Of a stretch of DNA of 64,000 bases, positions 1 through 64,000 are shown one piece after another. Position 1 is the stretch's first letter; each line of letters starts with the position of its first letter. The notes under the pieces are model-generated. The model worked only from the letters and a program-made list of their open reading frames with translations. It did no database searches and was not told the DNA's origin. Source of the stretch: Cytophagales bacterium (GTDB taxonomy: Bacteria; Bacteroidota; Bacteroidia; Cytophagales; Cyclobacteriaceae). Both the position numbers and the translations under genes were made by a program. The stretch covers positions 40,100 through 104,099 of the forward strand of contig JANYHI010000083.1 in the NCBI GenBank assembly GCA_025359125.1, written 5' to 3'.

Positions 1-383
1 TGCAGATCAATTTCATGTCCACCATCAAACTCCATTATCTTTGGGTTTAATTTTAACTTCTGATTCAGCTTTTCCATTTCGTCTATCTTCTCCTTTGTAA
101 TGAATGGATCTTGCCTTCCTATAACCTGAACAATTTCTTTTCCTTTCAAGAGATAATTTCCTTTTTCAAAATTCATATCAGTAGGAAATAAGCCTGCCCA
201 AAGAATACCTTCTGGAGCGATGATGCAAACTTTGTTTTCAGCTAACGATTTAAACTTCTGAATAAAGAATTTACCCAGTTGTCCATATCCATGAAGAACC
301 CACCAAACTTGTTTTGTTTCAGAGTTGATCTCTCCAAGCTTATAGTATTTGGTTTTATAATTGAATTCCAGCTCTTTTTCCAT
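1..383 (-). CDS. alpha/beta hydrolase (phospholipase/carboxylesterase-like), C-terminus cut by window start
   Basis: Manual reverse-complement translation from ATG at 383: MEKELEFNYKTKYYKLGEINSETKQVWWVLHGYGQLGKFFIQKFKSLAENKVCIIAPEGILWAG...VIGRQDPFITKEK...EFDGGHEIDLQ. LHGYGQ oxyanion region and GGHEI His motif; open to window edge so absent from the ORF track. Confidence 0.7.
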   Translation of the reverse strand, partial: MEKELEFNYKTKYYKLGEINSETKQVWWVLHGYGQLGKFFIQKFKSLAENKVCIIAPEGILWAGLFPTDMNFEKGNYLLKGKEIVQVIGRQDPFITKEKIDEMEKLNQKLKLNPKIMEFDGGHEIDL

Positions 384-444
384 AAGCGAAATGTCAAAAA
401 AAAAACCTTGCTTTTGGCAAGGTCTCTATTCAAGTTTAAATGAT

Positions 445-876
445 CTATCGTTTGAAACCTAGTGCGCTGCCTCCGCATTTCCCGGTTGAGCCGTCAAAAG
501 TATATTGTATGTAATAGATGCCGGTAGCATTGCAAGGATAAGCTATTGCGGAAATGAATTGACCATTGATTTTACTGGTAGCCACCTTGTTTCTTCCAGA
601 ATCAAATAGCGTAACTACAATTCCATCGGTGGCAGCACCATTTGCACAAAGATTAATCATGTATTGAGTGCCTTTGGTAAAAACGTAGCTGTATTCTACT
701 TTTTCTTTTGCTCCACTCTCGCCATCAACTTTATAGCTTTTCAAGAAATTAAAACCCGATGCTAGTTTAGGAATGCACGCATTGGCAAAATTATCTGGGT
801 TACACTGTCCATTAAGCTTAATCGTGCCAGCACTTAAGATGGATGCAAAGAAGGTTATTAAAAGAGCCTTTTTCAT
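445..876 (-). CDS. secreted Cys-containing protein of unknown function
   Basis: Signal peptide MKKALLITFFASILSAGTIKLNG followed by soluble domain with several Cys; 16 bp from upstream gene. Confidence 0.65.
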   Translation of the reverse strand: MKKALLITFFASILSAGTIKLNGQCNPDNFANACIPKLASGFNFLKSYKVDGESGAKEKVEYSYVFTKGTQYMINLCANGAATDGIVVTLFDSGRNKVATSKINGQFISAIAYPCNATGIYYIQYTFDGSTGKCGGSALGFKR

Positions 877-892
877 ATAGAATTTCGAAATT

Positions 893-1786
893 TTAACCGA
901 TTATTTTGTTTCTAATAATGTTTGTGAGATTCTTAATATTCTCAACATCTTGATTAGTAATATTAATAGTAGTAGTGCTGTTATCTTTAATCATTGCCAC
1001 TCCGTTCACCACTTCCATAGTAGATTCTTTGTAGGTATAAGTAATATTAATCTTATCAAATGCAACCTTCAATGTTTCCATGTCATTCAATAAAGATGCC
1101 ATGTTTGCATCATCCTTGTAAAAAGAAAGAAGCAATACAATTTGTTCCAGAATAATTTTTTGTTCGCCTACTTTTTCCTGTAGTTCTTTATTCTTACTGT
1201 CTTTAGCGGCTACCTGACAAGTTATTTGCATGGCTTCTACCCATCCGCCAACGAGTAAAAGAACACTTAAATTAGCTCTGCTTTGGGTTTGCAAATAGTG
1301 ATTGATGCTATTGAAATTCTGAGTAGTTATCAACAATAAGGAGTCGAGATTTTTGCTATTAGTGGCAAGTCTTCCAATTGTTTCAATATCAAAGAATTGG
1401 CCAATATTTAAACCATCGGCTAGTGACTTGATAGAAGACAGATATTTAATTCCATCCTGATTTTGCTCATAGATATTGGTATATCCCAAATCTGTTCCGT
1501 AAACCCCCAGATTGAGGGCTTTCTTATAATTGCTGTTATACTTAGGCAGATTATCTGATGTATTTAAAAGAGCAGAATTGTACTTAGTGCCGGACTCTTT
1601 TAATAGTACAGAGATCTCCAGAGGGCTTGGTATCTGCTGCAAAATACTGTTAATAACCTCCTCATCAATGGTGGGTCCTGTTTTGGTAGAATCCAAACTG
1701 TTAAGGAATGCTTGTTCATCTGGCTTCTTGCTTGATCCACAGGCAGATAGGAATAGTGCAATTAGTCCAATAGATAAAAGTCTCAT
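893..1786 (-). CDS. predicted lipoprotein, helical, unknown function
   Basis: ORF 893..1828; likely start at internal Met giving MRLLSIGLIALFLSACGSSKK with lipobox LSAC. Confidence 0.7.
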   Translation of the reverse strand: MRLLSIGLIALFLSACGSSKKPDEQAFLNSLDSTKTGPTIDEEVINSILQQIPSPLEISVLLKESGTKYNSALLNTSDNLPKYNSNYKKALNLGVYGTDLGYTNIYEQNQDGIKYLSSIKSLADGLNIGQFFDIETIGRLATNSKNLDSLLLITTQNFNSINHYLQTQSRANLSVLLLVGGWVEAMQITCQVAAKDSKNKELQEKVGEQKIILEQIVLLLSFYKDDANMASLLNDMETLKVAFDKINITYTYKESTMEVVNGVAMIKDNSTTTINITNQDVENIKNLTNIIRNKIIG

Positions 1787-1845
1787 AACTATTCTATTAT
1801 TATTTACAAAATTAAGAATTCGATACACGTAACCAAGCCTTCTAT

Positions 1846-4800
1846 TTATCTCTTTTTAAATGGTATTGATACCTTATCGGGGATGCTAAACTTACCAAAA
1901 AAATCAATTAACTTCTTCAGCCATTCATTATAAAGAGAAATGTAAAATAATAAGCCCATCATCCAAATAATAAGCAGGTTAAACCAGAAAGTACTAACAG
2001 TGTTACCCAACAGATTTTTTTCAGGCACAAAGAAAGGTGCTCTGTAATCAAATAAATTCGTAGGCTTGGGCTCTTGAAAGATCGGGTTTATTTGTTGGAT
2101 CAATTTTCCTTCATATTCAAGCAATCGATCTTTTGTATTTACATTTTTTACAAGGTCTGCTAAGCTCTCGTTGTAATAGTTATTCTTTTCATCGTTGATG
2201 TTATGGCCAGCCTTTTCATCAAATGCCATGCGCTTTTCAATCAGCAAAACATTTTCATTATAAATGGTTTGATAATGCTTTTTATAATCTTCGAAGTAGT
2301 TATCGAGAATGCCACCCCTTATTTTACTATAATTCTCTGGCAAGAAATCTTTAGATAAGTCAACTTTTTCAAAACCTGGTTTGTACGGTTCGGCTTTTAA
2401 GCTAGTAATCAAAATATTGAGATTGTATGCCACTAATTTCTTGATGGAATCATTTTTGGATTCGAAATTTTGGAGGACAAATAGATTTCTTCTTTTAAGG
2501 TTATCGTACAGGTAAGCGGCTTTGAAATCTGCCTTGGCTTCTTCGCGTTCATATTTATAATACGTGGCCTCGTATTCATTCGATGTAAACTGATGCGTGG
2601 CCAAGGCTTCGTACGCCCAACGAGAAGCCATAAAGTCTGCCACTACCGGCACTTTTCCTTTTGTAGATATTAGATTATTTAACTTATCGAAATTGAATAG
2701 CAGCCCACTCAAAATCATTTGAGGGATTAACAATAGCGGAATCATTACGTAAACAGTAACTGCCGAATTAAAGGCAGATGAAATATTCAGCCCAAGAATG
2801 TTGGCAAAGCATGAAGTTGTAAAAAGAACAAACCAAAATGCAAATGTCATTCCGTGAATTTCAAGAATGAGATTTCCCAATAACACAAACGTGAATGTTT
2901 GAATGGCCGACATTAAAAATAGAATAGCCAGCTTAGAAAGCAGGTAGCTATTCCAACTTAAATTGAGGAATGATTCTCTCTTTAAAATTTTTCTGTCGCG
3001 AATAATTTCTTCCGCGCTCACCGTTAATCCCATGAAGAGCGCAACGATTATCGACATCAATAAAAAAGCGGGAAAGTTATCATTGAATCTAAAAATGTAT
3101 TCTTTTCCTCCTGGCGCACTTTTGTATTTAATGATGAAAGCAAGAATGGTAGCCAGCAAAGGAGCTTCCAATAAGTTGATGAGTAGATATTGCTTATTGC
3201 TGAGCTTAGAAAGAAAATCTCTTGTAGTGAAAACTGCAATTTGTTTTAGTTTCCCGGGAATATTTAATGTGCTAGGAGGTTCTTCTTTAACATCTTCAAG
3301 GCGATTAATTTTGAAGCGCTCTTTATACATCTCATGCCACTGCGGAGGAGTAACTTTTCTCTTACTGGTAGGCTGACCATATTCATCAACCACTTTTGCC
3401 TCAATAATATTAAAAATTTGTTCTGGGTTTACGTTACCACAGGTCTCGCATTGTCCGCGATTGCTATCAACCTGATGAGTTGCTTTCTTGAAATAAGTAA
3501 CGGCTTCCACAGGGCTACCATAGTAGGAGGGAAACCCGCCAGTATCCATGATTACCATCTTATCAAACATTTTGTAAATATCTGATGAAGGTTGATGGAT
3601 AACCACAAAAATTAATTTGCCTTTTAAGGATAATTCTTTTAGGAGGTCAATAACATTTTCTGAATCTCTGGATGAAAGACCTGATGTGGGTTCATCTAAG
3701 AAGAGAATTGCTGGCTCACGAATTAATTCTAGTGCTATATTTAATCTTTTGCGCTGCCCACCACTTATTTTTTTATCGAGTACACTTCCTACCGTTAAAT
3801 CTTTGCGCTGATCCAGCCCCAGATTTTCTAGTGTGGCCATTACCCGCTCGTGCAGTTGTTGTTCTGAAAAATCTGCAAAGCAAAGTTTAGCGTTGTAATA
3901 TAAGTTTTGATAGACAGTAAGTTCTTCAATCAACAAATCATCTTGCGATACAAAACCAATTACGCCTTGAATTTTATCTTTTTGAGTGTTGATATCAAAT
4001 CCATTAATCAGAATTTCGCCTTGCGATGGTTTCTCTAAACCAGCAAGCGTAAGTAGAAGAGTGGTTTTACCTGCTCCACTGGCACCCATAATTCCAATTA
4101 GTTTGCCAGGCCCTTCAGCAATGAACACATCGCGCAATCCTATCGCCCCATTCGGAAATTTAAACTCTTTAACATTGGCGTTGAATGATAACTTAGTTGT
4201 CTTAATCTCCTCATTGAAGTGGGCAACTAAATCGCTATAGTAGAGTGCATCACCAGCCTGAGTTTTAATAGTGCTTCCATGCGAGAAGAGGTAAACACGA
4301 TTGGGCTGAATGATGAATCCATTTAGGATATTGGCTTCTTCGCCTAAATATTTTGTGAAATACATTTCAACGCTACTCACCCTCATAAAAATAAGGTTGC
4401 CTGTTATATGGCCATGAGTATGTTTTTGAAGTTCTGTGGATTTCTGTTGAGAAGAATTGAGAATAAGAATGTCTTTAAAATTCAAGTCTTCAACTTTCTC
4501 TGACGTAATAAATGATTCAATGATTTTGTACTCTTCCTGACCGATATTAAAAACAGTAGAGACTGTATTGATAATTTCAATTCGTTGAGGTGTAAAATTT
4601 TTATCTGAACCAACCAGCTCTAATAATTTGATGAGAACTACTACTTTTTGCTTTTGAGTAAGGGTCTTATTTATTTTTTTACAGATACCGAGTGTCTTAA
4701 CAGAATCTTTTACGGAAGTGAGTTTATTTTTTTCATCTCCGGCACTTTGCTTATTGTATCCAGAAAACTCATCGTAAAGCTCTAAGTATTCTTTAATTGA

Positions 4801-4926
4801 ATCTTGATCTAATTCTGTTTGGAAGAAATTGATGACAAACTGGCGCTCATTGACTGTTACACCACCATCTTGTTTGGTGATAATAGCAAATAACTGCGTT
4901 AGCGCCTTTAGAATTTCTTCACTCAT
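1846..4926 (-). CDS. ABCG-like ABC transporter (ATPase + ABC-2 permease) with N-terminal TerB-like domain
   Basis: Walker A GIMGASGAGKTTLL, signature SGGQRKRLNIALEL, Walker B AILFLDEPTSGLSS, multiple TM segments in C-terminal half; N-terminus resembles TerB-like helical domain. Confidence 0.85.
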   Translation of the reverse strand: MSEEILKALTQLFAIITKQDGGVTVNERQFVINFFQTELDQDSIKEYLELYDEFSGYNKQSAGDEKNKLTSVKDSVKTLGICKKINKTLTQKQKVVVLIKLLELVGSDKNFTPQRIEIINTVSTVFNIGQEEYKIIESFITSEKVEDLNFKDILILNSSQQKSTELQKHTHGHITGNLIFMRVSSVEMYFTKYLGEEANILNGFIIQPNRVYLFSHGSTIKTQAGDALYYSDLVAHFNEEIKTTKLSFNANVKEFKFPNGAIGLRDVFIAEGPGKLIGIMGASGAGKTTLLLTLAGLEKPSQGEILINGFDINTQKDKIQGVIGFVSQDDLLIEELTVYQNLYYNAKLCFADFSEQQLHERVMATLENLGLDQRKDLTVGSVLDKKISGGQRKRLNIALELIREPAILFLDEPTSGLSSRDSENVIDLLKELSLKGKLIFVVIHQPSSDIYKMFDKMVIMDTGGFPSYYGSPVEAVTYFKKATHQVDSNRGQCETCGNVNPEQIFNIIEAKVVDEYGQPTSKRKVTPPQWHEMYKERFKINRLEDVKEEPPSTLNIPGKLKQIAVFTTRDFLSKLSNKQYLLINLLEAPLLATILAFIIKYKSAPGGKEYIFRFNDNFPAFLLMSIIVALFMGLTVSAEEIIRDRKILKRESFLNLSWNSYLLSKLAILFLMSAIQTFTFVLLGNLILEIHGMTFAFWFVLFTTSCFANILGLNISSAFNSAVTVYVMIPLLLIPQMILSGLLFNFDKLNNLISTKGKVPVVADFMASRWAYEALATHQFTSNEYEATYYKYEREEAKADFKAAYLYDNLKRRNLFVLQNFESKNDSIKKLVAYNLNILITSLKAEPYKPGFEKVDLSKDFLPENYSKIRGGILDNYFEDYKKHYQTIYNENVLLIEKRMAFDEKAGHNINDEKNNYYNESLADLVKNVNTKDRLLEYEGKLIQQINPIFQEPKPTNLFDYRAPFFVPEKNLLGNTVSTFWFNLLIIWMMGLLFYISLYNEWLKKLIDFFGKFSIPDKVSIPFKKR

Positions 4927-4965
4927 TCTGCGAGAAGTTAATTGCTAATAACTGTTAACGGGTAA

Positions 4966-5328
4966 CTAGTAAGTTTTGAATTCGAACGGAATCTCTACCA
5001 ATTCAGAAAACTCTTGGCCTGCTTCTTCCATATCTTCATCATCATCATGAAAATACCAGATTACTTTCACGCCTTTGATTTCTTCGAGGGCAGAAAGCAC
5101 GTCTAATATCAATTTAGAAGAAGCGGTGTTAAAATATTCTAGTTTAAAAGCAAATTCAGTGGCAGGATTAGCTGCTGTGGCATATGTGTTTATCCACTCA
5201 ATCACTGGCTTATAAAACTCAGCTGAGTCTTCTGGCAAAGAGCGGCCACTGATTTCAAAAATTCCATTCTTTTTGTCAAGTAAAATGGTGGGTGTATCTT
5301 CAGTTCCTTTAAGATTTAAGATTTCCAT
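4966..5328 (-). CDS. SiaC-family (DUF1987) regulatory phosphoprotein
   Basis: 120 aa; motif LEYFNTASSKLILDVL and N-terminal TPTILLDKKNGIFEISGRSLPEDS typical of DUF1987/SiaC; T68 sits in the FNTASSK motif. Confidence 0.8.
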   Translation of the reverse strand: MEILNLKGTEDTPTILLDKKNGIFEISGRSLPEDSAEFYKPVIEWINTYATAANPATEFAFKLEYFNTASSKLILDVLSALEEIKGVKVIWYFHDDDEDMEEAGQEFSELVEIPFEFKTY

Positions 5329-5352
5329 GATGGTTCAGTTTTATTTTATTAA

Positions 5353-5907
5353 TTATTCTTTTTCACGAGAGATATTTACTTTCAAGCAGAAAAAATCGTA
5401 CTCAGCGTCCATGCTGCTGAATGAGAATTCTAATTTCTCCCCCGATTTTCTGGCCATATCAACAAAGCCTAAACCGGCACCTCCCTTTTCAGAAATTTGC
5501 GTGTTCTTAATAATGTCTTTATACATTTCTTTGAGTCCCTCTTTGTCTTTGGAGTTCAGATCTTCTAGATTTTTAGTAAGCCCTGCAACTTTTGATTTAG
5601 GAATTGGATTGCCTGTCATTACGCAATAGCGTTTATCATCTTTGCTGATCATAAAGATGGCGCTTTTGCTTACGAGAGATCCAGCCTGTAATCCTTGTTC
5701 GCTGCTGTGCTTCACAATATTTTGTAATGCCTCAACCATTACGTTAAAAACCTTACGCTTAGTGCCTGAATCTTCGCCAGAAGAATCGAGGTTACGCTCG
5801 GCCATTGACAGAATAGATTTGGTAGTTTCTTGCGTGAAATCGCCATCGTATACCAAGATCAGTTTCTGGGACATCATGGTCCGGTGCAGTTCGTAGATAT
5901 AATTCAT
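5353..5907 (-). CDS. SiaB-family GHKL-type protein kinase
   Basis: N-box-like VEALQNIVKHS and G-box-like GGAGLGFVDMARKS; adjacent to SiaC-like gene. Confidence 0.75.
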   Translation of the reverse strand: MNYIYELHRTMMSQKLILVYDGDFTQETTKSILSMAERNLDSSGEDSGTKRKVFNVMVEALQNIVKHSSEQGLQAGSLVSKSAIFMISKDDKRYCVMTGNPIPKSKVAGLTKNLEDLNSKDKEGLKEMYKDIIKNTQISEKGGAGLGFVDMARKSGEKLEFSFSSMDAEYDFFCLKVNISREKE

Positions 5908-6005
5908 TGCTTTATTGTTTGGGTTCCGAATTTATGAGTTTTAAGCTAAAGTATCCTATTAATTTGATGTGTAATTAGCAATTAAGAAACGATTCTTCAA
6001 ATGTT

Positions 6006-9000
6006 TTAGAGTTTAATACCGATTAATAATACGTCATCTGTCTGTTTGTGGTCTGCCTTCCAGCCTTCCCACTCGGCATCAAATACCTGCGCAGCTTCTA
6101 CCATTGGTTTGGTATGTACTCGTTCAATAATCTCTCTCGTTTTCTTAGGGCCAAACTTTCGTACCTCTGGGCCTCCGAACTGATCAGGGAAACCATCTGA
6201 GCTAAAGTAAAAGGAGTCTCCTTTGGCAAGCTCAAGGCGCGTTGTTGTGAAGTTGGTTTGGTTTTTAAAAATGCCACCACCAATCGGGAATTTATTTCCT
6301 TTCACCTCTTCCATCATCCCGCTCTTCATGATATACAAAGGTCGATGTGCTCCCGCATACTCAACTGTTTTAGTTTCTGTGTTGATGCGGCAAAGCGCAA
6401 TGTCCATTCCGTCTTTAGTGGCCGAATCTTCCTGATCTTGGCGAAGTGTTTGAGTTACGCCTTCATCTAATAAGTCAAGTATTTTTCCGGGCTCCGTAAT
6501 CTTTCTGCTTCGAACAATATCATTCAATAAGAAGTATCCGATCAACGAAAGTAGAGCGCCTGGAACTCCGTGCCCAGTGCAGTCTACGGCAGCTATGAAA
6601 ATATCATTCTTAATTTGAACAAACCATGGAAAGTCTCCACTTACCACATCTCTGGGTTTGTATAAAATGAAGGAGTCCGGTAAAGCTTTGTTGATCAATC
6701 TTGTATTTGGAAGAATAGCATTTTGAATTCTTTTTGCGTAGTTGATGGAATCGTTGATCTTCTTATTCTTATTCTGAATTTCAAGTTCAATCTCTTTTCG
6801 CTCTGTAATATCATGAGAAACTACCAATACAGATTCAATGTTTTCCTGATCATCATATTCAGGAATTGCATTCACCTGCATTACTCGCTGTCCTAATTCA
6901 GAAGGGAAATCCATCTCTACCGAAACCTTATCATTCGTGTTATTTACTTGCTCCACAATAGATAGCCATTGATCTAAAATGATGGTATCCAAATCTGCTT
7001 CTTTGACTTTTTTATTGATGAAGCGCTCTGGTGATTTTCCGGTATAAGATTCAATAGTAGGGTTGATATAGGAAATAGAATCGTGCTCGAGACGGGTAAT
7101 GATATCTAGAGAGTTTTCAGATAACGCCTGCATCTTACTGCGCATCCGCTGCTCTTGCTCGGCCAATCTTCGTTCTGTAATATCGCGTGAGTTGAGAATA
7201 AATCCATGAATGGCAGGATTGGACATGAAGTTAGTTCCTGTAGCTTCCAACCAGATGTAACGATCGTCTTTCGTTTTATACTCAAGCTGCACGGTCATTT
7301 TTTCATTAGGATGAGAGCGCAAGAAGTCAAATAATCCTTTTGCTACTTCCAGGCTATTAGGGTGTACACGATCTAAATCGCTTTGGCCTTGTAATTCTTT
7401 TTGGTTGTACCCTAAAATGGTTTCTACAGAAGGAGAGATGTATCTGATTTTGCCGTCTTCTTCATAAATGGTAATAACCTCAGAAGCGTTTTCCAGCAAT
7501 AGCTGCATTCTGTTTTGTGTGCGGTTAACTTCTTCAATTTGCTCTTCTAACTTAATGTTTGAGCGTTGTAATTCTTCTTGTGTGGCACGCATCTCTTCCG
7601 CATTTTGGCGCAACACTTCTTGTTTTTCGGTAAGTTCGGCACTCAATGCTTGAGATTCTCCCAATAGTTTACGAGTGCGTTCATTTACTTTTATGTTAAA
7701 GATGGTACGCGCCAGAATCACACTTAGTTCTTGCACAAACTTTACTTGCGATGAGTCGAATTTTTTTAATCCTGCTAACTCTACAACTCCATAAACTTCT
7801 TCGTTAGTAATGAGTGGTACAATAAGTATGCAATTGGGCTTTTGGTCTCCTAAAATACCTGAGGTAAGTGTTACATATTCATCCGGTATTTCAGTCCTCA
7901 GAACATAATCTTTCTCGGCTGCCGCTTGCCCTACCAATCCTTCGGCAAACCGGAATGAATTCTTTAAGTATTTTTTTCGACTGTATGCAAAGCTAGCTCT
8001 CAATTCAATCAGCTTTACTTTATCATCATTTACCACATAAAATGCACCTTGCACAGCGTTTATTTTTTCGATGATGAATTGGATAATATCATCTCCAAGT
8101 CCATCGATAGTATCATGTAGCCTTAATATTTCAGCAACTTCTGCCACACCTCTCACAATCCAGTTGCGTTCTTTATCTCTGCGTTCGTTTTCAATCAGAT
8201 TTTCGCGCATGTTCAACAGCGCTAACCCAAGCGTATCATTTTCGCTGGCAGGTTTATAGGCTGCATTAAATTTACCTTCGCCTACTAATCTTGCAAACTG
8301 CGCACTTCCTTTCAAGGTTTGAACTAACCCGTCAACCTTATTGGCCATCTGACCAAATTCATCGCTGCTGGTAGCTTCAACTTTGTCTGGTAAAATTCCA
8401 TTAGATACCATTTCTAATGTATCTCTCATGGTATGAAGCGGCTGAGTTAGGGAACGTGCAAAAAGAGACGCTGCTCCAAAGGCAATTAGGATGATGGCTA
8501 ATCCGCTAAACAGATAGATTCTTTTCAAATCGCTTCCCTGACTGTTAAGCTCATCAGTATCCATTTTAACAATTAATGCCCAAGGTGCTTGACTGATTTT
8601 TCTATAGGCAGCTATAACTTCTTTTTTTCTGTAGTCCTTGCCTGTGGCCAATCCATTTTTTCCCTCTAGAGCTAAATTAATTTCGTGTACTTCTTTGCTA
8701 TCCTTCTCAAAGAATTTTAAAAAAGCCCCGGGATCATTGCGGAGTGGACTTGCCAAGATTACTTTTTGAGTAGTTTGATCAATCAGTCCGATAAATGCCT
8801 CGCCCGTATTGCCCAAACCGATTGGATCTTCGAGCGATTTATAAATGGATGATAAGTTGATTGTGAAAATAATGATGTGGTTGTGAGCAGGTGCGCCTAC
8901 ATAAACGAAATAGCTCTTATCTATTTTCTTAACTGTGCTGAAGTAAAGTTTGCTTGCTGCATTTGAGAGGAAGGCTCCATCGGGATCAGCAAAATGCCCC

Positions 9001-9365
9001 ATGGTTTTATTGGATGAGTTTGCTCGTATCTCAGCTTGTTGATTGATGATTGTTATCTCGTTTAACTTGAATTCATCTTTTATTTTAGAAAGACTTGCTG
9101 CTAGTGAATCGGGAGAATTAGTTAACAATTTTTTAAACTCATCTGAATTTTGAAAGAATGAAATTGTGGAGCCAATATGATTGAGATAGGAATTGATTTG
9201 CGCTGCTCGGTTGTCTGCAATCACAGACAGATTGACACCCAACTTTTCTTTTGCAGCATTTTCATTAATATGAAAAGTGAAGAGAGAAATAAGGAGTACT
9301 GTAACCAATGAAATGATTACAATTAACCCAGTAATCTTAGTGCTTATTTTTATATTCTTAAACAT
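6006..9365 (-). CDS. SiaA-like multi-domain sensor: periplasmic Cache-like, HAMP, GAF, coiled coil, two PAS, SpoIIE/PP2C phosphatase
   Basis: N-terminal TM helix + extracytoplasmic domain, second TM, HAMP, GAF (EGLVGQAAAEKDY), PAS-PAC (YIWLEATGTNF...DITERR; VVSHDITERK), SpoIIE core RDVVSGDF...FIAAVDCTGHGVPGALLSLIG. Confidence 0.85.
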   Translation of the reverse strand: MFKNIKISTKITGLIVIISLVTVLLISLFTFHINENAAKEKLGVNLSVIADNRAAQINSYLNHIGSTISFFQNSDEFKKLLTNSPDSLAASLSKIKDEFKLNEITIINQQAEIRANSSNKTMGHFADPDGAFLSNAASKLYFSTVKKIDKSYFVYVGAPAHNHIIIFTINLSSIYKSLEDPIGLGNTGEAFIGLIDQTTQKVILASPLRNDPGAFLKFFEKDSKEVHEINLALEGKNGLATGKDYRKKEVIAAYRKISQAPWALIVKMDTDELNSQGSDLKRIYLFSGLAIILIAFGAASLFARSLTQPLHTMRDTLEMVSNGILPDKVEATSSDEFGQMANKVDGLVQTLKGSAQFARLVGEGKFNAAYKPASENDTLGLALLNMRENLIENERRDKERNWIVRGVAEVAEILRLHDTIDGLGDDIIQFIIEKINAVQGAFYVVNDDKVKLIELRASFAYSRKKYLKNSFRFAEGLVGQAAAEKDYVLRTEIPDEYVTLTSGILGDQKPNCILIVPLITNEEVYGVVELAGLKKFDSSQVKFVQELSVILARTIFNIKVNERTRKLLGESQALSAELTEKQEVLRQNAEEMRATQEELQRSNIKLEEQIEEVNRTQNRMQLLLENASEVITIYEEDGKIRYISPSVETILGYNQKELQGQSDLDRVHPNSLEVAKGLFDFLRSHPNEKMTVQLEYKTKDDRYIWLEATGTNFMSNPAIHGFILNSRDITERRLAEQEQRMRSKMQALSENSLDIITRLEHDSISYINPTIESYTGKSPERFINKKVKEADLDTIILDQWLSIVEQVNNTNDKVSVEMDFPSELGQRVMQVNAIPEYDDQENIESVLVVSHDITERKEIELEIQNKNKKINDSINYAKRIQNAILPNTRLINKALPDSFILYKPRDVVSGDFPWFVQIKNDIFIAAVDCTGHGVPGALLSLIGYFLLNDIVRSRKITEPGKILDLLDEGVTQTLRQDQEDSATKDGMDIALCRINTETKTVEYAGAHRPLYIMKSGMMEEVKGNKFPIGGGIFKNQTNFTTTRLELAKGDSFYFSSDGFPDQFGGPEVRKFGPKKTREIIERVHTKPMVEAAQVFDAEWEGWKADHKQTDDVLLIGIKL

Positions 9366-9385
9366 GCTATTTCGGCATTATTTGT

Positions 9386-10159
9386 TTACATCTTTTCAAT
9401 CAATATAACGGCTAATTCTTCTGCTTGCTTTCTGGTATTTTCACCGATAGGTGTGAAGGTTGCAATTTCGATTACACCTAAAACATTATTTTCTTTTTTG
9501 ATAGGAGCCACATACAAAAACTTAGGTGCGGCTGAACCTAATCCACTGACAATTGCATTGCTATAACCTTCGGGCAATTCATCTAAATAAATACTTTTGC
9601 CTGAAGCTGCAGCTTGACCTACCAAGCCTTCACCAAATTCAAATGTTATTTTTTCCGATTCGCCCAACAAGGCAAATGATGCTTTCATTTCTACCATTCT
9701 TTTAGAATTTGAAGTAGTCGCTTTATACAAAGCACCTTGCCCTGCATGTAGCAGGTCGCAAATAGAATTTAAACCTACTTTAGCAACTTCTCCTGCTTTG
9801 GCACTAGTAAGGCTTGTTAAGAAAGTTTGTTTATCTAATGTAATAGCAGCTGCATCTTGTTCACTTTTTTCATTAGCAGAGTCAATACTTTTTTCTTTAA
9901 ATACGATAATTTCTTTCTTTATGCGCTGCAATGCATTGATAGCCACTACCCCCAATGCGAAAGTGATAGCAAGTACAATAAACACTTTAGCGTATACGGC
10001 AGTAGCTAAACCCGATGAAGTCATGCCACCTTTAAATTCTAAATCATGCGGGAGTGTGAATAAAAAATAAATTGAGAGGGCGATGCCCACAAAGAAAAGT
10101 GCTGCAATTGCCAGGCTGCTTTTCTGAGGATCTTTAAATGATTGAATAAACCTTTCCAT
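9386..10159 (-). CDS. membrane-anchored GAF domain protein
   Basis: Two TM helices then GAF with EGLVGQAAASGKSIYLDELPEGY, closely resembling the GAF of the downstream SiaA-like protein. Confidence 0.75.
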   Translation of the reverse strand: MERFIQSFKDPQKSSLAIAALFFVGIALSIYFLFTLPHDLEFKGGMTSSGLATAVYAKVFIVLAITFALGVVAINALQRIKKEIIVFKEKSIDSANEKSEQDAAAITLDKQTFLTSLTSAKAGEVAKVGLNSICDLLHAGQGALYKATTSNSKRMVEMKASFALLGESEKITFEFGEGLVGQAAASGKSIYLDELPEGYSNAIVSGLGSAAPKFLYVAPIKKENNVLGVIEIATFTPIGENTRKQAEELAVILIEKM

Positions 10160-10764
10160 TATTTATAGTGCTTATCAAGTTCTGTTAAAAATTCTACTAT
10201 CTGATCGATTTTCATAACATGATCAATCTGGGTAAGCGAAAGTGCGGCCTTTGGCATGGTATCAATCATGCATTCTGTTGGTTCTTGAACGATCGTTAAG
10301 CCTCCCTTATCCTTAATGTGTTTCATGCCCAATCCACCGTCTCTATTGGCACCCGAAAGTAATATGCCGATTAGCTTATCGCGATACACATAAGCTGCTG
10401 TGCCCAGTGTAATATCAATTGCTGGGCGTGAGTTATTAATCATTTCTTCTGTTGACATGGCAAAATAGTTACCTAATTCTACTGACATGTGGTAGTTAGA
10501 AGGCGCCAAATAAACACCTCCTTTTTTAATTTGATCCTTATCATTTGGTTCTACCACTTGCGCAACACTCTTAATTGACAATGCTTCCACAAACCCGTTA
10601 CGCACATGCTTTAATCGATGCAAGCACATGATTATGGGAAGGTGAAAGGTTTTAGGTAACTGCGAGAGAATCCGGGTTATCCCCTGAAAACTTCCGGCCG
10701 AACCACCGATCACTACTGCCTTGTAGCTATTATTTAAGTTATACTTGTCCATGGCAGTGTGCAC
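10159..10764 (-). CDS. cheB: stand-alone CheB methylesterase domain (no receiver)
   Basis: VVIGGSAGSFQGI, GVYLAPSNYHM, IGILLSGANRDGGLGMKHIKDKGG. Confidence 0.85.
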   Translation of the reverse strand: MHTAMDKYNLNNSYKAVVIGGSAGSFQGITRILSQLPKTFHLPIIMCLHRLKHVRNGFVEALSIKSVAQVVEPNDKDQIKKGGVYLAPSNYHMSVELGNYFAMSTEEMINNSRPAIDITLGTAAYVYRDKLIGILLSGANRDGGLGMKHIKDKGGLTIVQEPTECMIDTMPKAALSLTQIDHVMKIDQIVEFLTELDKHYK

Positions 10765-11589
10765 CTAGTCCTTTACCTTCTTATAAACCTTTTCTTCGTT
10801 GTTAACCACTAAAAATTTGTTGGCTACTTCGCACCAGATGAGAGATTCTTTTGATCCGATGGCGAGGTATCCATACTTAAACATGCTATCATGAAACTTC
10901 TTCAACACCTCATTTTGCAGACTCTGATTAAAATAGATCATCACGTTACGGCATAAAATCAGATCGAACTTGTTAAAGACTTCGCCCTTTACCAAATCGT
11001 GCTTTCTAAAGATTACGTTTTGCAATAGCTCTTTATCAAAAACTGCTTTTCCGTTTTCTTCCTGATAGTATTCTTTCAAAGATTTTTTTCCCTCGTACCG
11101 GATATAGTTCTTTTCATTCAACTCCATGTTCTTGATCGGGTAAGATGCCAACTTTGCTTTTTCTAAAATGGTAGTATCCAGATCAGTAGCATAAAGTTGA
11201 ACGTCTTGAAGTATGCCCATCTCTTTCAATGCGATTGCCATAGAGAGAACCTCTTCTCCCGAAGAACAGCCTGCATGCCAGATCTTAAAGGTTTTGTGGT
11301 TGAGCAATATGCCGGGTATAATTTCATCTCTGATGATCCTCCAAAAGCCCGGATCGCGAAACATTTCAGTAACATTAACAGTAAGCTCATCTAAAAAGTC
11401 ATCCATAAAAGCAGGCTGCTCGTTTAGCTTTTTAAGCAATGTTTCAATAGATAAACTTTTTAGCTCAAGTATTCTTAGCATCCGTCTTTTAAAAGAGGAC
11501 ATGGCATAATTGCGGAAATCGTAGCCATACTTACTTTGAACAAGTTCTGTGATCTTCTTAAGATCGGCAATATCAATGTCTTGTACCAC
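10765..11589 (-). CDS. cheR: CheR-type protein-glutamate O-methyltransferase
   Basis: KIWHAGCSSGEEVLSMAI, LYATDLDTTILEKA, FDLILCRNVMIYFN. Confidence 0.9.
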   Translation of the reverse strand: MVQDIDIADLKKITELVQSKYGYDFRNYAMSSFKRRMLRILELKSLSIETLLKKLNEQPAFMDDFLDELTVNVTEMFRDPGFWRIIRDEIIPGILLNHKTFKIWHAGCSSGEEVLSMAIALKEMGILQDVQLYATDLDTTILEKAKLASYPIKNMELNEKNYIRYEGKKSLKEYYQEENGKAVFDKELLQNVIFRKHDLVKGEVFNKFDLILCRNVMIYFNQSLQNEVLKKFHDSMFKYGYLAIGSKESLIWCEVANKFLVVNNEEKVYKKVKD

Positions 11590-11620
11590 TATTAACTTAT
11601 TAAGGCTATATCAAAGAAAA

Positions 11621-11649
11621 CAAAAATATACTTTCATTATGCTATCAAG
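11621..11649 (-). promoter_or_regulatory. candidate Bacteroidota-type promoter for the cheR-led directon
   Basis: On the minus strand CTTG - 17 nt - TATTTTTG (consensus -33 TTTG / -7 TAnnTTTG) about 35 nt upstream of cheR start. Confidence 0.3.
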
Positions 11650-11779
11650 TAACTTATTCTATCACAAATATTACATAGGTCTCATGTTACCGATAAAGTC
11701 ATTTCATTTTGCGTAAAAAACTACTTGTACTAAAATTGTATGCATATTTTCAAACAGTTCAAAATTAGGCAGTTAGTCA

Positions 11780-12247
11780 CTAAATCACATTGTCTTTTTT
11801 GAAACTGAAGGGTAGCATAGAGGCGGCACTTTTGTTATTGACCCATTCATTTGCCTCGGCCATATAAATAATTTCCATCGGCTTTCCTTGTCGTTGCTCA
11901 AATTCAAGCATCACTTGCCGGCACGCCCCGCAAGGAGCAGCAGGGGTAAGTTCTTTGTGGTTTTTCTTGTGTGCCACCACGGCTATTTTGGTAATGGCCT
12001 TGTTTGGGAATTGAGATGCCAATGCATAGAGGGCTACCCGCTCAGCACACATACAAAGAGGATACGATGCGTTTTCCTGATTGGCTCCTGAAACAAAGGT
12101 GCCATCCTCTAACATAATGGCTGCCCCCACTTGAAATTTAGAATAAGGTGAATAAGAGTGTTCCGTTGCTTCCTTGGCTTTATGAACCAAGTATCTGGAT
12201 TCCTGATCTAATTCTTCTAACGAGTGAAACACTTCAAACTCTTTCAT
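11780..12247 (-). CDS. cdd: cytidine deaminase
   Basis: YSPYSKFQVGAAIMLEDG, CAERVAL, PCGACRQVMLEF. Confidence 0.93.
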   Translation of the reverse strand: MKEFEVFHSLEELDQESRYLVHKAKEATEHSYSPYSKFQVGAAIMLEDGTFVSGANQENASYPLCMCAERVALYALASQFPNKAITKIAVVAHKKNHKELTPAAPCGACRQVMLEFEQRQGKPMEIIYMAEANEWVNNKSAASMLPFSFKKDNVI

Positions 12248-12377
12248 ACAAAAAAATCTAAGTAGGGATTGTAAGGTAACAAAGCTGCTCGAAGTTTAAA
12301 AAAAGATGGCAAAATAAGTTTGGTAAAAGATGTTGTTGCTGTTAGGATTGCATTTTTCGGTTCTATGTTTTAGTTCT

Positions 12378-12385
12378 TAGATTTG
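12378..12385 (+). promoter_or_regulatory. possible -7 element TAGATTTG upstream of saccharopine dehydrogenase-like gene
   Basis: Matches TAnnTTTG about 25 nt before ATG at 12409; -33 element not clear. Confidence 0.25.
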
Positions 12386-12408
12386 AGCTGGTTAAAGAAA
12401 TTTGCATC

Positions 12409-13734
12409 ATGTTAAAATCAATTCTTATCCTCGGAGCGGGGCGTTCATCATCTTCTTTAATCAGCTATTTACTTGCCGCATCCAAAATAAATAACTGGAG
12501 TATCACGGTAGGAGATTTTTCGATAGAAGCAGCCAGAGACCGGATTGGAAGTGCTACAGGGCAAGCCATTCAGTTTGACATTACCAAGCCAGAGAGTCGC
12601 GAAGCTATTGCTAAAGCCGATGTGGTTATTTCGTTAATTCCGGCTAACCTCCATCCTTTAGTTGCCAAACTTTGCTTGCAAGAGGGAAAGCATTTGCTAA
12701 CAGCTAGCTATGTTTCTGATGAGATGAAATCATTTAGCAAGGAAGCACACGAAAAAGGATTACTCTTTTTAAATGAATGTGGATTAGATCCAGGTATCGA
12801 TCACATGAGTGCCATGCAAGTGATCGATAAAATAAAAGCACTAGGCGGAAAACTTTTTTCATTTGAATCTTTTACGGGCGGGCTGATCGCCCCTGAAACA
12901 GATCCACAAAATCCGTGGAGGTATAAGTTTACTTGGAACCCCCGAAACGTAGTGACGGCCGGACAGGGCACAGCAAAATTTTTGCGAGACGGTAAGTATA
13001 AGTTTATTTCTTACCAACAATTATTTAAGCGAACCACTCCGGTAAGTGTTCTGGGCTATGGCGAATACGAGGGGTACGCAAACAGAGATTCACTAAAATA
13101 TTTGGAGAGCTACGGACTATCGGGAATAAAAACCATGATTCGTGGCACGTTGCGCAACAAAGGTTATTGCGATGCCTGGAATGTGTTAGTACAATTAGGT
13201 TGTTGTGACGATACGTATGTAATTGAAAATCTAGATTCATTCACACATTTAGATTTTTTATCACTTTTTATGGATTCAAATTCAACCTCTGTAGAGAAAA
13301 CTTTGTGCACTCGATTTAATTTATTGCCCGATGGTGAGGAGATGAAACGCCTGCGTTGGAGTGGTTTTTTTACTGATGAAAAAATTGGATTATCTCAGGG
13401 CACGCCAGCGCAAATGTTAGAACATATTTTACAAAAACGATGGAAGCTTGTTGCCAGAGACAAAGATTTTATTGTGATGTGGCATCGCTTTGGATTTGAA
13501 CTCGGTGGAAGGAATCGAGTGATGGAAGCTTACCTAACCTGTACAGGCATTAATGAAAATAATACTGCAATGGCGCAGACTGTAGGATTGCCGTTAGCCA
13601 TTGCAGCCAAACTATTGATGCAAGGCAAAATAAAAAGCAGGGGAGTAGTAGTTCCTGTTTCACCCGAATTTTACAAGCCAATATTAGAAGAACTTGGAAC
13701 GCTCGGAATTAAGTTAGAAGAAAAGGAGCGTTAA
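12409..13734 (+). CDS. saccharopine dehydrogenase-family protein
   Basis: SILILGAGRSSSSLISYLL Rossmann N-terminus; NECGLDPGIDHMSAMQVIDKI; length 441 aa. Confidence 0.85.
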   Translation: MLKSILILGAGRSSSSLISYLLAASKINNWSITVGDFSIEAARDRIGSATGQAIQFDITKPESREAIAKADVVISLIPANLHPLVAKLCLQEGKHLLTASYVSDEMKSFSKEAHEKGLLFLNECGLDPGIDHMSAMQVIDKIKALGGKLFSFESFTGGLIAPETDPQNPWRYKFTWNPRNVVTAGQGTAKFLRDGKYKFISYQQLFKRTTPVSVLGYGEYEGYANRDSLKYLESYGLSGIKTMIRGTLRNKGYCDAWNVLVQLGCCDDTYVIENLDSFTHLDFLSLFMDSNSTSVEKTLCTRFNLLPDGEEMKRLRWSGFFTDEKIGLSQGTPAQMLEHILQKRWKLVARDKDFIVMWHRFGFELGGRNRVMEAYLTCTGINENNTAMAQTVGLPLAIAAKLLMQGKIKSRGVVVPVSPEFYKPILEELGTLGIKLEEKER

Positions 13735-14135
13735 AATTTATTCTCATTTGGTTCGATTAAATCCCACAGATTTCCGTAGAGATCTGCAAAAACCGCCACA
13801 GTTCCATAGACTTCAGTTGAGGGAGGTCTTACAATAGTAACATGCTTATCAATTAGGTTTTGATAATCTTTTTTAAAATTATCTGTATTTAAAAATAAAA
13901 ATACTCGACCTCCTGTTTGATTTCCAATTCTGCTTTTTTGTTCCTCGCTAGCTGCTTTGGCAAGTAACAAATTGCAACAAGATGATCCAGGAGGCGAAAT
14001 TAATACCCATCGTTTTGTGTCGCTCAGCTTAGTGTCTTCAACTAATTTGAAATTTAACTTTTCAGTATAGAATTCAATGGCAGAATCATAATCCTCTACT
14101 ACCAATGCTATGTGCGCCAATTTTTGAGTGCTCAT
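13731..14135 (-). CDS. VOC/glyoxalase superfamily protein
   Basis: LAHIALVVEDYDSAIEFYTEKLNFKLVEDT ... TVAVFADLYGNLWDLIEP. Confidence 0.85.
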   Translation of the reverse strand: MSTQKLAHIALVVEDYDSAIEFYTEKLNFKLVEDTKLSDTKRWVLISPPGSSCCNLLLAKAASEEQKSRIGNQTGGRVFLFLNTDNFKKDYQNLIDKHVTIVRPPSTEVYGTVAVFADLYGNLWDLIEPNENKF

Positions 14136-14593
14136 ACTTCCTCTTTATGCTCTTCGTACCAACTATCTGCTGCCAGATTTTTTCCTTCTGCGGCCATTAC
14201 GGCCAGTTGGTCGCACCGCTCATTCTCAACATGCCCTGCATGCCCTTTTATCCAAACAAATTTAGGTTTGAATTTATGATGCAGTGGTATGTATTGTTTC
14301 CACAAGTCAGGGTTTGCTTTCTTAGCGAAATTCTTTTTTTGCCAATTCCAGATCCATCCTTTCTCTACAGAGTCGACTACATATTTTGAGTCAGAGTAAA
14401 TCGTTACAGCTATTCCTTCTTTTTTAATTGCCTCTAACCCTTTAATAACTGCCAGTAATTCCATTCTGTTATTGGTTGTTAACCGAAATCCTTCTGAAAG
14501 TTCTTTCTCATGTACACCAAATTTCATAATCGTGCCGAAACCACCGGGCCCAGGGTTGCCTTGAGCTGCACCGTCAGTATAAATGCGAATCAT
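14132..14593 (-). CDS. rnhA: ribonuclease HI
   Basis: IYTDGAAQGNPGPGGFG, NRMELLAVIKGLEAI, YSDSKYVVDS, WIKGHAGHVENERCDQLA. Confidence 0.95.
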   Translation of the reverse strand: MIRIYTDGAAQGNPGPGGFGTIMKFGVHEKELSEGFRLTTNNRMELLAVIKGLEAIKKEGIAVTIYSDSKYVVDSVEKGWIWNWQKKNFAKKANPDLWKQYIPLHHKFKPKFVWIKGHAGHVENERCDQLAVMAAEGKNLAADSWYEEHKEEV

Positions 14594-15159
14594 TAAATAC
14601 TAAGATTGCTTTTGAAAATCTTTACTGCAATAGACAACAGAATAACACCAAAAACTCTGCGAAGTACTGCGAAGCCTGATTTACCAATTTTCCGTTCCAG
14701 CCATGAACTCGATCGAAGCACGATATAAACAACGACCAGATTTAATACGATGCCCATTAAAATATTGGCTTCATCGTAAACAGCTCTAAGCGATAAAATA
14801 GTAGTGAGCGTTCCAGCACCTGCAATCAATGGAAAAGCAATCGGTACGATAGAGCCAGTACCTTTTGCATCCGGATCATCTTTAATAAGCGTGATTCCTA
14901 AAATCATTTCCATGGCAATGATGAACATAACGATCGATCCGGCCACGGCAAATGATCCAACATCTAAACCAAAAAGATTAAGAATAGATTGACCCAGATA
15001 TAAAAATAATACCATTAACGCAGCAGCAATCAGTGTTGCTGTTTCCGCATATATTCTTCCTTCTCTTTTTCTAATAAGAATGATAAATGGGATGGAACCC
15101 AAAATATCGATTACGGAAAATAGAATCAGTGTAACCGAGAAGATGTCCTTACTATTCAT
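14593..15159 (-). CDS. MarC-family integral membrane protein
   Basis: FSVIDILGSIPFIILI, IAFPLIAGAGTLTTILSL. Confidence 0.85.
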   Translation of the reverse strand: MNSKDIFSVTLILFSVIDILGSIPFIILIRKREGRIYAETATLIAAALMVLFLYLGQSILNLFGLDVGSFAVAGSIVMFIIAMEMILGITLIKDDPDAKGTGSIVPIAFPLIAGAGTLTTILSLRAVYDEANILMGIVLNLVVVYIVLRSSSWLERKIGKSGFAVLRRVFGVILLSIAVKIFKSNLSI

Positions 15160-15309
15160 AGAATATTTTTTTCAAAAGTACCGTAAATATATACATGATT
15201 TAAGTAGGTAATGATTCGATTATGTTTTTTTTAAAATCATCTTGTCAAAAACAATTTGAAACAGATAAAAATTTAATGTATCTAGTCTTAAATTATTTTT
15301 AAAACTAAT

Positions 15310-15939
15310 ATGAAACCATACGAAAAGCTTTTGATTGAAAACAAGCAATGGGCAAAAGAACGTGTTGAGTTGGACAAGGATTATTTTTTGCGCTTATCAA
15401 AACTTCAAGCTCCAGAATTTTTATGGATTGGCTGCTCGGATAGTCGAGTGCCTGCAAACGAGATTACAAACACCGCCCCTGGCGAAATTTTTGTTCATCG
15501 TAATGTTGCCAATCTAGTGGTGCATACCGATCTTAATTTACTTACGGTGCTGCAATATGCGGTAGAGGTTTTAAAAGTACAGCACGTAATTGTCTGTGGC
15601 CATTATGGGTGTGGAGGAATTAAAGCAGCAATGGGCAACCAGAATTTTGGTTTGATAAATAAATGGCTTCGCAATATAAAAGACACGTATTACTACAACA
15701 GAGCAGAATTGAATGCCATTACTAATCTAGACGAAAGAGCCGATAGATTAACGGAGTTGAGCGTGAAAGATCAAGTTATGAATTTGGCGCACACGTCTAT
15801 TATTCAACAGACTTGGAAGACAGAAAATAGACCCACTTTGCATGGATGGGTTTACAGTCTTGAAGATGGAATTTTGAAAGACATTGAAAAGATAGTGCCT
15901 AACTCGCCCATGGATCCTATCTATCAATACAAGGTGTAG
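15310..15939 (+). CDS. beta-class carbonic anhydrase
   Basis: WIGCSDSRVPANEI, FVHRNVANLV, VCGHYGCGGIKAA. Confidence 0.95.
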   Translation: MKPYEKLLIENKQWAKERVELDKDYFLRLSKLQAPEFLWIGCSDSRVPANEITNTAPGEIFVHRNVANLVVHTDLNLLTVLQYAVEVLKVQHVIVCGHYGCGGIKAAMGNQNFGLINKWLRNIKDTYYYNRAELNAITNLDERADRLTELSVKDQVMNLAHTSIIQQTWKTENRPTLHGWVYSLEDGILKDIEKIVPNSPMDPIYQYKV

Positions 15940-15953
15940 AAAGTTCTTATTCC

Positions 15954-16376
15954 TTATTTTTTGTTCATCATATAAAGTAATGCGAGCGCATATCCCTCTA
16001 AGCCAAAGCCTGTAATTAAACCTGCACATTTAGAGGTGATCAAACTTTTATGCCGGAATTCTTCGCGCGCATAAATATTTGAAATATGAACTTCTACTAC
16101 AGGAGTTTTAATGGCTCCAATTGCATCGTGAATAGCAATAGAGGTATGCGTGTAAGCACCTGCATTGAGAATGATTCCATCATAACTAAACCCAACCTCC
16201 TGTAGTTTATTTATTAATTCGCCTTCTACATTAGATTGGAAATAATCAATTTGAATACTGCTAAAACTTGATTTTAAATTTTGGAAGAACGTTTCAAAAT
16301 CTGTGTTTCCATAAACTTCGGGTTCGCGCTTGCCTAATAAATTTAAATTGGGGCCGTTTATAATTTGGATTTTCAT
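15954..16376 (-). CDS. aroQ: type II 3-dehydroquinate dehydratase
   Basis: IQIINGPNLNLLGKREPEVYG, ILNAGAYTHTSIAIHDAI, EVHISNIYAREEFRHKS. Confidence 0.95.
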   Translation of the reverse strand: MKIQIINGPNLNLLGKREPEVYGNTDFETFFQNLKSSFSSIQIDYFQSNVEGELINKLQEVGFSYDGIILNAGAYTHTSIAIHDAIGAIKTPVVEVHISNIYAREEFRHKSLITSKCAGLITGFGLEGYALALLYMMNKK

Positions 16377-16520
16377 TATTCTGATGAGCGTAAGATTTTT
16401 AAAGCAACTAGTTCAGCTAAGTTAGTAAAACTTTCGGCTGTGATGGTTCTCTTTCGTTTATTTAAATTCTTTTGCTAATCCATATTTTAATTAAATGCAT
16501 TTTTGTAATAAAATATTTTT

Positions 16521-17423
16521 TTGGTGAGCTGGCAATCCCACATAAAACAGTTTGGCGACTATTTAAAATTAGAGCGATCCTTATCGGCCAATTCGATTGA
16601 AGCCTATGTTCGGGATGTTGAAAAACTGAATCAGTTTGTTGATTTAAATTTTAAGGGTTTCAGTCCTTTGGCAATTTCAAGCAAGCACTTGCAGGGTTTT
16701 TTGCAATTCATCAATGAGCTGGGCATGAGCACGTATAGTCAGGCAAGAATCTTATCCGGTTTAAAAGCATTTTATAAATACTTGCTTTTTGAAGAATTAG
16801 TAGACAAAGATCCTACCTCCTTAATTGAAGGGCCGAAGATTGGCAGAAAACTTCCGGATACCTTGGAGTATCTTGAGATAGAAAAATTACTAAGCGCCAT
16901 TGATTTATCTAAAGCGGAAGGGGCAAGAAGTCGTGCCATGATTGAGGTTCTCTATAGCTCTGGGTTGCGGGTTTCAGAGTTAGTAGAATTGAAAATTAAT
17001 AACGTCTATCATGATATCGGATTCTTACGCGTAATCGGCAAAGGGAATAAAGAGCGACTGGTGCCTATTGGTAAAGAAGCTCTTAAGTATCTTAAAATAT
17101 ATATTGATGAGATTAGAGTTCATGTGCTGGTAAAAAAGGGTTTTGAGAGCCATGTTTTTTTGAATAACCGAGGAACCAGAATTTCTCGCATTACCGTGTT
17201 TACCACCATCAAAAAATTGGCAGCTATTATTGGATTAAAAAAATCTATTAGTCCACATACTTTTCGTCATTCTTTTGCTACCCATTTAATTGAAGGTGGG
17301 GCGGATTTGAGAGCGGTGCAAGAGATGCTTGGTCATGAATCGATTACGACCACCGAGATTTATACTCATCTCGATCGCGATTATCTTCGACAAGTAATTC
17401 AAGAGTTTCATCCGCGAAGTTGA
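16521..17423 (+). CDS. xerD: site-specific tyrosine recombinase XerD
   Basis: SGLRVSELVELK, HTFRHSFATHLIEGGADLRAVQEMLGHESITTTEIYTH; TTG start in track. Confidence 0.85.
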   Translation: MVSWQSHIKQFGDYLKLERSLSANSIEAYVRDVEKLNQFVDLNFKGFSPLAISSKHLQGFLQFINELGMSTYSQARILSGLKAFYKYLLFEELVDKDPTSLIEGPKIGRKLPDTLEYLEIEKLLSAIDLSKAEGARSRAMIEVLYSSGLRVSELVELKINNVYHDIGFLRVIGKGNKERLVPIGKEALKYLKIYIDEIRVHVLVKKGFESHVFLNNRGTRISRITVFTTIKKLAAIIGLKKSISPHTFRHSFATHLIEGGADLRAVQEMLGHESITTTEIYTHLDRDYLRQVIQEFHPRS

Positions 17424-17453
17424 CGAACCTCTCAATTCGCTTATCTTTGCAGA

Positions 17454-17981
17454 ATGAAGTTGTTTTTTCTGTTTTTTATTTCAGTTAGTTCCTTTTCTGT
17501 TTTTGCTCAATCTATTGATGTGGAGTATGACAAGAACAGAGATTTTACAAAATACAAAACATTCATGTTTGGTGAAAGCCAGATCACTACCCCTGTAGAT
17601 CAGAAGCAGGTGGACGATGCCAAAATGGATAAATGGATTGTAGATGCAGTTACCGAAGAGTTGAAATTGATAGGTCTTGAAAGAAAAGATTCACTCGCAG
17701 ATTTGATTATTACCTATGCCGAAGGCACGCTGGCTAGAACTGATTCAGAGAGGTTGGGACCCTTGGCGTTAACGCCAGGTTCAAATCCGGATAGGAATTT
17801 CACTTTTCAATACAGACAATCAAGTTTGATTATTGATATGAATGATCGAAGTGGTAATTTAATTTGGCGGATCAACTCCACTACTAACATAACCTCCACA
17901 GAAATTGAAAGAATGGTAGATGCCATTGTAGAAAGAGGTTTTAAAAAATTTGGTCGCCTTTATCATAAAAAGAAAAAGTAA
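17454..17981 (+). CDS. DUF4136-like secreted protein
   Basis: Signal peptide then [19 protein letters not shown] ... [17 protein letters not shown]. Confidence 0.7.
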
Positions 17982-17986
17982 AATCT

Positions 17987-19021
17987 GTGTACCGATATTT
18001 CATCCGCCCGTTTTTATTTCTTTTTGATCCTGAACAAATTCATCATTTTACTTTTTCATTATTAAAAATTGCCGGAAAAATACCGGGTCTTATAAGTTTA
18101 GTCAAGAAATTCTTTGTAGTTGAAAACAATAAATTAAAAAGAGATCTATTTGGAATTCAGTTTGATAACCCGGTAGGTCTCGCAGCAGGTTTCGATAAAG
18201 ATGCCAAGTTAATTGATGAGCTGGCTTGCTTTGGCTTTGGCTTTATTGAGATCGGAACTCTGACCCCCAAGCCTCAACCAGGAAATGATAAGCCGAGATT
18301 GTTCCGCCTGCCGCAAGATCAAGGCTTGATTAATCGGATGGGTTTTAATAATGGAGGTGTTGCGATAGCTGTTGAGCAGTTGAAAAAAAGAAAATCAAAG
18401 GTGATAGTAGGAGGGAACATTGGAAAGAATAAAGTTACCCCTAATGAAAATGCTTTTGATGACTATAAAATTTGTTTCGAAGAATTGTATCCTTTTGTAG
18501 ATTATTTTGTGGTGAATGTTAGTTCGCCTAATACGCCCGGCTTGCGCGAACTACAAGAAAAGGAACCACTCAAAAAAATGTTGGCAGGTGTGAAGCAACT
18601 TAGTTTATCAAAACCCAAACCCAAACCAATTCTTTTAAAAATTGCACCCGACCTAACAGATGAGCAGCTTACTGACATTGTACAGATTTTGATTGAAACT
18701 AAAACGGATGGTGTGATTGCCACAAATACAACCATCTCACGTAATGGGCTTGCTACTGATGTAAAAGAGATTGAAAGAATTGGAAATGGTGGATTGAGTG
18801 GAAAGCCATTGACCAAACGATCAAATGAAGTTATTTCATTTTTGCGCACACGCCTAGGAAAAAATTATCCTATTATTGGCGTAGGCGGTATTATGTCTGT
18901 CAATGATGCAGTAGATAAGTTAAAATCTGGTGCCGATCTAATTCAAATTTACACCGGGTTTGTATATGAAGGGCCTGAATTTATTAAAAAAATTAACCAG
19001 GCTCTCTTAAAAACCCGTTGA
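17987..19021 (+). CDS. pyrD: quinone-dependent dihydroorotate dehydrogenase
   Basis: [73 protein letters not shown] start. Confidence 0.95.
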
Positions 19022-19192
19022 AGAATGATTGTGATTATTAAGCACATCCATCGAAAGTGCTAAACTAATTTCATGCGTGTTGAAGTTGAGCGATGAACTT
19101 TTACCGGGTAGTTCAAACACATACCCTAATCTTGCATTCTTATAAACCCCTTGAAGCAGCACTCCATATGTGTTAAAGTTTCTAGCCTTCAT
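19007..19192 (-). pseudogene. C-terminal remnant of a PorP/SprF-like outer-membrane protein
   Basis: MKARNFNTYGVLLQGVYKNARLGYVFELPGKSSSLNFNTHEISLALSMDVL resembles the C-terminal beta-strands of PorP/SprF proteins; in-frame stop a few codons upstream and no N-terminal part. Confidence 0.45.
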
Positions 19193-19258
19193 CTGATCCT
19201 GTAATTGTATGTAGCATCAAGATACTATTAATTTATGTAAAGAAGAGGCTTTGAGTTT

Positions 19259-20380
19259 TTAATACGATGGCATCGTTTTGTCAATCTCATTGGCCCATGC
19301 CAAAATTCCCCCTTTCAAATTGTATAGGTTGGTAAATCCCTGGTTGGTCTCAAGCCATTTTACCATGTTGCCACTGCGTGCTCCGCTGCGACAGTGGATG
19401 ATCACTTGTTTGTCTTTAGCTATTTTATCAATGTTATGTGGAATGTCTCCTTGCGGAATAAGCTCGCCCTCTAAATTACAGATGTCATACTCATGCGGTT
19501 CGCGCACATCGATCAACTGAAAATTGGCTCCGCTATCTTTCAATGCCTTTAATTCTTGAACGGTTACTTCTTTCATACTTTTATTTTTTTTAGAAGATAT
19601 ATTACAAAAGTCATCATAATTGATTAGACCCAAAACCTTTTCTCTCTGATTTTGATTAGGAATATGAATCATTTGTGTTTCCATAGAAGCGGAATCTAGT
19701 AAAAACAATTTTCCTGCGAGAGGAATGCCAACACCTGTTAGTACTTTGATTGTTTCATTGGCCTGCATGATTCCAATAATTCCGGGCAATACACCTAACA
19801 CTCCACCTTCTTCACAAGATGGAACTGCATCTGGGGCAGGAGGGGTAGGGTATAAATCTCGATAGGTTGGGCTTCCCTTGTAATTAAATACTGCGACTTG
19901 CCCTTCGTATCGAAAAATAGAACCGTAGATAAAAGGGATGTTTAGTAACACGGAAACATCATTGAGTAAATAGCGAGTTGCAAAATTGTCGGTGCAATCA
20001 ACTATTACATCAACACCATTTAATAAATCGAGTGCGTTGTGGAAATTTATTTTTTGTGCGATAATATGAAATGAAATATTTGGATTAAGGCATTTTAATT
20101 TTTCGGCAGCGATGGTTGTTTTTGGTTTATTTAGATCATTGATTGAATAAAGTATTTGGCGCTGTAAATTTGAAAGACTGACAACATCGTGATCGATGAT
20201 TTTTATTTCGCCAATGCCCGCAGCTGTTAGATATTGTAATACGGGGCAGCCTAATCCTCCGGCACCAATCACAGCTACTTTTGATTTTTTTAATTTTAGT
20301 TGAGCTTCCGCACCAAAATCTGGCAGTACGAAATGACGACTGTAGCGTATGGATTCTTCTGGGGAGAAGGGGGTGGGCAT
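19259..20380 (-). CDS. moeB: MoeB/ThiF-family adenylyltransferase with C-terminal rhodanese domain
   Basis: VAVIGAGGLGCPVLQYLTAAGIG, DCTDNFATRYLLND, rhodanese QLIDVREPHEYDICNL...VIIHCRSGARSGNMVKWL. Confidence 0.85.
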   Translation of the reverse strand: MPTPFSPEESIRYSRHFVLPDFGAEAQLKLKKSKVAVIGAGGLGCPVLQYLTAAGIGEIKIIDHDVVSLSNLQRQILYSINDLNKPKTTIAAEKLKCLNPNISFHIIAQKINFHNALDLLNGVDVIVDCTDNFATRYLLNDVSVLLNIPFIYGSIFRYEGQVAVFNYKGSPTYRDLYPTPPAPDAVPSCEEGGVLGVLPGIIGIMQANETIKVLTGVGIPLAGKLFLLDSASMETQMIHIPNQNQREKVLGLINYDDFCNISSKKNKSMKEVTVQELKALKDSGANFQLIDVREPHEYDICNLEGELIPQGDIPHNIDKIAKDKQVIIHCRSGARSGNMVKWLETNQGFTNLYNLKGGILAWANEIDKTMPSY

Positions 20381-20779
20381 TTACTTGTAGAGTTTAAGCT
20401 TAGGAATAAACTTAAACTCTTTTGTGTTGTAGGTGAAGAATTCTAAATTAGTCTTAAGAACTGTGGCCGCTATTAGACAATCGGGTAGCGCAAGGCCGTG
20501 ACTAAGTTTGTATGTTTCAAGTAGCTCGAATGATAAATTTGTAATGGTAGGATCTAGTAGTATGACGCTAAACCTATTTAGCTTTTTCGTGATGGTAAGT
20601 AAATCCAATTTAGTAGTAGCGCCAGCAATCAGTTCTAATTTTGAAATGGCAGATAGTATTACATTCTCTAGGCGTATCTCTTCTTCAAGTTTAGTTTTGG
20701 TGATGCCATGGCGTAATGATTTTAGATCGAAGTAATCGATCATCACATCGGTATCACAGATTATTTTTGTCTCTGCCAT
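20381..20779 (-). CDS. vapC: PIN-domain VapC-like toxin
   Basis: CDTDVMIDYF, ISKLELIAGA, HGLALPDCLIAATVL, FTYNTKEFKFIP (PIN acidic residues). Confidence 0.8.
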   Translation of the reverse strand: MAETKIICDTDVMIDYFDLKSLRHGITKTKLEEEIRLENVILSAISKLELIAGATTKLDLLTITKKLNRFSVILLDPTITNLSFELLETYKLSHGLALPDCLIAATVLKTNLEFFTYNTKEFKFIPKLKLYK

Positions 20780-21015
20780 GCTTCTGCTCTCAATTTCTTA
20801 GCATCAAGATTTTTGCCGGTAAAAATTGTGTTCAATTGTTTTATATCAATCGAGTTATCACCTAGGACTACTGGAATATCATTGATATACTCGTATCTAT
20901 TTTTTTTTGCTGAAGACTTCTTAGCAGAAGTAATTGAAAAATCAAAATACTTTGCCAAGCTTTTCAATACTTCTAATGTTTTAGAGTCTTTATACTTTAC
21001 GATTACTTCTTTCAT
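20761..21015 (-). CDS. putative antitoxin of the PIN toxin
   Basis: 84 aa ORF overlapping toxin start; KYKDSKTLEVLKSLAKYFDF N-terminus. Confidence 0.65.
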   Translation of the reverse strand: MKEVIVKYKDSKTLEVLKSLAKYFDFSITSAKKSSAKKNRYEYINDIPVVLGDNSIDIKQLNTIFTGKNLDAKKLRAEAWQRQK

Positions 21016-21136
21016 TTTTTTGTTTTAATATATGCTTGCCATTGCAATCGGATGGATTCATGGTAACACGGGATAATAGAACTTCCATAGCTTATCAAAG
21101 ATAGTAAAAAAGTTTCTTCGTGTTTTCGCACGAAAT

Positions 21137-23770
21137 TTACAACCCTCTCAAACTCTCCTCCAAACTTTTAATCTTCGCTTCTGCATCCGCTTTCTTCTTC
21201 CGCTCTATTTCAATTACTTGTGGCGGAGCACTATTCACAAATTTTTCGTTGGAGAGTTTTTTATCAACTGATACCAAGAATCCTTTTTGATATTCGATTT
21301 CTTTTAAAATTACTTCACGCTCTTTGTCTTTATCTACTTTGCCGGCTAGCGGTACAAAAAATTCCATAGTGCCAACTAAAAAGGAAGTGGCGCCCGTAAC
21401 TTTTTGATTTGAATAGGTCAACTCTTTTAGGTTAGAAAGTTTCTTTATGACAGAAGCAAATCCATCAATGGTTTTCTTAGAATCTACTTTAGCAATAAGC
21501 ATGAATGCTTCTTTCGGAGAAATACCTTTTGCATTGCGCAAGTTTCTGATTTGAGTAACAATCTCGAAAGCAAATGCTCCTTCTTCAATAATTTTAATAT
21601 TAAAAGATGCAGGTAGTGGAAATGATTCTATGATTAAACATTCTTTCTCTTTGCGCTCGTTAAGCTCATGCCAAAGTTCTTCGGTAATAAATGGCATAAA
21701 CGGATGAAGTATTGTTAACAATTTTTCGAAATACAAAACGGTTACTCGATAAGTTGTTTCATTAATTGGTTTTCCAAATTCAGGTTTAATAATTTCTAAA
21801 TACCAAGCGCAAAAATCGTCCCACACTAGTTTGTAAACAGTATGCAACGCATCAGATATTCTGAACTTGTTAAAATGATCTTCCAATTCGGTTAGCGATT
21901 GATTTAGCTTTTCATTAAACCACTCAATAGCTATTTTATTTTCTTGTGGTTGTTCTGTTGACACTACCTCCCAACCCTTTACGAGCCTAAATGCATTCCA
22001 AATTTTATTGGCAAAATTTCTTCCTTGTTCACAAAGCTTTTCGTCAAACAATAAATCATTTCCTGCGGGCGAACTGAACAACATGCCTGTGCGCACACCA
22101 TCGGCTCCAAAGTTTTTTATTAGCTCTAACGGATCAGGCGAGTTGCCCAAGCTCTTCGACATTTTTCTTCCTTGCTTATCGCGAACAATTCCTGTGAGGT
22201 ACACATTCTTAAACGGAGGTTGCTTGCGGTATTCATATCCGGCAATAGCCATACGCGCCACCCAGAAAAATAAAATCTCCGGAGCTGTAATCAAATCGTT
22301 AGTAGGGTAGTAGTAGTTTAAATCTTTATTGCCTTTATTATTTGCATCGCCAAACACAGTTGGGTCAAACACAGAAATCGGCCACAACCAACTCGAGAAC
22401 CAGGTGTCTAGCACATCATCATCTTGCTTCAACTCATCGATGTTGAATGTTTTATGCTGCGCGGTAAATAGTTCGGCTGCGTCTTCTTGTGTTTTAGCTA
22501 CCACAAAACTTCCATCGGGCGCATACCATGCAGGTATGCGTTGGCCCCACCACAATTGGCGAGAGATACACCAATCGCGCACATTCTCCATCCAGTGCTT
22601 GTAGGTGTTCTTAAACTTTGAAGGAATCAATTGGATGGTATCGTTCATCACATTTTCTAACGCAGGCTTGGTAATGTCTTTCATTTTCACAAACCACTGC
22701 AATGATAAGCGCGGCTCAATCACTGCATCTGTTCTCTCGCTATGGCCTACATTGCTGGTGTATTCTTCTACTTTTAAAAGAAATCCTTTCTCGTCTAGCT
22801 CTTTGCCAATTTTTTTGCGCGCAATAAATCGGTCTTCGCCAACATAAATTTTCGCGAGGGCGTTTAGCGTACCATCCTCATTCAAAATATCAATTACCTC
22901 TAGGTTGTGTTTTTGGCCGAGTGCATAATCGTTCTGGTCGTGTGCGGGTGTTACTTTCAAACAACCCGTACCGAAATCCATTGTCACGTAGTCGTCTTCA
23001 ATAATCGGTATGGCGCGGTCTATCAACGGAATCAAAAGCTTCTTTCCTTTTAAATGTTTGTAGCGCTCATCGTTTGGATTAATGCACACTGCTACATCAG
23101 CCATAATGGTTTCGGGGCGAGTAGTGGCAATCGTCACAAACTCGTTACTTCCCTCAATCGGGTAATTGATGTAGTATAATTTGGAGTTTATATCTTTGAA
23201 ATTTACCTCGTCATCTGATAGTGCGGTCTTGCCAACCGGATCCCAGTTTACCATGCGCAAGCCACGGTAGATGTATCCCTTTTTGTAAAGATCAATAAAT
23301 ACATCAACCACTGCCTCGCTCATGGGTGGGTCCATCGTAAATTTGGTACGCTCCCAATCACAGCTCGCGCCAAGCTTCTTCAACTGTTCTAAAATAATGC
23401 CACCGTATTTTTCTTTCCACTCCCACGCATATTTCAAAAATTCTTCCCGCGTAAGCGAAGATTTTTTTATTCCCTTTTCGCGCAGCATGGCTACCACTCT
23501 TGCTTCAGTGGCTATAGATGCGTGGTCTGTTCCGGGCACCCAGCACGCCTCTTTTCCTTGCATACGTGCCTTGCGAATGAGCACATCTTGAATAGTGTTG
23601 TTGAGCATGTGACCCATGTGCAACACACCTGTAACATTGGGTGGAGGAATTACAATGGTATACGGCTCTTTGTTGGGGTTAGGCTCCGAGTGGAAGAAAC
23701 CTTTCTCCATCCAATACTGATACCATTTATCTTCTACTTCTGCAGGACTATACTTCGTTGACAGCGACAT
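21137..23770 (-). CDS. valS: valine--tRNA ligase
   Basis: [38 protein letters not shown]-terminal coiled coil. Confidence 0.97.
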
Positions 23771-23873
23771 AAAACGTTTAATATAAAGAGGACAAAAATA
23801 AGAATTCTAATTGATAGTATTTAGACGTGAGATGTGAGTACTGAGTAGTTAATTATGCGGCCTGCCCAAGCGA

Positions 23874-24094
23874 GACGCAAGGGCATCAGGCTTTCGGCAC
23901 TCGCCATCTTACCCACATTCTATTTCGGGCTCAAACAAATGCCTCAATCCTTGGCCGAAGACTTGCACGGAGTTTTGTGCAAAATAAATTTTGGTGTTCT
24001 TTAACAAGCTGTTTGACTTTTGCAATGTCGAACGAAAGATGTATTGGATTTTAAAAATCCGAGTTTATCTGGGTTCGCGATTATAAATCGCGAA
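23874..24094. repeat. cluster of inverted repeats, REP-like intergenic element
   Basis: TTGCAC(8)GTGCAA at 23963-23982; GGATTTT-A-AAAATCC at 24046-24060; TTCGCGATT-ATA-AATCGCGAA at 24074-24094. Confidence 0.45.
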
Positions 24095-24175
24095 AAGCTA
24101 TATAAGCCAATGACTTCAAAACAATAATCTTAAAGTCATCATCAGAAGCTCATCTTTCTTATTTACTTTAGCATT

Positions 24176-24493
24176 ATGTACAAAGCACAACTACAACCAA
24201 AAAACAAACTCCAAGTAGATATTAGCGAACAAGACATATTGCACACCATCGAGTTTGAAACAGCGCATTTACTTCAGTTAGAAAAATTATCAATTACGGA
24301 ATTAGAGAATTTTAGATTTATACTTCCTTTTGGTGAATACATGTTTGAATTTGCCGATCCTAACTTTGTGAAGCAAGCCTTGAAGGATAATGCGTTGAGA
24401 GTAGAATACTATGACATCTTCGAAGATAGTATAATGATTCGAAGTGGAGAGGGAGATACGAATAGTGCCAAGTTGATTGAAGTCGATCCATAG
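24176..24493 (+). CDS. hypothetical protein
   Basis: 105 aa intact ORF with protein-like composition; no recognised family. Confidence 0.5.
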   Translation: MYKAQLQPKNKLQVDISEQDILHTIEFETAHLLQLEKLSITELENFRFILPFGEYMFEFADPNFVKQALKDNALRVEYYDIFEDSIMIRSGEGDTNSAKLIEVDP

Positions 24494-24848
24494 TTGAAAA
24501 GTGAAGTTATGTTTTGGAATAGCGAAGAGTATCAACATAAAGATGAATACTAAGGAGTACGAGATGTTCAAGATGCTATGCGACTCATGTCTAAAGACAG
24601 ATGAAAAGGAATTTACAAATCTATCTATACCTTACTGATGTTGGCGTTACTCCAAATAATTCTTTAAAGGAGCGACTAAAGTGAGAGGGGTTTTCAAAGC
24701 AATTCCGGCCACTTTCTTACGAGTTACATTTGTTGTTTGGAGTGATGTACAGTTGAATTTATAAGTTGTACGAAATTTTTCGTGCGACTTATTTTTATGT
24801 TGCGCCTGAAGGTCTTACTTCGGTGCCTACAGATATTAGATAGTTTTT

Positions 24849-25418
24849 TTAGACCTGTTCTTTTAAGAATTTTGTAGTAACAATGGTTGCAAACTCTTCA
24901 TTCAAAGAGGCCAATGCAGTTTCGTGAATCAGTTCAGCAGTAAAATATTGTCCATCTGTGCCTCTCTTGTTAAAAGTAGCCGTTGCATCAGAAACTAAAT
25001 AGGTTTCGTAACCAAAGTTTCCAGCCATTCGTGTAGTGGTAGATACGCAGTGGTCGGTTGTTAACCCAACTATTACAAGCTTCCTAATTTTTAAATGATC
25101 TAGTCTTTTTTTTAAGTCAGTACCAATAAATGCACTGTTTACATTTTTCTTAATTACTTCCTCACTCTTTCTAGGTTTAACTGAATCTTTAAATTGATTT
25201 CCCTTATGAGTAGCATGCAGTAATGAGGTTGGATTAGATGAACAATGTTGAATGTGAAAAATAGGGAGATTAATTTTTCTCCATAGTTCTAATAGCTCAC
25301 TTGCATTTATTTCAGCATGGGGATTGTTTCTTTGCCCACCCCAATATTCAATGTTATCGAATCCTTTCTGGAGATCAATAAGAATCAATGCAGGCTTGTC
25401 TGCTTTGGTAATAGTCAT
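24849..25418 (-). CDS. isochorismatase-family cysteine hydrolase
   Basis: ALILIDLQKGF, KKNVNSAFIGTDL, LVIVGLTTDHCVSTTTRMAGNFGYETYLVSDA. Confidence 0.93.
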   Translation of the reverse strand: MTITKADKPALILIDLQKGFDNIEYWGGQRNNPHAEINASELLELWRKINLPIFHIQHCSSNPTSLLHATHKGNQFKDSVKPRKSEEVIKKNVNSAFIGTDLKKRLDHLKIRKLVIVGLTTDHCVSTTTRMAGNFGYETYLVSDATATFNKRGTDGQYFTAELIHETALASLNEEFATIVTTKFLKEQV

Positions 25419-25455
25419 TAATTTTTATTTGCTCTGCAAGATCTTATAAATAGGA

Positions 25456-26256
25456 TTACAGAAGTTTTTCCATGTACCCAGCTATCTTATTTTCTTTATC
25501 AACAAAATGAATTTCTAAAATCCAATGCCTTTTATTTCCTTTTGCATCTAGTAAAAACATATCATTATGATTATCTGGATGAACGTCAAGGTCGAAGCTT
25601 TTTGGGTCTAGTGGTTGCTCGTGTGGGTATTCGCCTACTATATGACCAGCAATTACACCTCCGAAGGTATAACCGTATGTCTCTGTCTTATCCACTATAA
25701 ATTTAAAAAACTCCGCACCTGTTAATCTTGTTTGCTTTAGATACCATGCTTGTGTTTCCAGCCAAGCTTTTTCAACATCATTTTTTAGTTTTATTTTCTT
25801 AGCATTGTTTCCAATTATATAAGTTTTGGCAAAGTCAGATTCCCAACCATCTACAATTATTCCGAAATCTATAAATAGAATATCGTCTTGTTGTATTATA
25901 CGATTAGTAGGATTGTCGTTGTAGATTGATAATGTATTGATACCCGTTCTCACAATTTTTTTATGCCAGTGCCTCTGGACACCAAATTTTTCTAACGCTA
26001 ACTTAGTTACTTCATTATTCAGCTGTTCTTCTGATTTGCCGGCTATAATTAAATTATTTTTCTCAACCATTTCAAATAATTGATTGGCGATTTTCTCTGC
26101 TTCTAATAGTTTCATTTTTGTTGTTTTATCTTTTTCATCTTCAGTCAATGCTACTAAGTTGATTTCTGCAGTGCAAGTAATCATTTTGTCAGAATTTTTA
26201 CGAGAACAGGACAGGGTTACAATGGCGATCAAGATCAGGATGATGATTTTTTTCAT
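25456..26256 (-). CDS. M24-family (aminopeptidase P/creatinase fold) protein with lipoprotein signal
   Basis: MKKIIILILIAIVTLSCSRK lipobox; ILFIDFGIIVDGWESDFAKTYIIG and GHIVGEYPHEQP M24 motifs. Confidence 0.75.
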   Translation of the reverse strand: MKKIIILILIAIVTLSCSRKNSDKMITCTAEINLVALTEDEKDKTTKMKLLEAEKIANQLFEMVEKNNLIIAGKSEEQLNNEVTKLALEKFGVQRHWHKKIVRTGINTLSIYNDNPTNRIIQQDDILFIDFGIIVDGWESDFAKTYIIGNNAKKIKLKNDVEKAWLETQAWYLKQTRLTGAEFFKFIVDKTETYGYTFGGVIAGHIVGEYPHEQPLDPKSFDLDVHPDNHNDMFLLDAKGNKRHWILEIHFVDKENKIAGYMEKLL

Positions 26257-26331
26257 ACGTTATTTATTGAATGCACTTGATGCTGTAGATGAGTATGCAT
26301 GCAAAGAAAAAGGAATAATGTAAGCCGAGAG

Positions 26332-26922
26332 TTAATCTACATTAACTTGGCCTACTTTTTTTTTCAATGTGCTTAAGAATTGAGGAGTAACCCCCAGATA
26401 AGAGGCTATGTCCTTTTGAGTAAAACGCTTCTCGGCATATGGCTTTTTCTTACAAAAGAGAATGTATCTTTCTTCTGCCGTTGAAGATAGGATGTGGTTG
26501 ATCTGTTCCTTTTGTGCGATGTAGGCATTTTGAAAAAGCAATCTAAAAAATCGTTCAAACTTTGGAATTTTTTGATACAAGATTTCTAAATCATTTTTAT
26601 TTATTTGTAATACGTTCGTATCTTCAATTGCTTTAATATTTGATTTGGAAATAGTTTGTGTAAGAAAGCTATATAAATCGTCTGCCCACCATTCTTCTAT
26701 CAAAAAATCTAAAATATGCTCAAAACCATTTCCATCTTCACGATACGATTTTAAGCACCCCTTGACTACAAAAGTTTCGTGTTTACACACTTCTCCTTCT
26801 CTAAGTAAAAACTCTCCACTTTGTATTGATTTAGCTTTTACCAAAGAGGTAAAAAATTCTATTTCATTTTCGTTGAGTGAAATGCGTTTTAAAATATTAG
26901 CTGTTAGGAGTTGAAAGCTCAT
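26332..26922 (-). CDS. Crp/Fnr-family transcriptional regulator
   Basis: cNMP-binding-like N-terminus (GEFLLREGEVCKHETFVVKGCLKSY) and C-terminal FTQKDIASYLGVTPQFLSTLKKK HTH. Confidence 0.85.
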   Translation of the reverse strand: MSFQLLTANILKRISLNENEIEFFTSLVKAKSIQSGEFLLREGEVCKHETFVVKGCLKSYREDGNGFEHILDFLIEEWWADDLYSFLTQTISKSNIKAIEDTNVLQINKNDLEILYQKIPKFERFFRLLFQNAYIAQKEQINHILSSTAEERYILFCKKKPYAEKRFTQKDIASYLGVTPQFLSTLKKKVGQVNVD

Positions 26923-27046
26923 GTTTTTATACTGTACTGTTCTGCAAGATAAGTACGAACTTAAGTGTTAAGAAGATATTTGCAAATACTTACTTTAGAC
27001 AAAATGCTGCTCCATTTTCTAATGTAGGTATAACTATTTATATTCA

Positions 27047-27205
27047 AAGCCCGTAAACGTTATCACTTACAATGGTAGACTTATTTGAAATGAACAACTA
27101 ATAAAAGAAATTCATGCAGAGTTCAATCAGCGCAAAGGCAATCATGTTTATAAATCCTATGCACCCGCTGGCTCTACTCTGGTGCCTGCTGATGTAATCA
27201 AATAG
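27047..27205 (+). pseudogene. degraded gene tail of unknown family with in-frame TGA
   Basis: Manual translation ...KPVNVITYNGRLI*NEQLIKEIHAEFNQRKGNHVYKSYAPAGSTLVPADVIK*; stop TGA at 27086-27088. Confidence 0.35.
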
Positions 27206-27234
27206 AAAAAGTTGCGGTTAAATTTTTTTAATAA

Positions 27235-28589
27235 CTACTTTCTCCAAGAAAGCTTAGTTACATTGTCGCCAATTGTCGATCCTTGAGCAGTTCCTACTTC
27301 ATTATCTTGGCGAGTATGTATTCCTCCAAGAAATCTACTATACGCACATTCTTCTGCTGTACTCCAAATAGTTTTAAACGATCGAGATACATATGGAATA
27401 CTTTCAAATTCCGCATTGCGATTTTCATACGTATTATCTACGAATGGTTTGCTGTTATCAAAAATGCTCATCAAAGCTTTTGCTGTTGCAGCTGATTGGG
27501 TGGCATGCCCAGATGAGAATGCAGGGAATGGAGGCTCTGGCCAAAAGGGCTTGTATGAAGAATCGATATATGTAGAGATGTATGGAAAGGGGCGCTCGGA
27601 ATGATAATGGTACTTACACTTCCAGCAGTTAATAAAAGCATCGGCAACAGATATGCCCACTTTTGCGTAGGCTTCTGCTGCAACAAATAAATCTTCTGCT
27701 TGCGTGGAGAGGAGAACCGTAACTAAGTTATACGAATGCCCTGAGGGAGATGCCGTTTGTGTCGGGTCATCTGCCCACCAAGCAGAAATCTTTTTTTCTT
27801 CATCGGTTAAACTATTTCTCTTTTGATAAACCTCAAAAAAGTATTGATAATATACAGAGGTTGGGCTAGTGGAGTAAGGGGCAATAGTTGGTATAGGCAA
27901 TGCACCATTATCAGGTACAAAAGTTCTGTTATTACCCCAGTGCGGGTGAAGCGGAAGGGGAGAAGAGGATTGCCCAGCAAACGGAGCTCTCCAATAACCG
28001 GGACCTGAAGGAAATACATAAGCGGGATCAAAATTATGCAAGTATCCTTGATCGCCACCATCGGTTACAGACCAATTATAAATGGCACTTGCTATTGCTT
28101 TTCCATATTCTTGCGATCGAAAGGCTATATCAATAGTAGTGGTGGCTAACTCTTTCTTGTAAACAGTATCTTCAAATAGCTGAATTGAATCTGCGACAGT
28201 TGTATGTGGATATAATTTTTTGATGATGAAAGATTGACCTGAATTAAGTGCGATGATCCAATTGTATTCGGCCTGTTCAGGCAGTGGCAATGTTTGAAGG
28301 CCGTTCAATTTTCCGACTAGCGATTGATGTAGGTTGCTTCCGTGTACTACAGATTCATACATAGTAAGTCCTATGTAGCCTAAACATCGGGAAGTATAGG
28401 TTGGCAATTTGGAAAGCTTTTTCGTATCACATAAAGAGTTACATCAGCCCATTGTAAGGCAATTCCTTGGTGAGCAACTAATGAAAGTGGTTTAGGATCT
28501 GGACTTGAGCAGGTATAAGACAAGCTTGTTGCTAACAATAGAAACAATACGATTGGCTTACATACCGTAAATCCGTTACTTGTATTCAT
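27235..28589 (-). pseudogene. vanadium-dependent haloperoxidase (PAP2 superfamily), frameshifted
   Basis: N-terminal lipoprotein ORF 28380..28589 (...TLYVIRKSFPNC) and ORF 27235..28407 (PTYTSRCLGYIGLTMYESVVHG...FPAFSSGHATQSAATAKAL...RFLGGIHTRQDN) join in different frames around 28390-28405. Confidence 0.75.
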
Positions 28590-29939
28590 ACACAGAAAAA
28601 GCCCAAGGCTCCATTGTCCATTCTTTGCTAACCTTTTCCTTAGCAGATTTAAATACGTTGTTGGCTTCTACTAGCAAGCTTTCATCTTTCAAAGATATTT
28701 TTTGGGGCGAAGCCGATAAATTTAAAACTACTAATACCTTGTTGATACCCTGCTCTCTGGTAAATGCATAAACTGCTTTGTCGTCACCAGCTATTACTTT
28801 TTTAAATGATGCATTAGCAGCTAATGCAGGATTGTTTTTTCTAAGATTTAAAAGTGTTTTATAAAATTCTGCACGTTCAAATTTTTCAAGTGAATGGAAT
28901 CTTTTTCAAAAAATGGCAATGGTCTTAACAAAGGTTCTTCTTGCCCACTGTAAACGAGTGGTACACTTCCGGCCATTGTTTGGGTAAATACTGCGAAGGG
29001 TGCATGCACTTCGCCAGGAAAGGTTCCATAGTCAGATTTGTTCCAGCTATTTTCATCATGGTTGCTGGTGAAGAATAAATTGATGGTGTTGGCTGTGAAC
29101 AGCGTGTCCATACTCATCTTAACGCTATCTAGTGCGGTTGCTACTTTTTCTCCTTTCGCCACTTTTATCATTACCCCAAACATGTGCCACGGGTAGATGG
29201 CATCAAACCCACTCTTTGGTAAATAACCTTTGTCGCCCTCGGCCAACATGAAAACATTTTTAATTTTCTTTAACTCGGGAATGCACTTGTTCCAAAATTC
29301 TGCTGGCACATTCCAGGCAACATCTACGCGAAAACCATCAATGTCAGAAGTGGTTACCCAGTATTTCATTGCAGCGATCATGCTGTCTTGCATGGCTACA
29401 TTTTTATAATCTAGTTGTCGCGTATCTGTCCAGTCCATCATTACTGCTGGTTTCCCGTCTTTGTCTTTAAAATAAAAATCAGGATGTTGAATAAGCCAAC
29501 GATGATCTGCCCCAGTGTGATTGGGTACCCAATCGATCAACACCTTCATTCCTTTTTCATGAATACTCTTTACCATACTTTTCCAATCTTCCATGGTGCC
29601 GTATTCTGGATTGAGTGAGGTATAATCTGATACGGCATAATAACTTCCGAGTGAGCCTTTACGATCTACTTTGCTAATTGGATTAAGGGGCATAAACCAA
29701 ACTGTTTGCACTCCCATTTCTTTTATGCGATCTAAATGTTTTGCAAAGGCATTGAGTGTTCCTTCTTTAGTGTACTGACGCAAGTTTACTTCATAAATAT
29801 TGCCCTGCATGATCCAAGCCGGATGACCATCAATATTTTCAGCAATAGTTTCTTTTTCAGGTTTGGAACAAGCTAAAACTGCAAGTAACAATAGGAGGTA
29901 GTAAATAGGCTTCATAAGGGAACTGATTTTTGAGTGCAA
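28576..29939 (-). pseudogene. GH13 alpha-amylase-family lipoprotein, frameshifted near 3' end
   Basis: ORF 28848..29939 (VLIDWVPNHTGADH, DGFRVDVAWN, FTSNHDENSW) ends ...FFEKDSIHLKNLNVQNFIKHF*; another frame continues EKFERAEFYKTLLNLRKNNPALAANASFKKVIAGDDKAVYAFTREQGINKVLVVLNLS...WAFSVYEYK* to 28576. Confidence 0.8.
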
Positions 29940-30018
29940 GCAAATGTACTATTTTCCTTTTCACATTAGCATTCTAAATTTGAGAATTTGCTCAATCATT
30001 TTTCTTATCTTTTCTCAA

Positions 30019-30543
30019 TTGAATACCACTAAAATCAAACCATTAATTGATCAATTAGACAAGATACTCTAAGGTTGGATTACCTACCTAGACGAGTATA
30101 GTACCCATCAGCTGCATGCTAAACCATCTCTAATCAGTTGGTCTATCGGGCAACTGTATTTATATCTTATTGAGACTACAACCTTTCATCTGGACCAGGT
30201 AACAATTTGTATTTCGGTAAGTGAGAATGAAAATGAAGTGGCTGCTCCTGAAGCGGTGAAAATGTTTTTAAATAATGAGTTTCCTGATATAAAAATTGTT
30301 GGCTCGCCCTCTACTGATAACACTCGTCAACCAAGTAAGGAAGAATTGGTAGAGCATTTTATGAATTTGCGTGCTCAATTGGAAGTCATCGAAGATGATT
30401 TTTTAAGAGCTCCTTCTCGGGGCAAGACTAGGCATCCTGGCTTGAAATACTTTAGTGCTTTAGAATGGCTTAAGTTTTCAGAAATGCATCTGCGCCAAAA
30501 GATCAGACTCGACCTATATTTAAAACAATCAGGTATCTATTAG
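30019..30543 (+). pseudogene. DinB-like protein gene interrupted by in-frame TAA
   Basis: Translation LNTTKIKPLIDQLDKIL*GWITYLDEYSTHQLHAKPSLISWSIGQLYLYLIETTTFHLDQV...AAPEAVKMFLNNEF...; TAA at 30070-30072; only 30238..30543 is in the ORF track. Confidence 0.6.
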
Positions 30544-30590
30544 CCTAAAGAGAGACTAGCTTGAATAAATGGTTTATCATCTCTAAAAAA

Positions 30591-30628
30591 AAAATCCCGC
30601 CACCGATACTATTAGTGAGCGGGATTTT
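30591..30628. terminator. bidirectional intrinsic terminator-like hairpin
   Basis: AAAATCCCGC (18 nt) GCGGGATTTT with flanking A/T tracts. Confidence 0.8.
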
Positions 30629-30643
30629 ATAAAATTCTGTTAA

Positions 30644-31321
30644 CTACTTTTTCTTTTCGTCTTTCTTAGGAGCTTCAGCTTTCTTAGCATCAGCTGCGGC
30701 AGGCGCAGCAGCAGGAGTAGCGGCAGCAGCACCAGCAGCAGGCGCAGCAGCGGCAGCAGACTCTTCAGCCAACTTAGCAGCACGAGGTACTTCTACGTTT
30801 GCAATCGCAGCAGCTGGAGGATCGATGAATTCTAAATTAGGCATTTTCATATCTGCAACTTTCACGGCATGATGAAAATCCAACGCTGAGCAATCAACAT
30901 CAATATGATCTGGCATATCTTTAGCAAAGGCAAATACCTTAAGAGTTGCACGTTTACGAACTAGAGTTCCTCCTTTAGCAACACCTGGAGAGAGTCCAAC
31001 TAAACGAACAGGAATTTCCATTTTAATTTTGCGGTCTTCACTGATTCTTAAAAAGTCGACATGAAGAATGATTTCACTCACCGGGTGAAACTGAACCTCT
31101 TGCATGATGGCACGGCACTCCTCGCCCTCAATATTTAAGTGAACAAAGTGCGCTTCGTTGGTATATACTAAGTCGCGGAATAAAATAACTGGCGAATAGA
31201 AATGAACTTGCGTGTCGCCTCCATAAAGTACACACGGTACATTACCTTCTTGACGAACTTTTTGCGAGTCATTCTTGCCGAGATTTGCTCGTTTATACCC
31301 TATAATCTCGATGGTTTTCAT
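30644..31321 (-). CDS. rplY: 50S ribosomal protein L25/general stress protein Ctc
   Basis: GNVPCVLYGG, HVDFLRI, VPVRLVG-type motif, Ala/Pro/Lys-rich tail; next to prs. Confidence 0.93.
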   Translation of the reverse strand: MKTIEIIGYKRANLGKNDSQKVRQEGNVPCVLYGGDTQVHFYSPVILFRDLVYTNEAHFVHLNIEGEECRAIMQEVQFHPVSEIILHVDFLRISEDRKIKMEIPVRLVGLSPGVAKGGTLVRKRATLKVFAFAKDMPDHIDVDCSALDFHHAVKVADMKMPNLEFIDPPAAAIANVEVPRAAKLAEESAAAAAPAAGAAAATPAAAPAAADAKKAEAPKKDEKKK

Positions 31322-31352
31322 AATTGTTTATTGGTTTAATTTAAAAATTGAT

Positions 31353-32282
31353 TTACAAACGGATAAATAATGAACTGATTGATTCGTGATCATGAATTTT
31401 ACGAATGGCTTTCGCGAACAAATCAGAAACAGTAAGTACTTTTATTTTTGAGATTTGCTGTTTCAATGGAATGGTATCGGATACAACTAACTCTTCTAAA
31501 TCAGAATTTTGAATATTCTCGTAAGCATTGCCTGAAAGAACGGGATGAGTGCAAATAGCTCTAACCGTGTTAGCACCTTTTTCTTTTAGTAAAGCTGCGG
31601 CTTTGCAAAGTGTACCACCGGTATCTACTAAATCATCTACCAGAATTACGTCTTTGTCTTCTACCTCTCCAATCAATCGCATCGATTCTACCTTGTTGGC
31701 TTCTTTGCGATACTTATCGCATACGGCTAATTCTGCATTGAAGAATTTGGCAAAACTTCTGGCTCTTTTAATTCCGCCCACATCGGGCGATGCAAACATG
31801 ATGTTAGGAAGATTCAGTGCCTTTAAATAAGGTACGAATATGTAGTTCCCGTCAAGGTGATCTAATGGAATGTCAAAAAATCCTTGAATCTGATCGGCAT
31901 GCAAATCGCACGTCATAATTCGGTTAGCACCTGCTGCAGATAATAAGTTGGCAATCAATTTTGCAGCAATGGCAACTCTCGGCTTGTCTTTTCTATCTTG
32001 CCTAGCATAGCCAAAATAGGGGATGATAACGTTTACATTCAAAGCACTGGCGCGCTTAGCTGCATCAATCATCAGCAAAAGCTCCATAAAATTATCTGCA
32101 GGAGCAAAGGTAGACTGAACGATAAAAACATCGTGGCCCCGAACGGATTCTCCGATATATGGAGACATTTCTCCATCGCTAAATTGTTGATAGTCAACTT
32201 TCCCAAGCGTTTCTCCATAGGCATGGGCAATTTTCTCAGCCAAGTAAGTAGTAGCGCGACCAGAAAATATCTTTACTGCCAT
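31353..32282 (-). CDS. prs: ribose-phosphate pyrophosphokinase
   Basis: FSDGEMSPYIGESVRGHDVFIVQST, PYFGYARQDRKDKPR, DLHADQIQGFFDIPLDHL, VILVDDLVDTGGTL. Confidence 0.97.
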   Translation of the reverse strand: MAVKIFSGRATTYLAEKIAHAYGETLGKVDYQQFSDGEMSPYIGESVRGHDVFIVQSTFAPADNFMELLLMIDAAKRASALNVNVIIPYFGYARQDRKDKPRVAIAAKLIANLLSAAGANRIMTCDLHADQIQGFFDIPLDHLDGNYIFVPYLKALNLPNIMFASPDVGGIKRARSFAKFFNAELAVCDKYRKEANKVESMRLIGEVEDKDVILVDDLVDTGGTLCKAAALLKEKGANTVRAICTHPVLSGNAYENIQNSDLEELVVSDTIPLKQQISKIKVLTVSDLFAKAIRKIHDHESISSLFIRL

Positions 32283-32294
32283 CTTTTAATTAAA

Positions 32295-32318
32295 AACCCG
32301 CACCAATTTGAGCGGGTT
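32295..32318. terminator. hairpin between tRNA-Gln and prs
   Basis: AACCCGC (10 nt) GCGGGTT with adjacent A/T. Confidence 0.5.
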
Positions 32319-32326
32319 ATGTTTGG

Positions 32327-32397
32327 TTGTCCTACTAGGATTCGAACCTAGAAAGGCAGAATCAAAATCTGCAGTGTTACCCTTACACCATAGGACA
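32327..32397 (-). tRNA. tRNA-Gln (anticodon TTG)
   Basis: Minus strand TGTCCTATGGTGTAAGGGTAACACTGCAGATTTTGATTCTGCCTTTCTAGGTTCGAATCCTAGTAGGACA: 7-bp acceptor, anticodon loop TTTTGAT, T arm GGTTCGAATCC. Confidence 0.92.
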
Positions 32398-32495
32398 ATC
32401 TATCTTTTAAAAAGGTGTGCAAAGGTAAAATTAATTTTGAAATCGAAAACCCAAATTTCGGGTTTTTTGAGATTTTAAACAGATTGCGTAAAGTG

Positions 32496-33068
32496 CTAAA
32501 GTTCTGCCGATTCTTTAGGCACTTGCCCCTCAACAAACCCTTCGGCCCAGAAACGATACTTATCTAAGATAGAAATTACTGCATTTCTTAAGTGACGCTG
32601 GTTGTTAAAATCGATTCCTCCATATAAAGTGGTAGCATAACCTTGCCAGATAGATCTGTTTTGCCGTCTGTCGTAAAGTTGAATCAGGAGTGTGCCGCTG
32701 CTCATATCTAACTTTTTAGGATTATAGTCGGTATCCAGCCTCTGGCTTTTTACCCAATCTTCAATTTCAGGTTGATTGTAGCCATTGAATTTAAGGCTAT
32801 CAGAAAACATTTTGAATGAAACTATTAAATGTGGCTTTGTATCTGAAAGTTTATATCCCAGAAATTTCATTCTTGAGATAATAGATTTTTCAATTACTTC
32901 ATTACTCATCGTAGTATCCAACAAGCCTATTGGCTTCATGATATTGAAAGTCCGGTATCGTTTGAAATTGCCATGATAGCTATAATCGTACTCTACGGGC
33001 AGTTCTTTATATCCAAAGCAAGAAGATAGAAACAGAATAAACAGAAAGTAAAGACACAATTTCTTCAT
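32496..33068 (-). CDS. DUF4136-like lipoprotein
   Basis: MKKLCLYFLFILFLSSCFGYKE lipobox; VEYDYSYHGNFKRYRTFNIMKP; likely internal start (ORF 32496..33119). Confidence 0.75.
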   Translation of the reverse strand: MKKLCLYFLFILFLSSCFGYKELPVEYDYSYHGNFKRYRTFNIMKPIGLLDTTMSNEVIEKSIISRMKFLGYKLSDTKPHLIVSFKMFSDSLKFNGYNQPEIEDWVKSQRLDTDYNPKKLDMSSGTLLIQLYDRRQNRSIWQGYATTLYGGIDFNNQRHLRNAVISILDKYRFWAEGFVEGQVPKESAEL

Positions 33069-33188
33069 AGTTCTTGATTTTAAGTAAGAAAAGTTAAGGT
33101 AAATTGACGCCAACTGCAAGCGACAAGATTATGATTTTAAGAACACCCAGATCATTGTTTTGTTGGCTTTACGAAAATCAATAATATA

Positions 33189-35762
33189 ATGACAAATACC
33201 ACCTACGATCAACTAGTTGCTTCTCGCTTTCATATCTACAATAGTTTATTCTTAAATCTGCCATTTAGCAATGTTAGTCGCACTGGTATTTTATTGCCGC
33301 TATTGCAACAGTATTGTGCCACTGGTTTTGCCAAAGGCAAATCAGCCAATGATATTTTGAAAGTCTTTTTTAAGGAGATGGTACCCACCATAAATGAAGA
33401 AGAACAATTTGACTTACTCTTCAACTTTATTCAATACATCGAGCGGCAAGTTGCTTTGTTTGATTCGGTAGAAGATGCCGCTTTTGAACAAGTGCATAAT
33501 TTGAATGGACGAGGAACATTGCCCGCATTATTGCTTCGAACTAAAATTGAAAAGAAGGAAGCCGAACTTAAATCAAAACTGGAACAATTCAGCTTGCGAA
33601 TAGTACTTACCGCTCATCCAACTCAGTTTTATCCGGGCAACGTGTTGGGTATTTTAACGGATTTAGAAAATGCCATCCGCGAAAGCGATCTCACTCAAAT
33701 TAATTTATTGCTTCAGCAACTGGGTAAAACCGGATTTATCAATCAAACTAAACCAACACCTTACGATGAAGCAATCAGCCTTTGCTGGTTTTTAGAAAAT
33801 GTTTTTTATCATTCTATTCCTGAGATTGTTGCTTCTATCGCTCATGAGTTAGAGATTCCTTTACCCGAATGGAAAAATGATAGACTTATAGTAATCGGAT
33901 TTTGGCCAGGAGGCGATCGAGATGGAAATCCATTTGTTACCAGCGAAATCACCTTAAAAGTAGCCGCAAGATTACAAGAGTCAATTTTAAAATGTTACTA
34001 TCGCGATTCGCGGTTGCTTAGAAGAAGATTAACTTTTCAAGGTGTGGCAGATAAGATTGTAGCGGTGGAGCAGAAGATTTACGGATTAGTTTTCAGGAAA
34101 GAAAAAAATTATTTACAGGCCGAAGAATTGTTAGTTGAATTGAATCTCATCAGAAGTATTTTAGTTTCAGAACACGATGGTTTGTTTTTGGATATTTTAG
34201 ATTCTTTTATCCTTAAAGTGAAAATCTTTGGATTTCATTTTGCGGCTTTGGATGTACGACAGGACAGCCGTAAACATGATCAGGTTTGGAAATCCATTTT
34301 AGACAAACTGCATGCCGATCGTAAAAGTATTTCTTCATTAGAATTTGAAAACCTATCTGTAGAAAAAAGAATTGAATACTTACTTTCCTTAAAAGCTAAT
34401 TTAATTTTTGTTGACTTTGATGATCCGCTGGTGAACGAAACCATTCAAAGTATTTTAGTGATAGCGAAAATCCAAAACGACAATGGAACGGCCGGTAGTC
34501 ATCGCTATGTAATCAGTAATTGCCAAAGCGCTTTGCATATCATTGAAGTGTATGTGTTGGCTAAATTACTGATTGGCAAAGACGAACATCTTGAATTAGA
34601 TGTTGTTCCATTATTTGAAACTATAGATGACTTAGCGAATGCTCCTGTAATTATGGAGGCGTTGTATTCCATTCCCGAATATCATAAACATTTAGAACGG
34701 AGAAAAAATCATCAGACTATTATGCTTGGTTTTTCGGATGGAACAAAAGATGGAGGTTATCTCAGAGCCAACTGGTCTATCTTCCGAGCAAAAGAAAATT
34801 TAACGGCAATTTCGCGAAAGCAAGGTTTGAAAGCATTGTTCTTTGATGGAAGAGGAGGGCCACCGGCACGAGGCGGAGGAAACACACATGACTTCTATGC
34901 TTCGTTGGGCGAAACCATTGAACACGAAGAAGTACAGATAACTGTGCAAGGACAAACGATCAGTTCTAACTTTGGAAAAATTGCATCTAGCAGATATAAT
35001 TTGGAACAATTGATTTCTGCCGGTTTGGAAGGCTCTGTTTTTAAAAGGACAGAAACGCAGATGAATGATGCGGATAAATCTTTGTTAGACGAATTAGCAG
35101 AGGAAGGTTATAAATCTTATCTCGATTTAAAACACCATCCCAAGTTTGTTCCGTATTTGAAAAAGGTAACGCCCCTTTCTTTTTTTGGAGATACGAATAT
35201 CGGCTCGCGTCCCGTAAAAAGAAGTGCCACCGAAGGGTTAAAGTTTGAAGATTTGCGTGCTATACCTTTTGTGGGCTCGTGGGCGATGATGAAACAAAAC
35301 ATTCCTGGCTTTTACGGGGTAGGCAGTGCGATATTGGCACTTGAGAAAAAAGGTAAAGGAGAACAGATAAAAGAATTGTATCAAAATTCGCTTTTCTTTC
35401 GCACACTAATGGGCAATAGTATGATGTCGCTCACTAAAACATTTTACGAGGCAACCACTTACTTAGGAGAAGACTCAGAGTTTGGGGCATTTTGGAAAAA
35501 AATGTATGATGAATTTTTACTTTCAAAAACAAAAACCTTGGAAGTTTCCGGATTGAGTGAGTTGATGGGAAACAATCCAAACAGTAAGCAATCTGTTCAT
35601 CTGCGAGAGCAAATTGTATTGCCGTTGATTGCCATACAGCAAACTGCTTTAATGAACCTTCGTATGTTAAATGACGAAAACAAAAAGAATGAGCTGCGCT
35701 ATCGGAAGCTAATTATCAGAAGCATGTTTGGAATTATTAATGCAGCTCGTAACTCTGCTTAA
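33189..35762 (+). CDS. ppc: phosphoenolpyruvate carboxylase
   Basis: VLTAHPTQFYPGNVL, GFWPGGDRDGNPFVT, MLGFSDGTKDGGYLRANW, FDGRGGPPARGGGNTHDF. Confidence 0.95.
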   Translation: MTNTTYDQLVASRFHIYNSLFLNLPFSNVSRTGILLPLLQQYCATGFAKGKSANDILKVFFKEMVPTINEEEQFDLLFNFIQYIERQVALFDSVEDAAFEQVHNLNGRGTLPALLLRTKIEKKEAELKSKLEQFSLRIVLTAHPTQFYPGNVLGILTDLENAIRESDLTQINLLLQQLGKTGFINQTKPTPYDEAISLCWFLENVFYHSIPEIVASIAHELEIPLPEWKNDRLIVIGFWPGGDRDGNPFVTSEITLKVAARLQESILKCYYRDSRLLRRRLTFQGVADKIVAVEQKIYGLVFRKEKNYLQAEELLVELNLIRSILVSEHDGLFLDILDSFILKVKIFGFHFAALDVRQDSRKHDQVWKSILDKLHADRKSISSLEFENLSVEKRIEYLLSLKANLIFVDFDDPLVNETIQSILVIAKIQNDNGTAGSHRYVISNCQSALHIIEVYVLAKLLIGKDEHLELDVVPLFETIDDLANAPVIMEALYSIPEYHKHLERRKNHQTIMLGFSDGTKDGGYLRANWSIFRAKENLTAISRKQGLKALFFDGRGGPPARGGGNTHDFYASLGETIEHEEVQITVQGQTISSNFGKIASSRYNLEQLISAGLEGSVFKRTETQMNDADKSLLDELAEEGYKSYLDLKHHPKFVPYLKKVTPLSFFGDTNIGSRPVKRSATEGLKFEDLRAIPFVGSWAMMKQNIPGFYGVGSAILALEKKGKGEQIKELYQNSLFFRTLMGNSMMSLTKTFYEATTYLGEDSEFGAFWKKMYDEFLLSKTKTLEVSGLSELMGNNPNSKQSVHLREQIVLPLIAIQQTALMNLRMLNDENKKNELRYRKLIIRSMFGIINAARNSA

Positions 35763-35823
35763 TTGGTTGCTGGTGGATAGTTGTTAGTTTCTAGTCACGT
35801 TTTCGTGATAATAATTTTATAAA

Positions 35824-36303
35824 ATGAATTTAGAAAAGTTCAATAAGGAAGCCAAGCGTAAATCTGTCGAGAACAAAACATTTCTTCAAAAGCTGAAGAA
35901 TAAAGATCCACGCAAAGTAGACGATACCTTTCATCAATTACATGAAGAAGTATTTGAAGAGATAGATTGCCTTACCTGCGCTAACTGCTGTAAAACTACT
36001 AGTCCTATTTTTTACCAAACTGATATTGAGCGCGTGGCAAAATCTCTGCGAATAAAGCCTGGAGATTTCATTGAAAAGTATTTACGTATTGATGAAGACA
36101 AAGATTACGTCTTAAAATCTTCTCCTTGCCCCTTTTTAGATGCCGAAAATTATTGCTCAGTTTATAACGATCGCCCAAAGGCTTGCAGAGAGTATCCACA
36201 CACCAATAGAAAAAAGATGGTACAGATTACAGACCTAACTTATAAAAACACGTTGGTTTGTCCGGCTGTGTTAGAGATAGTGGAGAGATTCAAAAAAAAA
36301 TAG
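35824..36303 (+). CDS. YkgJ-family cysteine cluster protein
   Basis: CLTCANCCKTTSPIF, SPCPFLDAENYCSVYNDRPKACREYP. Confidence 0.88.
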   Translation: MNLEKFNKEAKRKSVENKTFLQKLKNKDPRKVDDTFHQLHEEVFEEIDCLTCANCCKTTSPIFYQTDIERVAKSLRIKPGDFIEKYLRIDEDKDYVLKSSPCPFLDAENYCSVYNDRPKACREYPHTNRKKMVQITDLTYKNTLVCPAVLEIVERFKKK

Positions 36304-36326
36304 CCAATGATTTTTACCATTGGCTA
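36301..36326. terminator. hairpin between convergent genes, overlapping the YkgJ-family stop codon
   Basis: TAGCCAATG (8 nt) CATTGGCTA followed by AAAATTTT. Confidence 0.65.
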
Positions 36327-36352
36327 AAATTTTAAGACTATTAAAATACTTA

Positions 36353-36676
36353 CTAAGCTACTTGAGCTTGTAATTTACCGGCTAGTACAGATTTAGGCAC
36401 AGCGCCAACTTGTTTATCTACAATCTGACCGTTTTTGAAAACTAACAATGTAGGGATTGATCGAACTCCAAATCTTGCAGTTATCTGAGGGTTTTCGTCA
36501 ACGTTTAGTTTTGCAATTACCGCCTTGCCTTCGTAATCGTTCGCTAGTTCTTCTACTAGCGGCCCAATCATTTTGCAAGGCCCACACCATTCTGCCCAAA
36601 AGTCAACTAAAACAGGTTTATCGCTTTTTAAGGTTTCATCAAAAGTTGCATCGGTAAGTTCTAAGGTTTTTCCCAT
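36353..36676 (-). CDS. trxA: thioredoxin
   Basis: [33 protein letters not shown]. Confidence 0.96.
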
Positions 36677-36701
36677 TGGAGTATTTATTTTATAATGAAT
36701 T

Positions 36702-39700
36702 TTAGATTTCTACTTCTTCCAACACAAAGGTAGGAGAAAATGTTCCAACCTCCGGTTTTTGTATCAGCTTTGATACTTGCTCGCTCAGCCAGCGAACTTC
36801 GAGCTTATCGGTAACTACACCAACCTCTACCAATCGTTTAAAATCACTGATTAGTTGATTAGTAGGCTTTATTCGAGCCGTTCGTGAAAGTAGTTCTGAT
36901 TGGATCGACTCGCTTTCATCTTTTAGGTAAAATCTCAAGGCAGCGTTTCCCGAATTCTTTTTGCATAGTTTGTCTAGCGTATCAATAAATTGGATGGTAA
37001 CATCTTGTACATTAAAGCGAAGTGCCAGACCATGAACTTTTTTAGAGGCCAACTCATTTAATAAATCCATAGACCGGATTTTGAATTCCAGATTCTGTTC
37101 GCCCCAGGATTTCCGGACAATGTTTCCTTCAATAAATAAAAACAAGCCTGGCATTAAGAACGATTTGAATTTTAAATAGTCATCGCTCCAAAGTACGATC
37201 TCATTTTTGCCGCTATAATCTTCCAAAAATAATTTCCCGAAAGGTCGGCCTGTTTTAGTCATGCGGTGTTCTACCGAAGCTACAATGCCACCCAGTTTGC
37301 ATTCTTTACCTTCATTGCCCTCTAATTCGGTAAGAGAAGAAACGGGAGTATTGCAGAAAGTCTCCATCTCAAATTTGAAATTATCAAGGGGATGTCCAGA
37401 TATGTAAACCCCCACTACTTCTTTTTCAAAATGAAGTTTCTCGATTTCACTGAATGGCTCGATGACATCTACTTTCGGCAATGGCATTTCCGTGCCAGTT
37501 GAACTTCCAAACAAACTTGCTTGTGCGCTCTGCGATTCTTGCTGCATCTTTGCAGAGTACTTGATCACTTTTTCTGTCAGTGAAATGTCACCCTCTTTTG
37601 CAGCAATGTATTGCCTGCGATGATATTCTGGAAAACAATCAAATGCACCTGAAAGAGCGAGGCACTCGAATGTTTTTTTGTTTACTGCGCGCTGACTTAG
37701 TCGCTTCGCGAAATCGAAAATATCTTTGAAAGAACCATGTGCATCTCGTTCCAAAATTATCGACTCAACGGCAGCATCGCCTGCGCCCTTAATCGCGCCA
37801 AGACCAAAACGAATTTGACCCTCTTTATTTACTTCAAAATAAACTCCCGATTCATTTACATGCGGCCCTAATACGTCTATATTTTGTTTTCTACAATCTT
37901 CAATAAAATAAGTAACACTATCTAAATTGCTTTGCGAGTGTGTGAGCACGGCTGCCATGTACTCTGCCGGATAATTGGCTTTTAGATAGGCGGTGTGGTA
38001 GGCAACTAGCGAATAGCAAGTTGAGTGTGACTTGTTGAAAGCGTATTGAGCAAAGGCCTCCCAATCTTTCCACACTTTTTCGGCAATGGCTTCGTCATGG
38101 TTATTTTTTTTGCAGCCTTCAATAAACTTGCTCTTCATTTTGTCGAGCACGTCTTTCTGTTTCTTACCCATTGCCTTACGGAGTACATCGGCATCCCCTT
38201 TCGAAAAATTGGCAAGCTTTTGCGAAAGCAACATAACCTGCTCTTGATAGACCGTAATTCCATACGTGTCTTTCAGGTACTCTTCCATCACAGCCAGATC
38301 ATACTTAATAGCCTCTCTGCCGTGTTTACGAGCTATGAAATTGGGAATGTATTCCATTGGCCCAGGACGATACAAAGCGTTCATCGCGATTAGATCTTCA
38401 AACTTATCCGGCTTCAAACTTTTGAGATATGCTTGCATCCCGTCCGATTCGAATTGAAACGTTCCAGTAGTTTCTCCTCGCTGATAAAGTTGATAAGTCT
38501 TTAAATCGTTGAGCGGAATTTTATCAATGTCGATGTGAATACCTTTTCGTTTTTGAATATTACGAATGGCAGTTGTTATAATGGTAAGAGTGGTTAACCC
38601 CAAAAAATCCATCTTCAACATACCTGCATTTTCTACCACACTGTTATCAAACTGCGTAACCAACATGGCAGAATCTTTCGAGGTAGATACCGGAACAAAC
38701 TTGGTTAAATCGTCTGGAGTGATGATGACACCACAAGCATGGGTGCCCGTGTTGCGTAACGATCCTTCTAAGATGATAGCTTGCTTTAATACTAATGCTT
38801 TAAGATCCGTTCCTTTTTTTACATCGTTGAGTTCTTTGACTTCTTCAAATGCTTTTGCCAGCGTTGTGCCTGGCCTTTCGGGAACTAGCTTAGCTAAATT
38901 ATTGGATTCTGTTAATGGCAATTCCATCACCCGCGCACAATCACGAATGGAAGATTTTGCCGCCATAGTGCCGTAGGTAATAATCTGAGCTACCTGATTG
39001 TGGCCATACTTTTGAATCACGTACTTCAATACTTTATCCCGACCTTCATCGTCAAAATCAATATCAATATCAGGCAGGGAAACACGATCGGGATTTAAGA
39101 AACGCTCGAAAAGTAAATCGTAAGCAATTGGATCAACGTTGGTAATTCCTGTACAAAAAGCAACTACCGAACCAGCAGCTGAACCACGACCAGGCCCAAC
39201 AGATACTCCCATCTCACGTGCTTTAGAAGTAAAATCCTGAACGATTAAGAAATATCCCGGGTAACCGGTTTTTTTAATAGTCTCTAATTCGAAATCAATT
39301 CTTTCTTTTATTTCTGCTGTTAATTCAGGATACCTCTTCTTCGCGCCCTCATAAGTTAAGTGGCGTAGGTAATCATCTTCCGTTTCAAATTCTTTAGGAA
39401 TACCAAACTTGGGAAGGAGAACATCGCGCTTCAATTCGTACTTCTCAACTTTGTCTGTAATCTCACTAATTGTTTCGATGGCAGCTGGCAAATCGCGAAA
39501 GAGAGACTTCATCTCGTCTTGCGATCTGAAATAAAATTGATTGTTGGGTAATCCATACCGGGTTCCCCTGCCAGAACCAATTGGTGTGGATTGAAATTCT
39601 CCTTCTTTAATGCACAATAATACATCGTGTGCGTTCGATTCTTCCTTCTCCAGATAAAAGCATTCGTTGGCCGCGAAATATTTTACATTGTATTTATTTG

Positions 39701-40988
39701 CAAACTTTAGAAGTGTTTCGTTCACTCGGTCTTCTTCTGGCATTCCGTGCCTATTCAACTCGATATAAAAGTCTTCGCCAAATAATTGATGCCACCATTT
39801 AAATGCTTCCTCCGCTTGTCGTTCTCCTACGTGCAAAATCAAATATGGGATTTCACCCGATAGACTTCCGGTAGTGGCAATTATACCTTCTTTATATTGA
39901 GTGATTAATTGTTTGTCAATGCGCGGATAAATCCCGTAGAGGCCTTCGATAAAACCTATTGAACTTAGTTTGGCTAGATTTTGATACCCAGCTTTGTTTT
40001 TCGCCAATAATACTTGTTGATATCTTTTATCGGGGTTGTCTTTTGTAAACTTTAATGTTTTTCGTTCTTCAGAAATAAAATATTCGCAGCCAACAATAGG
40101 CTTGATGTTATGCTTCAGCGCTTCACTTACAAACTTAAACGCACCATACATATTGCCAAAGTCTGTAAGGGCAATAGACTCCATGTTATTTGCTTTTGCT
40201 TTCGCGATAAGTTCTACCACATCTGGCACGGCTTGCAAAACGGAATACTGTGAATGTACATGCAGGTGAATGAAAGGCTTGTCGCTACTACTTATTTTAT
40301 CGCTGCTGCTATAATCAATTCCTTTTGCCTTGGTTCTTTTGGTTGAATTGCCTGCATTTAATGCAGGTGCTTCGTACTGAATTTGATCTAAAGTTGATGG
40401 GTCAAATGGAGCAACTACTCTATTCTTTATAAGGCCGAAAAAAGATTTTGCGGTAGCATCTACATCATACGCAGCATCGTGGGCATCTGGAAATTTGGTG
40501 CTAAACAATTTCTCATATAGCTCTGAAAGCTTTGGCATTTTTAACTTACCGCCTATTCCCCCTTGTAGTTGACAAAACTCGATAGATGAAAGACCTGTGT
40601 CTAGTCTAGGTAAATTAAGAAACCGCTCAGTAGTAAGATGGGCTCTTAATAATTCTGACCCAATGATTGAAATATCAAACTCAATATTATGCCCAACTAA
40701 TTGCTGGGTTCTTTCCAAGTCTTCGGCAAATTCTTGAAGAACTTGTTTTAGATCTTGCCCTTCTTCTAGCGCTCGCTGCGTAGAAATTCCATGTACTTGC
40801 TCTGCTTTAAAAGGAATATCAAAACCATCTGGCTGAATGATAAAATTTTGCTGTGATAAAAGTTTGCCCTTCTGATCGTGAAGTTGCCAGGCAAGTTGAA
40901 CCAGTCTGGGCCAATTTTCAAAATCTGTTAGAGGCGCGTTTTTATTTCGTGGGAGGCCGGTGGTCTCCGTATCAAAAATCAAATACAT
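36702..40988 (-). CDS. dnaE: DNA polymerase III alpha subunit with fused N-terminal DnaQ-like exonuclease
   Basis: Exonuclease [17 protein letters not shown]...[14 protein letters not shown]...[28 protein letters not shown]; PolIIIalpha [33 protein letters not shown] fold C-terminus. Confidence 0.93.
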
Positions 40989-41162
40989 GAATTACAATAG
41001 TGGTTGAAAGCCGTAAAAATAGAATATACCAGTCAAGTCACCAACCCGTCCCATTTCTGGAATAGTTGAGTGATAATGGTACTTTTTTAGCTTTTTGAAT
41101 TCTTTAAACATCTGATAATCAGGGTTATTTTAATTTGGTGCTTTGTTGGATTATAGAGAATC

Positions 41163-41288
41163 ATGTTCAATTTAATCCTTATGAAATCCCTGTTCTCTAG
41201 AGTGCTGACTTTTATCCAAAAGGAGTGGTTTCTCCTTATTATGGTAGCAACGATCGCTTTGATCGTGACTCTCTTCGAACTTCTCTGA
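41163..41288 (+). CDS. small single-pass membrane peptide (41 aa or 35 aa)
   Basis: Manual translation MFNLILMKSLFSRVLTFIQKEWFLLIMVATIALIVTLFELL*; hydrophobic stretch LLIMVATIALIVTLFELL. Confidence 0.4.
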   Translation: MFNLILMKSLFSRVLTFIQKEWFLLIMVATIALIVTLFELL

Positions 41289-41339
41289 TAGATATTAAAG
41301 AATGTATTTTGGATAAGCCTGTCTAGGCTTGGTTTGTTT

Positions 41340-41367
41340 AGGTATCGGGCTCTCGGGCTCGGTACCT
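41340..41367. promoter_or_regulatory. strong hairpin upstream of sdhCAB
   Basis: AGGTATCGGGC-TCTCGG-GCTCGGTACCT folds as 11-bp stem with G-U pairs and 6-nt loop. Confidence 0.4.
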
Positions 41368-41587
41368 TTCAAAAAGCATGTCTTTTATAGTCATATCCAT
41401 AATCATTTGCAATGCGCTGAATCATCTAACTTTAAAAGAGTATTGTTTCGTAATTCTTTGCGGAGTATTTTTGATCGTATCAAAATATTTTTTTTTGCGA
41501 ATGAAATCTCCCCACCTTTCTCTCACACATAAGAATGATACTTCATGTGGAGATTTCAGGTGGCCACTAAAAACAAATTATTAACAC

Positions 41588-42262
41588 ATGAAATGGTTTA
41601 TTGATCTCTTTTCTAGTTCGATTGGTCGCAAAGTAGTGATGGCGTTGACCGGCCTGTTCATCATTTTATTTTTAGCAGTCCACCTGATTGGTAACCTTCA
41701 GCTTTTAAAAGATGATGGAGGCGAGGCGTTTAATGTATACGCCTATTTCATGACACACAATCCTCTCATCAAAACAGTTTCTTACGTTAATTATGCTTTC
41801 TTTATTTTTCATATGGTTTGGGCATTAATGCTCACCCGAAAAAATAAAGAAGCACGTGGATCCGAAGGATATTCCATTAAAAATGGCAGTGCTATTTGGT
41901 CTAGTCGTAACATGGGTATTTTAGGAACGATCATTCTGGCTTTTTTAATTGTGCACATGAGGCAGTTCTGGGGCGAAATGCACTTTGGTTCGATGCCTAT
42001 GAAAACGTATGATGGTCACGAGGTGAAAGATTTGTTTACCGTGGTAGGCACTGCTTTTAAAGAATGGTGGTATGTATTGGGCTATTGCATTGCCATGGCT
42101 GCTATTGCTTTCCACTTATGGCATGGTTTCGAAAGTGCTTTTCAAACGCTTGGCTTAAACCATATGAAGTACAATCCTGTTATTAGTTTTGTTGGAAAAG
42201 CATTTTCGATAGTGGTACCAGCATTGTTTGCGTTGATACCTGTTGTAATGTTTTTTGTTTAA
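41588..42262 (+). CDS. sdhC: succinate dehydrogenase/fumarate reductase cytochrome b subunit
   Basis: SSIGRKVVMALTGLFIILFLAVHLIGNL; WHGFESAFQTLGLNH; upstream of sdhA, sdhB. Confidence 0.93.
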   Translation: MKWFIDLFSSSIGRKVVMALTGLFIILFLAVHLIGNLQLLKDDGGEAFNVYAYFMTHNPLIKTVSYVNYAFFIFHMVWALMLTRKNKEARGSEGYSIKNGSAIWSSRNMGILGTIILAFLIVHMRQFWGEMHFGSMPMKTYDGHEVKDLFTVVGTAFKEWWYVLGYCIAMAAIAFHLWHGFESAFQTLGLNHMKYNPVISFVGKAFSIVVPALFALIPVVMFFV

Positions 42263-42301
42263 CAGATCTTAAAAAATATTTCTAAAAATTAATCACTTAT
42301 C

Positions 42302-44224
42302 ATGAAGCTTGATTCAAAAATTCCGGAAGGCCCTTTAGCTGAGAAGTGGACTAAACACAAGTTCAATTTGAAATTGGTAAATCCTGCTAATAAGAGAAAG
42401 TATGAAGTGATTGTGGTAGGTACTGGTCTGGCTGGTGCTTCTGCTGCGGCCTCACTAGCAGAGTTGGGTTATAATGTAAAGGCATTTTGTTTTCAGGATA
42501 GTCCTCGTAGAGCGCACAGTATTGCCGCACAGGGTGGAATCAATGCTGCAAAAAATTATCAGAACGATGGAGATAGTATCTATCGGTTGTTTTATGATAC
42601 TATTAAAGGTGGAGATTACAGAGCGAGAGAAGCTAACGTTTATCGACTAGCGGAATCAAGTGTAAGTATTATTGACCAGTGTGTCGCACAAGGTGTTCCC
42701 TTCGCCCGTGAGTACGGTGGCTTGTTAGCTAACCGCTCATTCGGTGGCGCGCAGGTTTCAAGAACTTTTTATGCTCGTGGCCAAACCGGACAACAGTTAT
42801 TATTGGGTGCATACGGAGCATTGAATCGTCAGATTGCCAACGGCAAAGTAAAAATGTACAATCGTACTGAGATGTTGGATGTGGTTCTTGTAGATGGAAA
42901 AGCAAGGGGAATTATCACACGCGATTTGTTAACAGGTAAAATTGAGTCTCATAGCGCGCATGCTGTATTGCTTTGCACCGGAGGATACGGAAACGTATTC
43001 TATCTTTCTACCAATGCGAAAGGTTCAAATGTAACAGCCGCCTGGCGCGCACACAAGAAGGGTGCTTTTTTTGGCAACCCTTGCTTCACGCAAATTCACC
43101 CTACGTGTATTCCTGTTTCGGGAGATCATCAATCAAAGCTTACGCTGATGTCTGAGTCCTTGCGCAATGATGGGCGTGTATGGGTGCCTAAGAAAGCAAT
43201 GCCTGGCTTGAAAGGAATAGACGCAATGAAAGTACCAGAGGCAGATAGAGATTATTTCTTAGAAAGAAAATATCCCTCGTTCGGAAATTTAGTTCCACGC
43301 GATGTCGCTTCTCGCAATGCAAAAATTGTTTGCGATGAAGGAAGAGGAGTTGGTTCTGGCTTGGCCGTGTTCTTAGATTTTACAGATTCGATAAAGCGTG
43401 ATGGTGAAGATACCATTCGAGCCAAATACGGAAACTTGTTTGATATGTACGCTCAGATTACGGGCGAAAACCCATACAAGGGTCCAATGATGATTTATCC
43501 TGCTGTGCATTATACTATGGGCGGCCTTTGGGTAGATTATAATTTAATGACTAACATACCTGGTCTTTACGCATTGGGAGAAGCTAATTTTTCAGATCAT
43601 GGTGCAAACCGACTAGGCGCAAGCGCTTTGATGCAAGGGTTGGCAGATGGTTATTTTGTTATCCCCTACACTATCGGAGATTACCTCGCCAATATTGGCT
43701 GGGCAGATAAAATCGGAACAGATCATCCTGCATTCAATGAAGCCATGCAAAGTTCTACCGATAGAATGAATAAATTGGTAAACATCAAAGGCAAAAAGAC
43801 TGTAGATGAATTCCATCGCCAGTTGGGTTTAACCATGTGGGAGTACTGTGGCATGAGCCGCAGCGAGCAAGGATTGAAAAAAGCGAAGCAGATCATTCAG
43901 GATATTAAAAAAGAATTCTGGACAAACGTAAACGTGTTAGGAACTTCTATGGAGCTTAACCAAGAATTGGAGAAAGCTAATCGTGTGGCCGACTTTATTG
44001 AGTTGGGCGAATTGATGGTGGACGATGCGCTGGCTCGAGGCGAATCTTGTGGTGGACACTTTCGTGAAGAATCACAAACGCCAGAGGGTGAAGCTCTGCG
44101 CAAAGATGACGAGTATGTGTATGTGTCGGCTTGGGAATTTAAGGGCGAAAACCAGCCCGAAGAATTACATAAAGAAGAATTGAGATTTGAGAATGTGAAA
44201 CTTACTCAACGAAGCTATAAATAA
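42302..44224 (+). CDS. sdhA: succinate dehydrogenase/fumarate reductase flavoprotein subunit
   Basis: [68 protein letters not shown]. Confidence 0.97.
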
Positions 44225-44295
44225 GTTATAGTTATTAGTTACTCGTTGAATAACTAATAACCAATAATAATCATTAACTGACAACCAATAACCAG

Positions 44296-45066
44296 ATGAA
44301 AATCAAACTCAAAGTTTGGAGACAAAAAAATAAAGACACGAAGGGCGCATTTAAAACCTATAATGTAGATCACGCTTCGCCCGATATGTCATTTTTAGAA
44401 ATGATCGATGTATTGAACACCGACCTTATTAGAAAAGGAGAGGAGTCAATTGCATTTGATCATGATTGTAGAGAAGGTATTTGTGGAATGTGTAGCATGT
44501 ATATCAATGGACATCCGCATGGCCCTTTGCAAACTACAACTTGTCAACTTCACATGCGCACTTTTAAAGATGGGGAAACAATAACTGTAGAGCCTTGGAG
44601 AGCGAAAGCATTTCCTGTCATTAAAGATTTAGTGGTAGATCGTTCCGCGTTTGATCGCATCCAACAAGCGGGAGGTTATGTAAATGTAAATACAGGTGGC
44701 GTGCCTGATGCCAACGAAATTCCAATTTCAAAAAGAATTGCAGATGAAGCCTTTGATGCTGCAACTTGTATTGGCTGCGGTGCGTGTGTGGCGGCTTGCA
44801 AAAACGCATCCGCAATGTTGTTTGTGAGTGCAAAAGTTTCTCAGTTTGCATTGTTGCCGCAAGGCCAAGTAGAACGTATGGAGCGTGCTGAGAAAATGGT
44901 TGCTCAAATGGACGCAGAGGGTTTTGGTTCTTGCACTAACACCTATGCTTGCGAGGCGGAATGCCCGAAAGGAATTAAAGTTGCCAACATCGCTCGTATG
45001 AATAGAGAATATTTAGGTGCGATGATAACTTCGTATGATGCGAGCTCTGGCGGAGGAGGAGAGTAA
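44296..45066 (+). CDS. sdhB: succinate dehydrogenase/fumarate reductase iron-sulfur subunit
   Basis: [49 protein letters not shown]. Confidence 0.97.
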
Positions 45067-45087
45067 ATGAGAGAATTATTTCAACAT

Positions 45088-45114
45088 AAAAAAACCAGCC
45101 TAGCTGGTTTTTTT
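45088..45114. terminator. intrinsic terminator after sdhB
   Basis: AAAAAAACCAGC-CTA-GCTGGTTTTTTT. Confidence 0.88.
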
Positions 45115-45295
45115 ATGAGTAATTGAATTGAACCCAGATTATATGTTAGAAAAAATAGCCCCGACATTTATGTCTGGGAGAAAATAAAAAATATATGTGG
45201 CTTTATCCCAATATAATTTTCACAAAAGCCAACTATCTTTCTATTTTTTTACCCCAACCTGACGGTTGAGGCGATTGCATAATCTGGTTTTAAGA

Positions 45296-46171
45296 CTATA
45301 CTCTAAAAATTTTATTGATTTTCTTTTGCAACAAAACCGAGGCCGGAACAAGTGGAAGCCTAACATGACCATTGCTAATATTCATCTGCTTCAGCAAATA
45401 TTTCAAACCAACCGGATTCCCCTCTTCGTACATGGGGCCGTTAATTTCTAAAAGTTTGAATTGTTCGGCTTGAGCTTTTTTATAATTTTCCGCGAAAGCG
45501 TATTCTTTAATTTTTTTGAATACCAGCGGATATGCATTAGCAAGAACAGAGATAACGCCTACACCACCAATTGCGTAAATTGAAAGAGTGAGCATATCAT
45601 CGCCAGAGATCAATAGAAAATCTTTGGGTTTGTTTTTTGCAATATTCATGCACTGCTCTATGTTTCCCGATGCCTCTTTAATGCCTATAATGTTTGAATG
45701 CCTCGCCAAACGCAAAGTTGTTTCAGCAGTAAGATTAGAAGCGGTTCTTCCAGGCACATTATATAAGATGATAGGAAGTGGACTCGCATCAGCGACTGCT
45801 ATAAAATGTTGATAGATTCCTTCTTGAGAAGGTTTATTATAATACGGACTAACAGATAAAAGAGCGTCTACGTTACCTAAATCTGTATCTCTAATTTCAT
45901 CAATTACGTTATGGGTACTATTGCCACCGATACCATATACAATAGGAAGATTCTTATTATTATTTTCAGTCACAAACTTCAATACACTTTTCTTTTCATC
46001 TTTCGATTGCGTAGCAGGTTCTCCTGTTGTTCCCATCACTACCAAGTAGTCCACACCTTTTGAAGTATGGTTAACCAATTTCTTTAATGATTTAAAATCA
46101 ATGGATCCATTTTCATTGAAAGGAGTTACTAATGCCACTCCGGTTCCGAATAGTTTCTTTGTATTAATCAC
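45296..46171 (-). CDS. dapA: 4-hydroxy-tetrahydrodipicolinate synthase
   Basis: GTGVALVTPFNENGSIDF, VVMGTTGEPATQSKDEK, ILYNVPGRTASNL, IIGIKEASGNIEQ. Confidence 0.95.
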   Translation of the reverse strand: MINTKKLFGTGVALVTPFNENGSIDFKSLKKLVNHTSKGVDYLVVMGTTGEPATQSKDEKKSVLKFVTENNNKNLPIVYGIGGNSTHNVIDEIRDTDLGNVDALLSVSPYYNKPSQEGIYQHFIAVADASPLPIILYNVPGRTASNLTAETTLRLARHSNIIGIKEASGNIEQCMNIAKNKPKDFLLISGDDMLTLSIYAIGGVGVISVLANAYPLVFKKIKEYAFAENYKKAQAEQFKLLEINGPMYEEGNPVGLKYLLKQMNISNGHVRLPLVPASVLLQKKINKIFRV

Positions 46172-46173
46172 AG

Positions 46174-46683
46174 CTATCGTATTTGCTTAGAATATTTGTA
46201 CATGGTTTCTATCAAGCCTTTGGTAGTTCCATTTTGCTCAATCATAAATTCGAAGAACTCACTTTCTAATTCATTATAGCGTCCTACCCGGCAATGTGCT
46301 TTGCTGTTTGCTAACAAGTTTAATACAAGCTGGTTGGAAGTAGTATCGATGTAGAATAAAAAGTCGAAAGGTGTTTGTGCGAAATTTTGTGCCTGATCAG
46401 AATTGATCCTTCCCCAGAAAGATAAATCTTCGATCGAAAAAAAGTCAAATAGAAATTCATAGTTCTCTTTTTTCTTGGGAAGAAATTCAAGCACTCTTAC
46501 CTTTTTTCCGTCTTGCTCGAGCAGATGAATTAGTTCTTTAATATCAGTGTGTTTTTGTTTGTCTTCTACTGTAAATAAGATTCCAATAGATTGTGCTTGT
46601 TTGTAAGGAATACTTGCGCGCAAATTTTCATTTTTTTTCAAAGCCGAGGTAGTGCGCATCTTTAAAAAACTCATCTTTAACAT
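46174..46683 (-). CDS. DUF6913-like conserved protein
   Basis: 169 aa; IGILFTVEDKQKHTDIKELIHLL; FDFLFYIDTTSNQLVLNLLANSKAHCRVGR; next to dapA. Confidence 0.65.
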   Translation of the reverse strand: MLKMSFLKMRTTSALKKNENLRASIPYKQAQSIGILFTVEDKQKHTDIKELIHLLEQDGKKVRVLEFLPKKKENYEFLFDFFSIEDLSFWGRINSDQAQNFAQTPFDFLFYIDTTSNQLVLNLLANSKAHCRVGRYNELESEFFEFMIEQNGTTKGLIETMYKYSKQIR

Positions 46684-46786
46684 AAGATTAAAAATTTTTA
46701 AATTTTGAATGATGAATTTTGAATTGAAACTGTATTAAACACCATCTTGGTTGCGAAATTCAACATTTAAAATGCAACATTCAACA

Positions 46787-49538
<2,752 letters not shown>

Positions 49539-49559
49539 ACTAATGAGAGTGAGAAATAT

Positions 49560-49823
49560 TTATGAATAAGCTTCTTGCAACTTGCTCATGAGCGCTACAT
49601 AGTGCGCCATTGCATCTTCTTTGCTAATACCTTTTTTGCCAGCCCATGCATCAAACTTGGCAATGGCTTTAAAGTCAAAACCTCCCGACCTGTCTCCGGT
49701 TACATCGCCCTCTGTAGCTTGTTTAAAAAGAGCGTAAAGATCCAATAGCTCTTCATTGGATGGTCTTTTGGCTAGTTCTTTTGACTTAGATACGGCTGTA
49801 TTGAAATCTTCTAGTAATGCCAT
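49560..49823 (-). CDS. acyl-CoA-binding protein
   Basis: LLDLYALFKQATEGDVTGDRSGGFDFKAIAKFDAWAGKKGISKEDAMAHYVALM. Confidence 0.9.
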   Translation of the reverse strand: MALLEDFNTAVSKSKELAKRPSNEELLDLYALFKQATEGDVTGDRSGGFDFKAIAKFDAWAGKKGISKEDAMAHYVALMSKLQEAYS

Positions 49824-49840
49824 GTTTTTTTAGAGTATTT

Positions 49841-49868
49841 AAAAGTCCATGAATGACCCTGGACTTTT
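49841..49868. terminator. intrinsic terminator-like hairpin between the acyl-CoA-binding protein and citrate synthase genes
   Basis: AAAAGTCCA (10 nt) TGGACTTTT. Confidence 0.65.
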
Positions 49869-49877
49869 AAAATAGTA

Positions 49878-51164
49878 TTATCTTTTTTCGATTGGAATAT
49901 AAGGCCTTAAATTTTGGCCTGTATAAATCTGGCGCGGGCGACCAATTGGTTCTTTGTTTTCGCGCAACTCTTTCCATTGAGCAATCCATCCCGGCAAACG
50001 GCCCATGGCAAACATTACCGTGAACATATCTACCGGAATGCCTAATGCACGGTAAATAATTCCCGAATAGAAATCAACGTTAGGATACAACTTGCGTTCG
50101 ATGAAGTACGGATCGCGCAACGCCACTTCTTCTAGTTTCAATGCGATTTCAAGAACCGGATCATTCACCCCAAGTTTATTCAATACATCATCTGCAGTTT
50201 TCTTGATGATTTTTGCACGAGGGTCAAAGTTTTTGTACACACGGTGGCCAAAGCCCATCAGGCGGAAGCCGCTGTTTTTATCTTTTGCCTTGTTGATCCA
50301 TTTCTCAGTATCGCCACCATCTTTTCTAATCGCCTCCAACATTAAAATTACTTCTTGATTGGCACCACCGTGAAGCGGTCCCCAGAGTGCATTAATGCCT
50401 GCTGAAATGGAGGAGTAAATACTAGCCTTTGAAGAACCAACAATACGCACCGTAGAGGTAGAACAGTTTTGTTCGTGATCTGCATGAAGTATCAATAATT
50501 TATCTAGCGCATCAGCCACTATGGGGTCAACTTCATATTGTTCTGCTGGTAATGCATAGAGCATCTTTAAAAAACGTGAAGTATAGTTGAGTGAATTGTC
50601 AGGGTAATTTACCGGATGCCCCATTGCATTTTTGTAAGCCCATGCTGCAAAGGTTGGCATTTTAGCTAGTGAGCGAACGATGCTTAAATAAACGCCTTCG
50701 GCAGATCGGTTAGGATCTAGTGATTCAGGATAAAAAGCAGTTTGCGCGCAGAACATCGAAGCCAACACCCCCATCGGATGTGAAGACGAAGGAAATCCAT
50801 CCAAAATTTTCTTGATGTCCTCATGCACCATGGTGTGGAGCTTAATATCATTAGAAAATTTATCGAGCTGATCTTTCATGGGCAACTCGCCAAAAATCAA
50901 TAGATACGCAACTTCTAAGAAACTTGATTTAGCGGCCAGGTCTTCAATGGAGTAACCTCTGTGACGTAAGATTCCTTTATCACCATCTAAAAAAGTGATG
51001 GCGCTTTTAGTGGCTCCTGTATTTTTATAACCTAGATCCAGCGTAATGGTGCCAGTCTCTTCGAGCAGATTACTTATGTCTAATGCTACTTCATTTTCAG
51101 TACCCTCAACAATGGGCAACTTGTACGATTTTCCGTCTATAATTAGTTCTGCTGTTTTGGCCAT
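49878..51164 (-). CDS. gltA: citrate synthase
   Basis: GILRHRGYSIEDLA, LHADHEQNCSTSTVRIVGSS, GFGHRVYKNFDPRA. Confidence 0.97.
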   Translation of the reverse strand: MAKTAELIIDGKSYKLPIVEGTENEVALDISNLLEETGTITLDLGYKNTGATKSAITFLDGDKGILRHRGYSIEDLAAKSSFLEVAYLLIFGELPMKDQLDKFSNDIKLHTMVHEDIKKILDGFPSSSHPMGVLASMFCAQTAFYPESLDPNRSAEGVYLSIVRSLAKMPTFAAWAYKNAMGHPVNYPDNSLNYTSRFLKMLYALPAEQYEVDPIVADALDKLLILHADHEQNCSTSTVRIVGSSKASIYSSISAGINALWGPLHGGANQEVILMLEAIRKDGGDTEKWINKAKDKNSGFRLMGFGHRVYKNFDPRAKIIKKTADDVLNKLGVNDPVLEIALKLEEVALRDPYFIERKLYPNVDFYSGIIYRALGIPVDMFTVMFAMGRLPGWIAQWKELRENKEPIGRPRQIYTGQNLRPYIPIEKR

Positions 51165-51226
51165 AAATTCGGAATTTACTTTTTGTTAAATATATGAGAC
51201 GGCTAAGTTGGATGCAACTGATTTTA

Positions 51227-51517
51227 TTATTTTGATTCTATTTTTTGGATTCGCTGTTCATGGTTGTCAAGTTTTTGAATGAGTGTTTCTATATTCTCTG
51301 AGTGCTTTATTAACACTTGCAGCATCGTATCCATTCGCTGTGATTGGCTCATTAAAAATTCCTGTTGTTTATCAAATTTCTCTTCCATTTTTACAAATTT
51401 CTCTTCCATTTTTACGAACTTCTCATCCATTTTTCCCATCCGCTCAAAGGATTGATCTGCCCTGATGATGTATTCAGACAAGAGTTCGATAAGCCGCTGT
51501 TCGTTTGGTATTGCCAT
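51227..51517 (-). CDS. small coiled-coil protein with heptad tandem repeats
   Basis: KMDEKFVKMEEKFVKMEEKFDKQQ. Confidence 0.6.
   Translation of the reverse strand: MAIPNEQRLIELLSEYIIRADQSFERMGKMDEKFVKMEEKFVKMEEKFDKQQEFLMSQSQRMDTMLQVLIKHSENIETLIQKLDNHEQRIQKIESK
51371..51434. repeat. 21-bp tandem repeat encoding K-M-E-E-K-F-V heptads
   Basis: ctcttccatttttacaaattt / ctcttccatttttacgaactt / ctcatccattttt. Confidence 0.75.
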
Positions 51518-51562
51518 AAAATTGCTTCTAACAAAACTATCTAAAAACTTTCAACTATTAAA

Positions 51563-52378
51563 TTAGTTATTACCTAAGATCAACGGCATGCCATCTTTGC
51601 CAGAACCGATTACTATTACTTTGGTATTTGGAGATTTGGAGAGTTCTAAAGTTGCTTCTATTCCCCTCATTTTTAATAGTTTATCGGAAAGGCTATTATT
51701 TATAATATTATTTGCGCGCGATTCTCCTTCTGCGGCAATTCTTTTTCTTTCAGCTTCACTTTTTTCTTTATCCAAGCGGTATTGGTACGCTAAAGATTCT
51801 TGCTGCTGCTGGAGTTTATTTTCAATGGCTGCCTTAATTTGCTCTGGCAAAACAATAGAACGGATAAGTACAGCCGTTGCTTTAACATTATTGGTATGTA
51901 GAATAGTTTCGGTTTCAGTAGTAATAGCGGTTTCAACTTCAGCACGTTTAGTTGAGTATATTTCTTCTGCTGTGTATCTACCCATTACTTGCCTTACGGT
52001 TGATCTTACTTCCGGAATTACCAGCACATTAACATAGTCTTTCGTGAACTGTTCGTGGATGAATCCGATTTTATTTGGAACAGGATAGTAACGAACGGTT
52101 ACATCTACATGGATCGATAAACCATTTTTATCTAGTACATCCATGTTTTCATCAGAAGAAGTCTCGTTGACTTTATAAGTATAAACATCATTCCAGGGTG
52201 CTTTCATGTGTGTGCCTGGGCCAATCACATCATTCTTGTCTAGGCCATTGCCAAATGGGTAGAAGATGATTGCCCGCTCCGTTGCTTCAATGGTAAAAAA
52301 TAAGCTGGATGATAAAGCTAGTAAGACGAAAAAGGCAATAATGCCTAAAATGATGAAGGGTAGTTTACTGTTATTCAT
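51563..52378 (-). CDS. prohibitin/SPFH-family membrane protein
   Basis: N-terminal TM; TERAIIFYPFGNG; VRSTVRQVMGRYTAEEIYSTKRAEVETAI; EQIKAAIENKLQQQQESLAYQ. Confidence 0.88.
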   Translation of the reverse strand: MNNSKLPFIILGIIAFFVLLALSSSLFFTIEATERAIIFYPFGNGLDKNDVIGPGTHMKAPWNDVYTYKVNETSSDENMDVLDKNGLSIHVDVTVRYYPVPNKIGFIHEQFTKDYVNVLVIPEVRSTVRQVMGRYTAEEIYSTKRAEVETAITTETETILHTNNVKATAVLIRSIVLPEQIKAAIENKLQQQQESLAYQYRLDKEKSEAERKRIAAEGESRANNIINNSLSDKLLKMRGIEATLELSKSPNTKVIVIGSGKDGMPLILGNN

Positions 52379-52396
52379 ATTGGTCGGTTAGAGTGT

Positions 52397-53143
52397 TTAA
52401 GATTTAATTTCTTCTCTGGGTAAGCCTAGCAGTTTGCCAATTATCAACATTCCGTAAAGTCCGCCCCAAACTGCTTCAATTATACTAATGTTTCTAATGA
52501 GTCTACTTGGTTGCAAGCCCGAATCGACACCGCCAAGTATACTAAAACTGTAAGTTACACATTCTGCATAATTGGGAAAGCCCAATTCAAAATCTCCTCC
52601 CAAGCTACCGGGTCGCGCGATAGAGATTAAATCGTAAAGACTGCCGAATGAGATGCCGATCATTAAAAAGATGCAGGCAGCACCCCATAGTTTGTCGGGT
52701 GTCATAAAGTTTCCTGAAAACAGATCACTAATGGCAAAGCAGATGACAATTACTTCAATCGGAAAAAGAACGCTATGCAAAGTTAATAAATAGGTTTGGC
52801 GATCAGGTATTTCGATGAATTGATAATAGGGAAACTCGCCCAATATTCCAACCACTATAGTCAGTGAAAGGGCAATTAAGATTCCAATGATGAGGGGTCT
52901 GCTATTGGTAAAATTTCTGAGCAGATCCCATTGCAGAAAAGCATAAGTAGCCGCAAAAAAAGAGAAAATCGAGATTATGAGTTTTGATTGCTCGCTTTTG
53001 GAGTTTGCTAATACAGGTTCGGAAAGTACAAGCCCCGCTGAAACAATAATTACCTGAATGATTACAATATTGCGATAGTCTTTTGCTTTTTCTCGTTGCA
53101 AATCGGCACGCGAAAGCAGACTTTTAAGGCTAAAATTACTCAT
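52397..53143 (-). CDS. ion-channel-like multi-pass membrane protein with atypical pore filter
   Basis: Multiple TM; C-terminal CVTYSFSILGGVDSGLQPSRLIRNISIIEAVWGGLYGMLIIGKLLG in the position of a two-TM K+ channel pore. Confidence 0.45.
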   Translation of the reverse strand: MSNFSLKSLLSRADLQREKAKDYRNIVIIQVIIVSAGLVLSEPVLANSKSEQSKLIISIFSFFAATYAFLQWDLLRNFTNSRPLIIGILIALSLTIVVGILGEFPYYQFIEIPDRQTYLLTLHSVLFPIEVIVICFAISDLFSGNFMTPDKLWGAACIFLMIGISFGSLYDLISIARPGSLGGDFELGFPNYAECVTYSFSILGGVDSGLQPSRLIRNISIIEAVWGGLYGMLIIGKLLGLPREEIKS

Positions 53144-53261
53144 GGTTCAGATCAACGAAAGTTAATGCTTTTGTTTGCAACATCATAAGCAACTATAAAA
53201 CAGATTTATACATTGAAAAAATATGAATCCTTCTATTTCTCATTTCTTTGCTTAATTTAAG

Positions 53262-55877
53262 GTGGTGAAAAGTTGGCTAAGTTATCATTGGGTTGTTCTG
53301 GTCTTTCTTGGTATGGCAAGATCGCTGTACGGGCAAGTAGACAGAATAGATAGTTTAAAAACTTTATTAATTACTGCCAGAGATTCTCAACAACGATTTG
53401 ATACTTACTGTAATCTGGCTTATGAATTGTTCGACTCTGACGATAGTCTGGCACTTCACTACGCTACCGCTGCAAAGGCCGAAGCCGAAAGGGCAAATAA
53501 TTTAGCGGGCATTAGATACGCCAATACTTTAATAGGAATAGGGCTTTCAGGCATGGGTGACTATCTGTTGTCGCTTGAAAGCTTTAAGAGTTCTAAGAAC
53601 GGAAAAGGACCTGTAGATCCTGTAAAGGATTCTTATAATTTGATGTTGATGGGAAATTCCTTTCGTGACTTAGCCTTCTATGACTCGGCCACTTATTATT
53701 ACAAGGAGGCCATTCGTGTTATTGGTAAAAATGAAAATACTGCACACCTCGGTTCTTATTTAAGATGTTTAGCAACCATAGATATGTTGTTATGGAGAAC
53801 TAATCAAGCCTTCGCAAATCTTAAGCGAGCGGAAGAGCTGACCCCAAATACTTTGCGGAATTCTGGCCGATTGAAAGAGTTGTGGTTTATTTATAGCATA
53901 CTCAATAAAAAAATTGGCCGGTATGATGAGGCTAAGAAATATTCAGATCGAATATGCTCTTCTGCAAAGAACGCTGATTATTTCTATCAGATAAGATGTC
54001 ATTTAACGCAGGCAGAAGTCTCACTTCGTCAGGGTGAATTGAAGGACGCGCTAGGCCAAGCCTTTGAGGCACTCAAAATTTCAAGGATTTATAAATTTCC
54101 ACAAGAACGAGTTTGGATTTACGGAATGATTGCTGAAATCTATTCTGAATTATCTCAATTCTCGTTGGCTTCGCAATATTATTTCCAATCGCTCAAAATA
54201 AGTGAAGAACATAGTTTAAGGTATGAAACGGCTAATAATTTAACGGAGATTGCTTGGGTGTACAAACAGTTGAATAATTTTCCGCTTGCAATAGAATATT
54301 TAGATAAATCAAACCGGATCAATGAAAGAATTGGAAATAAGGATGGATTAGCCAAAAATAAAAACATACGAGGTCTTATTTTCTTGCTTCAAAAAAAATA
54401 TAGTCAAGCACTCGATGAATTTGATAAGGCTCTTGAATTGAGAACAATTATCGACAATCAAATAGGCATTTCTGCAGTTCTTTATAACAAGTCTCTTGTT
54501 TATGAATCGTTGGGTGATTTTGAAAATGCGCTAAGAATGCAAAAGCAAGCTTTGCTAATGGAAGAAAAGACTGATAGCAAAATAGATCTAGGAATTTCTT
54601 GTAGCAGCATTGCTTCTTTGTTGATCCGATCGAAAAATCTTTCTGAGGCACAAGTGTATTTAAAAAAAGCGCTTGATCTGGCCACGCACACAGATTCTAA
54701 AATACTGAAGAGAAATACATTATTACACTATGGCCAGTATTATGAATTGAAGGGTGACTTACAGAGCGCATTGAGAGTTAATAAAGAAGTAATGCAATTA
54801 AATGATAGTATCTATTCGGTAAATAGCAGTGTAAAACTTGCAGAAATGCAGGCGCTTTATCAAGTCGAAACGAAAGAGCAGCAGATTCAATCTCTAGCTG
54901 AGCAAAGAAAAATTCAGGAAGCTGAATTAGCTTCAGAGAGATTAAGAACCAAGCAGCAAAATACAGTTATTGTTATTTCGCTAGTCGCCATTGTGTTATT
55001 ATTTATCGCGGGAATTATTTCGGTGAGATACGCCCGCCAAAAAAACTTAGCGAACGAGCAACTAAAAAAGTTAAACAGAGCAATTCTCGAACAGAAAGAA
55101 GAAATTCAAGCGCAATCGGAAGAACTTATCGAAGCATCTGAAACAATAAGAAGTATAAATAAAGACTTGGAATTGCGTATTGAAGAAAGCACCTCTGAGC
55201 TGAAGCAAGCCTATAAAGAGCTAGATACTTTTTTCTATCGATCATCACATGATTTCAGAAGACCCATCACAACATTTTTAGGTTTGGCCGGTGTGGCAAA
55301 AATTACTGTTAAGGATCCAGCGTCATTAGAACTTTTTGAGAAGGTGAGCGAGACGGCCACCAGCCTTGATAAGATGTTGCAAAAACTTCAATCGATAAGC
55401 GACTTGGGGTCTCAACAGATGATTTATAAGGAAGTACTATTGAAAGAATTGGTGCGCGAAATTGTGGATAGTTATTCTCTTCAAATATCCAAAGCAGGTA
55501 TTTCTATACAATTGGATATCGATGATCAAATTCCCTTGATCTCTTATCCAGCCATGCTTAAGATAGTGCTCGAAAATCTGATTGAGAATTCTATTCACTT
55601 TTCAGTTGGGGAGAGCCCTCGAATTAAAATAAAAATTAAAGTAGAGCCGGAGTTAGCTAAAATAGAGGTGAGTGATAACGGACAAGGTATTTTAGACGAA
55701 TATAAATCTCGCGTGTTTGAAATGTATTATCGAGCTAATGAAAAGTCAAAAGGAAATGGACTAGGCTTGTATATTACTAAGAAGGCTGTTGAAAAACTAA
55801 ACGGTAAAATTTCGTTTGAAAGTAAGCATGGAGCGGGCTCTACTTTTAGTGTAAACTTGCCGAATACAAGGGCATAA
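53262..55877 (+). CDS. TPR-repeat sensor histidine kinase
   Basis: Signal peptide, TPR repeats, TM (VIVISLVAIVLLFIAGIISVRYA), H-box FYRSSHDFRRPITTFLG, NLIENSIHFS, DNGQGILDEYKSRVFEMYYRANEKSKGNGLGLYITKKAVEKLNGKI; GTG start. Confidence 0.9.
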   Translation: MVKSWLSYHWVVLVFLGMARSLYGQVDRIDSLKTLLITARDSQQRFDTYCNLAYELFDSDDSLALHYATAAKAEAERANNLAGIRYANTLIGIGLSGMGDYLLSLESFKSSKNGKGPVDPVKDSYNLMLMGNSFRDLAFYDSATYYYKEAIRVIGKNENTAHLGSYLRCLATIDMLLWRTNQAFANLKRAEELTPNTLRNSGRLKELWFIYSILNKKIGRYDEAKKYSDRICSSAKNADYFYQIRCHLTQAEVSLRQGELKDALGQAFEALKISRIYKFPQERVWIYGMIAEIYSELSQFSLASQYYFQSLKISEEHSLRYETANNLTEIAWVYKQLNNFPLAIEYLDKSNRINERIGNKDGLAKNKNIRGLIFLLQKKYSQALDEFDKALELRTIIDNQIGISAVLYNKSLVYESLGDFENALRMQKQALLMEEKTDSKIDLGISCSSIASLLIRSKNLSEAQVYLKKALDLATHTDSKILKRNTLLHYGQYYELKGDLQSALRVNKEVMQLNDSIYSVNSSVKLAEMQALYQVETKEQQIQSLAEQRKIQEAELASERLRTKQQNTVIVISLVAIVLLFIAGIISVRYARQKNLANEQLKKLNRAILEQKEEIQAQSEELIEASETIRSINKDLELRIEESTSELKQAYKELDTFFYRSSHDFRRPITTFLGLAGVAKITVKDPASLELFEKVSETATSLDKMLQKLQSISDLGSQQMIYKEVLLKELVREIVDSYSLQISKAGISIQLDIDDQIPLISYPAMLKIVLENLIENSIHFSVGESPRIKIKIKVEPELAKIEVSDNGQGILDEYKSRVFEMYYRANEKSKGNGLGLYITKKAVEKLNGKISFESKHGAGSTFSVNLPNTRA

Positions 55878-55879
55878 AA

Positions 55880-55904
55880 AAAGCGATGCTTTCCGCATCG
55901 CTTT
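55880..55904. terminator. intrinsic terminator-like hairpin after TPR kinase
   Basis: AAAGCGATGC-TTTCC-GCATCGCTTT. Confidence 0.85.
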
Positions 55905-55927
55905 CAAAAAACTTATTTCGTTCGCTG

Positions 55928-56260
55928 TTATATAGAAAAACCAGATCCTCCTTCTGAACCAGAGGTGGAGTTGTCTGTCATGGGGGGAGTTGGAGGTGTT
56001 GGTGCTGGAGGAGGAGGCATCATGGGTGCAGGTGCAGCCGGAGCAGCCACTACTTTTTTTGGAGCTACCTTCTTTTTCGGAGCTTCTTTTGTAGAAACTT
56101 TTTTCTTAGGAGCTGCTTTCTTTGCAACCTTCTTTTTCGAAGCCGCTTTTTTCACGGCCTTTTTAGCTGTTTTTTTTGTCACTTTTTTAGCTGACTTTTT
56201 TGCTGCTTTCTTGGCAGGTTTTGATTTCTTTTTGGTCGCCTTCTTTGCTTTTTTTGCCAT
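55928..56260 (-). CDS. histone H1-like Lys/Ala-rich protein with Pro-rich C-terminus
   Basis: MAKKAKKATKKKSKPAKKAAKKSAKKVTKKTAKKAVKKAASKKK...PAAPAPMMPPPPAPTPPTPP. Confidence 0.75.
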   Translation of the reverse strand: MAKKAKKATKKKSKPAKKAAKKSAKKVTKKTAKKAVKKAASKKKVAKKAAPKKKVSTKEAPKKKVAPKKVVAAPAAPAPMMPPPPAPTPPTPPMTDNSTSGSEGGSGFSI

Positions 56261-56501
56261 AGCACAGTTTAGTTTAAAGTGGGTTGTTTCGTTTTGGTTA
56301 AAGGATGCTATCGGAATAGCATTTAAATTTAAAGAAAGTTTATCGCTATTAACAAATAGTTTGAAATAAATTATGCTTTAATAATTCGCCTATCCTAAAT
56401 TTTTGTAATTATAAATTCAGGCTATTCGGTTAAAAGCGGTGCTTAGTGGTTATGTCTGGCGTGCCCTGTTTGCCTATCTTGCACTTACCTAACCACGTTC
56501 T

Positions 56502-59030
56502 ATGAAACGACTACTAGCTCTTCTTTTTTTTCTGCCGCTCTTAACTTTTGGCCAACCCGATTACTTTTATCCATCCGCGAAAGCGTTGAATAAAAGCATC
56601 CCCTCTCCACAAGATTTTTTGGGTTACCCGGTGGGCTCACATCATACCCGCCACGATAAGATTGTTGAATACTTTAAGCTATTAGATCAGTTATCGGATC
56701 GGGTAGTGGTAGACGAAATTGGGGAAACCATCGGCCACAGGATTCAAGTGGTAGCAAAGATTACCTCGGCTTCAAACCATAAAAGACTAGAGGAAATAAG
56801 GAAGAAAAATTTAGAAGGCAGCACTGACATTCCTTTAGTTATTCAACTAGGTTATAATGTGCACGGCAATGAGCCAAGTAGTTCGGAAGCGGCTATGTTA
56901 ACAGCTTATTATTTAACCGCCAGCGAGGATGAGGAGACCCTCCGTTGGTTAAACGAAATGGTTATTTTGGTTGATCCCGTTTACAATCCCGATGGCCGCG
57001 ATCGGCACTCTCATTGGGCAAACATGCACAAAGGGTCGCCTTTGGTTGCCGATCCGCAAGATCGTGAGCACAATGAGGCTTGGCCTGGTGGCAGAACAAA
57101 CCATTATTGGTTCGATTTAAACCGCGATTGGTTTTTGGGGGTACATCCTGAGAGCAGGAATAGAATTAAATTCTTCCATCAATGGAGGCCTTATGTAATG
57201 ACGGATCATCATGAGATGGGCACCAATTCTTCTTTTTATTTTGACCCAGGAAAATACGCGAGTAACAACCCAGTTGTGCCTGCTTATTTGTATGATGTAG
57301 TACATCCCAAGTTTGCTGAATATTTTTCTAAAGGAATGAACTCGATAGGCTCTCTGTATTTTACAGAAGAGGCATTTGATAAATTGTATCCGGGCTATGG
57401 GTCCAGCTATGTAAACTTCTATGGAGGTATTGGATTTTTATTTGAACAGGCAAGCTCACGTGGACATTTGCAAGAGACAACAACTATCCCAATCAGTTTT
57501 AGGTTTACTATTCGTAACCAGTTTACTGCTTCCTTAGCAACTATTCGCGGGTCAATAGGAGAGAAGGATTTATTGAGAAAACTACGCCAGAACTTTTACT
57601 CGTCTGCCATGGCACAAGCAAAGGCCAGCACCATTAAAGGATATGTTTTCGGAGATCCGAAAGATGTAACGCGCACCAATGCGTTTATCAACCTGTTACT
57701 CATGCATCAAATAGAAGTATATGAGTTAGGGCAGGTGATAACAGCCAACGGAAAGACATTTGAAAAAGGTAAGTCATACATCGTCCCCACTGAGCAAACC
57801 AATTACATAATGGTGCGTTCGGCTTTTGAAAAAGATATTACCTATCGCGATAGTACTTTTTATGATGCTTCAACTTGGTCGCTAATACATGCTTTTAATA
57901 TGCCTTTTGCGGAAGTAAAAGCAGGTTTTACAAAAGGAAATTTGATAAAAGAAGTTACGGCAAAATCGCTTAGTGCAACGGTTAAAAGTAACTATGCCTA
58001 CCTCGTAGATATTTCAGATTACAATGCACATAAAGCGATTCAGCAGTTGCAATTAAATGATGTAATTGTTCGCACAAGCTTCCGATCTTACGCAATGAAT
58101 GTAAATGGAGAAGAGAAAATTTTCCCTCATGGTTCATTGGTTATTTCTGTTCAACAACAAAAAATAGATGGAGACAAACTTTTCGAGGTCATTAAAAAGG
58201 TAAGTCAATCTACATCCATTGAATTTTTACCGGTTGAAACAGGCTTAACATCTAAGGGTATTGATTTAGGTTCGGGTTCTATACGCACGGTGTCTATTCC
58301 GAAGATTTTAATGCCAATAGGAGCAGGGGTGGCCGCTTCGGAAGCTGGAGAGGTTTGGCACTTGCTAGACCAGCGTATTGGGTTGCCTATAGCAAAAGTT
58401 GATCTTCAAAATTTTGGTCGTGTTAATTTGAGTAATTACAATGTGATGGTGATGGTGAGTGGAACCTACCCTACAGATAAACCAACGATCGATAAGGTAA
58501 AAGCGTGGGTGCAAGCAGGGGGAACGTTAATCACTTTTAAAACAGCATCAGAATGGGCGATTAAACAAGGATTGGCAAAAGAAAAATTGGTGACTATTGA
58601 TACTGTTAAAAATCAAAAACGAATTGATTATGAAAATGCTGCCGATACAGAAGGTGCGAAACAGATTGGTGGGTCAATTTTTCAGGTCGACTTAGATATT
58701 ACCAACCCAATAGGATTTGGATTTTCGGATCGGAAAGTTTCGATTTACCGAAACGGGCGTACGTTTTTAAAACCTAGTAAAGTGCCTTATAATACAGTTG
58801 CACAATACACTGCTAGCCCGCTGATTGGAGGTTACATTCACAAAACAGATAGTAAAAATGTCGCTAATTCGGCTGCCATCATTTTTAATGCAGATGGTGC
58901 TGGTAGAACTATTTTATTCTCAGACAACCCCAACTTTAGAGGCACTTGGTATGGCACAAATAAATTATTTTTGAATGCGTTGTTCTTTGGGCCGCTGATT
59001 TCTTCTCCCTCTAATTTTGGTGAAGAGTAA
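56502..59030 (+). CDS. M14-family zinc carboxypeptidase
   Basis: Signal peptide; QLGYNVHGNEPSSSEAAML zinc motif; DPVYNPDGRDRHSHW; MTDHHEMG. Confidence 0.88.
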   Translation: MKRLLALLFFLPLLTFGQPDYFYPSAKALNKSIPSPQDFLGYPVGSHHTRHDKIVEYFKLLDQLSDRVVVDEIGETIGHRIQVVAKITSASNHKRLEEIRKKNLEGSTDIPLVIQLGYNVHGNEPSSSEAAMLTAYYLTASEDEETLRWLNEMVILVDPVYNPDGRDRHSHWANMHKGSPLVADPQDREHNEAWPGGRTNHYWFDLNRDWFLGVHPESRNRIKFFHQWRPYVMTDHHEMGTNSSFYFDPGKYASNNPVVPAYLYDVVHPKFAEYFSKGMNSIGSLYFTEEAFDKLYPGYGSSYVNFYGGIGFLFEQASSRGHLQETTTIPISFRFTIRNQFTASLATIRGSIGEKDLLRKLRQNFYSSAMAQAKASTIKGYVFGDPKDVTRTNAFINLLLMHQIEVYELGQVITANGKTFEKGKSYIVPTEQTNYIMVRSAFEKDITYRDSTFYDASTWSLIHAFNMPFAEVKAGFTKGNLIKEVTAKSLSATVKSNYAYLVDISDYNAHKAIQQLQLNDVIVRTSFRSYAMNVNGEEKIFPHGSLVISVQQQKIDGDKLFEVIKKVSQSTSIEFLPVETGLTSKGIDLGSGSIRTVSIPKILMPIGAGVAASEAGEVWHLLDQRIGLPIAKVDLQNFGRVNLSNYNVMVMVSGTYPTDKPTIDKVKAWVQAGGTLITFKTASEWAIKQGLAKEKLVTIDTVKNQKRIDYENAADTEGAKQIGGSIFQVDLDITNPIGFGFSDRKVSIYRNGRTFLKPSKVPYNTVAQYTASPLIGGYIHKTDSKNVANSAAIIFNADGAGRTILFSDNPNFRGTWYGTNKLFLNALFFGPLISSPSNFGEE

Positions 59031-59217
59031 CTTACATTTCTGGCATCTCGCCCTTTTCTTTTGTAGGAGCCTATAAACGAGTTTAAAAAAAGCGAAATGA
59101 ACTTTATTAGGGGTGGGGTGAGGTTTGAAGGAACAGTTCATTAGAGAAGGGAAAGCGTTGAGGTAGAAGGATAAGGTTTTTAGAGAGCTTATTTATATAA
59201 AAGTTAAAAAGTTAAAA

Positions 59218-60531
59218 ATGATCAGGATATTATTCATCGTATCGCTTACACTGCTTTACACTTCATCATTCGCCCAGCTATCTAAAGTCGAAAAAAAAGT
59301 AGCAGCGTCAGTTGATTCTCATCATGCGGAAGCAATCAAATTTTTAGAGCAAGTAGTAAACATTAATAGCGGCTCTATGAATTTTGAGGGTGTCTACAAA
59401 GTCGGCCAACTATTCAAAGCAAAATTTGATGCCCTTGGTTTTGCTACTAAATGGATTGATGGCAAACCGTTTGGAAGAGCTGGACATTTAGTGGCAGAAC
59501 ACAAGGGAAAAGGAAAAACACTTTTATTAATAGGGCACTTGGATACGGTATTTGAGTTAACAAGTCCATTTCAGCAATATAAAATGTTAAATGATTCTAT
59601 TGCTTCTGGCCCTGGCGTTGGTGATATGAAAGGTGGCGATGTGGTGATAATTCAGTCACTGATAGCCTTACAAGAGGCAGGATTATTGAAAGACATTAAC
59701 ATTATTGTGGTGATGACAGGCGATGAAGAGCTAAGTGGACACCCTCTTGAATTGGCTAGGTATGATTTGATTGAAGCGGCCAAGGCTGCCGATATTGCCA
59801 TCGGTTTTGAAGATGGATCGGGTAATCCTAAAACAGCTGTAGCCTCTCGAAGAAGTTCTTCGGGTTGGCAGCTCAACATTACTGGGAATGCCGCACACTC
59901 TTCTCAGATTTTTACAGATAAAGTAGGAGCAGGTGCCATTTATGAAGCCGCTCGAATTTTAAATGACTTTTATGAAGTGCTTTCTAAAGTACCCAATCTT
60001 ACTTTTAATCCCGGTCTGATATTAGGTGGAAATACTGTTGAACATGATGAAAAAATGAATGGCGGTAATGCCTATGGAAAAGGAAATATTGTTTCGAAAA
60101 ACGTGCTAGTCACCGGAGATATTCGCGCAATCTCTCCTGAGCAACTAGCCAAAACTCAAATTATTATGAAAGAGATTGTTGCTAAACATCTTCCGGCAAC
60201 ACAAGCAGAAATAACTTTTAATGTGGGCTATCCACCATTGGCACCCACCAAAGGGAATTATCAATTATTAAAAATGTTTGATCAGGCCAGTAAAGATTTA
60301 GGTTATGGTTCTGTGGTAGCAGTTAATCCGCGCGATGCAGGAGCAGCAGATATTTCATTCACGGCTGCTTATGTAGATATGGCTTTAGATGGGTTGGGTT
60401 TAGGCAGTAGCGGTGGCCATACCGTAAATGAACTAGCCAATTTAAATACGCTGAAGATGCAAGCCAAAAGAGCAGCAGTGCTCATACATCGGTTGGCAAG
60501 TGCTCCAGTAAAAACTAATTCTGACAGATAG
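59218..60531 (+). CDS. M20-family metallopeptidase (glutamate carboxypeptidase-like)
   Basis: Signal peptide; LLLIGHLDTVFE, GPGVGDMKGGDVV, TGDEELSGHP; dimerisation domain. Confidence 0.9.
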   Translation: MIRILFIVSLTLLYTSSFAQLSKVEKKVAASVDSHHAEAIKFLEQVVNINSGSMNFEGVYKVGQLFKAKFDALGFATKWIDGKPFGRAGHLVAEHKGKGKTLLLIGHLDTVFELTSPFQQYKMLNDSIASGPGVGDMKGGDVVIIQSLIALQEAGLLKDINIIVVMTGDEELSGHPLELARYDLIEAAKAADIAIGFEDGSGNPKTAVASRRSSSGWQLNITGNAAHSSQIFTDKVGAGAIYEAARILNDFYEVLSKVPNLTFNPGLILGGNTVEHDEKMNGGNAYGKGNIVSKNVLVTGDIRAISPEQLAKTQIIMKEIVAKHLPATQAEITFNVGYPPLAPTKGNYQLLKMFDQASKDLGYGSVVAVNPRDAGAADISFTAAYVDMALDGLGLGSSGGHTVNELANLNTLKMQAKRAAVLIHRLASAPVKTNSDR

Positions 60532-60533
60532 TA

Positions 60534-61694
60534 TTAATTTAAAATAGTACTGTAAATTTTATCGATCGTCTTTGCGTTTATTTCATTTAATGGACTTTCT
60601 GTTACCGTTCCTAAATTAATTCCTAAAAAGACAAATACATTTTTATCCGGAAAAAAATACAGTTGGCATCCCGCACCAATTCCTCCACCGCTGTGGCCAA
60701 AGGCTTTGTATCCCACGAAAGTGGCGTAATCTAACCCAAGGCCATAAGTAGAATTTCCTTTTCGATCATTTACCCAAGATTTCATTAGTTCAAGTGATGC
60801 ATTTGAAATCAACTTTCCTTCCATCAACGCTTTTAAAAAAATAACTGCTTCCATGGGTGTTGTTACAATGCCGTCATCGCCCACCAAAGCTTTTACATTA
60901 TAGTTTTGAAGAACAGACGCATTTTCTAGTATGCCGTTGCTGTTTCTATCCCAATAAGAATTGACTAGGTTTGAATAATTTAGATAGCCCGAGTCGCCAC
61001 TGTAAAAAGTTTGCTTCAACTGTAGTGATTTAAAAATACTTTCGCGAATATAATTGGCATGGTTGCCAGTGATATAATCTCCCACTAAAGAAAGCAAAAG
61101 GTAATTTGTATTTCGATAGGAGTATTTGCTTCCGGGTGTAAAATCCAGCGGTTTGTCGTGAATATATTTCAAGTAATCTTCGGGCTCATAATAATGGGCT
61201 GGGTGTTGGAGTAAATAAGTAATGTAAACTGGCTGGCTATTGTATTCGGGTATGCCAGAGGTGTGATTGAGCAACATCTTAATAGTGATTTTATATGCAT
61301 TAGAAATATGATCGCTTATTTTTTGTGGAAGATATTTTGTGATCGGATCATCTAAATTTATTTTCCCTTCTTCATGTAATTTCAATATGGCCACGGCCAT
61401 GTAGGTTTTTGCTATACTTTGAATGTATTGCAGATGGCATGGCTGCATCAATGTTTGGGTTTCAATTTTGGCAAAGCCTGCAGAAGATTGCCACCAACCT
61501 TCTGAAGAATAAACTGCCATTGCAATTCCTGGCACACCATGGCTTACCAAATTATTAAGTACAGTGTTGAGCTCGTTGGCTTTGGTATAATTTTTACTTG
61601 AGTTTTCTTCATTCCAGTTGCAATAAGCAGGAAACTCTTGTGCCTGAGTGCGCAGCGTAATCTGAAAGAATAAGATAATAAGAGCGAGTTTCAT
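60534..61694 (-). CDS. serine hydrolase, beta-lactamase/penicillin-binding-like (class C fold)
   Basis: SIAKTYMAVAILKLHEEGKINLDDPITKYLP (SxxK), YSYRNTNY, FGHSGGGIGAG. Confidence 0.9.
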   Translation of the reverse strand: MKLALIILFFQITLRTQAQEFPAYCNWNEENSSKNYTKANELNTVLNNLVSHGVPGIAMAVYSSEGWWQSSAGFAKIETQTLMQPCHLQYIQSIAKTYMAVAILKLHEEGKINLDDPITKYLPQKISDHISNAYKITIKMLLNHTSGIPEYNSQPVYITYLLQHPAHYYEPEDYLKYIHDKPLDFTPGSKYSYRNTNYLLLSLVGDYITGNHANYIRESIFKSLQLKQTFYSGDSGYLNYSNLVNSYWDRNSNGILENASVLQNYNVKALVGDDGIVTTPMEAVIFLKALMEGKLISNASLELMKSWVNDRKGNSTYGLGLDYATFVGYKAFGHSGGGIGAGCQLYFFPDKNVFVFLGINLGTVTESPLNEINAKTIDKIYSTILN

Positions 61695-61724
61695 GGAAAA
61701 ATTTTAAGGTTGTATGTGATATTT

Positions 61725-62312
61725 TTAATGAATTGCCGAGCCTGCCTGAATTAGCGTTTCAGGAACAATAGGAATACTTTTATTGTAATTCTTCACTAAG
61801 AGAAATTGGTAGCTGATAAAATTAGACATGTAAGCGTTAGTAGATCTTGAATTGATTCCTGCGGAAATACCAACCGGAATTGCAAGCATTCCTTTTCCTT
61901 TCCGCCCTACAGAAATCCATTTGCCATTTACTTGTTGATAAGATTCGGATGGGCGGAATGAGTATAGATAACCAACGCCACCTTTTATTTCGCCAAAAGC
62001 GTTTGAATTAAAATCGGGTCGCCATACGCTTTGGGTTTGCAATAGTAAACCATTACCCATTGCTTTATTATGATACCAAATGGCCTGTACTTGCTGCACG
62101 CCAGTAGAAGATGAACCGGTAAAACTCACTTCGGTTCCAACACCAATTCCGATATTAGAGAAATTAGCTTTTATATCCCGAAAAGGGAGAGCAAAGGCAT
62201 GGAAGTTGAGTGTGATAATAATTGGGAAATTTGTGTAAGTCTTCTGCTCTTGGCCAGATGCTTCGATAATTAAACACAACAGTAAAATAAATGATAGACA
62301 GACAGGGCGCAT
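61725..62312 (-). CDS. secreted/outer-membrane-like protein of unknown function
   Basis: Signal peptide MRPVCLSFILLLCLIIEASGQ; amphipathic beta-rich composition. Confidence 0.55.
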   Translation of the reverse strand: MRPVCLSFILLLCLIIEASGQEQKTYTNFPIIITLNFHAFALPFRDIKANFSNIGIGVGTEVSFTGSSSTGVQQVQAIWYHNKAMGNGLLLQTQSVWRPDFNSNAFGEIKGGVGYLYSFRPSESYQQVNGKWISVGRKGKGMLAIPVGISAGINSRSTNAYMSNFISYQFLLVKNYNKSIPIVPETLIQAGSAIH

Positions 62313-62412
62313 AATTTTTTAATTGGTGATGCAATTTTACGCGTTGCCTTAAAATCGAGTTTATTTTTTTGATCGTATTTCTGCGAAGTGTAGCAATAAC
62401 ATCCGGCAACTG

Positions 62413-63237
62413 TTACAAACTGGGTCGAAACCAGTCTTTAAATGCAGGTGCCTTCAATCGGCTCACGGCAATTTCGGTGGGTAGAGATTCTGTCTGATTT
62501 AAGAGAATGATTATTTTTCCGTCTTCTGCTCGCTTGAATCCGGAAATAATTTGGCGATGGAGGATAAACTTGCGATTTACCCGGAAGAAAGTTGAGGTGT
62601 CTAATGTCTTTTCTATTTTGTCCAGCGACTGATCAAGAAAGAATTTTTTGCCATGCATATGATTGACCATTACATACTCTTCTTCCACTGAAAATCCTGC
62701 AACTTCATCGAACATAAGTTTTAGATTCTGCTTTCCGTTGCGCACCATTAGCCCAGACACTTTTAATTGGCTTTCAGCCTTTCGCTGCTCTTCTGATTTT
62801 TTCCAGAGATTAAAATAGTAGAGGCCAACATAAACTCCATTTATAAAAAAGAACCAAATGCCTATGATGAATAAATCCACTGTGTAAAAGCTAATGGGTG
62901 CAGATTTTCCTTTTGCAATCCAACTTACCAGCTCCGTAAGCAAGCTAATAATTGTTAAGCCAATCAGCATAGAGCCGATGAGTTGCACGATTATTCTCTT
63001 GAGGCCGGTGTCATAATTCAATTTTTGATCTAACCAAAAAATGAAACGCCTTACAGCCCACCATGCGATATAGCCTTGTACCGTATCAATGGTGAACGTG
63101 AGAATGAGAAAGTAACTGAGGCGAATTCCTGAGTACGTGAGATAATAATTGATAGCACTAATGAAGGGAATGAGAATAAGAAACAAGGCAATATCTGGGT
63201 GATAGGGATTAACTAATTTGTTTCTTATTATTTCCAT
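62413..63237 (-). CDS. membrane LytTR-domain transcriptional regulator
   Basis: Several N-terminal TM helices; LytTR-like DEVAGFSVEEEYVMVNHMHGKKFFLDQSLDKIEKTLDTSTFFRVNRKFILHRQIISGF. Confidence 0.85.
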   Translation of the reverse strand: MEIIRNKLVNPYHPDIALFLILIPFISAINYYLTYSGIRLSYFLILTFTIDTVQGYIAWWAVRRFIFWLDQKLNYDTGLKRIIVQLIGSMLIGLTIISLLTELVSWIAKGKSAPISFYTVDLFIIGIWFFFINGVYVGLYYFNLWKKSEEQRKAESQLKVSGLMVRNGKQNLKLMFDEVAGFSVEEEYVMVNHMHGKKFFLDQSLDKIEKTLDTSTFFRVNRKFILHRQIISGFKRAEDGKIIILLNQTESLPTEIAVSRLKAPAFKDWFRPSL

Positions 63238-63260
63238 TGCACCACAAAATCTAATGAATA

Positions 63261-63533
63261 TTAATCTTCTTCGATAGAGTTAATCATAATTTGATTAAAC
63301 TGTTTCATGAGTCTGTCATAAAGACCATCTTCTCGTGTGTAGCCAATCATTTTAATACTCTCTTTACTCGAGAATTTATTAGTTACAGGCGGACTCATGT
63401 AAGTTACATTCATACCCACTTTTTGCATAGCATAAGTGGTGTTAGAAAATCGATTGTCGTTGGCGGCCATGCCCCACACTTCAAAGGTTTTCTTTGAATC
63501 ATCCCGAATAACCAACCAGCATTTAGAATACAT
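63261..63533 (-). CDS. hypothetical protein
   Basis: 90 aa ORF, protein-like composition, same strand as LytTR gene. Confidence 0.5.
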   Translation of the reverse strand: MYSKCWLVIRDDSKKTFEVWGMAANDNRFSNTTYAMQKVGMNVTYMSPPVTNKFSSKESIKMIGYTREDGLYDRLMKQFNQIMINSIEED

Positions 63534-63869
63534 AAGTTATAATTTTTTATTTTTCGATACAAAAGGAGCTAAAGAATGGAATATTGATTCTCTAATTCAA
63601 AAAACACAATCGATCACTTTGCATTTCGAAACAAGGTACATATTGGAATCATCAGAATAATCAAAATTATTAAATAACAATAATTTTTGAGAAGCTCAAT
63701 TTGAGGAGCTTACGCTATCGAGAGACGCTCAACCGTTTATCTGGCTTTATGAAATCATATAAGGTGCAGATTTATTTTTGTCGCCATGCTTGCAGGAGGA
63801 AAGAAAATCAGAATTAGAAAAGGTATTTCCTCCTCAAATTTTTTTCGTCTTGTGTTGTTAAAATAAAAA

Positions 63870-63895
63870 AAGCACTGACTTTACAATCAGTGCTT
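63870..63895. terminator. intrinsic terminator-like hairpin for the minus-strand gene entering from the right edge
   Basis: AAGCACTGA (8 nt) TCAGTGCTT; poly-U on minus strand. Confidence 0.7.
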
Positions 63896-63918
63896 CGTAG
63901 TTTAGGCTAAACCAGAAA

Positions 63919-64000
63919 CTATTTTTTCTTTTTCTTGGCGACCCTCTTTTTAGCGACTTTTTTATTCACTTTTTTCACCGCCTTCTTAGCTGATCTTACG
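63919..64000 (-). CDS. second histone H1-like Lys/Ala-rich protein, C-terminus only (runs off window)
   Basis: Manual translation ...VRSAKKAVKKVNKKVAKKRVAKKKKK*. Confidence 0.65.
   Translation of the reverse strand, partial: VRSAKKAVKKVNKKVAKKRVAKKKKK

Follow-up and report, generated by a model that had tools for sequence, protein, structure and literature searches.

Gene content and order

Seven consecutive genes lie on the minus strand of the window (the whole 64,000-nucleotide stretch of Cytophagales DNA that was analyzed), in the order cheR, cheB, GAF, siaA, siaB, siaC and exporter, with successive gaps of 0, -1 (a one-base overlap), 20, 98, 24 and 39 bp. The initial annotation had described such a seven-gene run with very small gaps, and re-checking both the positions and the domains bears this out. 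The same-strand run extends past the exporter to a lipoprotein gene and then to a gene for a small secreted protein. The features are listed in the direction of transcription.

11621..11628, minus strand: TATTTTTG, a match to the Bacteroidota -7 element TAnnTTTG, upstream of cheR and enriched there in orthologues
10765..11589, minus strand: cheR, a protein-glutamate methyltransferase (CheR_N and SAM-binding domain) with a GTG start; domain match 1.9e-43
10159..10764, minus strand: cheB, methylesterase domain only, without a receiver; CheB_methylest 1.7e-47
9386..10159, minus strand: two-helix membrane GAF protein; GAF_2 match, place in the gene order conserved
6006..9365, minus strand: SiaA-like sensor phosphatase with dCache, HAMP, GAF, coiled coil, PAS, PAS and SpoIIE/PP2C, from domain matches
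7557..7613, minus strand: coiled-coil motif of SiaA, LRQNAEEMRATQEELQRSN, residues 585-603; among the most conserved SiaA segments in 85 orthologues
5353..5907, minus strand: SiaB family kinase (DUF6272); NCBIfam NF038262 (SiaB_fam_kinase), 182.9 bits against a cut-off of 85
4966..5328, minus strand: SiaC (PF09345/DUF1987), predicted phosphoacceptor T68 in YFNTASS; SiaC domain 2.3e-39
1846..4926, minus strand: TerB-FHA-like-ABCG-type exporter, an NBD-TMD half-transporter; TerB, ABC_tran and ABC2_membrane
4222..4479, minus strand: FHA-like beta-sandwich of the exporter, residues ~150-235, after TerB; AF2 pLDDT 88, Foldseek
893..1786, minus strand: lipoprotein gene; LSAC lipobox found by eye, likely ATG start
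445..876, minus strand: 143-aa secreted protein, last gene of the same-strand run

Catalytic residues are intact in both CheR and CheB when these are aligned to solved structures: the CheR motifs AGCSSGEE, ATDLD and CRNVMIYF line up with solved CheR, and the Ser, His and Asp of the CheB triad with solved CheB. Domain search and tree agree that the operon CheB has no receiver domain of the kind that is under CheA control, and because it is receiver-less the enzyme would be unregulated. In the tree, it belongs to a group of its own, apart from receiver-bearing CheB (support 100/100); a receiver-bearing CheB is present elsewhere in the genome, outside the window. A domain search of the window proteins assigned none of the operon genes to CheA, CheW, CheY or MCP. 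The earlier statement that CheA, CheW and MCP are absent is therefore true of the operon, whereas all three are encoded elsewhere in the genome. By eye, two likely membrane helices can be seen in the GAF protein.

The PP2C domain of SiaA, SiaB and SiaC all match solved Pseudomonas aeruginosa proteins. The PP2C domain has the metal-binding Asp residues and matches a single PDB entry, that of P. aeruginosa SiaA (6K4E, E 2.9e-36); since the protein scores below the cut-off of the NCBIfam SiaA equivalog model (207 vs 700), we regard it as SiaA-like and not as an equivalog. SiaB matches the SiaB of structure 6KKO. SiaC is single-copy in the genome, and its invariant N67 and T68 line up with 6K4F/6KKO (N-T-S/A motif). 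The GGDEF domain has no match anywhere in the genome, so the initial annotation's "no SiaD-like gene" holds genome-wide: SiaC cannot act via a SiaD-like cyclase here, and a c-di-GMP output is ruled out.

The exporter scores 246.8 bits against TIGR00955, under that model's cut-off. From its predicted structure, the exporter head has a cryptic FHA-like fold; every PDB match listed by Foldseek is either an FHA domain or a complex containing one, with probability up to 1.0 and E-values above 0.01. A canonical phosphothreonine-binding FHA domain is ruled out, as Pfam FHA has no match on the exporter and the GR, SxxH and TNG phosphothreonine-binding residues are missing, with no invariant Arg; the structural LNG turn is kept. 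The lipoprotein family is conserved together with the exporter. The listed GTG start of the lipoprotein at 1828 is too long, and its model, mostly helical with four C-terminal strands, found no match when searched against the PDB. In most loci, the lipoprotein gene is followed by a gene of about the same size as the small secreted-protein gene found here.

Conservation and transcription of the block

When named Cytophagales loci were selected by SiaC alone, 68 of the 71 that could be tested had the complete gene order, although the named loci come mostly from one order and shared descent inflates the counts. Chance clustering of the genes is ruled out by these 68 complete loci, and the linkage on which the earlier proposal had been made to depend is strongly conserved in relatives. 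Outside Cytophagales, other orders of the class also have variants of the block.

A generic sigma-70 promoter and terminator scan is uninformative for Bacteroidota, and we relied on the -7 element in orthologues. It was observed upstream of cheR in 34 of 75 cases, against 12 expected, and upstream of the lipoprotein gene in 53 of 84, against 6.6 expected; between siaA and the exporter it was at or below chance. Because the element is enriched before cheR and before the lipoprotein gene and not from siaA to the exporter, cheR through the exporter looks like one transcription unit at the sequence level, in support of the single operon that had been proposed. The survey gave no support for a promoter belonging to siaB-siaC or to the exporter.

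The coiled coil of SiaA

Across the 85 SiaA orthologues, mean conservation is 0.84 in the coiled coil, compared with 0.79 in PP2C and 0.39 in Cache. The motif takes the form QNAEEMxATQEEL, and the Glu pairs of EEMxAT/EELxRS, 7 residues apart, are 95-99% conserved. From their sequence context, E590/E591 and E597/E598 are candidate methyl-accepting Glu pairs. By our own reading they half fit the MCP methylation consensus, with E-E-x-x-A-T on the C-terminal side fitting and the N-terminal side not. The SiaA proteins of five other-order loci lack exactly 42 residues, or six heptads, at the coil. Where this cassette is lacking, the neighboring GAF protein usually has the motif; in these other orders the coil sits in a separate GAF protein adjoining cheR. 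Altogether, the motif is found in SiaA or a neighbor in 22 of 25 cheRB-PP2C loci; at one (L224), it is missing from both.

The motif is not restricted to the surroundings of cheRB. No che gene lies within ~9 kb in 40 of 60 motif-bearing loci, mostly those of orphan GAF-coil proteins, and the coil is therefore no hallmark of methylation systems; five loci (L087, L270, L271, L278 and L279) have a motif-bearing SiaA without linked cheRB. Among near-complete genomes, CheB is present in 44 of 44 with the motif and 78 of 117 without it (Fisher p 6e-7), which counts as weak support, given how common CheB is and that the genomes are related to one another. The initial annotation had suggested that methylation tunes the phosphatase or the kinase. 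For the phosphatase this is plausible on indirect evidence, with the SiaA coil as the candidate site, but one result speaks against it: the majority of the proteins that have this coil are not encoded beside che genes.

Partner switching, adaptation and export

We suggest that an envelope or metabolic signal may be read by the dCache, HAMP, GAF and PAS domains of SiaA, as their architecture implies, perhaps with the help of the membrane GAF protein, and would set PP2C activity. By homology of the enzymes, SiaB would phosphorylate SiaC on Thr68 and SiaA would remove the phosphate, as in Pseudomonas. Depending on its phosphorylation state, SiaC may then bind the cytoplasmic TerB/FHA-like head of the exporter, and this binding would gate export through the exporter and lipoprotein. 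Meanwhile, CheR and CheB could continually methylate and demethylate the Glu pairs in the SiaA coil between GAF and PAS (in other orders, the adjacent GAF-coiled-coil protein would be the target instead), so that the phosphatase would adapt slowly and keep a memory, much as a chemoreceptor does. The conserved operon thus suggests an adapting sensor that controls envelope export instead of swimming or c-di-GMP. We put at about even the chances of the whole model, a single ancient signaling-and-export unit composed of a SiaABC switch, CheR/CheB adaptation and a gated exporter. Its core, a methyl-accepting Ser/Thr phosphatase in which CheR and a constitutive CheB adapt PP2C partner switching via a six-heptad coil, with an FHA-like exporter as output and no CheA, MCP, motor or c-di-GMP, we advance more tentatively.

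SiaABC might control the exporter with CheR and CheB merely co-transcribed and acting on orphan GAF-coiled-coil receptors or on the genome's MCP. That MCP and many orphan HAMP-GAF-coil proteins without an output domain do carry the same EEM.ATQEE coil, and the separate coil protein next to cheR in other orders is in keeping with such targets. However, in 11 relatives no CheB other than that of the operon was found in the genome, SiaA has the only exact motif match in four genomes (G064, G144, G019 and G078), and the adjacency of cheRB to siaA is fixed across orders; we consider this alternative unlikely, if a serious one. Far less credible, and in our view very improbable, is that the block is a passive syntenic relic, neighbors by descent with unrelated functions. 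The predominance of one order among the named loci would fit a relic, but the flanking genes differ between families while the block persists, two loci of other orders (L222 and L223) have the complete block rearranged, and the internal gaps are without promoter elements.

Alternatively, the target of SiaC could be a protein not encoded in the operon; the exporter, lipoprotein and small protein would then be co-expressed cargo of the same promoter and not a direct target. The exporter follows siaC directly in 76 of 79 loci, reduced loci (L088, L089 and L136) retain just siaB-siaC-exporter-lipoprotein, and the genome has no GGDEF protein for SiaC to act on, all of which make this rather improbable, even though exporter-lipoprotein paralogues without SiaC exist in the same genome, SiaB-SiaC pairs often occur with no exporter (e.g., L182 and L188) and the lipoprotein gene has its own promoter element. 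The near-invariant adjacency and the reduced loci argue for the transporter output that had been proposed, with the exporter as the candidate target of SiaC.

In the SiaABCD system of P. aeruginosa, the PP2C SiaA and the kinase SiaB act on the phosphoprotein SiaC, whose target is the diguanylate cyclase SiaD (PMC7647112, PMC8457831). The present locus shares SiaA, SiaB and SiaC with Thr68, the gene order and, as we infer, a regulated gene directly downstream of siaC. Unlike SiaABCD, it has no SiaD, its SiaA has GAF, coiled coil and PAS, cheR-cheB are in the operon, and a TerB-FHA-like ABC exporter lies downstream. CheR and CheB are predicted to be catalytically complete, as in chemosensory adaptation, but here CheB lacks a receiver, CheA, CheW, CheY and MCP are absent from the operon, and the closest candidate substrate with a coiled coil is a phosphatase. 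Chemosensory clusters of the Stage-1 F7 type, in which anti-sigma factor antagonists occur with a serine phosphatase (PMC7184735), likewise combine che genes with partner-switching-type proteins; they have full CheA/CheW/chemoreceptor sets, in contrast to CheR and CheB only. In M. tuberculosis, a protein carrying phosphothreonine shuts off the FHA-ABC transporter Rv1747 (PMC5549992). Both transporters have an FHA or FHA-like domain in the cytoplasmic head, but here that domain is degenerate and comes after TerB, and the role of the phosphoprotein would fall to SiaC, which has a kinase and a phosphatase dedicated to it.

No description of cheRB combined with SiaABC and an ABC exporter was found in the literature searched. 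To our knowledge, chemoreceptors are almost the only proteins in which reversible Glu methylation is known to serve as a memory; if methylation is indeed coupled to a partner-switching phosphatase, adaptation would be a portable module. The SiaC family is widespread, and where its output has been studied it is a diguanylate cyclase; a gated exporter would add a second output class. The dedicated operon is available for study in culturable Chryseolinea, Ohtaekwangia, Fulvivirga and Marivirga.

Composition and identity of the module

The seven consecutive minus-strand genes that the initial annotation placed at 1846-11589 are present exactly as claimed, with intergenic gaps of 0, -1, 20, 98, 24 and 39 bp. 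Pfam and NCBIfam assign their products, in order of transcription, to CheR, a CheB methylesterase lacking a receiver, a GAF protein, a dCache-HAMP-GAF-PAS-PAS-SpoIIE phosphatase (SiaA), a SiaB family kinase, SiaC, and a TerB, ABC and ABC2_membrane protein, here called the exporter. The run continues on the same strand with two genes that matched no known family in our family searches:

893-1786, minus strand, lipoprotein gene
445-876, minus strand, gene for a 143-aa secreted protein

Judged by sequence, the module is SiaABC-like, because the only PDB match of the SiaA PP2C domain is P. aeruginosa SiaA (6K4E, 2.9e-36), and SiaB and SiaC match the 6KKO SiaB chain (1.2e-12) and 6KKO/6K4F (1e-17), respectively. 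Moreover, Thr68, the SiaC phosphoacceptor in Pseudomonas (PMC7647112), occupies the same position here and is invariant, together with N67, across 17 orthologues, and alignment to solved structures shows intact catalytic residues in both CheR and CheB. However, the system is not SiaABCD: the genome holds a single SiaC copy and, although scored 100% complete, has no GGDEF match anywhere, extending genome-wide the earlier remark that a SiaD-like gene is absent. The CheBs of these operons form one group, separate from receiver-bearing CheBs (support 100/100). A CheB-CheR hybrid sensor gene elsewhere in the genome (G000, C60:186514-187887; loci L033, L109) is interrupted by an in-frame TAG and is therefore either broken or affected by a sequencing error.

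Conservation and transcription

The operon is real and widely conserved in Cytophagales and beyond. SiaC was found in 115 of 195 genomes of the order; most SiaC paralogues examined are bare siaB-siaC pairs, and orthologues of the window SiaC (62-89% identity) are embedded in this same operon across several families. When GTDB genomes were scanned with a pattern based on SiaC alone, 80 named loci emerged, almost all from Cytophagales; siaB adjoins siaC in 79, and 71 of those have sufficient upstream contig. The order siaB-siaA-GAF-cheB-cheR was seen at 68 of these 71, and the exporter lies directly 3' of siaC at 76 of the 79, bearing out the proposed linkage of SiaC with cheB/cheR and TerB-ABC. 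The exceptions are L136, which lacks the regulatory half, and L182 and L188, which are siaB-siaC alone; L088/L089 are reduced to siaB-siaC-exporter-lipoprotein. In L136, from one MAG, siaB directly adjoins a cytidine deaminase gene, reflecting either clean loss of cheR-cheB-GAF-siaA or misassembly. The same parts recur in other orders of the class, as divergent halves (L222, L223), in standard order (L224, L225) or as cheR-cheB-GAF-siaA without the exporter (L226, L228, L229).

In many relatives, cheR and the cytidine deaminase gene are separated by an extra GAF gene (L122, L123, L128-L135 and others), which is absent from the window. Beyond the operon lies a set of three plus-strand genes, of about 240, 245 and 252 aa, whose position is conserved in many species (left of the window, L111 and the downstream flank of most loci).

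The consensus of the Bacteroidota -7 element is TAnnTTTG. Relative to shuffles, it is enriched upstream of cheR (34 of 75 loci, 12 expected) and between exporter and lipoprotein (53/84, 6.6 expected), slightly above chance in the cheB-GAF gap (5/78, 1.4 expected), and found in 5/91 siaA-siaB gaps (4.1 expected), 2/108 siaB-siaC gaps (1.8 expected) and 1/88 siaC-exporter gaps (5.7 expected), counts that are not independent because the sequences are related. This distribution favours one putative transcription unit from cheR to the exporter, and a further start ahead of the lipoprotein.

The exporter as candidate output

An AlphaFold2 model of exporter residues 1-256 (56-sequence alignment, pLDDT 88) predicts a TerB helical domain followed by a beta-sandwich. 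The PDB matches listed are FHA domains or FHA-containing complexes, with probabilities reaching 1.0 and E-values from 0.01 upward. Pfam detects no FHA domain in the head. Of the FHA features checked, the structural LNG turn alone is conserved; neither the Arg nor the Ser/His that bind phosphothreonine show conservation. Rv1747 offers a precedent for the FHA-ABC layout; its FHA domain binds a threonine-phosphorylated protein, which turns the transporter off (PMC5549992).

The exporter and lipoprotein together appear to be an effector unit onto which the switch was added, because the genome holds two further exporter family members (L342 on G000:C41 and L343 on G000:C39, 30-35% identical), neither with SiaC nearby and one adjoining a lipoprotein paralogue. 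Sequence evidence establishes which enzymes are encoded, their gene order, the conserved phosphosite and the lack of a cyclase, together with an FHA-like head as a predicted fold. By analogy with studied relatives, SiaB and SiaA would act on Thr68 of SiaC, and SiaC would act on the product of the adjoining gene, in line with what has been proposed for its family (PMC8457831); linkage suggests that SiaC may gate the exporter. The operon joins three known kinds of part. SiaABC partner switching comes here with an adaptation pair of the chemosensory kind and a candidate new output, and we found no description of a SiaABC switch combined with CheR/CheB and this exporter in the literature searched.

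The SiaA coiled coil and possible adaptation

Linkage also suggests that CheR and CheB may adapt SiaA. Among 85 SiaA orthologues, the GAF-PAS coiled coil is the most conserved domain (0.84, versus 0.79 for PP2C and 0.39 for Cache), and its Glu pairs E590/E591 and E597/E598, candidate methylation sites, are 95-99% conserved. The coil motif occurs in SiaA or a neighbouring protein at 22 of 25 loci having cheR, cheB and a PP2C gene without CheA. Five SiaA proteins (L224, L225, L226, L228, L229) lack exactly 42 residues, or six heptads, at the coil, with flanking sequence intact, and at all of these loci except L224 a motif-bearing GAF protein lies in the cluster near cheR. In-phase heptad indels are known in chemoreceptors, and the gap resembles them. 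In 11 genomes (G064, G144, G019, G078, G048, G062, G036, G065, G066, G093, G193) no CheB was found other than that of the operon, which therefore cannot be a duplicate kept for another chemotaxis system with its own CheB; in G126, no CheB was found and the SiaA coil is eroded. Against SiaA methylation, many orphan GAF proteins encoded far away from che genes share this coil, several SiaA proteins retain it where no cheRB is linked, and its match to the MCP methylation consensus is only partial; because of these points, we regard SiaA methylation as a well-placed hypothesis and not a result.

Many GAF proteins end in an EEEMRQNMEEMxATQEEM coiled coil with no match to the output domains searched (L289, L294-L299, L301, L304-L314, L317-L325) and resemble receptors that lack an effector; several of these proteins are encoded beside SiaA in one Cytophagales genome, G040.
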